Of a stretch of 37,309 nt of DNA, positions 1 through 37,309 are shown piece after piece; positions within the stretch are counted from its first letter, which is position 1, and each line of letters begins with the position of its first letter. Source of the stretch: a virus. Under the pieces are notes generated by a model that worked only from the letters and a program-made list of their open reading frames with translations, was not told where the DNA came from and made no database searches. Made by a program: the position numbers and the translations under genes. The stretch spans positions 1 through 37,309 of IMG/VR virus record IMGVR_UViG_3300000228_000019; one strand, 5' to 3'.

Positions 1-74
1 CTCTTTGTTTTGGTTATATCTATTTCAGAGTGACAAAATGGGCATTTAGAAAATAAGTATTTGCTGGAGGTCAT
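1..74 (-). CDS. Partial zinc-ribbon-like small protein (5' end only)
   Basis: This gene runs off the left edge of the window, leaving 24 codons. The ATG lies directly beyond the stop of the upstream gene and is preceded by AAGGAG at a good distance. The visible N-terminus contains CPFCHSE, half of a CxxC zinc-binding knuckle. Many small zinc-ribbon proteins occur in this genome; no function can be assigned from the fragment. Confidence 0.55.
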   Translation of the reverse strand, partial: MTSSKYLFSKCPFCHSEIDITKTK

Positions 75-377
75 TTATTGCTCCTTAAAGTTTTTCAAAA
101 GCGAGTTCATATCGGTCTCAATCCACTTTTGATATTTCATAAACTTATTTTCAAACTCTTCGGTTACATGTCCGTCAAATGTGGTGTTTATTGCTTCAAT
201 ATCACGCAACAATCTTGCCAGCCAGTATCCTCGTTTTTCTTTTATCTGGCTAGTCGGTGCCAGATGCAGCCTATCTTTCATAATGTTTAAGGATGCTTGG
301 CAAGTTGCTAATAATGTGACTTGAAATGCATCCTCACCGTTCAGTGGTTTTGAGAGATTTAATGCTTTATCAGACAT
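75..377 (-). CDS. Hypothetical protein, 100 aa
   Basis: I do not recognise this protein. It is soluble, mostly helical in composition and ends in a charged tail (LLKNFKEQ). The frame stays open upstream to 512, but the start at 377 is preferred: it has GGAGG about 6 bases upstream and overlaps the preceding gene by only 8 bp. Position downstream of the FEN-type exonuclease suggests membership of the same early or replication transcript. Confidence 0.6.
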   Translation of the reverse strand: MSDKALNLSKPLNGEDAFQVTLLATCQASLNIMKDRLHLAPTSQIKEKRGYWLARLLRDIEAINTTFDGHVTEEFENKFMKYQKWIETDMNSLLKNFKEQ

Positions 378-699
378 CTTTCCTCCAATCTGCAAATGCA
401 ACATCCCTGCAGAACTTGTAAGCCATAGCAAGTGATTGAATAGCTTCTTTCTGTAAGTGGGAAAGGCGTAATGTTTTCCTTTCGACTTCTCTTTCCAATT
501 CAAGTACCTCACATTTTAAAGTGAGCAATGAGCATTTGATTTCTTCAGGACTCATTTTATCTTCCACATATTTGGTATCAGCTTTAGCAAGCTCTATAAA
601 CATCTTAGCAAGAATGTTCTGTTCCTGATCATTTTTTCTGCTGTAGGCTTCAATAAAATCTTCGGTAGTTTTTATCTCATATTTAGGTGCTGTTTCCAT
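370..699 (-). CDS. Hypothetical coiled-coil protein, 109 aa
   Basis: No known family is recognised. The middle (about residues 50-90) is rich in Leu, Glu, Lys and Arg with heptad-like spacing (LELEREVERKTLRLSHLQKE), which suggests a coiled coil. The start codon lies inside the 3' end of the FEN-type exonuclease gene (28 bp overlap) with GGAG upstream, so translation is probably coupled to it. Confidence 0.6.
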   Translation of the reverse strand: METAPKYEIKTTEDFIEAYSRKNDQEQNILAKMFIELAKADTKYVEDKMSPEEIKCSLLTLKCEVLELEREVERKTLRLSHLQKEAIQSLAMAYKFCRDVAFADWRKDV

Positions 700-1538
700 T
701 GTGCCAGTATCTCCTTTTTCAGAAAGTATTGAAAATTAAGCTCATTGCAAACATCCATAAAGCCACATAATGACAGTGGCTTAAAAGGTTTTACGTCAAG
801 CAATGGGAACCCTTTAAAAGGTAATTTAACCAATGGCAGATTCCGCTGATAGATTGAACGACCCTCAGGACTACATATAGATTTGTAGCCTTTCAGATTG
901 GGTGTCAGTTCATCATTCAAATACTTAATAGCGGTCTTTTCTCCAACGCCTCTAACACCTGGAACACCATCAGTATCACAACCTGCGATAGCTTTTACTT
1001 CAGCCCAACGATCTGGTAAAATATTATGCTCTTTGTGAAAGTCTACAAAATTGTATACTTTCTTACCTTTTACCATAGAAACATTTTGCTGCAGGCATTG
1101 GTATAAATCTTCATCTCCTGAAGCAATGTAAATTTCATCTTCAGGTGAGGATTGGTTAACCAGCCCTGCAATAATGTCATCACCTTCAAACCCAATTATT
1201 TTATAGTTGTGCTGGCATCCTATAGCAGGTAGTATTTCATCATAGATTTTATCGAACTGGGCATAAGCTGCTTTATCAATTTCCAATTCTTCGGGTGTCT
1301 TACTCGCAGTGCGGCGCTTTTCTTTATACTCAGGAAACAGTTTTAGTCTGTGGGACTTTTTTGAATCCCAGGCGTACATAATATTAGCAGTTTCAAATTC
1401 TTTTGCATACCTAAGAATCTGCATCATAAAACCAAAAATCACGCCAACATGTATTGTCTCGTTGGTCAAATCACCAACAGCATGTTTAGCTTTATGGCAC
1501 AATACATTACCATCAATTATTAAAATAGGATTGGTCAT
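672..1538 (-). CDS. 5'-3' exonuclease / flap endonuclease (T5 D15/T4 RNase H-like)
   Basis: This is a FEN/PIN-family nuclease that removes RNA primers and flaps and resects DNA 5' ends. The acidic metal-binding residues are in place: IIDGN (D9), FEGDD (117-121) and SGDEDL (140-145). A basic arch segment (YAWDSKKSHRLKLFPEYKEK, about 55-74) and the helix-hairpin-helix signature GVPGVRGVGEKTA (191-203) follow in the usual order. At 288 aa it matches stand-alone phage FEN enzymes. It lies downstream of the recombinase and SSB genes, as in many virulent phages. The phage polymerase in this window carries a 3'-5' but no 5'-3' exonuclease domain, so this protein plausibly supplies that activity in trans. 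Confidence 0.93.
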   Translation of the reverse strand: MTNPILIIDGNVLCHKAKHAVGDLTNETIHVGVIFGFMMQILRYAKEFETANIMYAWDSKKSHRLKLFPEYKEKRRTASKTPEELEIDKAAYAQFDKIYDEILPAIGCQHNYKIIGFEGDDIIAGLVNQSSPEDEIYIASGDEDLYQCLQQNVSMVKGKKVYNFVDFHKEHNILPDRWAEVKAIAGCDTDGVPGVRGVGEKTAIKYLNDELTPNLKGYKSICSPEGRSIYQRNLPLVKLPFKGFPLLDVKPFKPLSLCGFMDVCNELNFQYFLKKEILAQWKQHLNMR

Positions 1539-1552
1539 ATTTTCTCCAAAGA

Positions 1553-1582
1553 AAGGGGCAGAATATTTCTATTCTGCCCTTT
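1553..1582 (-). terminator. Hairpin terminator between the hypothetical gene and the exonuclease gene
   Basis: A perfect 10-bp stem (GGGCAGAATA / TATTCTGCCC) closes a 4-base loop and extends by weaker A-T and G-T pairs. On the minus strand it is followed by CTTTCTTT. It sits directly after the stop of the 148-aa gene and before the FEN-type exonuclease gene, so it should reduce read-through into that gene. Confidence 0.6.
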
Positions 1583-1585
1583 AGA

Positions 1586-2032
1586 TTACTTGATTAAATG
1601 CAGTCCTGGAATACTGGCCGTTTCAGCCAAATAGAACTTTTCAAACTCTGGATCTGAATTGTCATAAAAAAAGTGAATATTGGCTTTGGGTATGATTATT
1701 TTTTCCGGGCCACCAATTAACGATTTGACTCTCATTGAATTATTATCAGGATTGAATACTATTATTTTTGGCCTGGTTAAAAGCAAATATGGTATCATAG
1801 TACATGGTACATCTTGCACAGGATTACTCGTTTGTGATTCCAATGCATTTGTACCATATAACTCTGCCGCATTTGGTATAATATTAGCCAAATTAGGAGG
1901 CACATTTGCTGATACAGGTATTATAGTGCGCATTTTCATTGCATCAGCTTTTGAGGTTTCCAAATCAGATTTTTTTTCTGTGCCAACAATTAAAAATTCG
2001 CCTACAGATACAATTTTAAGAGTGTCACTCAT
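1586..2032 (-). CDS. Hypothetical protein, 148 aa, coupled to the recombinase
   Basis: No family is recognised. The N-terminus (KIVSVGEFLIVG) and C-terminus (GLHLIK) are beta-rich and there are several prolines (VPPNLANIIP). The start overlaps the stop of the RecA-like gene by 4 bp (ATGA), so the two are probably translationally coupled. A hairpin follows the gene. An accessory role in recombination is possible from position only. Confidence 0.7.
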   Translation of the reverse strand: MSDTLKIVSVGEFLIVGTEKKSDLETSKADAMKMRTIIPVSANVPPNLANIIPNAAELYGTNALESQTSNPVQDVPCTMIPYLLLTRPKIIVFNPDNNSMRVKSLIGGPEKIIIPKANIHFFYDNSDPEFEKFYLAETASIPGLHLIK

Positions 2033-3090
2033 ATCCGCTCCTTCACTTTTCTACTATATTTGAATTTACTTTGCACATCGTTCCACAGTTCAATCGTCCT
2101 ATCCTGCAGTCGCTTTTTCATTCCATTTTGCTCTATATATTCGATTGCCGAATCAAGAGCTACAAATGTCTTATCAAAGCAGTTGTAGGATGTTTCACCT
2201 GTGTAGTCCTTGAAGTATTGCAGTTCATCACGAATAGTATCAATTCCATAGTTGAAGATGATGGACACGGGGGCGGTACGATACGGTTCGTCAACAGAAC
2301 TCTTCACGATGGTACATTCACTGCAAATACCTATCACTTTTTCAACTTCTTTGCGCCCTACCTTCTTTTTCTTAACAATCTTTGAGCCTTGAAAGAAGGG
2401 TTTGACTTGAATACGCAATGAGGCATAGAAAGGTACTCCATGCCCGCCAGGTGTGGACACTTTACCGCCGTCACCTGTTCTGATCTGATTTGACATAACA
2501 ATCAGCCAGTTCTTGTTAGCAATGAGACGGCACGTTTTACGCAGACCTTCGGAGAACTCTTTTGCTCTCCTCATTCCCATCTTATCACCATCATCATTAT
2601 CCATTTCAAGATTTGTGGACAGTGCTGCAATGGAATCTGCTGCTATCATATTGATTACATCGTCTTTGGTAGGCTCCCAACCCCATATCTCTTTTGCAAA
2701 CATTTCAGAGACGGTATCGGGTCTACAATATTCAAACCGATCACCGATGTTCACACCATATATTTGGGAGTAAGCATGATCTAATCTTGCTTCAGGATCA
2801 CAGAACTTTACTTGACCACCACGGGCTTGACATGATGCAGACAACTCGGAAAGAAGGGCAGTTTTACCTGCCCCAGAGGGGCCGAACAGCTCAATAAACA
2901 TGCCGCCCGGTACTCCTCCTCTTTCGATCTTTCCGCCGCTGATTGCTAAGTCAAGCAATGTTGATCCTGTAGAAATGACCTTCTGCAGATTAGCAGGTTT
3001 ATTGCTGCCATGACTGATGGGTTCAGATACAGCATTTGAAATGCCATCAGTCACAGATTCAGCAGCCGCATTTCTTCTAAGGAGTGCCAT
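2029..3090 (-). CDS. RecA/UvsX-like recombinase
   Basis: This is a RecA-fold strand-exchange ATPase. Walker A is GPSGAGKT (70-77), the catalytic Glu region is CDPE (97-100), Walker B is MIAADSIAAL (D152), and a loop equivalent to RecA motif 4/L2 follows VMSNQIR (198-204) with GGKVSTPGGHGVPFYAS (208-224). The length of 353 aa fits both bacterial RecA and phage UvsX. The first 40 residues are a variable tail. It sits between a gp32-like SSB and the FEN exonuclease, the typical phage recombination block. ATAAGGAGATAAGCA precedes the ATG. It should coat ssDNA and drive recombination-dependent replication and repair. Confidence 0.92.
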   Translation of the reverse strand: MALLRRNAAAESVTDGISNAVSEPISHGSNKPANLQKVISTGSTLLDLAISGGKIERGGVPGGMFIELFGPSGAGKTALLSELSASCQARGGQVKFCDPEARLDHAYSQIYGVNIGDRFEYCRPDTVSEMFAKEIWGWEPTKDDVINMIAADSIAALSTNLEMDNDDGDKMGMRRAKEFSEGLRKTCRLIANKNWLIVMSNQIRTGDGGKVSTPGGHGVPFYASLRIQVKPFFQGSKIVKKKKVGRKEVEKVIGICSECTIVKSSVDEPYRTAPVSIIFNYGIDTIRDELQYFKDYTGETSYNCFDKTFVALDSAIEYIEQNGMKKRLQDRTIELWNDVQSKFKYSRKVKERI

Positions 3091-3101
3091 TGCTTATCTC
3101 C

Positions 3102-4151
3102 TTATGCGCCTGGACGACGGCGCGCCCGGCGACCTTCTGCAGGTTCTGATTCTTTGGTCATAATAGCTTCCTCAGCTTTTTCTTCGGAAACACGACCTCT
3201 GCGAGTATGCTTTTCTTCAGGCTCTTCTTCTTTCTGAGCTTTCTCCAAAGCTGCTTTTTCTGCTGCTTCAAATGCATCCTCACACCCATGAACATCAGGA
3301 CAATTCTCACATTCATCGAACTTGCCGAAATCTTCAGCGAATGTTCCAGGACATTTGAACTTAGCAGCTTTGTGTGACATTTTTTCTTCCACTTCAGCTT
3401 CAGGCTCTTCATCAGCCTCAAGTCCAAAGAAAGCATTTTTCACTTCCTCATAGGTGGGAAGATGAATCAGTTCATCCAGAGAAAGGGCAGCATCCAGTAC
3501 TTCATCGGAAATCGGTTCATCACGATCTACAAACTGGAACGCTTTATACTCGGTGTTTGTCGGACCGTTGCCCTTCTTGCGAAAACAAAGAGTTTTGCCA
3601 TCGTCAGGGTCTGAATAAGTGATGAAACCACCGCCGCGAGGTTTCTTGGAGAGTTCAGCAAGCTCTTTTTCAAAGAGCCAGTGACTAACCTCAAAGAGTT
3701 GGATACCTTTGCGAACCTCTTTGTCGTTGTCCCGTACCACAATGTTGTACAACACGCGGCGAGTAGGATTCAATGACTTGGCATACTTTTCATCATAGTC
3801 ATCCTGCTTCCGAATCTCCGCTTGTTCGTCACAGATGGGGCATTTTTTACCGAATGTGCGGGCGAGACAGACATAGGAATCTTCGTTGACACCAACTTTA
3901 CGGTGAACATAGAAGTCCAGATTGCAAGCGAGCTTGCCTTCTTTAACTGACGGATGCTGGGTTCCTGCGATATACGGGATAATGTCAATGAAGTGTTCAT
4001 CTTCGGAGCACTTCCAGAGTGGAGTGTTTCCTTGCTTGTCTTTTACATAGATGGATTTAAACTTGCCGCTGTCATCTTTGCTGTTGTACGATTCTTGGAG
4101 CCTCTGGCTCATTTCGTCCTTCATAGCTTTTCTACGTTCCGACGGTTTCAT
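3102..4151 (-). CDS. gp32-like single-stranded DNA-binding protein
   Basis: The arrangement matches T4 gp32-type SSBs: a basic N-terminus, a core with one zinc site (H83, C95, C104, C107, within GKKCPICDE), and a long acidic C-terminal region rich in Glu. Two features are unusual. The tail holds a second Cys cluster, C267, C281, C284, C290, with spacing C-x13-C-x2-C-x5-C. The protein also ends in a basic tip (RRARRRPGA), whereas SSBs usually end acidic. An AAAGGAG ribosome site precedes the ATG. The gene is next to the RecA-like recombinase, as expected for a partner in replication and recombination. Confidence 0.85.
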   Translation of the reverse strand: MKPSERRKAMKDEMSQRLQESYNSKDDSGKFKSIYVKDKQGNTPLWKCSEDEHFIDIIPYIAGTQHPSVKEGKLACNLDFYVHRKVGVNEDSYVCLARTFGKKCPICDEQAEIRKQDDYDEKYAKSLNPTRRVLYNIVVRDNDKEVRKGIQLFEVSHWLFEKELAELSKKPRGGGFITYSDPDDGKTLCFRKKGNGPTNTEYKAFQFVDRDEPISDEVLDAALSLDELIHLPTYEEVKNAFFGLEADEEPEAEVEEKMSHKAAKFKCPGTFAEDFGKFDECENCPDVHGCEDAFEAAEKAALEKAQKEEEPEEKHTRRGRVSEEKAEEAIMTKESEPAEGRRARRRPGA

Positions 4152-4205
4152 ACGGTGATTCTCCTTTGTAGTTGTAGTTGTGGTTGTAGTGGCGCATAGG
4201 CCTTA

Positions 4206-4358
4206 TCAACTAAATTTTACTACTGATTCGGTGATACGCTCCTTTCGCTTGATGTTGAGCAATGACTTGCCCATACCTAACCCGAACATTCTACCAGCGC
4301 AATACGCCAAGAATAGACCTGTTATTATTGAACAGAATATTTGCAGCACCAAAATCAT
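4206..4358 (-). CDS. Small single-pass membrane protein, 50 aa
   Basis: The N-terminus is strongly hydrophobic (residues 2-30, e.g. LFLAYCAGRMFGLGMG), followed by a basic, polar tail. This predicts one membrane segment with a short tail. The ATG overlaps the upstream TGA as ATGA, supporting coupled translation with the 170-aa helical protein. It fills an otherwise empty gap before the SSB gene. Function unknown. Confidence 0.6.
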   Translation of the reverse strand: MILVLQIFCSIITGLFLAYCAGRMFGLGMGKSLLNIKRKERITESVVKFS

Positions 4359-4867
4359 TCTGCTTTCCGTCTTGCTAGACGGGCATTTTTCTCGAGGCTC
4401 TCAGTTTGACTGGTTGAAGAAGCTTTGTCAACAACAGCCTGATAGCCCTTATCCAACTCTTTGTTGCCTGAATAGTAACTGCTGACATACAGTTGAACCA
4501 GCACCTCAATCATTTTGCGGCGTTGCTCAAAAGATTCTTTGGCTACTGCAAGAATGTTTACTTCATGGCATGCAGCCAAGTATTCATCATTGGCAGATTT
4601 GAAGTTTTCGTGCCCACTGATAGCTGATGCAATGAATGCCTCAGTAGGAGCTTTTTCATTTATCCAACCATAAGAACGAGGATCTTTACGAATTTCCTCG
4701 TCACAATCGCTGCGAACGACAGACAGGTAATCTTTTGCACGGTCACGATCATTGACGGCATCAGCCCACTGTTCACCCCAGTATGCATAAAGCTCAGGTT
4801 GCTCCAAAGCACACTTATCAAGGGAGTATTGATCTAACTTAACATCTTGTTTAAAATCTCTGGACAT
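4355..4867 (-). CDS. Helical phage protein, 170 aa, next to the SSB gene
   Basis: This protein is almost entirely helical in composition, with coiled-coil-like stretches (e.g. SFEQRRKMIEVLVQLYVSSY). It resembles a type of 150-180 aa helical protein that phages often encode beside SSB and recombinase genes, whose members I cannot name with certainty. A recombination-mediator (UvsY-like) or SSB-associated role is only an inference from position. ACAAAGGAG precedes the ATG, and an extended -10 promoter lies about 35 bp upstream. Confidence 0.65.
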   Translation of the reverse strand: MSRDFKQDVKLDQYSLDKCALEQPELYAYWGEQWADAVNDRDRAKDYLSVVRSDCDEEIRKDPRSYGWINEKAPTEAFIASAISGHENFKSANDEYLAACHEVNILAVAKESFEQRRKMIEVLVQLYVSSYYSGNKELDKGYQAVVDKASSTSQTESLEKNARLARRKAE

Positions 4868-4898
4868 CTTGTCTCCTTTGTGTTTGTCAGCTATTGTT

Positions 4899-4907
4899 AT
4901 AATAGCA
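4899..4907 (-). promoter_or_regulatory. Candidate extended -10 promoter (TGC-TATTAT)
   Basis: On the minus strand the sequence reads TTGTGCTATTATAAC, an extended -10 box about 30-40 bp before the 170-aa gene that opens the SSB-recombinase block. No good -35 is seen. The same TTGTGCTATnAT core recurs at about 21475, and TGC-TATTAT recurs at 16613. Confidence 0.4.
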
Positions 4908-4915
4908 CAAGATGA

Positions 4916-5092
4916 TTAACCTTTAGTAAATTTTATTTCGGCGTTCCTTGCATCAAACACCGCATCAACAAGGTCCTCAAAAGCGTCCTGTATAGCTTCA
5001 CCTTCATCCACGGTTGCGATCATGTCAATGCGGCTGGATTCGTAGTTACCGTCATTGAACGTCTTGCCATAAGAAATAGTCTTAATTTCCAT
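4916..5092 (-). CDS. Hypothetical acidic protein, 58 aa
   Basis: This small ORF begins with a strong ribosome site (AAGGAGGAAGGCA before ATG) and starts inside the previous gene (11 bp overlap). The sequence is acidic with an amphipathic helix (EAIQDAFEDLVDAVFDARN) between two short strands. No family is recognised. It is the first of five consecutive small overlapping genes. Confidence 0.6.
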   Translation of the reverse strand: MEIKTISYGKTFNDGNYESSRIDMIATVDEGEAIQDAFEDLVDAVFDARNAEIKFTKG

Positions 5093-5276
5093 TGCCTTCC
5101 TCCTTAAAAAGTAGTGGTGTGTCGTCTGATACTGCTGCCGAAATAACTATCATCTCCAAACCCTTATTCATTACTACTCCTACTGAACCTGTTGTGCCAT
5201 CTGCAGGATCAAAAACTAGCTGCATCTGCTTGGATGGGTCCTCTTTGTCACGAACTATTACATGGATTTTTCTCAT
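5082..5276 (-). CDS. Hypothetical protein, 64 aa
   Basis: A short, beta-rich protein (MRKIHVIVRD, then LEMIVISAAVS) of unknown function. GAGGAGGTAGGAA precedes the ATG. It is followed without a gap by the 58-aa gene. No motif or membrane segment is seen. Confidence 0.6.
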   Translation of the reverse strand: MRKIHVIVRDKEDPSKQMQLVFDPADGTTGSVGVVMNKGLEMIVISAAVSDDTPLLFKEEGNGN

Positions 5277-5287
5277 TTCCTACCTCC

Positions 5288-5509
5288 TCAGAACGGAATT
5301 TCGTCTAAATCATAAGCTGCTTGGTGAAACCCGGAAACATCAACTTTGATCATGGCAGTGAGGAACTCTATTCGGAACTCTGCCTCTTCCTCAGTTTCAT
5401 CATCATATATAGGGTTTTGCATTACTACCTTCAGCCATTCAAACACGGACTTTTTAACAGTAAAAGTTAAGTAAGGTTCAGCCCTAACCATGACAGATGG
5501 CTTTATCAT
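5288..5509 (-). CDS. Hypothetical protein, 73 aa
   Basis: Unknown small acidic protein with a DDETEEEAEFR segment. Its ATG overlaps the stop of the upstream gene by 4 bp, so it is probably translated by coupling; its own ribosome site is weak. Confidence 0.55.
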   Translation of the reverse strand: MIKPSVMVRAEPYLTFTVKKSVFEWLKVVMQNPIYDDETEEEAEFRIEFLTAMIKVDVSGFHQAAYDLDEIPF

Positions 5510-5787
5510 AGGTTCACCGCAATTTCTATTGCCAATGCACCATCAATACCTATTATGCGTATTGTATCTTCAACATCCGTAAATCTCGGTGCTCTCATTA
5601 CAAACAGTTCTTTCCTCTCCCATAAGAAACAAACTTCTATTTCTTGTTGGGAAATAAGTTTGATGTTAATTGAATCAAACTTAACACCAGCACCGCCACG
5701 AAATTCGATGAAAGGATTTTCAGTATCATTTCCTCGAAGCCTATCGCAGGCCATCTTCTGTAATTCATTTGTTAATGTTAGATCCAT
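5506..5787 (-). CDS. Hypothetical protein, 93 aa
   Basis: No family recognised. Alternating hydrophobic and polar stretches (INIKLISQQEIEVCFLW, then TIRIIGIDGALAIEIAV) suggest a small mostly beta protein. GGAGGTAACTA precedes the ATG, which lies inside the upstream gene (23 bp overlap). Confidence 0.6.
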   Translation of the reverse strand: MDLTLTNELQKMACDRLRGNDTENPFIEFRGGAGVKFDSINIKLISQQEIEVCFLWERKELFVMRAPRFTDVEDTIRIIGIDGALAIEIAVNL

Positions 5788-6016
5788 TAGTTACCTCCAC
5801 TTTCTTTATGCTGCCAAGATCCAAACAATGCATTGGCCAATCTGTGCCTACTACCCTGCCTGTGGCTTTGCGAAACTTTGTATCATATTCGGTTATCCAA
5901 AACATCTTGGTTTCTCTCAGATTCACAAGCATTTTGAATGTGTCAGGTGTTCTGCTGTCAGTACCTACTAAATAACCTTTATGGGTCATGGTGCGTGTAA
6001 CTTTATCAATGTCCAT
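5765..6016 (-). CDS. Hypothetical protein, 83 aa
   Basis: The frame is open to 6064, but the ATG at 6016 has GGAG 5 bases upstream and gives a more protein-like N-terminus (MDIDKVTRTM). Function unknown. It opens the five-gene run of small ORFs downstream of the clamp loader gene. Confidence 0.6.
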   Translation of the reverse strand: MDIDKVTRTMTHKGYLVGTDSRTPDTFKMLVNLRETKMFWITEYDTKFRKATGRVVGTDWPMHCLDLGSIKKVEVTNGSNINK

Positions 6017-6033
6017 GTTATCTCCTAATTTAA

Positions 6034-6124
6034 GACCAGGGAAGGGACTCGAAAACCTTTGCACTGTAATGCTGTATGGCAGACCTAGGAATTTTGCCTA
6101 TGTGTCCTTCCACATTGCCCTGTC
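6034..6124 (-). other. Degenerate tRNA-like sequence (possible tRNA remnant)
   Basis: In the 111-bp gap after the clamp loader gene the minus strand reads TTTTCGAGTCCCTTCCCTGG, resembling the end of a T arm plus an acceptor strand, and CAGGG about 80 bases upstream can pair with CCCTG. The span of about 87-90 nt fits a long-variable-arm tRNA. However, the T stem is imperfect and no anticodon loop with T33 can be placed, so it is at best a decayed tRNA. Confidence 0.2.
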
Positions 6125-6127
6125 TGA

Positions 6128-7060
6128 TTATATCAATGATGCCGTGTAACAATCACTGTGGAGTGCGGCTTTGCCGCTGTACATATAACTCTCACGGTAA
6201 CAATCCATGAGCTTCACAATGCGGTCAGTATCCTTGCAGTTATCAGACATCAATACAGCATCAAGATAACCAAGAATACCATAGCGTAACTTTTCGGGTT
6301 CTTCTTGCAGGTTCTTTAGAATGTATTTTACATCACCCCAACGATTAGTTCTGGTTTCAAGTAGAATGCGGCACAGATCAATACTTGCAGCTTCAGTGGA
6401 AGCAATGGCACCGTTCAAAGCTTCAATGGCAGCATCTTCGTCCAGTATGTTGTACACTTGGTCAAGCAAAATCATCGCTTGTCGAGGACACCCATCAGCA
6501 ATCTTAACAATAGTTTTGATAACCTTTTTTGAGAATGATTCCAATTCACCACACTTTTCAAGGGTTTGCTCAATCAGCTTAGTTAATTGCGGCCCTGCCA
6601 AGCTTTTGACTTCAAACGTCATGCAGCGGGTCTTGATAGCCTTAATCAACATCTCAGGGTCGGTAGTACATAGCAGGAAGTATACATGCTTTGGTGTATC
6701 TTCCAGCAGCTTCAACAATGCATTTTGTGCATCCTTTGTCATGCGGTGTACTTCGTCCAACAGATACACTTTGACTTTACCCACCATCGGAGAATACACG
6801 GCATTTTGTGCAATCTCACGGATAGAATCAATACCGCGAGTGTTTGAGGAATTATACTCCTGCACATCTTCAGCGGCACAACCGATCATCTTTGCAACAA
6901 TCCTAGCAAGGGTAGTCTTACCACATCCGCTGGGGCCAATGAATAGCGAAGCGTGAGGACGATCATCTTGTCCGAATACAGCTTTGAGGCTTTCTTTTAC
7001 ACCATCATTGCCGATTACTTCGTCAAGTGTTGCTGGTCTGTTATCAATGTGAAATGGCAT
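6128..7060 (-). CDS. Clamp loader ATPase (DnaX / gp44-like)
   Basis: This AAA+ ATPase should load the sliding clamp encoded at 10566-11597. Counted from the first of two adjacent ATG codons (7063), it shows Walker A IGPSGCGKTT (42-51), Walker B VYLLDEVHRM (99-108), sensor 1 LLCTTDP (130-136), and a TRC box (145-147) at the place of the SRC arginine finger. At about 310 aa it matches single-subunit phage loaders rather than long tau proteins. The second ATG is preferred because GGAGG then sits 5 bases away. Only one loader gene is seen, so the phage either uses a homo-oligomer or recruits host subunits. Confidence 0.9.
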   Translation of the reverse strand: MPFHIDNRPATLDEVIGNDGVKESLKAVFGQDDRPHASLFIGPSGCGKTTLARIVAKMIGCAAEDVQEYNSSNTRGIDSIREIAQNAVYSPMVGKVKVYLLDEVHRMTKDAQNALLKLLEDTPKHVYFLLCTTDPEMLIKAIKTRCMTFEVKSLAGPQLTKLIEQTLEKCGELESFSKKVIKTIVKIADGCPRQAMILLDQVYNILDEDAAIEALNGAIASTEAASIDLCRILLETRTNRWGDVKYILKNLQEEPEKLRYGILGYLDAVLMSDNCKDTDRIVKLMDCYRESYMYSGKAALHSDCYTASLI

Positions 7061-7325
7061 CATCGCCTCCGTTCATAAATGCTTCATCAATTCTGTCCGC
7101 TTTGATTATTTCTTCGATGGCTTCCCCAAGCGCATGGTGACATGCAAGCATGTTGCTGATAGACATAGATCCAGCAATCATAGATCCAGCAACATCACCT
7201 GTTCCAATACACCCAACAATGTAGAATCCACGATTTGTGACAAACTTTTCAAGTTCCCCTAAAAACGCATCAATCTCAGCACCTGTGCGGGCATCTCCTA
7301 CTGTTATTTCCATTTGTTGTGACAT
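7044..7325 (-). CDS. Hypothetical protein, 93 aa
   Basis: Unknown protein with a central Gly/Ser/Met-rich stretch (GTGDVAGSMIAGSMSISNML) followed by an acidic helix. TTTAAGGAG precedes the ATG. It overlaps the clamp loader start by 17-20 bp and probably shares its transcript from the promoter at 7356. Confidence 0.6.
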   Translation of the reverse strand: MSQQMEITVGDARTGAEIDAFLGELEKFVTNRGFYIVGCIGTGDVAGSMIAGSMSISNMLACHHALGEAIEEIIKADRIDEAFMNGGDDAISH

Positions 7326-7355
7326 AAATGCTCCTTAAAAAGTTTTCTTATTCAT

Positions 7356-7384
7356 ACTATAACACAAAATTGAAAACCTATTAA
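7356..7384 (-). promoter_or_regulatory. Candidate promoter upstream of the clamp loader block
   Basis: In the 61-bp gap after the polymerase gene the minus strand reads TTAATA, 17 bases, then TATAGT, with TG one base before the -10. It precedes the 93-aa and clamp loader genes. A similar AGGTTTTnAAnTTTT block upstream of the -10 is found at 12162. Confidence 0.5.
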
Positions 7385-7386
7385 AA

Positions 7387-9990
7387 TTAAAGATGATGGA
7401 ATTCTTTTTTCTTGCTCCAAGGTTCATCAATTTCAGACCGTTCAAATTCAATGTCAAGCGGCACTATTATCCACGGGTGTTGTTCTCTTATTTCTTTTGT
7501 AGCGATCAACTTACTCATGTTACACCAACTCATGTGTTCATCAGGGTGTATGTCCCCCAAACAACAATCGTGGATCTGTCCAATGAGCATGGACTTCATA
7601 CGTTCATCAAGCATACGCTGTTCCAGATTAGTTATAGCCCATATCAAGCAATGAAATGCGGTGCCCTGAACTGGGTAGTTGCATATATCGTTGCGTGTAA
7701 GCCAGCCATGACATCTGAATCCAAACATCTGCTCAATATAACCTTTTTCAAGGTAGCTCTTAAATGCTTTCTCTTGCCACGCTTTTACAGCTTTGAATCT
7801 GTTCCAGAATCGTTGCTCTGTTCTCTTTGTGTGGTTTTCAAAATCCTCTTGTGCTGTTGACATTGACTTTATAACACCCTTTCTTCTTAGGTGTTCATAA
7901 ATATTAATCTCACCAACTTTCATTTCTTTCAGTTGTGGGAAAATACCTCTTGCAATTGATCGGTAATAAGACCCATAGAACAGTGCAAATACCATGCTAT
8001 TCTTTGCAACAAACCTGATATTCTTTGCTTCCTTCTTATCAATTGCTGCCCATTCATCTTTTGTAAAAGCAAACCAGTCCATAGCTTGGTCACGGTGCAT
8101 GTCAGATGTAGGATCTTCAATGTACTTTATCAGTACAGGATCCTGCGTGATACAAGCGATGATACGCACTTCCATTGATCCATAATCCCAGTCTACAAGC
8201 TGATTGCCGAAAGAAGGAACTATGCCACCTCTGGTGATATTCATTGCTTCAGTATCACGTACTGGTATGTTCTGAAAGTTTGGACTACTTGAGCTTCCTC
8301 TATATGTAGCTACAGTATGCAGGTCAAAGAAGGGATGCAGCTTGTTATCATCTTCTATCTCCCGCAGGAACTGCCCCAGATACGTTCCTTTTATCTTTTC
8401 CAGCTTGGAAATCTTTGTCTTTTCCTTTGCTATCGGAGTATTTAATGATGCCAGTACCTCCGCATCCACACATGCATTGCCCCCTGCTGTCAATTTACCT
8501 TTGGGTAGTTTTAAAACATTGAAGAACAAATCGGCAAGATCAGCAGATGAATTGAAATTGATCGGTCTCCTACGCTCTTTGAGGAACTGTTGCGCTTCTG
8601 GGAAGTTATGGAGTGCTTCCTTCATTGTATTGATGCGTTGTTCCAACTCAACATTCATATCCTCATAATACTTACGATTAAGAGGAATACCGTTTTCTTG
8701 CAATGTAGCTAATGTTTTGAGGCCGCCCATAAAGAACTTGCGAGCGGATTCCATTTTAGGACGATCACTAAGCTCTTCCTCTTGCTCTTCCTGTAGTCTG
8801 TATGTCAGTAGGCTGTCTATGCTATTGTATAGCAGTAAATCGTTGAGGGGAGCTTCCATAACTCGGTTATATGGCGTATCTTTGCTCTCGTTTTTCAGAT
8901 ATTTTTCAATACTTGAATCATAATCAGGAATTCCCCAACGAATCAATGCTTGGTACTTTAGTCCTGAAAACTCTGATCTGTTGTCCAATATGTGTGCTGC
9001 ATTCATTGAGCACCAATGCATTGGATTAATGTCGATACCAAAGAACTCTCGGCTCCACATATCCTCGAACTTGAGGTTGTGGGCTACCTTTTTGATAGCT
9101 TTGTCAGTCAATATCTCTGCCCACACATCACCAATTTGATCTATCTGGCTACTATTAAAATGGTTTCTATATTGATAAGGAATACCATAAGATGTCTCAA
9201 AGTTGGTGCAAAAGCTCATTGACGCTATTCTATGTCCTTTACGATAAGGTTTTAGACCTGTTGTCTCATAGTCAAATGCAAAGAACTCAGGCTTATCATT
9301 CAACACTTTTTCTAAGACATTCATAACCTCATCAAAGTCTTTGATTATCTTTGCACCTTTCAGTGACATAGCTTCTGGTTTATCATTACCTTTTGACATT
9401 CGTATTGCGTGAGATAAATCTCTACCGAATGTATTTTGGAAATGGTCATCTTTTTCCATACGAATTACATACGCAGGATGATACAACGGAAACACCCATG
9501 CCTGTCTTTCAACATCAGGTATTCTTAATCCTCTCCAGCGTTCTGCTGTAGTTACAGATTCACGTTCATGGTAGTAACTGTAAATAGCATCAGTACCCAT
9601 TAACCATATAAATTTAGGTTTGAGTTCAGTGATTGTCCTCTTTAATCTGGAACTACAATGCTTAACATGGGCTTTTGTAACCTTAGCAGCATGACACCCC
9701 ACTGCATTTGTTTTCCAACAATCTCTTTCAAGATCAATACCCATAATTTTTAGCTTTTCTTTAAACCATTTGCCAGTATCACCTGATAGAGGTATACCTG
9801 CTTTGTCATCAGCTTCACTGGGCGCCTCAGCAACAATGAGGATTCCCTTCTCTCCTTTACCTGTATATCCCATTTGAGGAGTTTTACAAGTCTTAGAAAG
9901 ACCGCACTTTTCACACTCTCCACTGTTAGGTCCATTTATCCCAACAGAAGAGAGTTCTTCATCACTAAAGAACCCTCTCAGTTTTGCCAT
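7387..9990 (-). CDS. DNA polymerase I fused to an N-terminal uracil-DNA glycosylase-like domain
   Basis: This 867-aa replicative polymerase has three parts. Residues 1-200 resemble family 4 uracil-DNA glycosylase: likely Fe-S cysteines (C26, C29, C35, C91, C99, C112), AEAPSEADDKAGIPLSG (54-70), TNAVGC (94-99), and the HPAY motif (171-174). A DEDD 3'-5' exonuclease follows, with FDYETTGL (D240, E242), HNLKFED and a YNSID motif. The family A polymerase domain has motif A VDWDYGSMEVR, motif B RFVAKNSMVFALFYGSYYR and motif C QIHD (H807, D808). There is no 5'-3' exonuclease; the separate FEN gene can supply it. UDG-polymerase fusions are known in some phages. CAAGGAG precedes the ATG. Confidence 0.94.
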   Translation of the reverse strand: MAKLRGFFSDEELSSVGINGPNSGECEKCGLSKTCKTPQMGYTGKGEKGILIVAEAPSEADDKAGIPLSGDTGKWFKEKLKIMGIDLERDCWKTNAVGCHAAKVTKAHVKHCSSRLKRTITELKPKFIWLMGTDAIYSYYHERESVTTAERWRGLRIPDVERQAWVFPLYHPAYVIRMEKDDHFQNTFGRDLSHAIRMSKGNDKPEAMSLKGAKIIKDFDEVMNVLEKVLNDKPEFFAFDYETTGLKPYRKGHRIASMSFCTNFETSYGIPYQYRNHFNSSQIDQIGDVWAEILTDKAIKKVAHNLKFEDMWSREFFGIDINPMHWCSMNAAHILDNRSEFSGLKYQALIRWGIPDYDSSIEKYLKNESKDTPYNRVMEAPLNDLLLYNSIDSLLTYRLQEEQEEELSDRPKMESARKFFMGGLKTLATLQENGIPLNRKYYEDMNVELEQRINTMKEALHNFPEAQQFLKERRRPINFNSSADLADLFFNVLKLPKGKLTAGGNACVDAEVLASLNTPIAKEKTKISKLEKIKGTYLGQFLREIEDDNKLHPFFDLHTVATYRGSSSSPNFQNIPVRDTEAMNITRGGIVPSFGNQLVDWDYGSMEVRIIACITQDPVLIKYIEDPTSDMHRDQAMDWFAFTKDEWAAIDKKEAKNIRFVAKNSMVFALFYGSYYRSIARGIFPQLKEMKVGEINIYEHLRRKGVIKSMSTAQEDFENHTKRTEQRFWNRFKAVKAWQEKAFKSYLEKGYIEQMFGFRCHGWLTRNDICNYPVQGTAFHCLIWAITNLEQRMLDERMKSMLIGQIHDCCLGDIHPDEHMSWCNMSKLIATKEIREQHPWIIVPLDIEFERSEIDEPWSKKKEFHHL

Positions 9991-9991
9991 C

Positions 9992-10249
9992 TTACACTCC
10001 TTGACGGTGTTTGCGTGACTTCTTTTCTACCTTCTTTTCCGCTTTGGTCATTTTGGGTTTCAATCCTTTATATGCACCATCGGGACCTACAATGTAGGGA
10101 CGATCACAAGACAACACCACCTTCTGACCGTCATGTTCTACACTTTTCAATCTCTTCACGGCTTTCGAGCGTGGTATTTGTACTACTTCGCCCCGATGGG
10201 TCACTACTTGCACCATTTTTTCTTTGTGATACTTGTTCACTGTTGACAT
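9992..10249 (-). CDS. Small basic protein, 85 aa
   Basis: The frame is open to 10363, but the ATG at 10249 has AAAGGAT upstream and avoids a long overlap. The product is very basic, ending in a Lys-rich tail (KAEKKVEKKSRKHRQGV), which suggests nucleic-acid binding. The core (VVLSCDRPYIVGPDGAYKG) looks folded. It lies one base upstream of the polymerase stop-start junction, so it is probably co-expressed with the polymerase. Function unknown. Confidence 0.6.
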   Translation of the reverse strand: MSTVNKYHKEKMVQVVTHRGEVVQIPRSKAVKRLKSVEHDGQKVVLSCDRPYIVGPDGAYKGLKPKMTKAEKKVEKKSRKHRQGV

Positions 10250-10385
10250 TGGCGTATCCTTTTTGTGTTTTTTCCTTAGGTTTAAATAGGGTGCAGGTTT
10301 TCCACATGCACTTTTTAAACTTCTTGGTATAAGGGCATGTTTCTCCATTGGTGCAGCACTCACTTCCCTTCAATGTTTCTCCCAC
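10131..10385 (-). CDS. Cys-rich small protein with GTG start (possible)
   Basis: A GTG start with GGAGG 4 bases upstream opens an 84-codon frame. Its first 38 residues hold six Cys (CCTNGETC, then KKCMWKTC) and look like a small zinc-binding module. The C-terminal half overlaps the 85-aa basic gene in another frame and is low in complexity, so that part may be a shadow. Without this ORF there would be a 120-bp gap. Cautious call. Confidence 0.4.
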   Translation of the reverse strand: MGETLKGSECCTNGETCPYTKKFKKCMWKTCTLFKPKEKTQKGYANVNSEQVSQRKNGASSDPSGRSSTNTTLESREEIEKCRT

Positions 10386-10564
10386 AGTTCCTCCAGTTTG
10401 TCTATTTGTTTGGTGGATAACTTAATACCTCTTTTCAACTGCTGCTGAATTGACCGTATGAATTGCTCATCCCATTCATTTTCAACTCTTCCATGGTCAC
10501 ACTCAATCATCAGTTTATTAACAACCATGTTTTGCCGAGCAACAGCTTCATCATACGATGCCAT
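10370..10564 (-). CDS. Hypothetical protein, 64 aa
   Basis: Small helical protein (KRGIKLSTKQIDKLEELWEKH at the end) of unknown function. GGAGGATTAAC before the ATG at 10564 decides the start over an upstream one at 10633 inside the clamp gene. It follows the clamp stop by one base. Confidence 0.6.
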   Translation of the reverse strand: MASYDEAVARQNMVVNKLMIECDHGRVENEWDEQFIRSIQQQLKRGIKLSTKQIDKLEELWEKH

Positions 10565-10565
10565 G

Positions 10566-11597
10566 TTAATCCTCCACAGGCAATGAGACAATATGCCAGA
10601 AGTTGTCTGAAGAGAACATCGCCTTATCTTCATATAGGTTTAACCCTGTAGCGTGTTGCAAGATTTGATTGAAGAAGATAGGGTTGATGGCAAATGTGAA
10701 GCTCTCACCTTTGTAATCAAAGGGCACTACTTTCTCCATCTTGCCACGTTCTTTTTCTGCTTTGCAGATGATCTTGCCTGATTCTACTTCAACCTGAATG
10801 ATTCTGTTGATGTCCATATCACCATCTGCAAGGATCAACACGGAACTTACAGCTTCCTTCAGTGTGTCGGGCAGTGATACTGTTGGTTCATCATCCTCAA
10901 AGATATTGCTTACTGCTTTGTATGGATAGTCACCTTTCATTGCTTTGCAGTTAAACACAATACCATCTTTTGTTCTGAAATGCACCCAGTTATCGGAAAT
11001 GCCATACTCTTTGACTTTGTACTTGGACAGTTCCATTGCATCCTTAGCAGGAATCAGCAGTTCATCCATCTTAGATTCATACACGTACATGCTGGCTCTA
11101 AGACCATCCGTTGAGTAAACTGTCTCACCCTTAATAGCAACGCAAGCCCTCACACCCGTTGCCAAGTCTCTACTTGCTGAGAAAGCACAAAGATAAAGTC
11201 CATCAACAAAGTCTTTCGGCAGGGGTTTCCAAAAGTCTTTTCCAGCAATATCTGCTTTAATCTTTTCGATCAAATGCGTTACCGTAGCAGTCTCACCAAC
11301 TACAGTGGACAATGATGCTTTGGTTGATTTTGATTTGATCTTCACGGTGTTATCAGCCTCAGTCAGAGTAAATTCCTCCTCTGCAATGTTGCTGATGATC
11401 TTGAAGAACTCCTCACCTTTTACAGAGAACTCGGCATCACATTCAAATGGGTGCATAATACAAAGCTGGTCATTGAATGTGACAATTTCATTGCCCACAA
11501 ATACAAAGTGAGTAGCCTGTTCTACAATTTCTTTCTTTGCAAGTCCAGGTTTAACCTTTGTAAGTGCTGCCAGAATCTCCGCTTTTTGAACTTTCAT
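10566..11597 (-). CDS. DNA sliding clamp (beta/DnaN-like)
   Basis: At 343 aa this fits a bacterial-type beta clamp with three similar domains. Supporting stretches are the N-terminal MKVQKAEILAALTKVKPGL, the middle-domain FVDGLYLCAFSASRD and VYSTDGLRASMYVY, and a C-terminal VVPFDYKGESFTFAINPIFF, all typical of DnaN-like proteins. The clamp tethers the polymerase at 7387-9990 and is loaded by the AAA+ protein at 6128-7060. The start at 11597 is chosen over the upstream ATG at 11636 because AAAGGAT precedes it. Together with the loader it shows the phage brings its own processivity system. Confidence 0.85.
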   Translation of the reverse strand: MKVQKAEILAALTKVKPGLAKKEIVEQATHFVFVGNEIVTFNDQLCIMHPFECDAEFSVKGEEFFKIISNIAEEEFTLTEADNTVKIKSKSTKASLSTVVGETATVTHLIEKIKADIAGKDFWKPLPKDFVDGLYLCAFSASRDLATGVRACVAIKGETVYSTDGLRASMYVYESKMDELLIPAKDAMELSKYKVKEYGISDNWVHFRTKDGIVFNCKAMKGDYPYKAVSNIFEDDEPTVSLPDTLKEAVSSVLILADGDMDINRIIQVEVESGKIICKAEKERGKMEKVVPFDYKGESFTFAINPIFFNQILQHATGLNLYEDKAMFSSDNFWHIVSLPVED

Positions 11598-11769
11598 TGA
11601 GTATCCTTTCTTCTGTTTTAAGTTGTAACACCACATTACAATCTTTGGGATAGAAAAATGTAACGAGCCTATGATATTCTACATCATTTTTTTCCAACTC
11701 TTCTTTGAACTTCCGTTCTTTTTCAATCTTTGATAGCTGTGGAAAGTTTCCAGATAGATATACTATCAT
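11551..11769 (-). CDS. Hypothetical protein, 72 aa
   Basis: The sequence begins MIVYLSGNFPQLSK and contains YHRLVTFFYPKDC, resembling a small protein seen in many phages, but I know no function for it. The ATG overlaps the upstream TGA (ATGA), and the 3' end overlaps the sliding clamp start by 47 bp. Both overlaps suggest coupled translation. Confidence 0.6.
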   Translation of the reverse strand: MIVYLSGNFPQLSKIEKERKFKEELEKNDVEYHRLVTFFYPKDCNVVLQLKTEERILNESSKSGDSGSTYKG

Positions 11770-12140
11770 GCTGCACTCCATACAACCATCGCACCATTTT
11801 CGTTATCTTCAAATACGGAGCAGGAGACATTCGATAATTTGTATGTTTCAGCAAGCTTGATACAAATATCTTCTCCTATCATTTCACAGGATCTGTTACC
11901 AAAATTTATCAATGGAATATCATGGGCCTTAGGATACAAATCTTTGATTATTTCAATCAAGGCAGCTTGCACCATAAAGAATTCCAACTCTCTGTCAGAA
12001 TCTATCACAGGAATATGTGCCTCAAAATGGAACATGTGTCTGTGGCTGTTTCTCAAAAATGAAACAGCCTCTATATTGCATGTACTCCAACCATGCAATC
12101 CCGCTAATGCACACCGCACAATAATAGTTTTTTGAATCAT
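11766..12140 (-). CDS. T-fold (QueD/PTPS)-like protein, 124 aa
   Basis: The pattern HRHMFH (33-38), SDRELEF (48-54), SCE (84-86) and EDNENGA (111-117) recalls the tunnelling-fold enzymes QueD/6-pyruvoyl-tetrahydropterin synthase, which have a zinc-binding His set and a late Glu that anchors the pterin. The typical QueD Cys-x3-HGH motif is absent, so it is not a plain QueD. A similar phage protein family exists but its function is, as far as I know, unassigned. It lies directly downstream of the DpdA-like gene and has its own -10 box. A role in modified-base metabolism is an inference. Confidence 0.6.
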   Translation of the reverse strand: MIQKTIIVRCALAGLHGWSTCNIEAVSFLRNSHRHMFHFEAHIPVIDSDRELEFFMVQAALIEIIKDLYPKAHDIPLINFGNRSCEMIGEDICIKLAETYKLSNVSCSVFEDNENGAMVVWSAA

Positions 12141-12161
12141 TTCGATCTCCTTCTATTAGTT

Positions 12162-12190
12162 ATTATAGAGTAAAATTTCAAAACCTTAGA
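12162..12190 (-). promoter_or_regulatory. Candidate promoter before the T-fold-like gene
   Basis: In the 45-bp gap after dpdA the minus strand carries a perfect TATAAT about 22 bases before the start codon. The upstream AAGGTTTTGAAATTTT block matches the one before the TATAGT at 7356, suggesting a shared phage promoter type. No good -35 hexamer is seen. Confidence 0.45.
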
Positions 12191-13118
12191 ATAATTGTGA
12201 GGTGCGAAATTTTGATTTCCAAGGACGAGGATATGGTGGAGTATATTTTTCTAAGTCCAAGTAGAACTGCAGGTTAAGTTGATCCCTTAATTCATGTCTA
12301 TTGCAAAGACCTGGTTCAATAATAACCTCAACTAAATTATTGGATTTATCTGCCCACTGCTCACCTTCAACCACTTTGTAACCCTTTTCCACTGTCTTAA
12401 ACTCTGAATTACCTACAACAAATCCTTTTTCTTCAAAGTAGTTTGTAAAGTAGTCCTGGTGCATACCCACTACATTGTCAAAATGATCGGCATTGCTTTT
12501 GCTTTTAGGTCTTGATGAAACGAACACAGTGTTAGGTGATTTGGTATACACGTATTGCCCATCCTTCTTATATGGTATTATGACAATACCATACTTGCCA
12601 AACATTACCCATGAAGTTGAATCAACAGAGTACCAAGGAAATTCTGCAATAATGCCGGGTGCAGTCATTGCAAACCCGTGTATTTTACGAATAGGCTCAT
12701 ACGAAGGTTTCTTGCAAATGTAAGAAAATACTGGCATACCGATGTTTTGATACCACGTGGGTTTGCTTACTTCTTGACCTAGTCCACTGACACCTATGTA
12801 TTCATAATTATCAACGTATTTTTTAAACCATGAGAAATCTTCGCCTGAGTGATATACAGGCAGTGGTGTGATTTTATAAACATCTTCCAAATGTTTTTGT
12901 ACTTTCCACGATAATTCTGGGTTATGAATTACGTCCACTGATACATATACATCCAACAAATGTTCATGCTTTTGAATAAAAACACCATAGGCATCAACAT
13001 AGTTCCAAAATTCATCAGTTTCATAATAACCAAAATCTAGTTTTCCGTGTTGCTTTTTCAAAATTTCACGAACAAACAAAGAGTGTGCTCCAGAATCCAC
13101 CATCAATTTAGATTCCAT
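12186..13118 (-). CDS. dpdA: DpdA-like 7-deazaguanine DNA transglycosylase (TGT superfamily)
   Basis: This 310-aa protein has hallmarks of phage TGT-like DpdA proteins, which exchange guanine in DNA for a 7-deazaguanine. It has VDSGAHS (7-13) in the place of the TGT DSGGFQ motif, YVSVDV (58-63), VYHSGED (88-94), GVSGLG (109-114), HGFAMT (147-152) and PWYSVDSTSW (161-170). D8 and D166 are candidate catalytic aspartates by analogy with TGT. GGAGGTTAT precedes the ATG. It overlaps the glycosyltransferase gene by 16 bp and ends a folE-radical SAM-glycosyltransferase-dpdA run. A tRNA-directed TGT role is less likely because the phage also carries FolE, QueD and QueE. Substrate specificity cannot be read from sequence. 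Confidence 0.78.
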   Translation of the reverse strand: MESKLMVDSGAHSLFVREILKKQHGKLDFGYYETDEFWNYVDAYGVFIQKHEHLLDVYVSVDVIHNPELSWKVQKHLEDVYKITPLPVYHSGEDFSWFKKYVDNYEYIGVSGLGQEVSKPTWYQNIGMPVFSYICKKPSYEPIRKIHGFAMTAPGIIAEFPWYSVDSTSWVMFGKYGIVIIPYKKDGQYVYTKSPNTVFVSSRPKSKSNADHFDNVVGMHQDYFTNYFEEKGFVVGNSEFKTVEKGYKVVEGEQWADKSNNLVEVIIEPGLCNRHELRDQLNLQFYLDLEKYTPPYPRPWKSKFRTSQLF

Positions 13119-14128
13119 ATAACCTCCAGCATATTTGGTATTGCATGGTAACCATCAGAAGCTAATTTTATTTTGGTTGACTTTAACCCATCAATTAAGG
13201 TTTGTTGATTACCTTTATTGATCTCCCCGATAGTGTAGGATAATAGTTCGATAAAATCTTTTATAGTATCATACCTGTACTGTTTAGGGTACATTTCTTT
13301 ATAGCTCAATCTGTTGGGCAAAATAGGTATGTTATCCAACATTATAGCTTCTTGTACAGCAATGCCCCAATTCTCATGCAATGCAAAAGAAACAACGATG
13401 CTGGAGGTAGCCAAAAAATCATAATAATGTTTCTTTGAAAATGAATGTGCTTGGGTTTTGATACACGTCCAATCTGGATGTTCCATCTTCAGATAGCTTG
13501 CAATACTGTCAAACAAGGATGGTTGTTTATCGTCGGTTAACCTATGTGGAAACACCACTATTTTTTCTTTGGGTTTTGGGTTGTCATAGAAGTTAATAGG
13601 AAATCCTGTTACATGTATCCTTGTATCCTTTGCATTAACTCTATTTTTAAGAATCAACTGTTTGTGGTAGTTGGTGGCTACAAAACATGCATCATAGATA
13701 TGAAACCAAGAATTTTCTAATGCTTCACCCCATAGACCCATACCCCTTTTTGAAATAAAATCAGTAGGATCATAAGTACCGGCATGAAAACAACCTACTA
13801 TTTTGAAATTAACACCCAAACCATCGCGCATATATGCAAGCATTTCAACCCCAGGAAACCATGCATCATGTAGCAGAATTATGTCATCCGATGTTATTTT
13901 TCCTGTGTGAATCATTTTACACAGTATTTGTAGTTGTGATGCCTTGTAATAGTTGGTTCCACATACATCCAAGAAAGCACCGTTTTCGATTGTAGTAGTT
14001 AAAGGAGTACCATACACTACATCAAATGGTATACCTTTAAAAGCAAATTCAGTAGTAAACCAATCATCCCATTGTTTAGAGTACCTAGATTCTAGCGGTT
14101 CAATAGGTACTGATATTATCTTTGGCAT
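13103..14128 (-). CDS. GT-B glycosyltransferase in the deazaguanine cluster
   Basis: This 341-aa protein resembles GT4-type enzymes. The N-terminal half has EPLESRY (10-16), FLDVCGTNYYK (52-62) and HAGTYD (115-120), a pattern found in phage glycosyltransferases. The C-terminal half has a donor-site loop VVFPHRLTDDKQ (191-202), HENWGIAVQE (251-260, an Ex7E-like pair) and PNRLSYKEMYP (271-281). The last motif recalls the tRNA-queuosine mannosyltransferase (GTDC1/QTMAN) family, from memory of that family. It overlaps both dpdA (16 bp) and the radical SAM gene (29 bp). Glycosylation of a deazaguanine base in phage DNA is the inferred role; surface polysaccharide modification is an alternative. 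Confidence 0.8.
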   Translation of the reverse strand: MPKIISVPIEPLESRYSKQWDDWFTTEFAFKGIPFDVVYGTPLTTTIENGAFLDVCGTNYYKASQLQILCKMIHTGKITSDDIILLHDAWFPGVEMLAYMRDGLGVNFKIVGCFHAGTYDPTDFISKRGMGLWGEALENSWFHIYDACFVATNYHKQLILKNRVNAKDTRIHVTGFPINFYDNPKPKEKIVVFPHRLTDDKQPSLFDSIASYLKMEHPDWTCIKTQAHSFSKKHYYDFLATSSIVVSFALHENWGIAVQEAIMLDNIPILPNRLSYKEMYPKQYRYDTIKDFIELLSYTIGEINKGNQQTLIDGLKSTKIKLASDGYHAIPNMLEVIWNLN

Positions 14129-14984
14129 TACGTATCCTTTCAGATAACATGTCTCTATGAAACAGGGTAGGACTTTTAGCAGTGCAGCATTGGCATATTT
14201 TGGGCAAATCCTGATTAAGTCTCATATTTTTTCGGAATGCAGCAACTTCTGAACCATTCCATATTTCACTTAGAGTGCTATCATTCACATTTCCATAAAC
14301 AATGTCATCACCCTGCATAACACAACACGGACCAACATTTCCGTTTGCGTGTATAGAAACACTAGACCATGGATTTAAACACAGTTCATCATTGGTCACA
14401 CTATTAACGTAATCTTTATAACAATCGGGAATTGCCCTCACAGTGCAATTTTTGCCCAAGAACATGTTGTAAACAATATCAAATTCCAAGTCCCAATCTG
14501 ATAATTCGATGATTTGTAAATCCACTGTAGTGGTGGGCCTTACAACACTGAGTAATAATTCTATGTTATCGCACAAATCTGCTATGGTGAAGCTGTCTAC
14601 CTTTGTGATCCTGATGTTTTTATAGTTTGTCACACTATCAACTGAGACAGTTATTGCATCAAGTTTGGCTAAACTTTGCAAGTTTTTAGGAATAAGCATA
14701 CCATTTGTACTTAATCCTACCAACAATCCTAATTGCTTCAATCTGTCAATTATTTCCTCCAATTGAGGATGCAATAGTGGTTCACCAGATAGCTGCAATT
14801 CAACAAAGTAAGAATTGGTAAAGTCGCCCTGAAGTATCATTTTATCCAAGGTTTGGAGCGATAAAAATGGTGTCTTATCGCTCCTGCTGAATATTTTATT
14901 CGGGCACATGATGCATTCCATATTGCAAACGGATGCTACTTCCAATTGATATATTTCGGGTAAACTTCTTACTAAATCTGCCAT
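14100..14984 (-). CDS. Radical SAM/SPASM protein in the deazaguanine cluster
   Basis: The N-terminus carries the radical SAM [4Fe-4S] motif C20-x3-C24-x2-C27 (CNMECIMC), followed by the GEPL element (67-70). The C-terminus is SPASM-like: C202, C220, C221, C264, C266 and C267, with ANGNVGPCC and GNVNDSTLSEIWNG between. At 294 aa the protein is compact. SPASM proteins carry extra Fe-S clusters and modify peptides, sugars or other small substrates. Here the gene starts one base after the folE stop (ribosome site GGGG) and overlaps the glycosyltransferase by 29 bp, so it probably acts on the same product. The substrate is unknown. It is not QueE, which is encoded separately. Confidence 0.85.
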   Translation of the reverse strand: MADLVRSLPEIYQLEVASVCNMECIMCPNKIFSRSDKTPFLSLQTLDKMILQGDFTNSYFVELQLSGEPLLHPQLEEIIDRLKQLGLLVGLSTNGMLIPKNLQSLAKLDAITVSVDSVTNYKNIRITKVDSFTIADLCDNIELLLSVVRPTTTVDLQIIELSDWDLEFDIVYNMFLGKNCTVRAIPDCYKDYVNSVTNDELCLNPWSSVSIHANGNVGPCCVMQGDDIVYGNVNDSTLSEIWNGSEVAAFRKNMRLNQDLPKICQCCTAKSPTLFHRDMLSERIRNAKDNISTY

Positions 14985-14985
14985 A

Positions 14986-15567
14986 TTATAACCCCGTTGA
15001 TAATTTAATCAGTTCTAACCCTTCAAGCCTTACAGCTTCTTCTTTGAAACAGCCGTAGATTGCCGAGCTAGTCATACCTGTGTTATCGTACTGCCTAACA
15101 CCTCTACAGGACATGCAACCATGTATAGCTCTCATAACGAGCATTGCGCCCTTAGGTTTCATAACATCTATGAACCTATTGATAATTTCATGGCATAAGT
15201 TCTCTTGTAATTGTGGTCTGGCAGAATAAAATTCTACCAATCTGGGAATCTTAGAAATACCTACAAGGTCATGCTCATTTGGAATATATAAAAACCACGC
15301 TTTACCTGTGAACGGCATAAAATGATGGGAACACATTGAAGTGAAATGGATGTTATCCACCATCATTATCTGGTCATACTTTTTATCATTAGGGAACTTA
15401 CGAAAATCAGCTTCAGGAAACTCTTCTCCTACGTTGTGAAACAACTCTGTACCGTACATTTTGGCTATACGTCTTGGTGTGTCAACAAGGTTAGGATCAT
15501 TTATATCAAGACCTAAACCTTCTGTTAAAGCTAACCTTAAGTGATGCTCTAATTTTGCGAGGTCCAT
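14986..15567 (-). CDS. folE: GTP cyclohydrolase I
   Basis: FolE converts GTP to 7,8-dihydroneopterin triphosphate, the first step towards 7-deazaguanines. The family signature is clear: DTPRRIAKMY (29-38), SMCSHHFMPF (77-86) with zinc ligands C79 and H82, LVGISKIPRLV (101-111), ARPQLQE (116-122) and GCMSCRGVRQ (150-159) with the third ligand C151. At 193 aa it is a standard type I enzyme. It opens the folE, radical SAM, glycosyltransferase, dpdA run. QueD and QueE lie 1-2 kb upstream on the same strand, completing the path to carboxydeazaguanine. The ATG follows TTAAGGAGAATTCC, just after a strong hairpin. Confidence 0.95.
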   Translation of the reverse strand: MDLAKLEHHLRLALTEGLGLDINDPNLVDTPRRIAKMYGTELFHNVGEEFPEADFRKFPNDKKYDQIMMVDNIHFTSMCSHHFMPFTGKAWFLYIPNEHDLVGISKIPRLVEFYSARPQLQENLCHEIINRFIDVMKPKGAMLVMRAIHGCMSCRGVRQYDNTGMTSSAIYGCFKEEAVRLEGLELIKLSTGL

Positions 15568-15584
15568 GGAATTCTCCTTAATAA

Positions 15585-15608
15585 AAGGGGAGGTATATAC
15601 CTCCCCTT
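15585..15608 (-). terminator. Perfect 24-bp palindrome before folE (terminator or attenuator)
   Basis: AAGGGGAGGTAT is followed directly by its exact complement, and on the minus strand the stem is followed by TTATT. It lies in the 63-bp gap between the HTH protein stop and the folE start. It can terminate HTH-protein transcription or limit read-through into the modification genes. No promoter is evident between it and folE, which favours partial read-through. Confidence 0.65.
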
Positions 15609-15630
15609 CTCATAATATGCAGTGCATCAA

Positions 15631-16227
15631 TTACTTGTTACGGACAGCTTTCAGGTTTTCTTCATCTCTGGTAACCTTCACATTGCGGTTAACTTCCAGA
15701 AACTTGATGTGTGCAGACACACGGGCGCGAGAAACACCTGCTTTTGCCATAACTGCTTCAAACGTAGTACCAGCTTCCAAAAGTGTATCAATGTTATTGG
15801 CTGCTGAACCGATTACTGAACCGAAAGGACCTTTTGCTACTTCTTTCTTCTCTTTCGCAGGCTTTTCAGCTTTTTCCTTTGCTACTTCTTTCTTCTCTTT
15901 CGCAGGCTTTTCAGCTTTTTCCTTTGCAGGCTTTTCAGCCTTCTCTTTCGCAGGCTTTTCATCCTTCTCTTTCGCAGGCTTTTCATCAGCAGGAGGCAGT
16001 TCATCTGCAAGCAGGGTATTATACATTTCAACGGCAATAGGGCACTCTGTTTCGATTTTGCCAGCGGCATCATCATCCAAACCATCAATGGCTTCACAGA
16101 AGTTTGCTGCTAGAGCTTCTTTACCTACACCGATTACTTTCAGTTTTTCTTCCAGAAGTCCTGAATCATTCAGAGCTTTTGCGGCTTCCTTCAGTTTGTT
16201 GTTGTCAATTTTATCAGCGGAAATCAT
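15631..16227 (-). CDS. Lys/Glu-Pro-Ala repeat linker protein with C-terminal HTH, 198 aa
   Basis: The protein has an N-terminal helical domain (1-75), a low-complexity linker of EKPAKEKA-type repeats (about 80-133) and a C-terminal HTH-like domain (GVSRARVSAHIKFLEV, about 165-180). The linker resembles histone H1-like tails. The C-terminal domain is shared with the protein at 29198-29767: both have a PAKEKKE run, a G-x-F segment and an RV-x-x-HI-x-FL helix. It lies between HU and folE. Binding to phage DNA or gene regulation is inferred. The ATG follows AAAGGAG. Confidence 0.7.
   Translation of the reverse strand: MISADKIDNNKLKEAAKALNDSGLLEEKLKVIGVGKEALAANFCEAIDGLDDDAAGKIETECPIAVEMYNTLLADELPPADEKPAKEKDEKPAKEKAEKPAKEKAEKPAKEKKEVAKEKAEKPAKEKKEVAKGPFGSVIGSAANNIDTLLEAGTTFEAVMAKAGVSRARVSAHIKFLEVNRNVKVTRDEENLKAVRNK
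15833..15985 (-). repeat. Tandem coding repeats (Lys-rich linker)
   Basis: The DNA of the linker contains a 45-bp unit repeated twice at 15833 and 15878, then shorter 24-bp-like units. The units encode EKPAKEKA variants, so the repeat number can change without breaking the frame. Confidence 0.75.
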
Positions 16228-16259
16228 GTGTTTCTCCTTTGTCGGATTGTGTTGTTAGG

Positions 16260-16559
16260 TTAGTTCAGCTTTTCTTTCAGTGCGCCGGCAAGACTGAACT
16301 TGACGGATGCTTTTTCTTCGATTTCGATTGCCTCCCCAGTTTGGGGATTACGCCCAGTACGGGCACCACGAGTCACGGGCTTGAACTTGCCAAAATCATT
16401 GATAGAAATAGTATCTCCATCAACAAGAGCATCCGGCAGCACTTTGTCAAACAGAGCATTAACTACACGCTCCACAGTGTTGCGGGTAACTTTAGCCCCT
16501 TCCATTGCCACGTCATTAATGACGTCCGTTACACCCAAAATTACTTCTTTCCTTGTCAT
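16260..16559 (-). CDS. HU/IHF-family DNA-bending protein
   Basis: At 99 aa this is a full-length HU/IHF protein. The dimerisation helices (MTRKEVILGVTDVINDVA) are followed by the diagnostic FGKFKPVTRGARTGRNPQTG segment, which is the start of the DNA-binding arm, and a C-terminal helix (LAGALKEKLN). It bends or wraps DNA and may act in origin function, packaging or gene control. It has its own upstream promoter and is followed by the lysine-rich HTH protein, a second likely DNA-binding protein. AAAGGAAAACAAG precedes the ATG. Confidence 0.92.
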   Translation of the reverse strand: MTRKEVILGVTDVINDVAMEGAKVTRNTVERVVNALFDKVLPDALVDGDTISINDFGKFKPVTRGARTGRNPQTGEAIEIEEKASVKFSLAGALKEKLN

Positions 16560-16612
16560 CTTGTTTTCCTTTCAGTTTTATACTACCTTATTGTTTGCGT
16601 TTCGATGTTTTG

Positions 16613-16642
16613 ATAATAGCATGGCCTGCAAAAATTTTACAA
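16613..16642 (-). promoter_or_regulatory. Candidate promoter for HU
   Basis: In the 131-bp gap upstream of HU the minus strand reads TTGTAA, 18 bases, then TATTAT, with TGC making an extended -10. The gap is otherwise A+T rich and without an ORF. Confidence 0.5.
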
Positions 16643-16690
16643 ATTATTTTTAAAGGTTATGCATATTTTTTAAAACCCTACACAAAACAG

Positions 16691-17353
16691 CTAGTTAGCT
16701 TCATCTAATTCGCATACCTTGTGAAGTTGGACATTCAACATAGCATCCATTTGATTATATTTTTTTATCCAACTCAAAACATTATTGGGTGAAGCTATTC
16801 CATGCTTAGGTGAAAAAGCAAATCGTGCAGCTACACCTTGATCCTGCAGAAATGTTTTTCTGTTCAGAGCTTCTTTAAACTCAGTTTCATTGCCTACTAC
16901 CATTTTGATGATATCCATATTGTTTAATGCCATCAAAATATAAGTATCCATAAGCACCAAACCATCTTGCTTTATATCTACAACCCAATGTGCATAACCG
17001 TGTGGTTTCAATAACTTAGTAAACTTGTGCAGACCATTTGTCTCAATTGAAACATTGTAATCCCTAGCTTCAAGTTGATACAATAGAGCTTGGAGTGCGG
17101 CCTCCTGCTCTAATGGTTCCCCGCCAGTGATTGTCACATTCTTGCAGCCATAAAGTTCAAGAGCTTTTATTATCTGCCCTACAGTTATTGTAGAACCGCT
17201 GTTTGCTGGTTTTGCATACTCAGTATCACAGTATTTGCAATTGGCGCTGCATCCAGCGAATCTGATGAATGTTGCAGGAGAACCAATTCCCCTGTTATTC
17301 ACTTCACCATCAACACTATGGAACATGCTGTAAATACGAACTTTAGTCTCCAC
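16691..17353 (-). CDS. queE: 7-carboxy-7-deazaguanine synthase (radical SAM)
   Basis: QueE rearranges carboxytetrahydropterin to carboxydeazaguanine. The radical SAM cluster motif is C35-x3-C39-x2-C42 (GCSANCKYCDTEY), preceded by the QueE-type YSMFHSVDGEVNNRG, with TITGGEP at 74-80. From the GTG start the protein has 220 aa, the normal length. GTG at 17353 is preferred because GGGGG sits 7 bases upstream and the overlap with QueD is only 11 bp. An ATG at 17407 is the alternative but lies deep in queD. The gene directly follows queD. Confidence 0.92.
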   Translation of the reverse strand: METKVRIYSMFHSVDGEVNNRGIGSPATFIRFAGCSANCKYCDTEYAKPANSGSTITVGQIIKALELYGCKNVTITGGEPLEQEAALQALLYQLEARDYNVSIETNGLHKFTKLLKPHGYAHWVVDIKQDGLVLMDTYILMALNNMDIIKMVVGNETEFKEALNRKTFLQDQGVAARFAFSPKHGIASPNNVLSWIKKYNQMDAMLNVQLHKVCELDEAN

Positions 17354-17735
17354 AAACACACCCCCGACTATTGTTTGTCCATTCTGCAAAGCTAGTAGGT
17401 GTTTCATACAATCTGATTCTTTCCAGTGTAACAAGCAGTCCGAGGTTGAATACTTCTTGCAAGATTGGCACCATGTACGCCACCATGTTTTCAGCAGTGG
17501 GAAGTGGCAGTATGTCGTTAATCAGATGGTGGTCAAATTTATTGATGATTACTTCCGTAACTGCCCGTTTCATCTTCACAAAATCAACTACCATACCGCT
17601 TTCTGTATCAACTTCGCCGGACACCTCTATTTCCAGCTTCCATTGATGACCATGCAGATTTGCACACGGTCCGTTGTAACCAGGCAGATGGTGTGCTGAA
17701 TCAAAAACGAATTCCTTACATACGTTCAGTTTCAT
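17343..17735 (-). CDS. queD: 6-carboxytetrahydropterin synthase
   Basis: QueD converts the FolE product to carboxytetrahydropterin for QueE. The T-fold signature is complete: FVFDSAHHL (9-17), C24-x3-LHGH (27-30) with the catalytic Cys and zinc His residues, FDHHLIND (67-74), PTAENM (79-84) and the pterin-anchoring LYETPTSFAEW (109-119). The ATG at 17735 follows AAAGGAGAAAACC. It overlaps a zinc-ribbon gene upstream and queE downstream, so all three are probably one transcript with the DnaB-type helicase. Confidence 0.94.
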   Translation of the reverse strand: MKLNVCKEFVFDSAHHLPGYNGPCANLHGHQWKLEIEVSGEVDTESGMVVDFVKMKRAVTEVIINKFDHHLINDILPLPTAENMVAYMVPILQEVFNLGLLVTLERIRLYETPTSFAEWTNNSRGCVCGD

Positions 17736-17895
17736 GGTTTTCTCCTTTTGTGTTTGGAATATGGTCACTTCTACTCACTTTGTAGCGAACTCCACAACCC
17801 TTCTTATGGCATGTAAAACGTGAATCTAATCTCGTATGAATGTTGGTATAACGAATAACGCCACAACCTTTACATCTATGCCTGACCCATATCAT
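17716..17895 (-). CDS. Zinc-ribbon protein, 59 aa
   Basis: The sequence has two Cys pairs, CKGC (8-11) and C29...C34 within CHKKGCGVRY, separated by basic residues, a compact zinc ribbon likely to bind nucleic acid. Its ATG overlaps the helicase TGA (ATGA), and its end overlaps the queD start by 20 bp. Function unknown. Confidence 0.65.
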   Translation of the reverse strand: MIWVRHRCKGCGVIRYTNIHTRLDSRFTCHKKGCGVRYKVSRSDHIPNTKGENHETERM

Positions 17896-19406
17896 ATTCC
17901 TGAACTATCTAAGTGGACTTGACCCAAAGACAGAGCTTGAAGCATGGTGCAGTGGTCTCTTTCGTGGAACTCTTTATGCCGATGCGCCAGCATTCCTATT
18001 CTTATAACACCCCTGCGCTTTTCATCCATAGATTGGTTAACTGATGCAAATATATCAACGTGACCTAATTTACCAATCCATTCTGCGAGATCTGCTTGAT
18101 CCATGTTCTCTTTGTAAATTGAACCTCTGTTACCCTGACTTGCTGAAAATAGTATGGTATGTCTTTCTGCTGCCATGGATGCAAGACGTTTCCATATATC
18201 ATCAAGTCCGTGTCTAGGATCTCCGCCTCTTGTTTCGGGCTTTAAGATGTCAGCATAGTCAATGCAGATAATGTCTGGTATGAACCCCTCCGTTTGCTCC
18301 AATATATCAAGGTCTCTTGAAACATCTGATACAGAAGCAGAAAAACGAGGATAACATTTTACCCGAATATTGTCACCATAAAATCTTCGGATGGATTTTA
18401 ATTTCTTGTTGACGTTCTTAGGAGTAAATTCAGGTTTGTTTACCATTTCAAACCATGTCGTCATTTCATAATCATCTTTATCTTTGGTATCTTTGCAAAC
18501 AGCACAAACGGTATAGTCAAGATCGGCACTAAAATCAGGTAATCCACTTTCTCCGTCATGCAGTGCGTACCTATTACAACGTATGCTTTTTTCACAAGTA
18601 CCTAATTGATTCCGCATACAGTCAAAAACAGGGATAACATGATCTGTTTTCCCCTCTTCACCATAAGCAGTTAGGCGCTTATAAATACGCTCATTTATGT
18701 TCTTATCCTTCATTTCCAACGAGATGAATACTGTTCGTAACCCTGACAATGCACCAACAACGGCAGCTTCTTGCAAGAGCCAGGTCTTACCCCTTTTGAA
18801 TGGAGCAAGTAAAGCAATAAACCAGCCTCTCTCTAAATCACCAAACAGATTCCCTAATGCACCAGGAAACTTAAATATACCTTTGTGCTTATCATCGAAT
18901 ACCTCATGTATCTTTTCAGTAGATAATGGGTTACTCCAATTCGATGTCATTCTAATTACTTTTTTCATTTGGAAGAGTTCATCTTCCGCTTTTTCAAGCT
19001 TTCCCAACTCCAACAGCTTTTGTGCAGATTCAACCCTGATCTCCACTTCACGCTTACGAAAGTATTTCATTGCCTGATCTAGGATATATTCATCATTGAT
19101 ACCCTGACCATCAACATAGTTCTTGCTTAGGGTTTTAAGGAACGTCTGGATAATATCAATCTCAGCATCATCCAGACGTTCCTTTTCCATGTCAAATATG
19201 TTTTGAATATGGTGACTAGGTGCTTCCCCGAAGTCCTCAAAATACTGAAATATCCACTTCATCAGTGTTTTTGCAAATGCATTCTTCAGGTAATTATGGT
19301 CGTACAGATGATGAATTTCTTCCAAGAACTTTGTGGATATGATAGCTGCGGTGAGTACATTATTTTCAATGGTAGCATCTATATTTCTTCGGGAAAACTT
19401 AGTCAT
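17892..19406 (-). CDS. DnaB-like replicative helicase
   Basis: This 504-aa protein has an N-terminal helical domain (1-150) and a RecA-like motor. Walker A is APFKRGKTW (201-209), motif 1a is VFISLEM (226-232), and Walker B is DIICIDYADIL (378-388). Motif 3 is SASQGNRGS, and the C-terminal MLAHRHKEF carries likely arginine-finger residues. A Cys-rich segment (C263, C271, C277, C301, C304) is inserted between motifs 1a and Walker B, probably a zinc-binding loop. It unwinds the fork and should work with the primase at 22256-23179 and the winged-helix protein at 19977-21338. GAGGCTGTT precedes the ATG. Confidence 0.88.
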   Translation of the reverse strand: MTKFSRRNIDATIENNVLTAAIISTKFLEEIHHLYDHNYLKNAFAKTLMKWIFQYFEDFGEAPSHHIQNIFDMEKERLDDAEIDIIQTFLKTLSKNYVDGQGINDEYILDQAMKYFRKREVEIRVESAQKLLELGKLEKAEDELFQMKKVIRMTSNWSNPLSTEKIHEVFDDKHKGIFKFPGALGNLFGDLERGWFIALLAPFKRGKTWLLQEAAVVGALSGLRTVFISLEMKDKNINERIYKRLTAYGEEGKTDHVIPVFDCMRNQLGTCEKSIRCNRYALHDGESGLPDFSADLDYTVCAVCKDTKDKDDYEMTTWFEMVNKPEFTPKNVNKKLKSIRRFYGDNIRVKCYPRFSASVSDVSRDLDILEQTEGFIPDIICIDYADILKPETRGGDPRHGLDDIWKRLASMAAERHTILFSASQGNRGSIYKENMDQADLAEWIGKLGHVDIFASVNQSMDEKRRGVIRIGMLAHRHKEFHERDHCTMLQALSLGQVHLDSSGI

Positions 19407-19419
19407 AACAGCCTCGGTT

Positions 19420-19965
19420 TTAGTAGTTTGGTACGTTCACAAGCTCTGCTAGTATCTTCTTTGCATAACTGTTGGTAGAGTCTCCACCGTACTTAGCAAG
19501 AATGGAATTTATGTCATTATTTGAAACTTTTGCTAAGTCCTCAAGAATGGTCTCTGCCTGCTTTGCTTGCTCAACTGGGCTGTTTGAAACTTTTCCCCAA
19601 TATTTAGGGTTGACTTGCCATGCCCCGTGATGTCTTTTCTTGTAACCAGTGTTGCGAACTGCATGATTACCATTAGTTTCTTTAGTAGCCATTGCAGCTA
19701 ACAATCTTGGTGACTTGGTGTGCAACACTGCTTCTGCCATCTGTTGTGGTGTCTTGCTGCCTGATTTCAAAAAGTACAGAGTGAAGTCCCTGTGATTGTC
19801 CAAATATGACCTGTAATAAACAATGTGGGGCTTTTGTGCTTCTTCTGGCTTGTCTGATTTAGCCGCAATACAATAACCACTGATTATTGTAATGAATACT
19901 ATGGCTATGTGCCACCATTTTGTGTACTTCTTTACTGAACGGTATGGTACATACATTTTATCCAT
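19420..19965 (-). CDS. Membrane-anchored lytic transglycosylase-like protein
   Basis: One membrane segment (about 18-34, HIAIVFITIISGYCIA) is followed by an SLT-type domain: ATKETNGN with candidate catalytic Glu96, GAWQV (114-118) in place of the usual GLMQV, and AKYGGDSTNSY (157-167). These match soluble lytic transglycosylases that cleave peptidoglycan. The N-in signal anchor would place the domain outside the cytoplasmic membrane. GGAGG 5 bases before ATG at 19965 decides the start. Its position between replication genes is odd for a lysis gene, so an early or exclusion-type role is possible. Confidence 0.75.
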   Translation of the reverse strand: MDKMYVPYRSVKKYTKWWHIAIVFITIISGYCIAAKSDKPEEAQKPHIVYYRSYLDNHRDFTLYFLKSGSKTPQQMAEAVLHTKSPRLLAAMATKETNGNHAVRNTGYKKRHHGAWQVNPKYWGKVSNSPVEQAKQAETILEDLAKVSNNDINSILAKYGGDSTNSYAKKILAELVNVPNY

Positions 19966-19976
19966 TGAATCCTCCA

Positions 19977-21338
19977 TCATTCGATTTCGCCCTCAGTATA
20001 ACCGGGGTCGTATTTGTATTTTTCTTTCACTCCTTTCTGTAGAATCTTTGTTGGAGCTTTAACAAAATCCAACAAACCACACTTCTTTAGATATTTAGGC
20101 AATCTGGAATTCATCGTTCTTTCTGAGCATAACCACGTAGGTTCTATCATGTTAATATCCATTGCATCATCTACCACTGCATCAATCAATCGCCTGCTAA
20201 ACAACATGGTACTTATTTTTTCAGAGGCACAACTGTTCCAGTTAATTTCTTTTATGTTCTTACGTTGATATTCTACTACAAATTTTGCAGCCTTTATAAA
20301 ACAATTTATGTCGGAGACAGAAAATTTTCTATCCATTATTTTCGTGCGGTACTGCTTCTGCAATTCTTCAGTAACCTTAGGATGTTCATCAGCAGAATAC
20401 TTACCAAACTCTGCCTCAATATCGTGCATACTCTTTAAACAAGTTTCAAACCAGGAGTCAATAGCAAGCATATTGGTCTGTTTAATCATACGTTCTTCCG
20501 TATGCTTGGAGAACTTAAAAAATTCAAACAAGGATACTTTGTGTCCTGGTGCTGCAAGGACGATTGTAGTGTTGGGTAGATTTAATAAGGTGTGATACTT
20601 GGTCATTGCTTGTTTAATTACTTCAGAGGTATGCAACTTCAGGGCTTTATGTATGTTTTGCAAGCAAGCTTGGAATGTTTTAGATGATGGTTCAATTTTA
20701 TGCTTAGTGAGGGGATATCCTAGATTGTTCCAATGATTGAAACAATCCTCAACTGATTGTGATGGAAACAAGGATTGTTTTCTATCTCTCCTCACAAACT
20801 TTGTACCTGCGCTTGACGCGGCAGCGGAAGATTCTTTAGAGTCTTTTCCTAAAGAATCTTCTTTATATGTTTGTAGTGTCGATTTTTCGACTACGGAAAC
20901 CACAGGTTTGTTTACATAGGATGGTGTGTATTTTTCTCTTATGTAATCATTTAAAACATCAGGTAAGAACCTGTAAACCCTTGCTTGATTTCGCCTGTAG
21001 TCAGAGGTTACAACAATCTCTAAAACACCTTTGTCAACAAGGTAGTCAATACCTGCAGAGATAGATTCTCTTTTGTATTGACCGAATATTCCTTTTTCAA
21101 TTTCTTGTAAGGAGTGGTGTTGATGATAGTGTTCTGGTTGAACAGAAAAGTTCCTGTAACCTTCATTTGCAGAAGAGACTTGTTTGTGGATATCCGCGAG
21201 CTTGATATTGTGCCAATATTCAAAGTAGGATATAAGTAAGGCAGGGCATGTGGAATTTTCACAGTATTCTAAAAAATCTTCACGGAGTACAGAATATCTA
21301 ATACCAGCGGGTTTTGATACACAGGATTCAAAACTCAA
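19977..21338 (-). CDS. Winged-helix replication initiator / helicase-loader-like protein
   Basis: The 453-aa protein has an N-terminal winged-helix-like region (about 85-135, SISAGIDYLVDKGVLEIV then NQARVYRFLPDVLN), a Ser-rich linker (about 160-185) and a helical C-terminal region. This layout resembles phage replisome-organiser proteins. It lies next to the helicase and primase genes. A TTG start at 21338 is preferred because AAAGGAG sits 7 bases upstream; the in-frame ATG at 21386 lies inside a terminator-like hairpin. The exact role, origin binding or helicase loading, is not proven by sequence. Confidence 0.6.
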   Translation of the reverse strand: MSFESCVSKPAGIRYSVLREDFLEYCENSTCPALLISYFEYWHNIKLADIHKQVSSANEGYRNFSVQPEHYHQHHSLQEIEKGIFGQYKRESISAGIDYLVDKGVLEIVVTSDYRRNQARVYRFLPDVLNDYIREKYTPSYVNKPVVSVVEKSTLQTYKEDSLGKDSKESSAAASSAGTKFVRRDRKQSLFPSQSVEDCFNHWNNLGYPLTKHKIEPSSKTFQACLQNIHKALKLHTSEVIKQAMTKYHTLLNLPNTTIVLAAPGHKVSLFEFFKFSKHTEERMIKQTNMLAIDSWFETCLKSMHDIEAEFGKYSADEHPKVTEELQKQYRTKIMDRKFSVSDINCFIKAAKFVVEYQRKNIKEINWNSCASEKISTMLFSRRLIDAVVDDAMDINMIEPTWLCSERTMNSRLPKYLKKCGLLDFVKAPTKILQKGVKEKYKYDPGYTEGEIE

Positions 21339-21364
21339 GGCTTTTCTCCTTTCTGATAAAATTA

Positions 21365-21395
21365 ATCCCCGAAGTGGCGCAAACACTTCGGGGAT
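21365..21395 (-). terminator. Strong 12-bp hairpin upstream of the replication gene
   Basis: ATCCCCGAAGTG and CACTTCGGGGAT form a perfect stem with a 7-base loop; the minus strand continues TAATTTTATC. It lies between the promoter at 21471 and the TTG start, so it may end HNH-gene transcription or attenuate the leader of the replication gene. Confidence 0.55.
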
Positions 21396-21470
21396 TTATG
21401 AGGGTAACCAAACTTCTTTACACCTCATTATCTGTTTGCAATGTTTGCGCCATCGCATGAATTTTCAAGT

Positions 21471-21498
21471 ATCATAGCACAAATTTTTCAACGTGCAA
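21471..21498 (-). promoter_or_regulatory. Candidate promoter for the replication gene block
   Basis: The minus strand reads TTGCAC, 16 bases, then TATGAT, with TGC giving an extended -10 (TTTGTGCTATGAT). It lies in the 226-bp gap that otherwise holds only the hairpin and a remnant of the primase tail. Confidence 0.5.
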
Positions 21499-21530
21499 CA
21501 GGTATTTTTCACACCAATAATTTACTCGTG

Positions 21531-21577
21531 GAATAAGTCTCTTTTTAACTCCCACACCTCATCTTCAGTGATTATCC
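21531..21577 (-). repeat. Remnant duplicate of the primase 3' end
   Basis: These 47 bases match 22265-22313, the coding end of the primase, with a 2-base deletion and few mismatches. On the minus strand the remnant still reads TEDEVWELKRDLFHE then stop, against TEDEVFELKRDLFIK in the intact gene. The two copies bracket the HNH-type gene, whose own stop lies inside the remnant. Confidence 0.85.
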
Positions 21578-22194
21578 CACACACGAGGTCTATTTTTATA
21601 AACTTCTATGGATTGAAAAACGGCTTTTTTTACATCCCAACCATGCTTTATTCTGTCGTGAATTGTTTTATAATGCACATTGGAAATACAAGCCCATTCA
21701 GTTAATGGTCTAGTTATACCATCTATAGTTAGAAAAGTAGTATTTCTGCGATTTCTGGCTTGCTCCAATGATGTGGCCCATTTACAGTTACTGGGTTCGT
21801 AGTTGCCGTTATTATCAATTCTTTCAATATAAAATCCTTTTTCTTTTATACCCATATCAAATAAAAAGTTTTCAAATTCCATCCAACGATTACAAATTAA
21901 AATACCCCTACCGCCATAATCTTTATAATGTAAATGATTAGGATTGGTGCATCTATCAATCATAGCTTCCCAAGAATACAAAGTCCTTTCGTACCCTTTT
22001 GGCCAACGCCTATTTCTTACTGATGCTAATTCAGCAGATAAACAACCACACGATTTTGTTACCCCTTTTCGCAATCTGTAACCTGCTAATAACCTAATGG
22101 TACCACATTTGCATTTACAGGTGTACATTTTGTTTCCTAATTTTACTCCTGCATATTCAACAACTAACCATCTACCAAAATTTTTTCCAATCAT
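21565..22194 (-). CDS. HNH/AP2-type homing endonuclease-like protein
   Basis: The 209-aa protein has an N-terminal zinc ribbon (C26, C28, C30 and SCGC at 48-51), a nuclease-like core (DYGGRGILICNRWMEFENF, 92-110, then IERIDNNGNYEPSNCKWAT, 123-141) and a C-terminal HTH segment (PLTEWA to RIKHGWDVKKAVF, 163-193). This is a common free-standing mobile endonuclease type in phages. GGAGGGATACACT precedes the ATG at 22194. It is inserted immediately downstream of the primase and is flanked by a duplicated primase tail, which fits homing into a conserved replication gene. Confidence 0.85.
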   Translation of the reverse strand: MIGKNFGRWLVVEYAGVKLGNKMYTCKCKCGTIRLLAGYRLRKGVTKSCGCLSAELASVRNRRWPKGYERTLYSWEAMIDRCTNPNHLHYKDYGGRGILICNRWMEFENFLFDMGIKEKGFYIERIDNNGNYEPSNCKWATSLEQARNRRNTTFLTIDGITRPLTEWACISNVHYKTIHDRIKHGWDVKKAVFQSIEVYKNRPRVWDNH

Positions 22195-22255
22195 AGTGTA
22201 TCCCTCCATTAGTCCATACATCATATCATCGTGATGAACTCAATGCAATAGGAAT

Positions 22256-23179
22256 TTATTTTATGAATAAGTCTCTTTTTAATTCAAACACCTCATCTTC
22301 AGTGAGATTATCCGGGTCACCATCCGATAGCTGAATAACTTCAACGTAAGGAACAACTGAGGATATAGCGTATGCTAAAGATTCGGCTTTGGAAGTGGCA
22401 TCAGCATCAAATAAGACATAAGCCTTCCTAATACTCTTTGCTCCAAGTATTTGTATTTGTTCATCAGTCACCTGAGTTCCAAACGTAGCAACAGCTTTTG
22501 TACCGATACGCCAAGCATCAAGTATACCTTCTACCAGTATCACTTCATCCTTGACTTCATCAATACCATATAACGTATGCTTGGCTTGCTGAATACAAAG
22601 CTCAATTGGGCAGTTCTTGTATGGAACTTCCAATTTTCCAGTAGTATCTCTTGCTACATAGGTTACTAATTCATGGTTCAAATACACAGGAATAACAACA
22701 CGGAATTTCCAATCATCACAGGTAGGGCCTACTGCCATGATGTCATACTTACGTTCAAGAAATGAACGGTCATACTTTCTGGATGCTAAAAACTTATCGT
22801 GTATCGGTAGAAAATTATTTGAGGTGTTTCTCGGTAGCATCGTTACGGATGCATGTGTTCTCTCTTTGCGCATCAAGTGCGAAAAGTCACGGGTGATAAA
22901 GGTAGATACTACTCCTTTTGCACGGGAGTATGAACTGTTATCTATTTCTTGTACAAGAGAAATAGCACCACCCTTTTTCCCACATCTAAAACAGGAGAAC
23001 ATCTTCGATTCAAGATTGACGCCTAAGTGAGTTGACTTATCCCTACAGAAAGGACAACTTAAACCGATCCATCCCACAGATACATTCTTGTGTCCGGCTG
23101 TGGCATAATCTACCCCACGGTCATCCAGATACTCCAGAATGTCAAATAACTCCAAGTCTACATCATTTTCCTTTTTCAT
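22256..23179 (-). CDS. DnaG-type primase
   Basis: From the ATG at 23179 the protein has 307 aa. An N-terminal zinc-binding domain carries C42, C45, H51, C63 and C66 (CPFC and CFRC). A Toprim domain follows, with VILVEGILDAW, where Glu binds metal, and VLFDADATS, the DxD pair. The order and spacing fit compact phage primases. It supplies primers for the DnaB-type helicase fork. The gene overlaps the upstream 61-aa gene by 17 bp. Its last codons are repeated 730 bp downstream, beyond the HNH-type gene. Confidence 0.88.
   Translation of the reverse strand: MKKENDVDLELFDILEYLDDRGVDYATAGHKNVSVGWIGLSCPFCRDKSTHLGVNLESKMFSCFRCGKKGGAISLVQEIDNSSYSRAKGVVSTFITRDFSHLMRKERTHASVTMLPRNTSNNFLPIHDKFLASRKYDRSFLERKYDIMAVGPTCDDWKFRVVIPVYLNHELVTYVARDTTGKLEVPYKNCPIELCIQQAKHTLYGIDEVKDEVILVEGILDAWRIGTKAVATFGTQVTDEQIQILGAKSIRKAYVLFDADATSKAESLAYAISSVVPYVEVIQLSDGDPDNLTEDEVFELKRDLFIK
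22265..22313 (-). repeat. Primase 3' end, parent copy of the flanking repeat
   Basis: This is the intact copy of the sequence repeated at 21531-21577. Similarity stops exactly after the Phe codon of the primase C-terminus; the final codons differ (IK here, HE in the remnant). Confidence 0.85.
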
Positions 23180-23348
23180 GGAAATCTCTCGTCCACTCAA
23201 GAAATAACTGTTTTGCCAAATATTTGTCATAACCAAATTGTTCCATAAGAACCATCGGTGCAGCAAACATGTTTATCTTTCCGCTTTCTCGCAAACCATA
23301 CAAGAAATCAAATACTGCCTCTTTATCCACTTCATCAGGTTTTAGCAT
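23163..23348 (-). CDS. Conserved small phage protein, 61 aa
   Basis: The sequence (DFLYGLRESGKINMFAAP, then GYDKYLAKQLFLEW) resembles a small helical protein found widely in phages next to replication genes, with no function I know of. It overlaps both neighbours (14 and 17 bp), so it is translated with the primase. Confidence 0.65.
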   Translation of the reverse strand: MLKPDEVDKEAVFDFLYGLRESGKINMFAAPMVLMEQFGYDKYLAKQLFLEWTRDFHEKGK

Positions 23349-23505
23349 AATTTATAGCCTCCTTCAGTGATTTGGTTTCTAATGCAATCATGCCAGCAAA
23401 TTGATCCAGATTGATAACCCAGAACTGGTCACCCATCTTTCTCACCAAGTGTTTACCATATTTCTTTTGAAAGAATTGTCTGTTTTTTGATATATCCCAA
23501 GACAT
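23335..23505 (-). CDS. Hypothetical protein, 56 aa
   Basis: A small basic protein (MSWDISKNRQFFQKKYGKHL) with GGAGGAGTTAGCC before its ATG. It overlaps the following gene by 14 bp. No motif recognised. Confidence 0.6.
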   Translation of the reverse strand: MSWDISKNRQFFQKKYGKHLVRKMGDQFWVINLDQFAGMIALETKSLKEAINYAKT

Positions 23506-23507
23506 GG

Positions 23508-23753
23508 CTAACTCCTCCTTGACGGACCATCATATTGCACATATTTAGGTTTATAATTTTTAATAAACCTGTAGTTTGTGGTGGCTTTTTTTAATAATAT
23601 TTCTATATCACGTAAACTCTGCAAACTCCGCAAAACTATTTCATCTGGTATTCCTAGTGTTGAAAATACCATGTTATCTGGAGGTAAAACACTTAAAAAT
23701 TCGGCTAATTTAACCAGGTCATTTTGCATACTTTTTAGTTTTTCTTTTGTCAT
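23508..23753 (-). CDS. Hypothetical protein, 81 aa
   Basis: Mostly helical, with a leucine-rich first half (KLKSMQNDLVKLAEFLSVL) and a basic C-terminus. ATAAGGAGACTTTGT precedes the ATG. It lies directly after the DExH helicase gene. Function unknown. Confidence 0.6.
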   Translation of the reverse strand: MTKEKLKSMQNDLVKLAEFLSVLPPDNMVFSTLGIPDEIVLRSLQSLRDIEILLKKATTNYRFIKNYKPKYVQYDGPSRRS

Positions 23754-23764
23754 ACAAAGTCTCC

Positions 23765-25741
23765 TTATATCCAGTCATTTTCTGAATAGCAAATCATACG
23801 CTCACCAAAATGTTCGATTAAAAACTTATGGGAGGTATCCAAAAAGTCATAAATGTAAACAGCATCCTTATCTTTGGTTTTTCTGAGACCTCTACCAATT
23901 GATTGTAAGGTTTTGATTTCAGATTTTCCTCCAGAAGCACAAATGACAGCATTCAGGTTGGGAATATTCACACCTTCAGTCCACACTGAACTGCATATAA
24001 CACATTTGATATGACCTTCATTTAAGGCGTGTTTCAATTTATTTCTGGATTCTCCATCTGTTGCTCCGTGTACGAACTCGGCATTCACTCCCATGGCTTT
24101 TAGCTGTTCAAGTATCAAATAACCATGATCTAAAATGTTAATCATAATCAGCACAGTTTCATCGGCATCCACATGCTTCTTGGCAGTCTTTGCAATCAAG
24201 ATATTTCGTGCGAGGTTTCTTACCACACCTATGTCATACACTTCATGGTACACTCGCATCTGAGCCATATCGTAATTCTTGGGTACTCTCAATATCTTGA
24301 TTGTAGGTTTAGCCAGAATACCTAATTCTGCTCCCTTGTTGATGGTCATTTCTTCCAGAATAGGACCAATCAATCCTACAGCAGTGAGATAAGCTTCACC
24401 TTCTCTTGGTATTGTTGCAGTTAATCCTAATCGTATGGGAGCAGGTGTCTTTGATAGTACATAAGCGTACTCGGATTTAATGTCCGCAACGTGGTGGCAA
24501 TTATGTACTAAAATCCCTTCAACATAGTAGGTGTGCGCCGCTTCCACTTCGAGGTCATAGAAGGTGCAATACCCTTGATTTCTTTCTGTATCTCCAATAA
24601 TACTTTGGAAAGATTCGTCATTACCTCCTCGTTGGTAAAACTCAACACCTTCCACCCTAATGATTCCAGTTTCATTTTTTTCTTTTGGTCCTGAGTTATT
24701 CTTTCTTTGATTGAATGACTCCATCCGTTCACTTCTATGCCTATTTTTAATATTTGATTTCCTACATCCAGTTTGTAACATGTTGGATAATTTGGAATCC
24801 TTCCCCACCCTGAAACAATCACTTCCATATCCCATCCCAACGTGATTAAATCGTGTCAAGCATTTACCTAAACTTTCCTTAGCAGCAACCCATGATTCTT
24901 CAATTTTTAGTTTGTGGTCTTCTGAACAATATAAAATAACACCATTTGAGAGTGTTATTTTAACTATTCTTTCTAAGGATACCCTATTATGAAACGTATT
25001 TATTACTTTATTTGGGCCACTGTCGGACCAAACAATATCACCCATTGTTAGCGTTTCTATAGGCATATCGCCATAGTAAGTATTGACCATTGTTCCTTTT
25101 GCAAAACATTCGTCTACCACAATTACATCAAATTCGTGCCCATAAGTATCAGCGATAGTTTTAAAGGACTGCCGAGTTGCTATGACAATATCCTTATTAA
25201 TTTCTTTGAAACCATCGCCGTATCTTCCAACACTTTTGAATCCAAACCTTATTGCTTCATCATACGCCTGCATCATCAAATCCTTCTTGTGGCACAACCA
25301 TAAGATTTTAACATTTTCAAACGAGGATAGAATACCAAAGCCAAGAACTGTTTTTCCTGACCCCGTGAATGACACTAGAATCCCTCTGGGCTGATCTAAA
25401 AAGGAATTGATTAAGTGCAGTTGATCTGGACGAAAAGTAATTCCAGGAAGTTCAGGTTCGTACAGCATAATTTCTTCTTGGCTTTGGTCTTTCAAATTTA
25501 TGTCAACATCAATGGATGTGCAATAATCCAAAACGTGTGCGGCTAATCCAGCCCAGAAGAAATGCACACCACCTTTTCCTTTATTCAAGAAGGTCTTTTC
25601 ATATTCTTTACGCTCTTTCTTAAATGGACCTTGTCTCCAGTAAGCTGCTTTGAAGGATAAACAAGGCTTGATGATTGCCGCTAATACTGGACTACACTCA
25701 GCCCATATAGGGTTTTTGATTATAATTTCATGCGCTGGCAT
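23765..25741 (-). CDS. DExH-box helicase (UvsW/T5 D10-like) interrupted by an intein
   Basis: Without its intein this is a superfamily 2 helicase of about 455 aa. Motif I is FTGSGKT (125-131), motif Ia lies at WLCHKKDL (148-155), motif II is VVDE-CHH split by the intein between E211 and C415, motif III is GLTATIPRE, and motif VI is QSIGRGLRK. The intein occupies residues 212-414. Insertion in the ATP-hydrolysis motif means splicing is needed for activity. UvsW/D10-type helicases remodel branched DNA and R-loops and would fit the recombination genes here. Its 5' end overlaps a zinc-finger gene by 22 bp in the preferred annotation; no second helicase of this type is seen. Confidence 0.9.
   Translation of the reverse strand: MPAHEIIIKNPIWAECSPVLAAIIKPCLSFKAAYWRQGPFKKERKEYEKTFLNKGKGGVHFFWAGLAAHVLDYCTSIDVDINLKDQSQEEIMLYEPELPGITFRPDQLHLINSFLDQPRGILVSFTGSGKTVLGFGILSSFENVKILWLCHKKDLMMQAYDEAIRFGFKSVGRYGDGFKEINKDIVIATRQSFKTIADTYGHEFDVIVVDECFAKGTMVNTYYGDMPIETLTMGDIVWSDSGPNKVINTFHNRVSLERIVKITLSNGVILYCSEDHKLKIEESWVAAKESLGKCLTRFNHVGMGYGSDCFRVGKDSKLSNMLQTGCRKSNIKNRHRSERMESFNQRKNNSGPKEKNETGIIRVEGVEFYQRGGNDESFQSIIGDTERNQGYCTFYDLEVEAAHTYYVEGILVHNCHHVADIKSEYAYVLSKTPAPIRLGLTATIPREGEAYLTAVGLIGPILEEMTINKGAELGILAKPTIKILRVPKNYDMAQMRVYHEVYDIGVVRNLARNILIAKTAKKHVDADETVLIMINILDHGYLILEQLKAMGVNAEFVHGATDGESRNKLKHALNEGHIKCVICSSVWTEGVNIPNLNAVICASGGKSEIKTLQSIGRGLRKTKDKDAVYIYDFLDTSHKFLIEHFGERMICYSENDWI
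24500..25108 (-). mobile_element. Intein in helicase motif II
   Basis: The 203-aa insertion begins with Cys (CFAKGTMVNTYYGDMPIETL) and ends HN before Cys, with a block F-like YDLEVEAAHTYYVEGILVHN. A block B-like segment is ILYCSEDHKLKI. These are the four splicing landmarks of a class 1 intein. It splits VVDE and CHH, a typical conserved insertion point. The middle of the in-frame product (about 303-392 of the precursor) is low-quality sequence, because the nuclease is encoded there in another frame. Confidence 0.92.
24508..24840 (-). CDS. DUF559/Vsr-like nuclease nested out of frame in the intein
   Basis: In a frame shifted by one base from the intein lies a 110-codon ORF with the PD-(D/E)xK-type pattern of DUF559/Vsr-like homing endonucleases: TCYKLDVGNQ, then KIGIEVNGWSH, a run of Lys/Gln, and ESLGWKVLSFTNEEV. 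It could start at TTG 24840 or ATG 24828; GGGAT-type ribosome sites are weak. Either it is translated separately, reached by frameshifting, or is a remnant after indels knocked it out of frame. The frame is open across all likely domain residues, which favours recent or ongoing function. Confidence 0.65.
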   Translation of the reverse strand: MGWDMEVIVSGWGRIPNYPTCYKLDVGNQILKIGIEVNGWSHSIKERITQDQKKKMKLESLGWKVLSFTNEEVMTNLSKVLLEIQKEIKGIAPSMTSKWKRRTPTMLKGF

Positions 25742-25908
25742 TGCAGTTCCTCCATTGAATATTCGAGGATAGCCAATCGTGCTTTTAACAAATCAATTTC
25801 ATGCTCCAAATTAACAGGTTTCTTGCTACCTACTGCACACTTTGGGCATTTTTTGTATGTGTAATACAGCTTATGGACAGTGCAGTATTTAGTGCGGTTA
25901 TTTTGCAT
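25720..25908 (-). CDS. Small zinc-binding coiled-coil protein, 62 aa
   Basis: CTVH followed by CPKC makes a small zinc knuckle, and the C-terminal half (LEHEIDLLKARLAILEYSMEE) is a likely coiled coil. The ATG at 25908 follows GAGG and lies inside the end of the upstream 57-aa gene. It overlaps the helicase start by 22 bp. Function unknown. Confidence 0.6.
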   Translation of the reverse strand: MQNNRTKYCTVHKLYYTYKKCPKCAVGSKKPVNLEHEIDLLKARLAILEYSMEELQCQRMKL

Positions 25909-26071
25909 TATCTGCCACCTCATTGAGGAAGTAATACAATTGGCGCTTAGAATCTGCAATGCACTTGGTGCATCTCAAGGCATCCATAATGTCGTGGCAT
26001 TGTTTATCCGTCAGATTATTCATGGCAGAAAGCATGTGAACTTGAGGTTGTTTATTGTGGTTAATGTGCAT
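25898..26071 (-). CDS. Hypothetical protein, 57 aa
   Basis: Small helical protein with a CTKC pair (LRCTKCIADSKRQLYYFL) that may bind metal. It starts 11 bp inside the upstream HTH-like gene and ends inside the next gene. No family recognised. Confidence 0.55.
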   Translation of the reverse strand: MHINHNKQPQVHMLSAMNNLTDKQCHDIMDALRCTKCIADSKRQLYYFLNEVADNAK

Positions 26072-26396
26072 GGCGAACTCCGAATTTCTTACCTATTTCC
26101 GTAATGTATTTACGAACATAATGGCTTGACCATCCATGCTGTCTTTCAAGCCTAGATACTAATTCACCCATTATCACTCTGCCATTGAGATAACAGGCAT
26201 CAGGCAAAGCAAACACGATACGAACCACTTCTTTGGCTTCTTTCGACAAGGAGTTATATTTTCTTTCAAAAGACTCCTTTTCCATATAAGCAGTTTCAGG
26301 ATCTTTAAAGTTGCTTGTCAGATTACATTCATCTGGATCTGCTGTTTCACCCCAAAACACTTGACAAGCTAATTCTAGGTTAGATGGTTTACTCAT
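26061..26396 (-). CDS. HTH-like protein, 111 aa
   Basis: The segment LSKEAKEVVRIVF followed by a C-terminal helical region ending YVRKYITEIGKKFG resembles a frequent phage protein with a winged-helix-like end. DNA binding is likely but not certain. GGAGGTTCATA precedes the ATG. Confidence 0.6.
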   Translation of the reverse strand: MSKPSNLELACQVFWGETADPDECNLTSNFKDPETAYMEKESFERKYNSLSKEAKEVVRIVFALPDACYLNGRVIMGELVSRLERQHGWSSHYVRKYITEIGKKFGVRHAH

Positions 26397-26427
26397 TATG
26401 AACCTCCTTCGCCGCAGCGATTGTGAT

Positions 26428-26736
26428 TTATTTCCTTGTTCTGGCTCTGAATCTCATGGCTTCCAATATATCATGATACTGGGAGCAGGATTTTTTACAT
26501 TTTTTGTGTAGTTTCTTTTTAACTCGGTTCAAGCAGCTATCCAAATCCATGTCACACTGCAATTTGTCGCACCAGAATTTTGTGTGGGTGACATACTTTT
26601 CACACATTTCATCCAAGGCAGATTTCCATGTTTTGGTAGCTGCACAAACCCTGCGCCCCTTAGGTGTATCTTCCCCTTTGGGTTCGTTGCGTTGCTTTGA
26701 TTCCACAAACTCTGTACAGTAACGGCATAATGGCAT
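26428..26736 (-). CDS. Cys-rich zinc-binding protein, 102 aa
   Basis: Ten Cys occur in the protein, including CRYC at 4-7, CDKLQC and CKKSC, and it is rich in Lys and Arg. Two small zinc sites are likely, with nucleic-acid binding possible. AAAGAGGAACTAAC precedes the ATG, which overlaps nothing but follows the RHH gene closely. Function unknown. Confidence 0.65.
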   Translation of the reverse strand: MPLCRYCTEFVESKQRNEPKGEDTPKGRRVCAATKTWKSALDEMCEKYVTHTKFWCDKLQCDMDLDSCLNRVKKKLHKKCKKSCSQYHDILEAMRFRARTRK

Positions 26737-26737
26737 G

Positions 26738-26905
26738 TTAGTTCCTCTTTAATCTAGGAATAGTTTTTTCTTCCTCTTCAAGATACCGAACAAGGGCCAT
26801 TCTGATAAGGGCCGATTGTGTCATACCCAATCTTTTACACTGTACCATGATGCGATCTTTCAGTGCTGGTGTAGCCTGTAAAAATAAATGACTGTGATCT
26901 GGCAT
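26738..26905 (-). CDS. Ribbon-helix-helix transcription regulator-like protein, 55 aa
   Basis: The sequence fits the Arc/CopG fold: a short strand (HLFLQATPAL), helix A (KDRIMVQCKRLG) and helix B (TQSALIRMALVRYLEEE). Such proteins bind operators as dimers. It is the first gene after a good sigma-70-like promoter, a usual place for an autoregulator. AAAGGAGAACTGAA precedes the ATG. Confidence 0.75.
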   Translation of the reverse strand: MPDHSHLFLQATPALKDRIMVQCKRLGMTQSALIRMALVRYLEEEEKTIPRLKRN

Positions 26906-26936
26906 TTCAGTTCTCCTTTAAATGTTTGATACATCA

Positions 26937-26966
26937 ATTCTATTTCATTCCTATATCAGTTGTCAA
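26937..26966 (-). promoter_or_regulatory. Consensus-like sigma-70 promoter
   Basis: TTGACA, 18 bases, TAGAAT on the minus strand, 32 bases before the RHH gene. It is the best -35/-10 pair in the window and should drive the run from the RHH gene to the helicase. Confidence 0.7.
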
Positions 26967-26975
26967 CTATTAAAT

Positions 26976-27149
26976 TTACTTGGTGTGCTTTTTAATGTCC
27001 CGTACTCTGTGCATGGAACTTGCACTTCTATCCTTTGGATGTTCTTTTTCAACTGTAGTATCCTTTTTATATATTGACGGTGCGTAATACACCAGAAAAC
27101 AAAGCAAGATAAATATCAACCATTCAAATACCGATAAGTGATGGCCCAT
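26976..27149 (-). CDS. Small membrane protein, 57 aa
   Basis: One hydrophobic segment near the N-terminus (WLIFILLCFLVYYA, 10-23) is followed by a basic cytoplasmic-type tail (KKDTTVEKEHPKDRS). Its ATG follows the previous stop by 2 bases, with only GAG as ribosome site. Unknown function; a role at the host membrane is possible. Confidence 0.55.
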   Translation of the reverse strand: MGHHLSVFEWLIFILLCFLVYYAPSIYKKDTTVEKEHPKDRSASSMHRVRDIKKHTK

Positions 27150-27151
27150 AC

Positions 27152-27244
27152 TCAATTACCACAGCATTTTGCAGATGGGGCCATTTTGATAATCCTTTTC
27201 CCTGATGTCGGACTATTCCAAGTTCTGAACATGGATTTAAACAT
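27152..27244 (-). CDS. Micro-protein, 30 aa, with strong ribosome site
   Basis: A 30-codon ORF (ending SAKCCGN) starts after GGAAGGAGATATACAA, one of the best ribosome sites in the window, and overlaps the end of the upstream gene by 8 bp. The site and neat gap-filling support it; the short product has no recognised motif. Confidence 0.45.
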   Translation of the reverse strand: MFKSMFRTWNSPTSGKRIIKMAPSAKCCGN

Positions 27245-27425
27245 TTGTATATCTCCTTCCGAGCAATTCAATAGCCCGCTTCTTGTAGTATGGAATTTCA
27301 TTTTTGCCCAGTCCAGTGACGAATGGCAGACCATCAATGAACACTGCCCAACTCCAGTGATCGTCACCTTGGAACTTACAAGCCGATATTCTACTTTTTA
27401 TTTTCTTCAGATATGCTGGATTCAT
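27237..27425 (-). CDS. Hypothetical protein, 62 aa
   Basis: Basic small protein with a well-formed core (HWSWAVFIDGLPFVTG, then YYKKRAIELL). It is the first gene after the large inverted repeat at 27512-27564. GAGGCCACACC precedes the ATG. Function unknown. Confidence 0.6.
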   Translation of the reverse strand: MNPAYLKKIKSRISACKFQGDDHWSWAVFIDGLPFVTGLGKNEIPYYKKRAIELLGRRYTNV

Positions 27426-27511
27426 GGTGTGGCCTCATTTCTAAAATCTGAAAAACAAGCTGTACTGTCAGTTATTCCTTGATGTTTCTGCATAGCTGCC
27501 TTGTCTTGTAA

Positions 27512-27564
27512 CGTGTTTTTACTGTCAAGTGTATGTCATAGCATTACTTGACAGTAAAAACACG
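27512..27564 (-). promoter_or_regulatory. 19-bp perfect inverted repeat around a -10-like box
   Basis: The arms CGTGTTTTTACTGTCAAGT and its exact complement enclose 15 bases. On the minus strand the loop contains TGCTATGAC, an extended -10-like box. Further ACTGTCA copies occur near 27460 and 27570. It may be an operator over a promoter for the 62-aa gene, a terminator, or both. TTGACAGT arms recur in the repeat at 37209. Confidence 0.55.
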
Positions 27565-27576
27565 CGGTAGCAACTG

Positions 27577-28044
27577 TCAGATGAACGGCAAATAAAGGTC
27601 CTCAAGCTCTTTGGCGAGTTTCTTACAAGTCATTACGGATGCTTCATTCCTTGCATCATAACGCTTGGTTTCAGCCAGCTTTGCCTCTTCAACAATGATG
27701 GCAAATATTAAACCCATAATGCTCTGATTCAAAGTGCGGTGAGTGCGGTAGACAATGTACTCCATAAACGACTTATTTTCATCATTATTGGATATCACGT
27801 TGATGAAGTTTTCCAATGCTTGCGCTGCCTCTTCGCCTGTTTTTCTGCGGCAGCACTCTCCCGAAAACTTCTTTTTCAGATCCGCAAGCTTCTTAGTGTA
27901 ATGCACGGCATCGGATTCACCATCTGTTTCCAGTTTGTCAACTAACTCCTGGTCACATTCTTGTGAAACAATTCTGTGGGCACACTCTAAAGAGGATATA
28001 CTATTTTCCATCAGTCTAACCAGTTCATTGAATATCTTTTCCAT
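27577..28044 (-). CDS. Hypothetical helical protein, 155 aa
   Basis: Mostly helical (e.g. EDLYLPFI end, ADLKKKFSGECCRRKTGEE). The ATG at 28044 has AAAGGAGATAACG upstream and is chosen over an in-frame start at 28143. No domain recognised. Confidence 0.65.
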   Translation of the reverse strand: MEKIFNELVRLMENSISSLECAHRIVSQECDQELVDKLETDGESDAVHYTKKLADLKKKFSGECCRRKTGEEAAQALENFINVISNNDENKSFMEYIVYRTHRTLNQSIMGLIFAIIVEEAKLAETKRYDARNEASVMTCKKLAKELEDLYLPFI

Positions 28045-28073
28045 CGTTATCTCCTTTGTGCAATGTGGTAAAA

Positions 28074-28226
28074 TTAAATATTGGTTTCTTTCAACTGCTG
28101 CTCCAAAAATGTTAAGGCATCTTCTGTAGCTCCACATATACATGAGGTTTTACAGATGCTTTTTATATCCTCAATAATATCTGAAATGGAAGTATCAAAT
28201 TCAACCACTATATGAAATACACGCAT
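28074..28226 (-). CDS. Hypothetical protein, 50 aa
   Basis: Begins with a strand (MRVFHIVVEFD) and contains CKTSCICG, a possible metal site, then an acidic helix. AAAGGAGCCAGT precedes the ATG. It fills the gap between the DUF932 gene and the 155-aa gene. Confidence 0.6.
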   Translation of the reverse strand: MRVFHIVVEFDTSISDIIEDIKSICKTSCICGATEDALTFLEQQLKETNI

Positions 28227-28247
28227 ACTGGCTCCTTTACTCTGGCA

Positions 28248-29090
28248 TTAGATTTTTTCAAACGCTTTGGTAATCTTCGGTCCGATGTCAATCTGACGGA
28301 GTTCTGAGGCGATTTCATGAGTGGCATACTGTGTAACCACATTGTAGAAACCCCAGCGGGTCAGTTCTTGGGACTTGAGTGCGGAGAGCAACAAAAGTTG
28401 TGTACCAGCTTCTGGCAGGTTTTCAATCTTTTCACGCTCAGGCTGAGAGAATGGTAGTTCTTCCCACAAACCTTCATACATTTCCGGTAGTATCCTTTGT
28501 TTTGCCCAGCGTGACCAGAGACGAGTTTGTTCGGAGAATTGATTCATACCGTTAAGCATGGTATCAGCAAGCTCTTGAGGATCTAGGCTGACAAGATGGC
28601 GTTTCTTGAAGCGGTCAAATGTTTTGCCAACTATCAAACCATTACTGCATATTAAGCGATATGCGCCGAACATGCCCCCATACTTCCATCCCAGATCATA
28701 CGATGACATAATATCCATCTGTGGATTAACAACGTCTCCAGGTTTGATTTCATAATCAACTTCAGGGAATCGGACGTTGACCTTCAGTTTCCCGCCATCT
28801 GCAAGGATCTTGATAGATATTTGAGGTGTGCCAAATTCAGGAAGAGCGTGTGCGGCATCTTCGGCCAACTTTATCACTTCCTCGTGATAAATCGGTTTGT
28901 AGGCAGTTGTGCAAACATTGAACACGGAGTCGGTGTTCTGATCCACGATTGCAAAGCGACCATGTGCCCGATTCTCAGGACGACGGCCCCACCAAAGCGG
29001 CTCCAAAACAACATCGGGAAAAACTACATCTGCATACCTGCTCTGTACATCTTGGCGAATCTCTTGGATTTCTTCATGTGCCTTGCTCAC
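28248..29090 (-). CDS. DUF932 (phage/plasmid-like) protein
   Basis: The 280-aa sequence matches the DUF932 pattern: TTAYKPIYHEEVIKLAEDA near residue 60, a central MDIMSSYDLGWKYGGMFGAYR, LICSNGLIVG and a helical C-terminus. DUF932 proteins are common on phages and plasmids; no activity is established that I know of. The gene is followed by weak hairpins and the small-gene block. Confidence 0.8.
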   Translation of the reverse strand: MSKAHEEIQEIRQDVQSRYADVVFPDVVLEPLWWGRRPENRAHGRFAIVDQNTDSVFNVCTTAYKPIYHEEVIKLAEDAAHALPEFGTPQISIKILADGGKLKVNVRFPEVDYEIKPGDVVNPQMDIMSSYDLGWKYGGMFGAYRLICSNGLIVGKTFDRFKKRHLVSLDPQELADTMLNGMNQFSEQTRLWSRWAKQRILPEMYEGLWEELPFSQPEREKIENLPEAGTQLLLLSALKSQELTRWGFYNVVTQYATHEIASELRQIDIGPKITKAFEKI

Positions 29091-29157
29091 GGTGAACCTC
29101 CCTTTTCTAGCACGTTGGGTTTGTCAGGACTTGGGACCTGATCTTGTGCTTTAGTCT

Positions 29158-29184
29158 GGCAGACCGCCGCATAAACAGTCTGCC
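29158..29184 (-). terminator. Weak hairpin after the HTH paralogue gene
   Basis: GGCAGAC and GTCTGCC can pair across a 13-base loop just after the stop of the 189-aa gene. There is no T run, so termination is uncertain. Confidence 0.3.
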
Positions 29185-29197
29185 GACCCCTCAGCAA

Positions 29198-29767
29198 TTA
29201 CTTGTTAAGGACGAATTGAATCTTGCCTCCCTCATGCTTCACCATAGTGCAGGTGTCCGAATGCTTTGTTACAAGGAAGTTAATGTGAGACTTCACACGG
29301 GAGGCTGTTGCACCCGTTATTGCCGCGAGGTCAGCTATGGTCACTGGGTTGACCAGTGCTGCCTCAATTGCTGCTGCTTGCGATCCGCCCCTGCAGTGAC
29401 CGAAAATGCTGAATGAACCGTCGCCCGCAACACGTGGTGTACGGGTAGTTCCTTCTTTCTTCTCTTTTGCAGGCTTCACCTTTGCTGCTGCCGTCTTTGC
29501 CTTGCACTGCTCAAGTGCTGGGCAGGATATGCAAGCCTTACTATTCGGATCAGCTTGTCCGTAAACTTCACAAGCACCGTCAGGAATGACATCTTCTTGC
29601 GGAGCGGGAACCTCTTCTTTCTGCTCGGATTGTGCTGCGGCTGCATCTTTGAGAGCCTGCTCATTCGCCAGTTCAGCTTCCGACTTCTCTGCGCTCTGGT
29701 TGTCAGTAGCGGTTTCGGGGTTAACGGTTGCTTCTGCTTCTGGGTTAGTGCGCTGTTTTCTTGCCAT
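29198..29767 (-). CDS. HTH protein with zinc-like Cys motif, paralogue of the gene at 15631
   Basis: The 189-aa protein has an acidic N-terminus, a C-x12-C-x2-C-x5-C cluster (about 66-88) within CEVYGQAD and CISCPALEQC, a basic KPAKEKKE linker and a C-terminal HTH-like domain (TIADLAAITGATASRVKSH). The C-terminal half is shared with the Lys-rich protein at 15631-16227, and the Cys cluster resembles the one in the SSB tail. It is probably a DNA-binding regulator or DNA-structuring protein. GGAGGACACTAAG precedes the ATG, below palindromic-spacer promoter copy A. Confidence 0.7.
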   Translation of the reverse strand: MARKQRTNPEAEATVNPETATDNQSAEKSEAELANEQALKDAAAAQSEQKEEVPAPQEDVIPDGACEVYGQADPNSKACISCPALEQCKAKTAAAKVKPAKEKKEGTTRTPRVAGDGSFSIFGHCRGGSQAAAIEAALVNPVTIADLAAITGATASRVKSHINFLVTKHSDTCTMVKHEGGKIQFVLNK

Positions 29768-29834
29768 CTTAGTGTCCTCCAGGACGTAGATTCTCTCCTA
29801 AGAGAGTGATGCGGTCTGCATCAATTGTTAATTC

Positions 29835-29863
29835 ATCTTCTCATGGTATTCAGTACCGTTCAA
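29835..29863 (-). promoter_or_regulatory. Palindromic-spacer promoter, copy A
   Basis: On the minus strand: TTGAAC, 17 bases, GAAGAT, with TG one base before the -10. The spacer holds GGTA-x5-TACC, which can pair or bind a dimer. It precedes the HTH paralogue gene at 29198-29767. Three sister copies lie at 31061, 32995 and 33972. Confidence 0.55.
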
Positions 29864-29878
29864 GTAAATAATGCACCC

Positions 29879-30220
29879 TTAACAAAATAATTTTCCACTG
29901 ATTTTTGCTGCCTCATCTGTTAGGTCATTTGCTATGGACAGCATCAGAGTGGGAGGGCCCATCGCCAACGCCTTATACATTCCTTTTATTTCTTCCTCCA
30001 ATTCCAAACCACGTACACTGATCTTTCCGCTCCAGCTGATTCCGTCCTCTTTGCACATTGCTTCTGGGCACCATGTCTCACCATCATCGGCAGATATAAG
30101 CAATGGGGCTAGGGTGCGGATGCCTGGTAATTCAACAATGAATACTCCATTCGATGTCTCCAACAAATCAACTTGATACTTCGTGGCTACGGACTTCATG
30201 TACTCCAAATTATCACTCAT
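29879..30220 (-). CDS. Hypothetical protein, 113 aa
   Basis: The N-terminal part is beta-rich (TSNGVFIVELPGIRTLAPLL) and the C-terminal part helical. A DDGETWCPEA segment is notable but not a known motif. It ends inside the promoter copy A region. Function unknown. Confidence 0.65.
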   Translation of the reverse strand: MSDNLEYMKSVATKYQVDLLETSNGVFIVELPGIRTLAPLLISADDGETWCPEAMCKEDGISWSGKISVRGLELEEEIKGMYKALAMGPPTLMLSIANDLTDEAAKISGKLFC

Positions 30221-30276
30221 GGAACCTCCTAATGCATGTTTTATTTAGACGGACTTGGGACCGCCTCGCGCATTAA

Positions 30277-30294
30277 CTGGAGCTTGCGCTCCAG
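30277..30294 (-). terminator. Small hairpin after the DUF2786 gene
   Basis: CTGGAGC and GCTCCAG pair around TTGC just beyond the stop of the DUF2786-like gene. The minus strand continues TTAATG, a poor T run. Confidence 0.35.
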
Positions 30295-30302
30295 CCCCTC
30301 TG

Positions 30303-31013
30303 CTATGCTATCGCAGCATGATTACCACCTCCTGAGTGACCGATCGGTCTATTGAGTCCTACGTGCTTCCCATCAAGTGCTCCACGTGAGTATGCTTCAT
30401 TACTGCCCCGCATTGTAGTTACTTTGGCTTTGCGAAGTGCAGGGAATTGGTTCTTCATGTACATCTCCAACTCGTTGCCCTTTACTATCACAAGGTCACG
30501 ACAGTCTGAAGGAATAAACTCCTCCCGCTTCTTGTAAAGATCCTCAAGCCGTTGTGAGATAGTTCTCACCATCCCCATTGCGTATGTCTCTTGATTCGCT
30601 TTGCCCCTTGGATATGCAAGTTCTGCTTTCCTGCATACAGTGCGGCGCAGATGGCGATAAAAGAAGATCGAAATTTCCAAGTCTGACTTTGTGCCCAAGA
30701 AGTTCAGCGTCCAGACAAGTCCTTTATTCGACACCACCCTACAGTCAAATGTCTTTGCAATGCAATTAGCAAGGATAGATTCCCACCCGCAGTACACAAC
30801 GTCAAGCGGGTCAATTGTATGGTTCTCAAACACATTGGAATGTTTCTTACCTGCACCCCGAAGCTCCGAGAAATCAATAGCATACTTTGCCATCAACTTC
30901 GCAGCCATCTCGTTTGCTGCTTGTTGCTCTGGTGTGTAAGCACCGTTGCCGTCTTTGCCGAGTTCAAGAAGTTTAAGTATCTTCTCCATTGCCGCTAATT
31001 TTGCTGCATCCAT
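30303..31013 (-). CDS. DUF2786-domain protein, 236 aa
   Basis: The N-terminus (KILKLLELGKDGNG, then PEQQAANEMAAKLMAKY) is typical of DUF2786, a small helical domain found in phage and bacterial proteins of unknown role. The larger C-terminal domain contains IFFYRHLRRTVCRKAELAY, also usual in this family. AAAAAGGAGTTCACA precedes the ATG. It is served by promoter copy B. Confidence 0.75.
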   Translation of the reverse strand: MDAAKLAAMEKILKLLELGKDGNGAYTPEQQAANEMAAKLMAKYAIDFSELRGAGKKHSNVFENHTIDPLDVVYCGWESILANCIAKTFDCRVVSNKGLVWTLNFLGTKSDLEISIFFYRHLRRTVCRKAELAYPRGKANQETYAMGMVRTISQRLEDLYKKREEFIPSDCRDLVIVKGNELEMYMKNQFPALRKAKVTTMRGSNEAYSRGALDGKHVGLNRPIGHSGGGNHAAIA

Positions 31014-31060
31014 TGTGAACTCCTTTTTGATCTTTCTGGATTGAACTGCTTTGATGATTC

Positions 31061-31089
31061 ATCTTCTCATGGTTCGTAATGCCATTCAA
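31061..31089 (-). promoter_or_regulatory. Palindromic-spacer promoter, copy B
   Basis: On the minus strand: TTGAAT, 17 bases, GAAGAT, with an extended TGA before the -10. The ATGG/CCAT arms are less perfect than in copy C. It precedes the DUF2786 gene. A leader element AGCAGTTCAATCC follows, as in copies C and D. Confidence 0.55.
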
Positions 31090-31116
31090 GCAAATAATCA
31101 CCCCTAGTAAAAATAA

Positions 31117-31566
31117 TTATCCATACACTTCATAAGGAACATAGTGCGCCCACTGCGGTTCTTTTCCTGCCAATACTACAGGTTTTCTGCCTACTAAGAA
31201 AGGACCATATTCATCAGATGTGGATAATTCCTTTTCAATCAATCCTGGCAATGCAATGTCTATGATGCCGTTAGCGTGTTGGCACCAAGCATGGAACTCA
31301 TAGGGAGGATTAAATTCATGACCATAGTTTGATGTGCTGTCACCACTCCACACTAAACATTTTCCTATTATAATATTACAATTGGGAACAACCTGCTTAA
31401 CTATCATCGCCTTCTCTAAGCAATGCCAGTGTCTTGTCAATCCAACACAGTGGTGTATGATATGTTTATAGACTGGCATTTCAATTATGTTACCGAGTAT
31501 GGGCCAGACCTCAGTTCCATTAAGAAGAACATCCTTCGGTGTCCGATGTGTGAAGTTGGTATTCAT
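31117..31566 (-). CDS. Hypothetical protein, 149 aa (possible transglutaminase-like fold)
   Basis: Notable stretches are HWHCLEKAM, IIGKCLVWSGDST, FHAWCQ and GIIDIALPGLIEKE. The Cys, His-Ala-Trp and Asp order recalls transglutaminase-like thiol proteins, but this is a loose resemblance and could be chance. The ATG overlaps the upstream gene by 4 bp. It is otherwise unassigned. Confidence 0.6.
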   Translation of the reverse strand: MNTNFTHRTPKDVLLNGTEVWPILGNIIEMPVYKHIIHHCVGLTRHWHCLEKAMIVKQVVPNCNIIIGKCLVWSGDSTSNYGHEFNPPYEFHAWCQHANGIIDIALPGLIEKELSTSDEYGPFLVGRKPVVLAGKEPQWAHYVPYEVYG

Positions 31567-31814
31567 ACAATGTCACAATCGGTGAAGAACTGTTTGAGGC
31601 ATTGGTCATACAATCTCTGTGTGATGGCAGTAATACCGGACATTGAATAGTAGGCAAATTTATTTCCTGTTTCTTCACATTCCCAGATAGATAGGATGTC
31701 AGAAGAATAGGTTTGGTACGCTTGCATCTTTGATAGATCACCGGTACATCTCAAGTTATCGAAAGCCAAGCTGAACTTATCACCAACTTTGTTATTAGAT
31801 ATTGGCTGTCTCAT
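31563..31814 (-). CDS. Hypothetical protein, 83 aa
   Basis: Small protein with a WECEETGNKFAYYSMSG centre and four Cys. Its ATG overlaps the upstream TGA (ATGA); GCGAAAGGAAAAGACAA lies upstream. No family recognised. Confidence 0.6.
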   Translation of the reverse strand: MRQPISNNKVGDKFSLAFDNLRCTGDLSKMQAYQTYSSDILSIWECEETGNKFAYYSMSGITAITQRLYDQCLKQFFTDCDIV

Positions 31815-31948
31815 TTGTCTTTTCCTTTCGCAAGTTTGACCAATATTTCTGCCAATTTCAATAATTGGTCATCAGTTATGGCATTATAAATAACCCAAGA
31901 CCAAAACCCCATCAGCTTATCATAATGAAAACCAGCCTCGTGCATCAT
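31811..31948 (-). CDS. Hypothetical protein, 45 aa
   Basis: Begins with two Met codons (MMHEAGFHYDKLMGFWSW) and has a basic C-terminus. Both ends overlap neighbours as ATGA, which supports it although its own ribosome site is weak. Function unknown. Confidence 0.5.
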   Translation of the reverse strand: MMHEAGFHYDKLMGFWSWVIYNAITDDQLLKLAEILVKLAKGKDK

Positions 31949-31998
31949 GTTTTATATTCCAGCCAGTTATATTCGTGGTTGTTGTCATTTTTAGACAT
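31945..31998 (-). CDS. Possible 17-aa leader peptide ORF
   Basis: Seventeen codons (MSKNDNNHEYNWLEYKT) follow an excellent GGAGGAAGAAA site and end in ATGA overlap with the 45-aa gene. It may serve mainly to bring ribosomes to that gene. Coding status unproven. Confidence 0.35.
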   Translation of the reverse strand: MSKNDNNHEYNWLEYKT

Positions 31999-32206
31999 TT
32001 TCTTCCTCCTCAAGTAAAGTGTCCAAGCCATATTTATCGTGGGCTACATCAGCAATGCTATCCAGTAAGTTTTGGATACCAAGTAGTATGTCAAATTCTT
32101 TTTCCGTTACTATCGAGGTATTAATTAAGGTGTTTAGGAACTTCCTCTGCTCTTTGAACAGTGGTACATCCAAGCTGATTTTGATGGTAATAGATTCGTG
32201 GCTCAT
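31991..32206 (-). CDS. Hypothetical protein, 71 aa
   Basis: Helical protein (EFDILLGIQNLLDSIADV) ending in an acidic tail, LLEEEENV. The ATG overlaps the end of the SH3-like gene by 4 bp. Function unknown. Confidence 0.55.
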   Translation of the reverse strand: MSHESITIKISLDVPLFKEQRKFLNTLINTSIVTEKEFDILLGIQNLLDSIADVAHDKYGLDTLLEEEENV

Positions 32207-32475
32207 ATTATTTGGTACTCCTCTCCTTTGAATTTCACACTGATAACGGTACCAAGATTGAGTGTACGGTACTCATGGATCTTCATGTCAAATACCGTGA
32301 TGTAATCATTGGACATCTGGACAACTCTGTTTACTCCGCCCTGTGTGAAAGCTTTGACACCTTTCCTACAATTCATCTTGCGGAGAGTTCCGTCCTTCTT
32401 CGTAAAGATGGCAGTGAATATCTTGCCCTTTGTCATGTCAAGAAACTTGACTAGTTTGGTGCGGGCGATTGTCAT
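32203..32475 (-). CDS. SH3 beta-barrel-like phage protein, 90 aa
   Basis: The pattern TKKDGTLRKMNCRKGVKAF followed by YITVFDMKIHEYRTLNL is that of a small phage protein family described as an SH3-type beta-barrel. No activity is known to me. GGAAGGAG before ATG at 32475 decides the start; the A of the ATG is the last base of the upstream stop (TAATG). Confidence 0.65.
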   Translation of the reverse strand: MTIARTKLVKFLDMTKGKIFTAIFTKKDGTLRKMNCRKGVKAFTQGGVNRVVQMSNDYITVFDMKIHEYRTLNLGTVISVKFKGEEYQII

Positions 32476-32693
32476 TAGAAGTTCTCCTTCCATGTAATTT
32501 CGATGCAGGGTACATCCACTAACCAACGGACTTTTTGAAACATGATCGAAACGATTGGGTAGTTGGAACAGTATTCATAGTCAATTTTCCTACTGCATTC
32601 TTTGTCCTCAAATTCAAATACCAGCACATCTCCAACGCCCTCTGGATTACGATGCAGGGTTGCCACTTTGATAATATCAGACAGTCTTTCCAT
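32475..32693 (-). CDS. Hypothetical protein, 72 aa
   Basis: Small protein with DVLVFEFEDKEC and IVSIMFQKVRWLVDV segments, suggesting a beta-rich fold. It shares one base with the SH3-like gene. The ATG follows GGAGGAATACTC. Function unknown. Confidence 0.6.
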   Translation of the reverse strand: MERLSDIIKVATLHRNPEGVGDVLVFEFEDKECSRKIDYEYCSNYPIVSIMFQKVRWLVDVPCIEITWKENF

Positions 32694-32704
32694 GAGTATT
32701 CCTC

Positions 32705-32947
32705 CTACTGTATTTTATGGCAACAACAGGGACAAGTCATTACTGGGCCGATTTTCATGTAGGTTGCGTGTTTGCAAGCTGGGCAGGTATGTAGAATGAA
32801 TCCCTTCCATAACATCATTTCCTCTTCTTGCGCTCTCTTGGCTGCCATCTCAAGACGAACAAACTGTGGCACTTTTCTACCACCCTTGTTAACACTTCTT
32901 GCATTGGTGCAAGCTTCACATGTACAGTATGCTTTGATGTCGTGCAT
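32705..32947 (-). CDS. Zinc-ribbon protein, 80 aa
   Basis: Eight Cys fall into CTCEAC near the N-terminus and CPAC plus CPCCC near the C-terminus, two likely zinc sites around a helical middle. It lies immediately downstream of promoter copy C. A regulatory or nucleic-acid-binding role is plausible but unproven. Confidence 0.65.
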   Translation of the reverse strand: MHDIKAYCTCEACTNARSVNKGGRKVPQFVRLEMAAKRAQEEEMMLWKGFILHTCPACKHATYMKIGPVMTCPCCCHKIQ

Positions 32948-32994
32948 GGTATGGACTCTCTTTCTACTACTGGGTTGAACTGCTTTGATGATTC

Positions 32995-33023
32995 ATCTTC
33001 GCATGGTATGCTTTACCATTCAA
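32995..33023 (-). promoter_or_regulatory. Palindromic-spacer promoter, copy C
   Basis: On the minus strand: TTGAAT, 17 bases, GAAGAT. The spacer contains a perfect ATGGTA-x5-TACCAT palindrome, the best of the four copies. The following leader is nearly identical to that of copy B over more than 25 bases. It precedes the 80-aa zinc-ribbon gene. Confidence 0.6.
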
Positions 33024-33055
33024 GCAAATAATCACACCATGTGAAGATTTATTTC

Positions 33056-33391
33056 CTACAAGTGCAGAACACTTTCCTTTGCATAAAGATAGGCAGATCC
33101 ACGTTTACCATAAAAGTAACAATCACCTTCGACACAAAGACGGTTAATGGCTTTTCGGACTCTATCGAATGAGCAGAAATGGTATCCACCTACTGCCACT
33201 CTTTTACCACTTCTCCATATCTTTCTGTACGGAGTGCTTAGGTTTGTATCAGTCTTTTCGCACCATTCCTTGATAAAGAATGTGAAGTCAGCAACAGTGA
33301 ACGGAGATGCCACATTATCCAAGGCGTAGTTGATGGCTATTTTCCTGTAGAAAAGGTACTCGGCTAATTCAGCATTCTTTAATTTTTTCAT
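33056..33391 (-). CDS. Hypothetical winged-helix-like protein, 111 aa
   Basis: The order of helices and the C-terminal hairpin-like VRKAINRLCVEGDCYFYGKR resemble a winged helix, but no signature is definite. AGAAGGAGTTACCA precedes the ATG. It overlaps the upstream TTG-start gene by 23 bp. Confidence 0.55.
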   Translation of the reverse strand: MKKLKNAELAEYLFYRKIAINYALDNVASPFTVADFTFFIKEWCEKTDTNLSTPYRKIWRSGKRVAVGGYHFCSFDRVRKAINRLCVEGDCYFYGKRGSAYLYAKESVLHL

Positions 33392-33626
33392 TGGTAACTC
33401 CTTCTACTACAAAGATGTTGGGTTCACCTCTTTTAAAATGCCACATGGTCACATGCTCTGTTTCTAACCCATAACCTTTGTTTGCATACGTGGCTAGGAA
33501 TGTCTGTGCTGAACATGGAGTAAATTTCCTAGCCTTCGCTGGGTTCTTGGTATAGTAAACCTTCTGAGTTTTCAAAGAAAATCCACCCACATACACATCT
33601 TTGTACTGGATTACGGCATTATTCAA
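33369..33626 (-). CDS. Hypothetical protein, 85 aa, TTG start
   Basis: The TTG start has GGGAGGTGTGAT upstream and overlaps the previous TGA. The product begins MNNAVIQYKDVYVGGFSL and contains YYTKNPAKARKFT, a pattern found in small phage proteins that I cannot name. Function unknown. Confidence 0.6.
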   Translation of the reverse strand: MNNAVIQYKDVYVGGFSLKTQKVYYTKNPAKARKFTPCSAQTFLATYANKGYGLETEHVTMWHFKRGEPNIFVVEGVTNEKIKEC

Positions 33627-33769
33627 ATCACACCTCCCATTGAATTCCAGATCCGATCAATTGCGCGGTCTAAGGAATTTCTCATGTATTCGATGCCACC
33701 TCTACGGTAGGCAGCTTCAGCCAAACGATCAAGACACCTGCAAACGTAACCCATATCTTTGTATTTCAT
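33623..33769 (-). CDS. Hypothetical protein, 48 aa
   Basis: Small basic, helical protein (LDRLAEAAYRRGGIEYMRN). AAAGGAGAGTGCC precedes the ATG, and the TGA overlaps the next TTG start. No family recognised. Confidence 0.55.
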   Translation of the reverse strand: MKYKDMGYVCRCLDRLAEAAYRRGGIEYMRNSLDRAIDRIWNSMGGVI

Positions 33770-33780
33770 GGCACTCTCCT

Positions 33781-33930
33781 TTACTGGTAGAAGAAATCAC
33801 GGAACTGGGAATACTGCTTTTCCGATATGACTTTGGTTTCAAACAACGTGAAAGTAACGGAACGGATGTCCCTGCGCTCATCAATGCTGGCTAAGTTGTA
33901 GTAGGTTTTGAATTTCTCGGTCAATTTCAT
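33781..33930 (-). CDS. Hypothetical protein, 49 aa
   Basis: Small protein (MKLTEKFKTYYNLASIDERR, with a C-terminal YSQFRDFFYQ). GAAAGGATCTACC precedes the ATG. It is the first gene after promoter copy D. Confidence 0.55.
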   Translation of the reverse strand: MKLTEKFKTYYNLASIDERRDIRSVTFTLFETKVISEKQYSQFRDFFYQ

Positions 33931-33971
33931 GGTAGATCCTTTCTACATCTGGATTGAACTGCTTATAAGTA

Positions 33972-34000
33972 ATCATCACATGGAACAGAGTACCGATCAA
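33972..34000 (-). promoter_or_regulatory. Palindromic-spacer promoter, copy D
   Basis: On the minus strand: TTGATC, 17 bases, GATGAT. The palindrome in the spacer is imperfect. The leader again contains AGCAGTTCAATCC. It precedes the 49-aa gene. Confidence 0.5.
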
Positions 34001-34035
34001 GCAAATATTCTGTCCCATGTGAAATAAATTTCCAA

Positions 34036-34317
34036 CTAAAATACAATAACAGCACTGGGTGGATTGGGCAAAATTTCTCGTTGGAGATCGGAGCAAACAA
34101 CTAGGAACGTGGCACATTCATCAGCCACAGAATTTCCTACTCCATCATCAAGATACATGGTCAGCAAATCAAGTATAACATGGAGTAGGCTCTTTACAGA
34201 TGTGTAGGTTGTGCAGCCTGGAATCAGCTCGACAAGTTCAACAATGGAATTTCCTATTCCCTCATCTTTGCAGGCAGTAAGTAACATGGTATAGTGGATT
34301 GTGATGTTGGCTAACAT
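34036..34317 (-). CDS. Hypothetical protein, 93 aa, with internal repeat
   Basis: Two similar pieces, DEGIGNSIVE and DDGVGNSVADE, are encoded by near-identical DNA about 110 bp apart, suggesting an internal duplication. Four Cys are present. TAGGAGGAAATTCT precedes the ATG. Function unknown. Confidence 0.6.
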   Translation of the reverse strand: MLANITIHYTMLLTACKDEGIGNSIVELVELIPGCTTYTSVKSLLHVILDLLTMYLDDGVGNSVADECATFLVVCSDLQREILPNPPSAVIVF

Positions 34318-34328
34318 AGAATTTCCTC

Positions 34329-34428
34329 CTAGTAATGAGTGTGGTCCCAGCCTCTACCGCAGCAAGTACATTCAAAGGACTCATGACCACTTTCACTGTC
34401 ACTAAATCCCGAGTTGTCATTACCTATC
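34329..34428 (-). pseudogene. Possible broken CxCC mini-protein
   Basis: A frame on the minus strand reads SGHESFECTCCGRGWDHTHY then stop, like a small zinc-binding protein. No start codon exists in that frame, while the best ATG (34410 region, AGAAGGGATAGGTA upstream) lies in another frame. A one-base indel near the start could explain this. It is transcribed in the same direction as the 93-aa gene. Confidence 0.3.
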
Positions 34429-34463
34429 CCTTCTGCTACAGTTTTGAACTACTATCTATAAAT

Positions 34464-34476
34464 ACACTAGCACGGC
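34464..34476 (-). promoter_or_regulatory. GCCGTGCTA-type promoter, copy 1
   Basis: On the minus strand GCCGTGC is followed by TAGTGT. It shares GCCGTGCTA with the boxes at 35631 and 36377 and lies about 35 bp before the small ORFs at 34.3-34.4 kb. The -10 is weaker than in its sisters. Confidence 0.4.
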
Positions 34477-35135
34477 AACGAGTAGGATAGAAGCATAAAG
34501 AGCATCCAAATGCAAATAGTTTACCTGTCAAACATAGGAATTTCTTGCAGGAATCTACGGAACAAACTGGAGAAAAGGAGAATGGAATTTCCTACAAGAT
34601 AAGGTATGGAAGTGGCAGAAAAATAGAACAAAAAGGGAACTCACCATTTACAACAATGTGGTTGAAACGAGTAGTGGGGAATAGAGTAGAAAAGATAGAA
34701 GTAATAGGTAAAGGAAGGATAGGTGGAATAGGTATGGAATTTCTAATAGTAATGCCTTACAGTATCCATATAGTAATCGAACAGTTAAATAGGTGTATAG
34801 GTATCTTGTAGGGAATAGATGGAGTATATAAAGTTTCCCTACAGAAAAGGACTGGAAGGATGCATGAAGTAGATATGGGTAACCGAATGTTAGCCTATAG
34901 AATCATCCAAATAGTAACCTAAAAGGTACAGGAATTGAGCATAATGTTCCTAAGATGGGCGGACAGGAATTGAGCATAATGTTCCTAAGATGGGCGGACA
35001 GGAATTCACGCCACCACCTTACGTGCCACACTCCTACCAGCGCCCACGGTACAGGATAGGAGATGGAACGGCACTGGTTTATTAACCTCATTGTATGGAG
35101 TGGAGATGGAATGGAGGGCTGTTTCACATGAAAAA
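34477..35135. other. Non-coding, repeat-rich stretch
   Basis: No convincing minus-strand gene is seen. The plus strand is purine-rich, with scattered GGAATTTC and ATCCAnATAGTAA motifs, and holds one doubtful 88-codon frame (34545-34811, TTG start). It also contains a tandem 35-bp repeat and two degenerate copies of the right-end repeat (35053-35071, 35094-35114). Confidence 0.6.
34929..35006. repeat. Tandem 35-bp repeat
   Basis: Two exact 35-bp units (34929-34963 and 34964-34998), beginning CAGGAATTGAGCATAATG, are followed by 8 bases of a third. The exact identity points to a recent slippage or duplication. Confidence 0.9.
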
Positions 35136-35160
35136 GGGACGGTCATCATCTGACCGTCCC
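35136..35160 (-). terminator. Rho-independent terminator after the exported-protein gene
   Basis: GGGACGGTCA and TGACCGTCCC form a perfect 10-bp stem with a 5-base loop. On the minus strand TTTTTC follows. It lies directly beyond the stop at 35168. Confidence 0.85.
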
Positions 35161-35167
35161 GTGTAGA

Positions 35168-35575
35168 TTAACCTATCAAGCTGAATCTGAATTTCTTACC
35201 ATCAACCTCTTTGCGTACCGTGTGACGAAATTCTGTCTCTATGTGGTACACATGTTTCCTGATCCTGGCCTCTGAACAATCATCGAGTACCGACAGTTTC
35301 ACAAGTTCCGACCAACTGTGCCATTCTAGCAATGCTTCATCAATTCTAAAGGCTTGGCTAGAAGGTTTCTGACTCTTGGTTAACAGAGAGGTTTTCCTTT
35401 CCACCTTCTCAGCCCTCTTTGCAGCACATGCCTCTTTGTGAGTGAATGGTACAATTACGTGTACCTTCGGCTGTACTGTTTCACATGCCGTTGCAACGAA
35501 CGGTGCTACCGGTACCGACAGTGATACCATCAACGCTGTGAATGCCAACCAACTGTTCTTCTTCGCTCTTGCCAT
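35168..35575 (-). CDS. Small exported or membrane-anchored protein, 135 aa
   Basis: The N-terminus has a signal-like segment: basic MARAKKN, hydrophobic SWLAFTALMVSLSVPVA, then FVATAC. The rest is basic and polar. AGGAGGTGTAGTC before ATG at 35575 decides the start; the open frame further upstream lies in non-coding DNA. It has its own promoter (35631) and terminator (35136). Function unknown. Confidence 0.65.
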   Translation of the reverse strand: MARAKKNSWLAFTALMVSLSVPVAPFVATACETVQPKVHVIVPFTHKEACAAKRAEKVERKTSLLTKSQKPSSQAFRIDEALLEWHSWSELVKLSVLDDCSEARIRKHVYHIETEFRHTVRKEVDGKKFRFSLIG

Positions 35576-35630
35576 GACTACACCTCCTGTGAGTTTGTGG
35601 TGAGAGTAATTTCTCACCCTATGTAATAAA

Positions 35631-35643
35631 AGAATAGCACGGC
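35631..35643 (-). promoter_or_regulatory. GCCGTGCTA-type promoter, copy 2
   Basis: On the minus strand: AACCATT, 5 bases, GCCGTGC then TATTCT, about 55 bp before the exported-protein gene. The AACCATT-x5-GCCGTGCTAT block is shared with the box at 36377. Confidence 0.55.
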
Positions 35644-35727
35644 TAGCGAATGGTTGCACTATAAATATCACCTCCAATATAAATAGTTTTCCAACCCAAA
35701 CTACATAGGTGCCAACGAATAACCGTT

Positions 35728-35775
35728 CCAACGCCTAACCTATATTTTCTTGGATAGGAGATGGGTCGGAGTTGG
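35728..35775. repeat. Right-end repeat R1
   Basis: Runs from CCAACGC to GTTGG and contains TTGGATAGGAGATGGGTCGG. CCTAT pairs with ATAGG and CCAAC with GTTGG, so a nested hairpin can form. Near-identical cores lie at 36489-36514 and 36581-36613; looser copies lie at 35830-35849, 35894-35913 and 35973-35992. Confidence 0.8.
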
Positions 35776-36063
35776 GTTGGTTCGTCCAACGAGGGTTGTG
35801 CCCAGTGGTATGGTTTAATTTCCACCACATTGGATAGGTGCTGGAACGGTAGTATGTGTCATGCTCTTGTACAGTTTCAAATACCATTGTATGATGGAGT
35901 GGAGATGGGTCGGGAATTTGGGATTTCTTTTCACGCCCAACGCCGCCCATTTCGGAAATGGCCTATGCAAGATTGGAGTGGAGATGGAACGGTGGGTTGT
36001 ACGTCAAGAAGAAGAGCCTGCCCTCATAAGACAGACTCTTGTGAGGTGGGATTTGAGGTGGGA
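35776..36063. other. Non-coding, repeat-rich stretch
   Basis: No convincing gene is seen. The stretch holds three degenerate copies of the right-end repeat and, at about 36018-36044, a 10-bp hairpin (CCTCATAAGA / TCTTGTGAGG) that may end the 89-aa gene's transcript. Confidence 0.6.
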
Positions 36064-36333
36064 TTAGTTGCGTAACTCAATCCTTTCCACATAGAATGCG
36101 TGATGAACCACTTTGATTGTATCAATGGGATACTCGACATACTCACCGTTTGCGTCACAGGCAGTGTACAACCACTTTGCATTTTCGGTATCATTCGTAG
36201 GCTCATACTCATGCCTAACAAGTGTACGTTCAAACAGTTGGCAGTATATTTTCAGTTCCCGTTCAATAGCCTTCAAGCTTGAATAAAATGAAATGGCACC
36301 CTCTGAAGGCAACAACCGATAAATGTATTTCAT
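36064..36333 (-). CDS. Hypothetical protein, 89 aa
   Basis: A folded-looking small protein (MKYIYRLLPSEGAISFYSSL, then KWLYTACDANGEYVEYPID). AGTAGGAGAAGGGATTTAGC precedes the ATG. It has its own GCCGTGCTA promoter. Function unknown. Confidence 0.65.
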   Translation of the reverse strand: MKYIYRLLPSEGAISFYSSLKAIERELKIYCQLFERTLVRHEYEPTNDTENAKWLYTACDANGEYVEYPIDTIKVVHHAFYVERIELRN

Positions 36334-36376
36334 GCTAAATCCCTTCTCCTACTGTATTGAGCTGCTATGTAAAAAC

Positions 36377-36389
36377 AGTATAGCACGGC
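36377..36389 (-). promoter_or_regulatory. GCCGTGCTA-type promoter, copy 3
   Basis: On the minus strand: AACCATT, 5 bases, GCCGTGC then TATACT, about 45 bp before the 89-aa gene. It is the best of the three copies. Confidence 0.55.
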
Positions 36390-36458
36390 ATCATAATGGT
36401 TAGTAGTTTTATTTTCTACCACTTAAACATTTGTTTCCTCCCCAAATTAAAATAGGCT

Positions 36459-36514
36459 CCAACGCGGGACAGGTTTCGTCCTGCATCCTTTTTCTTGGAT
36501 AGGAGATGGGTCGG
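36459..36514. repeat. Right-end repeat R2
   Basis: Begins CCAACGCGGGACAGGTTT and ends in the same TTTTCTTGGATAGGAGATGG core as R1 and R3. It shares the CCAACGCGGG start with R3 and lies between a terminator and the next promoter. Confidence 0.8.
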
Positions 36515-36552
36515 TTTTCAACCTGCTTCAACCATCCAAATTTCAAACAGGC

Positions 36553-36613
36553 CCAACGCGGGTAGGTTTTTAGAATAAAATATTTTCTTGGATAGGAGAT
36601 GGGTCGGAGTTGG
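36553..36613. repeat. Right-end repeat R3
   Basis: Begins CCAACGCGGGTAGGTTT and ends with the common core plus GAGTTGG, as in R1. The interval between the two conserved ends is longer and A+T rich. Confidence 0.8.
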
Positions 36614-36647
36614 TTCGGGGTCGGATCGGAAAGACTTTCGCACGAAA

Positions 36648-36675
36648 AGAACAGCATGAGAAATCATGCTGTTCT
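36648..36675 (-). terminator. Rho-independent terminator with GAAA/TTTC loop
   Basis: AGAACAGCATGA and TCATGCTGTTCT form a perfect 12-bp stem around four bases. On the minus strand TTTTCG follows. It lies 40 bp beyond the stop of the 64-aa membrane protein gene. Confidence 0.85.
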
Positions 36676-36714
36676 ATAGTTTCCTACGCTGCTGCCTGCG
36701 TCTCTACCGCATTT

Positions 36715-36909
36715 TCAAGCTGCACTGCAAATCATCACATAGTACAAGAAAGCAAAAGCGGCATACAGCACTGCTACGGGGCACACAATTTCCGCCAAGA
36801 ATGTCATAGTCTGTCTGTTGCGCCGCTCTCTTCTGTTGGCTTTTCGTATAGCATGAATCATAGGACTTTGTGAGTTGGTTCTATGTGCCTGCACTGTGTT
36901 GTGGAACAT
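36715..36909 (-). CDS. Small membrane protein, 64 aa
   Basis: A basic stretch (RKANRRERRNRQ) is followed by one hydrophobic segment (about 36-60, FLAEIVCPVAVLYAAFAFLY). AAAGGCGG lies upstream of the ATG. The gene follows the 82-aa gene directly and ends before a strong terminator. Possible early host-membrane protein. Confidence 0.55.
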   Translation of the reverse strand: MFHNTVQAHRTNSQSPMIHAIRKANRRERRNRQTMTFLAEIVCPVAVLYAAFAFLYYVMICSAA

Positions 36910-36910
36910 A

Positions 36911-37159
36911 CTATGCCGCCTTTCTGAAGCTGTAGTCGGGTAAATCTATATATGCTTTTGTACCGTTTATCACAAGAAACATGCAGCCGTATGCATCGCA
37001 GTATACTCTGGCATCTTTGTAGGGACCTGTCGTTGGGACACCTACGAACTGCTCGGAATATTCTTGTCGGCGGATACTTCTGAGATACTTATACGATTCG
37101 GTATGAACACATGTTACAGTGTTGCTGCTGTCAATTGGATAGGTTTTTTGAGCTTTCAT
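36911..37159 (-). CDS. Hypothetical protein, 82 aa
   Basis: Well-formed small protein (VYCDAYGCMFLVINGTKAYI near the end). The ATG at 37159 is preferred to one at 37192; its ribosome site (GAAAGCGAG) is weak. It is the first gene after the right-end promoter and inverted repeat. Function unknown. Confidence 0.6.
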   Translation of the reverse strand: MKAQKTYPIDSSNTVTCVHTESYKYLRSIRRQEYSEQFVGVPTTGPYKDARVYCDAYGCMFLVINGTKAYIDLPDYSFRKAA

Positions 37160-37208
37160 GTTACTACTCGCTTTCTGACTGTACCCAGTCACCAGATTAT
37201 TCTTAAAA

Positions 37209-37243
37209 GCAAGCTTGACAGTCTAGCAAACTGTCAAGCTTGC
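37209..37243 (-). terminator. 14-bp inverted repeat with TTGACAGT arms
   Basis: GCAAGCTTGACAGT and its exact complement enclose 7 bases; the minus strand continues TTTTAAG, as in a terminator. It lies between the right-end promoter and the 82-aa gene. The TTGACAGT/ACTGTCAA arms match the repeat at 27512, so it may also be a protein-binding site. Confidence 0.6.
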
Positions 37244-37263
37244 GTTTGTGCTAGATGAATTTT

Positions 37264-37292
37264 ATTGTAAAATCAACTTTCAACTCTTTCAA
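37264..37292 (-). promoter_or_regulatory. Candidate right-end promoter
   Basis: On the minus strand: TTGAAA, 17 bases, TACAAT, a good sigma-70-type pair, directed into the window from its right end. Confidence 0.55.
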
Positions 37293-37309
37293 ATTATCAA
37301 AAACAAAAC

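What the first reader, a model, noticed from the sequence alone, without database searches (positions are those of the whole stretch)
12186..15567. A folE - radical SAM/SPASM - glycosyltransferase - dpdA operon: candidate new deazaguanine DNA hypermodification
Four genes follow each other with a 1-bp gap and overlaps of 29 and 16 bp, so they are translated as a unit. FolE and DpdA belong to the known 7-deazaguanine DNA modification route, and QueD and QueE are 1-2 kb upstream. The radical SAM/SPASM protein and the glycosyltransferase between them are not part of the routes I know (preQ0, preQ1, ADG, archaeosine-type bases). The layout suggests the base is further modified and possibly glycosylated, which would protect DNA from restriction.
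Basis: partly seen in the sequence, partly recalled or inferred. Interest (0 to 1): 0.88.

Follow-up and report, generated by a model that had tools for sequence, protein, structure and literature searches.

The report
Phage cluster predicted to sugar-coat deazaguanine DNA
A phage carries genes that appear to swap guanine in its DNA for a 7-deazaguanine and then attach and reshape a sugar on it; the sugar-transferring gene recurs in scores of other phages beside the same base-swapping genes, so a recognised form of viral DNA camouflage may have an unrecognised sugar-coated version.

Summary
(1) The GT is not a local oddity. In 88 distinct loci chosen only by GT similarity, FolE is present in 79, a DpdA-type transglycosylase (three subfamilies) in 74, and a small protein, p124 (window 11766-12140), in 82. 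QueC is almost always absent. Cultured phages PA5oct, ACP17, X1, Phosso and BUCT-ZZ01 carry the module. (2) The GT is a GT-B/GT4 enzyme with an intact EX7E motif, nearest MshA/BshA. (3) p124 is a QueD-like T-fold protein. (4) The radical SAM/SPASM protein is an optional tailoring enzyme (nearest solved sequence BtrN). It recurs in three other such clusters; related clusters carry an AprD4-like radical SAM, dehydrogenases, or a PIG-L deacetylase. Most likely a deazaguanine base is inserted by DpdA, glycosylated by the GT, and the sugar then remodelled. Chemistry, sugar and order of steps are inferred; no mass data exist. Two key papers could not be read, so novelty is provisional.

The parts
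14986..15567 (-). folE, GTP cyclohydrolase I (193 aa): first step of 7-deazaguanine synthesis
   Evidence: PF01227 E 7e-47, phrog_2197 1e-48; present in 79 of 88 GT loci
14100..14984 (-). radical SAM/SPASM (twitch-like) enzyme (294 aa): predicted tailoring enzyme
   Evidence: PF04055 and PF13186; CX3CX2C C20/C24/C27 and SPASM cysteines C202/C220/C264/C267 invariant in the 4-member family; nearest solved sequences BtrN (E 1e-11) and BlsE
13103..14128 (-). GT4-type glycosyltransferase (341 aa): predicted to glycosylate the deazaguanine
   Evidence: AF2 pLDDT 94.9, Foldseek MshA/BshA, ACP17 homologue TM 0.90; EX7E E252/E260, R196, K201 invariant among 34 sequences
12186..13118 (-). dpdA, DNA-guanine transglycosylase of the 9g-like type (310 aa): base exchange
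   Evidence: phrog_887 1.3e-32; tblastn to phage 9g and NP1 type DpdA, about 28% over 75%; only PDB hit is 7ui4 DNA-guanine transglycosylase, weak E 0.15; D8, D166 and H147-G148 invariant
11766..12140 (-). p124 (124 aa, phrog_17812): QueD/PTPS-like T-fold protein, core member of the module; predicted to act on the base or its precursor in place of QueC
   Evidence: present in 82 of 88 GT loci; H16/H33/H35 and E111 invariant; hhalign to QueD 92%; PDB profile hit PH0634 9e-4; AF2 pLDDT 95.2 and Foldseek PTPS/QueD
16691..17407 (-). queE, 7-carboxy-7-deazaguanine synthase (ATG at 17407; an earlier TTG at 17434 is possible)
   Evidence: TIGR04349 9e-34, TIGR03963 1e-32 (below the curated cut-offs); phrog_2076 1e-27
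17343..17735 (-). queD, 6-carboxy-tetrahydropterin synthase (ATG 17735 with AAGGAG; ORF opens at 17768)
   Evidence: PF01242 5e-34; TIGR03367 above its curated cut-off

Best explanation
This is a phage DNA hypermodification cluster. FolE, QueD and QueE make 7-carboxy-7-deazaguanine (CDG) from GTP (inferred from strong family matches). There is no QueC in the record, so p124, a QueD-like T-fold protein, probably processes CDG or the inserted base (inferred). DpdA exchanges the 7-deazaguanine base for guanine in DNA (inferred from homology). The GT4-type glycosyltransferase then transfers a sugar from a host nucleotide-sugar, possibly UDP-GlcNAc or UDP-Glc, onto the modified base (fold, motif and linkage shown; acceptor and donor inferred). 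The radical SAM/SPASM enzyme oxidises or otherwise remodels that sugar, or less likely the C7 substituent (weakest step). The bulky base would protect phage DNA from host nucleases (inference from known deazaguanine and T4 glucosylated DNA). The GT, p124, FolE, QueE and DpdA core is shown to be a widespread conserved module; the radical SAM is one of several exchangeable tailoring enzymes.
For: Conservation: 88 distinct loci selected by GT alone contain FolE 79, p124 82, QueE 64, any DpdA 74, all module genes on the GT strand in 88 of 88; 16 viral loci selected by a different protein have none of FolE, p124, GT or DpdA. Same module in cultured phages ACP17, PA5oct, Phosso, X1 and BUCT-ZZ01. 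Three transglycosylase subfamilies are used with one GT family. GT: GT-B fold, EX7E, nearest MshA and BshA. Radical SAM/SPASM family in four independent GT clusters: window, L001/L002, L019, L120, nearest solved sequences BtrN and BlsE. Alternative tailoring genes in related clusters: AprD4-like radical SAM in 8 loci, Zn alcohol-dehydrogenase-like and GFO/IDH/MocA oxidoreductases in 13 loci each, PIG-L deacetylase and GAT-QueC beside a distant GT in PhiXhv-12. No QueC in the window record or in most complete phage genomes with the module.
Against: No nucleoside data. GT fold and motif do not name the acceptor. A homologue (39%) in Paenibacillus polymyxa is not next to que or dpd genes. The sister cluster L018 lacks the radical SAM. 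BtrN/AprD4 likeness is superfamily-level. Host QueC could supply preQ0. If p124 strips the carboxylate (a decarboxylase is predicted in the literature, not read here), the sugar would have no obvious attachment atom.
Confidence: 0.6

Rival explanations
1. The GT and radical SAM act before insertion: a glycosylated or otherwise altered free 7-deazaguanine base is made and DpdA inserts the finished base.
For: The genes are interleaved (FolE-radical SAM-GT-DpdA), and DpdA comes after GT in the operon. The same GT works with three DpdA subfamilies.
Against: The known late steps of dG+ are post-insertion by analogy with archaeosine tRNA; a sugar-bearing base is large for the TGT-like pocket (prior knowledge).
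Confidence: 0.15
2. The GT and its tailoring enzymes modify something else (cell surface, protein, or another DNA base) and are only co-transcribed with the deazaguanine genes.
For: The GT4 family is broad; structural neighbours make small thiols and polysaccharides. A related bacterial GT exists outside que/dpd context.
Against: Linkage to FolE, p124, QueE and DpdA persists across three transglycosylase types and very different phages.
Confidence: 0.12
3. The cluster modifies tRNA rather than DNA, like mannosyl- or galactosyl-queuosine.
For: Glycosylated queuosine in tRNA is a known precedent for a sugar on a deazaguanine (prior knowledge).
Against: The transglycosylase matches phage DpdA families and, weakly, the DNA-guanine transglycosylase 7ui4, with no TGT hit in PDB. 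No Pfam hit for the queuosine mannosyltransferase family in the GT. The cluster lies among replication genes.
Confidence: 0.05
4. The radical SAM/SPASM enzyme works on the base or its C7 substituent rather than on the sugar, so the final base carries a novel C7 group plus a sugar. (A variant of the best explanation, not exclusive of the GT's role.)
For: It is directly between FolE and GT here; QueE shows radical SAM chemistry on this scaffold.
Against: Nearest solved relatives (BtrN, BlsE) act on an aminocyclitol and a nucleoside sugar; related clusters hold other sugar-type oxidoreductases.
Confidence: 0.25

Closest known systems
Phage 7-deazaguanine DNA modification by DpdA (dPreQ0, dG+, dADG, dPreQ1; Hutinet 2019, PMC6884629)
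   Same: FolE, QueD, QueE and a DpdA of the 9g-related type in one cluster
   Different: No QueC in the record and no QueF or ArcS seen among the genes annotated here; adds p124, a GT and a radical SAM/SPASM enzyme
Further 7-deazaguanine derivatives (Cui 2023, 10.1093/nar/gkad657; not held, known from memory of the abstract)
   Same: Downstream enzymes altering a DNA deazaguanine; a predicted CDG decarboxylase (DpdL) could be p124
   Different: The derivatives I recall from it carry small groups (methyl, formyl, carboxy), no sugar; not verified here
T4 alpha- and beta-glucosyltransferases on hydroxymethylcytosine
   Same: Post-replicative glycosylation of a phage DNA base as counter-defence (by analogy)
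   Different: Pyrimidine target; other GT families; no match of this GT to their Pfam families
MshA/BshA GT4 enzymes of mycothiol and bacillithiol synthesis
   Same: Best structural match, retaining GT-B with EX7E; PIG-L deacetylase partner mirrored in PhiXhv-12
   Different: About 11-15% identity; acceptor cannot be inferred
BtrN and AprD4 radical SAM enzymes of aminoglycoside synthesis, BlsE of blasticidin synthesis
   Same: Best solved-sequence matches of the two alternative radical SAM proteins
   Different: Superfamily-level similarity only (E 1e-11 and 1e-10)
Queuosine tRNA mannosyl- and galactosyltransferases
   Same: Concept of a sugar on a deazaguanine nucleoside
   Different: tRNA, cyclopentenediol acceptor; no sequence family match

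Membership tests
DpdA-type 7-deazaguanine DNA modification cluster | DpdA homologue with conserved Asp residues | tested here: met
   phrog_887 1.3e-32; D8 and D166 invariant in 16 relatives
DpdA-type 7-deazaguanine DNA modification cluster | FolE, QueD and QueE precursor genes | tested here: met
DpdA-type 7-deazaguanine DNA modification cluster, preQ0/ADG/G+ branch only | QueC | tested here: not met
   No PF06508 match in the 37,309-bp record, which may be a fragment; also absent from L001/L002 contigs and most complete module phages. QueC defines the preQ0-derived branch, not the whole family
DpdA-type 7-deazaguanine DNA modification cluster | 7-deazaguanine present in virion DNA | not testable with these tools
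   needs LC-MS
GT4 retaining glycosyltransferase (GT-B) | GT-B fold | tested here: met
   AF2 pLDDT 94.9, Foldseek MshA E 1.3e-11
GT4 retaining glycosyltransferase (GT-B) | EX7E and basic phosphate-binding residues | tested here: met
   E252, E260, R196, K201 invariant
GT4 retaining glycosyltransferase (GT-B) | Transfer of a sugar to deazaguanine DNA | not testable with these tools
   needs enzyme assay
Radical SAM/SPASM (twitch) enzyme | CX3CX2C and auxiliary-cluster cysteines | tested here: met
   C20, C24, C27; C202, C220, C264, C267
BtrN-type alcohol dehydrogenase | Orthology or same substrate | tested here: inconclusive
   Best PDB sequence match, E 1e-11, but the superfamily is broad
QueD/PTPS (for p124) | T-fold with three zinc histidines | tested here: met
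   H16, H33, H35 invariant; fold matches PTPS/QueD
QueD/PTPS (for p124) | QueD catalytic Cys before the HxH motif; Pfam PTPS cut-off | tested here: not met
   No Cys at that site in the alignment; no PF01242 hit for p124; a true QueD is present as well
T4-type DNA glucosyltransferases | Match to their Pfam families | tested here: not met
   Not among Pfam hits at E up to 10 nor the 50 best PDB folds

The most novel reading that the evidence does not exclude
Many phages carry a glycosylated, further remodelled 7-deazaguanine in DNA: a sugar-decorated purine, whereas the glycosylated DNA bases I know of are pyrimidines. It would be made by a dedicated GT4 family plus p124, with exchangeable sugar-tailoring enzymes (radical SAM/SPASM, AprD4-like radical SAM, dehydrogenases, deacetylase).
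Probability: 0.55. Interest if true: 0.87.

Novelty: new variant of a known kind. Interest (0 to 1): 0.72.

Why it matters
If right, a GT annotated 'hypothetical protein' in most of the cultured phages that carry it (PA5oct, MIJ3, Callisto, Paride, ACP17) is a DNA glycosyltransferase. A known class of base swap would then gain a large sugar-decorated branch relevant to restriction, CRISPR and type IV defences. It can be tested directly by mass spectrometry on phages already in collections. It also supplies a dedicated GT family, a T-fold protein of unknown reaction, and radical SAM enzymes that may work on DNA-bound sugars.

Tried and rejected
Nucleotide search of the four genes against cultured phages: no match. 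Single-protein scans of viral contigs with the GT and the radical SAM gave nothing; alignments were needed. Most radical SAM hits (L090-L105) are unrelated SPASM proteins without que/dpd genes and were used as a control. Considered p124 as a QueD replacement: rejected, because true QueD is present too in most genomes tested. Considered L107's gene annotated as a glucosamine synthase as a sugar gene: it is GAT-QueC. Considered tRNA modification: disfavoured. The L020 gene in the tailoring slot proved to be a DNA ligase. The 2023 NAR paper and 2024 MMBR review on deazaguanines are not held, so prior mention of this GT cannot be excluded. No glycosylated deazaguanine in phage DNA was found in the open papers searched.
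Full report
Observation. The four genes are exactly where described, on the minus strand, with a 1-bp gap and overlaps of 29 and 16 bp, and each is intact. FolE, QueE and QueD are recognisable by curated models, although FolE and QueE score below the strictest NCBI equivalog cut-offs. DpdA matches phrog_887 and phage 9g/NP1-type DpdA. The radical SAM protein has both the radical SAM and the SPASM domain. The GT gives no family hit on its own at the default threshold, but its family members match Glycos_transf_1, weakly for the window's own protein, and its AlphaFold model (pLDDT 94.9) is a GT-B fold whose best PDB matches are MshA and BshA. The window is a 37,309-bp IMG/VR virus record, possibly a fragment.

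Same order elsewhere. Two viral contigs (L001, L002) have QueD-QueE-..-FolE-radical SAM-GT-p120-DpdA-p124. A contig binned in a bacterial MAG (L120) has QueE-..-radical SAM-GT-p124-DpdA, and L019 has FolE-p124-GT-radical SAM-..-DpdA. The three other radical SAM proteins are 39-45% identical to the window's, with all radical SAM and SPASM cysteines invariant. A fifth, more distant one follows the GT in L016. L119 (a Bacteroidetes MAG contig) has FolE-GT-p124-DpdA without a radical SAM.

The core module. A search with the GT alignment alone returned 593 relatives in viral contigs among the first 600 pattern matches; the best 80 were kept. With cultured-phage loci and the window, and duplicate contigs removed, 88 distinct loci were scored by HMM: FolE 79, p124 82, QueE 64, QueD 29, DpdA 74 (17 window-type, 6 X1-type, 51 PA5oct-type), QueC 1, all on one strand with the GT. 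Many contigs are short, so these are lower bounds. Sixteen viral loci selected by another protein had none of FolE, p124, GT or DpdA. The PA5oct-type protein was assigned as a transglycosylase from a profile match to the X1-type (probability 87%, E 4e-6) and its DSGGFQ motif; this is good but not conclusive. In a tree of the GT the three transglycosylase types are clustered but have been exchanged.

p124. This 124-aa protein, beside dpdA here, is conserved in 82 of 88 loci and is known only as phrog_17812, unknown function. It aligns end to end with QueD-like proteins, keeps the three zinc histidines and the base-anchoring glutamate but not the QueD cysteine, and has a nearly invariant SCE motif. 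Its model is a PTPS-like T-fold. Complete genomes of ACP17, PA5oct, Phosso, X1 and BUCT-ZZ01 carry a true QueD in addition and no convincing QueC (X1 has a weak, sub-cut-off match). p124 also occurs without this GT beside FolE in phiST, Ahp1, RHph_I1_18, Bakedbeans, D479 and MA9V-3. L003, whose DpdA is related but which has QueC, shows neither p124 nor the GT in the stretch held. So p124 looks like an alternative to QueC acting after QueE. A CDG decarboxylase named DpdL has been predicted in the literature; I recall this from the abstract and could not check it.

Tailoring enzymes. In eight sister clusters the radical SAM slot holds a different radical SAM protein, closest to AprD4. PA5oct-type clusters hold Zn-alcohol-dehydrogenase-like and GFO/IDH/MocA-like genes (13 loci each), a cytidylyltransferase-like gene and a 2OG oxygenase (11 each). 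The distant PhiXhv-12 cluster has PIG-L deacetylase, GFO/IDH and GAT-QueC. BUCT-ZZ01 has a second GT, and L075 and L079 also have two. Sugar-modifying chemistry is the common thread, which is why I place the window's radical SAM (nearest solved BtrN, BlsE) after the GT. This is inference: superfamily similarity does not fix a substrate, and L018, a near sister, has no radical SAM.

Limits. Nothing here measures DNA. The donor, acceptor atom and order of steps are unknown. The bacterial homologue in Paenibacillus polymyxa shows the GT family is not exclusive to this pathway. The two papers most likely to mention such a GT were not available. Iyer 2021 lists a deazaguanine system in PA5oct, and the passages found mention no associated GT.

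Verdict. It is a new variant of the known DpdA deazaguanine systems.

Noticed in passing
window 7387-9990 (-): Family A DNA polymerase with an N-terminal uracil-DNA glycosylase domain fused to exonuclease and polymerase domains.
   Followed up: no
window 23765-25741 (-): ResIII-type helicase interrupted by an intein-like Hint domain.
   Followed up: no
window 15631-16227 (-): 198-aa protein with EKPAKEK lysine-rich repeats next to an HU-like protein (16260-16559); similar lysine-rich proteins lie at the same place in L001 and, beside QueD, in L003.
   Followed up: no
L121 7998-9020 (Paenibacillus polymyxa): Chromosomal homologue of the phage GT (39%) near an ATP-grasp gene, with no que or dpd genes; substrate unknown.
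   Followed up: partly
L107 (Xanthomonas phage PhiXhv-12) 1277-9701: GNAT protein, GAT-QueC, PIG-L deacetylase, distant GT and GFO/IDH oxidoreductase close together: another candidate deazaguanine hypermodification.
   Followed up: partly
L001 7649-8011: 120-aa protein (p120) between GT and dpdA, no family match; absent from the window.
   Followed up: no

Follow-up and report, generated by a model that had tools for sequence, protein, structure and literature searches.

A putative homing endonuclease gene nested in the +1 frame of inteins from phage helicases and clamp loaders, with a shortened copy in a metagenomic virus

A helicase gene with an intein and a second open frame

The window, i.e., the whole stretch of 37,309 bases that was analysed, is a single metagenomic virus record (IMGVR_UViG_3300000228_000019). 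An ORF of 658 aa on its minus strand (23765..25741), delineated from the open frame and its profile matches, encodes a SF2 helicase carrying an intein at motif II (DE|CHH). The exteins match the Pfam families ResIII and Helicase_C, and the PHROGs match corresponds to phage DNA helicases. The N-extein (211 aa; 25109..25741, minus strand) ends with VVDE, and the C-extein (23768..24499, minus strand) begins with CHHVAD. Between them, the intein (203 aa; 24500..25108, minus strand), recognized from its sequence and a structural model, runs from a cysteine at position 1 to a terminal HN in the frame of the helicase; its first residues are CFAKGTMV and its last YDLEVEAAHTYYVEGILVHN, followed by the C of the C-extein. 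The sequence-only reading had placed the splicing blocks in frame with the helicase, and they do lie inside the 658-aa ORF, at 25108-24500, with matches to Pfam Intein_splicing (E 3.4e-7, slightly below the curated cut-off) and to NCBIfam intein_Cterm (28.5 bits, above the cut-off of 15.6). In an alignment of 29 inteins including that of the window, C1, F2, G5 and T6 (block A with the nucleophile at position 1), H65 (block B) and V201, H202 and N203 are invariant; the position of T62 is occupied by S in the window, and the junction reads HN|CHH.

The model of the window intein consists of two confident splicing halves separated by a disordered middle. The N-terminal part of the splicing (HINT) domain (residues 1-85; 24854..25108, minus strand) is predicted with pLDDT of about 82-97 per block up to residue 80, the middle read in the host frame (residues 85-150; 24659..24856, minus strand) is mostly predicted to be disordered, with pLDDT blocks of 37-61, and the C-terminal part (24500..24658, minus strand), containing TFYDLEV and the HN end, exceeds 90 near its end. 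The best PDB matches of this model are gp41-1, Mtu RecA and other inteins (Foldseek E down to 4e-7), pointing to a HINT fold. The intein frame is intact, and the intein probably splices.

The same DNA contains a hidden ORF of 110 aa in the +1 frame (24508..24840, minus strand), starting at TTG 24840 or alternatively at ATG 24828, which encodes a catalytic domain of the DUF559/Vsr fold. A TGA stop is present in this frame six codons before the TTG (24856..24858, minus strand). Both frames had been described as open over more than 100 codons, and the helicase and nuclease frames indeed overlap for about 110 codons without a stop in the window, where the third frame is stop-rich. Most of the nuclease domain overlaps the disordered middle of the intein, and its C-terminus overlaps the C-terminal splicing part. 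The proposed similarity to DUF559 and Vsr was also recovered: the ORF matches DUF559 (PF04480) with 40.9 bits (E 2.1e-10) for a curated cut-off of 20.6, and Vsr weakly (E 0.005).

Elsewhere in the window, a free-standing HNH endonuclease gene (21565-22224, minus strand; PHROG 374, E 5.7e-62), likely a second homing endonuclease of this phage, is located directly downstream of a DnaG-type primase gene (22256-23266). The window also encodes a DNA polymerase of family A that carries a fused uracil-DNA glycosylase domain at its N-terminus (7387-9990, minus strand) and a queuine tRNA-ribosyltransferase-like protein (12186-13118, minus strand; PHROG 887), a hint of deazaguanine-type DNA or RNA modification.

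Recurrence of the +1 arrangement

A tblastn search with the nuclease led to 40 phage records, which belong to Vibrio phages, Pseudomonas phage MR14 and Corynebacterium phage phi673. In the eight phage loci that were opened, the nuclease is always one base off the annotated helicase frame, spans 215-263 aa from stop to stop and is missing from the annotation of the public record. From scans of viral contigs, we took the best 80 entries of each of two lists of confirmed relatives (304 and 313 in total), with three loci shared by identifier, and added the 8 phage loci and 6 loci from genome contigs; the latter yielded 16 loci, 10 of which (L096-L105) matched the generic DUF559 part only and were dropped before counting. 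Among the resulting 171 loci, 166 are nested in +1 and 5 are free-standing. After removal of redundancy at 90% nucleotide identity, which also eliminated contigs present under two identifiers, 119 loci remained from the same best-80 lists and added phage and genome loci: 114 nested in +1, 5 free-standing and none with a nuclease fused in frame. The comparison of homologous inteins suggested by the sequence-only reading thus yielded no in-frame nuclease in 119 non-redundant loci. All nested loci present a continuous intein-bearing host ORF, encoding a SF2 helicase or an AAA+ clamp loader; the host frame is open in 114/114 of them and in the window, with no stops of the kind found in fractured genes between the intein halves.

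These counts bear on one alternative, namely that the window had an ordinary intein with an in-frame nuclease, altered by faulty sequencing or by a single pair of indels that compensate each other. The window is known from a single metagenomic record, and no close relatives of it were found in the viral contigs searched; however, independently sequenced isolate phages (Vibrio phages, MR14 and phi673) and metagenomic viruses keep the same frame relation, so that a lone indel pair, which the earlier reading had left as an option, and a sequencing error are ruled out for practical purposes. No in-frame version was seen, and the recurrence of the +1 relation in 114 of the 119 non-redundant loci excludes chance as well.

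The insert could also be regarded as a RNA intron that contains the nuclease ORF. Nuclease ORFs borne by introns are in many cases read apart from the frame of their host gene. They are translated free-standing from the intron, as stated in the available part of PMC3943268. However, the insert leaves the host frame open in all nested loci, intein blocks and a HINT fold are found there, and no Rfam family was matched in the window between 23700 and 25800 at E up to 0.1, which leaves this explanation with a negligible probability.

The five free-standing relatives (L032, L060, L074, L154 and L184) are located just upstream of a helicase-like gene and overlap its start. The helicases of L032 and L074 have no intein at motif II, and motif II of L060 reads as broken. 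These relatives could be the ancestral state or could follow a separate homing strategy beside their target. Four nested elements (L090-L093) are present on contigs binned as bacterial MAGs of Akkermansiaceae, Elusimicrobia, Verrucomicrobia and Riflebacteria, possibly corresponding to prophages or mis-binned viruses.

Domain architecture and fold of the nuclease

An alignment of 46 members reveals invariant cysteines, a near-invariant N-P-M segment and a GGNG turn, followed at the C-terminus by the catalytic core, where YKxD, ExDGxSH and a later D vary little or not at all. The DUF559 cut-off is also passed by the 6 relatives scanned (6/6), and the sequence match to the homing endonuclease I-Bth0305I is weak (E 0.04). 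The Vsr-like fold was read from the AlphaFold model of a relative of the window copy (L010, pLDDT 91.6), whose catalytic domain, the only part used for the structure match list, resembles DUF559 3hrl (Z 13.5, rmsd 1.2 over 89 residues), I-Bth0305I (3r3p; Z 11.8, rmsd 2.4 over 93 residues) and Vsr (1cw0; Z 9.5). From the N-terminus, the predicted order is zinc fingers, a helical segment that we call NUMOD-like from its appearance, and the DUF559/EDxHD (Vsr-fold) catalytic domain. The modelled fold supports the interpretation of the full-length nuclease as a homing endonuclease with an N-terminal DNA-binding half, a role suggested for this half by analogy with other phage homing endonucleases covered in the available text of PMC3943268.

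Selection on the two overlapping frames

Over the 25,760 overlapping codons of the 114 nested loci, the nuclease and host frames contain no stop and the third frame 1,929; the zero for the host frame is in part due to how loci were selected, because the nested class was picked for a long host ORF, with only 5 of the 119 loci falling outside it. A T-ending nuclease codon placed before AA, AG or GA creates a stop in the host frame, which provides a test. Such stop-making T-ending codons amount to 0/5,061 in the nested loci, compared with 115/231 in the five free-standing relatives and 2,683/9,961 in the exteins of the same genes. When synonymous codons were drawn for the nuclease according to the codon usage of the exteins, gene by gene, in 73 loci, the only ones included in this resampling null, about 614 host-frame stops were expected and none was seen, the probability of an open host frame being below 0.05 in 67 of the 73. 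In two mini-inteins without nuclease (L108 and L111), the shifted frames are closed.

Close pairs of relatives show purifying selection on the nuclease frame, which is the more constrained of the two. Substitutions in the overlap at nuclease codon positions 1/2/3 number 5/0/32 in L003/L004, 4/3/20 in L006/L007 and 23/18/72 in L090/L092; the third position, which corresponds to host position 1, therefore takes 32/37, 20/27 and 72/113 of them, while changes in the exteins of the same pairs occur mostly at host position 3. The bias is weaker in L079/L082 (18/29/47, i.e., 47/94 at nuclease position 3) and hard to read in L079/L080, L018/L019 and L035/L046, which have few changes. Mean identity over 5,253 pairs reaches 44% for the nuclease reading and 29% for the host reading of the same DNA, indicating that the host frame is less constrained in the middle of the intein. 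In the clamp-loader group and in the window, conservation is seen over about the last 50 host-frame residues of the intein.

Initiation of nuclease translation

An ATG precedes the first CxxC of the nuclease in 105 of the 112 nested loci that have such a motif, at a median distance of 6 codons. A four-base SD-like motif is present about 5-16 bases upstream of the nuclease ATG in 51/103 testable loci, compared with 5/103 for internal ATGs (Fisher p 1e-13). In the 76 loci for which both intein ends were found, the nuclease ATG lies at a median of 265 bases into the intein and the nuclease stop falls inside the intein in 75. The position of the ATG before the CxxC and inside the intein, together with the SD enrichment, makes internal initiation the best reading, and we infer that the nuclease is translated in this way. 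The SD-like motif is missing in 52/103 loci, so that another route of initiation may act in part.

Among the options of the sequence-only reading, relatives favour the nested one, an overlapping gene with its own start, over a nuclease expressed by frameshifting. In the latter case, a programmed +1 ribosomal frameshift would produce a fusion of the N-terminal intein part and the nuclease, without a start of its own. The uniform frame relation (+1 in 114/114 nested loci) and the 52 of 103 starts devoid of a SD-like motif would fit such a mechanism, but a nuclease-frame stop is located at most 10 codons upstream of the nearest ATG in 61/103 loci (at most 2 codons in 21), leaving hardly any room to shift, and SD-like motifs are ten times more common at nuclease ATGs than at internal ones. 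We consider frameshifting improbable and retain a nested gene with its own start.

Host genes, insertion sites and mobility

The 110 extein sets classified by script comprise 79 helicase-like, 28 clamp-loader-like and 3 unassigned sets, and Pfam detected helicase or clamp-loader domains in the 13 hosts submitted to it. Where the motif was found, nearly all insertions are located directly after the DE of Walker B/motif II. Vibrio phages illustrate the different states of one site: a 356-aa intein with nuclease is present in L003-L005, and the same site in helicases about 77-87% identical to L004 in DNA is either empty (L107, L112) or occupied by a mini-intein (L108-L110). The mini-inteins L108-L111 measure 143-150 aa, the helicase of L111 being 72% identical to that of L004. 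In L110 and L111, there are signs of a second, separate intein at Walker A of the same host gene. Signs of a second intein were also observed in the host genes of L182, with an in-frame HNH match, and of L033 and L135, with weak LAGLIDADG matches.

In several pairs, the inteins are far more alike than the exteins, as homing would predict: differences affect 2/903 bases of the nuclease vs 153/1,239 of the C-extein in L079/L080, 37/789 vs 258/1,098 in L003/L004 and 7/639 vs 65/1,269 in L018/L019. In L090/L092 (113/636 vs 228/1,044), the contrast between intein and extein is not clear. A tree of the catalytic domain (119 rows and 128 columns, L030 being omitted as its core motif is missing and the window being added) has little resolution. 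It places the window with clamp-loader elements, and a jump from a clamp loader to the helicase of the window is a lead only, because the pairing of the window with L121 is weakly supported (92/19).

The nuclease of the window is a shortened copy

Beyond what the sequence-only reading had noticed, the window copy has no N-terminal half. The DNA for the zinc-finger/NUMOD-like half of the relatives, i.e., the DNA-binding region found in most of them, is missing, and the ORF starts inside the first helix of the catalytic domain, lacking the GGNG turn and part of that helix. Two positions invariant in 76/76 relatives are altered, D to N and R to S. The N at the first of them is also present in I-Bth0305I, so this replacement does not by itself prove inactivity. 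No clear SD was seen by eye upstream of the nuclease ATG. When the viral contigs were searched with the nuclease of the window by itself and with the helicase C-extein, no close relative was recovered, the sole match being L106, 30% identical. A second short form was identified in L140, a clamp-loader intein of 196 aa with a 105-aa remnant of the nuclease frame in +1.

The loss of the zinc-finger/DNA-binding half and of two residues common to 76/76 relatives suggests that the window copy is shortened and possibly inactive. The identity between the window and the clamp-loader group (0.52 for the nuclease and 0.36 for the host frame) is close to that within the group (0.53 and 0.37); the window nuclease is thus no more diverged than full-length relatives, which counts against a long decay. 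On these sequence grounds, the window probably harbours a recently shortened and inactive nuclease inside a still intact intein, and the element, having lost the DNA-binding half of its nuclease, may be moving toward a mini-intein. The opposite interpretation, a shortened nuclease that still works as an enzyme or serves another role and is kept by selection, is less probable. The conservation of its catalytic domain at the level of full-length members, the retention of D185, E196, H202 and D211 (CP-T1 numbering) and the existence of L140 would be in line with it; against it stand the absence of zinc fingers, NUMOD-like helices, GGNG and part of the first catalytic helix, the two altered invariant positions and the ATG without clear SD.

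Discussion

From comparative sequence data, we are confident overall that the window and its relatives carry a mobile intein, with the homing endonuclease encoded separately by a gene that lies within the intein in the +1 frame, the window copy being shortened and, on balance, inactive. The host frame would encode a helicase or clamp loader together with a splicing domain that excises itself from the protein, and the middle of the intein would form, in this frame, a disordered linker that chiefly needs to stay stop-free. The overlapping frame would encode a nuclease of about 200-300 aa, usually from its own ATG after the N-terminal splicing half. The nuclease would cut intein-less alleles at the conserved DNA of motif II/Walker B, repair would copy in the intein and the nuclease together, and splicing would preserve the function of the essential protein.

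More broadly, the data point, with somewhat less certainty, to dual-frame inteins as a widespread class: a DUF559 homing endonuclease with zinc fingers, translated from its own +1 start, would be locked to an essential gene, and the unit would have moved between two unrelated ATPase families, the SF2 helicases and the AAA+ clamp loaders, with the conserved DE as its site in nearly all cases. Because frameshifting changes in the overlap hit both proteins, the host would have to keep the stretch open and the parasite would be locked to the essential gene, with the nuclease sequence evolving under its own selection. Inteins are described as self-splicing proteins that either contain an endonuclease in their own frame or lack one; in the present loci, the putative homing enzyme has its own, overlapping gene, and surveys limited to the host frame would class such inteins as nuclease-free. 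The overlap, conserved in more than 100 distinct loci, is a clear case of a long phage gene overlap, for which free-standing relatives, mini-inteins and empty sites offer natural controls. It makes testable how an endonuclease gene can sit within an intein without belonging to it.

Several known systems share parts of this arrangement. DUF559 (PF04480, 3hrl) covers the catalytic domain only, the zinc-finger half and the nested location being outside the family. I-Bth0305I (3r3p), an EDxHD enzyme of a group I intron, shares the catalytic fold, with a weak profile match (E 0.04). It is intron-encoded and has another DNA-binding region than the nested nuclease. Fractured genes, reportedly described in 2009 by Dassa and colleagues, are said to combine split inteins with a free-standing gene for a Vsr-like (EDxHD) homing endonuclease. 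They resemble the present loci in the fold class of the nuclease and in its production as a separate protein between the intein halves; however, their host gene is said to be split in two, whereas the present host genes keep one continuous frame, which the nuclease overlaps.

In large inteins such as PI-SceI, intein and endonuclease share one reading frame and are produced fused to each other (Stoddard, 2014, PMC3943268, in its available part). As here, according to the same text, the intein occupies a highly conserved site of an essential protein and the nuclease is thought to drive homing; by contrast, the +1 frame of the present nuclease necessarily makes it a separate protein. The accessible text of PMC9403480 mentions a DUF559/EDxHD gene among intein genes and leaves the frames undescribed. 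Nothing similar was found in the available parts of PMC6083498, PMC10448857, PMC5050341 and PMC3229294, and the open-access literature searched, as far as its text was available, gave no description of an intein with an endonuclease nested in another frame; such a report may be in print elsewhere. Within that literature, the association of an intein with an overlapping homing endonuclease gene represents a new arrangement.

The closest precedent found, as far as the available text of PMC11855218 goes, is the ShiLan insertion, which is not an intein. That text describes out-of-frame HNH genes in insertions of phage methylases that are neither inteins nor introns and for which splicing is not predicted. 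In both systems, the insertion is free of stops in the host frame and hides a homing-type nuclease in a different one, and the distribution among related phages is patchy. The ShiLan nuclease is, according to the same source, a HNH enzyme with a GTG start and no SD, whereas the nuclease described here belongs to the DUF559/EDxHD type and mostly starts with ATG, with a SD-like motif in half of the cases; and whereas the ShiLan insertion has no splicing domain, the present one is an intein that has its two splicing halves.
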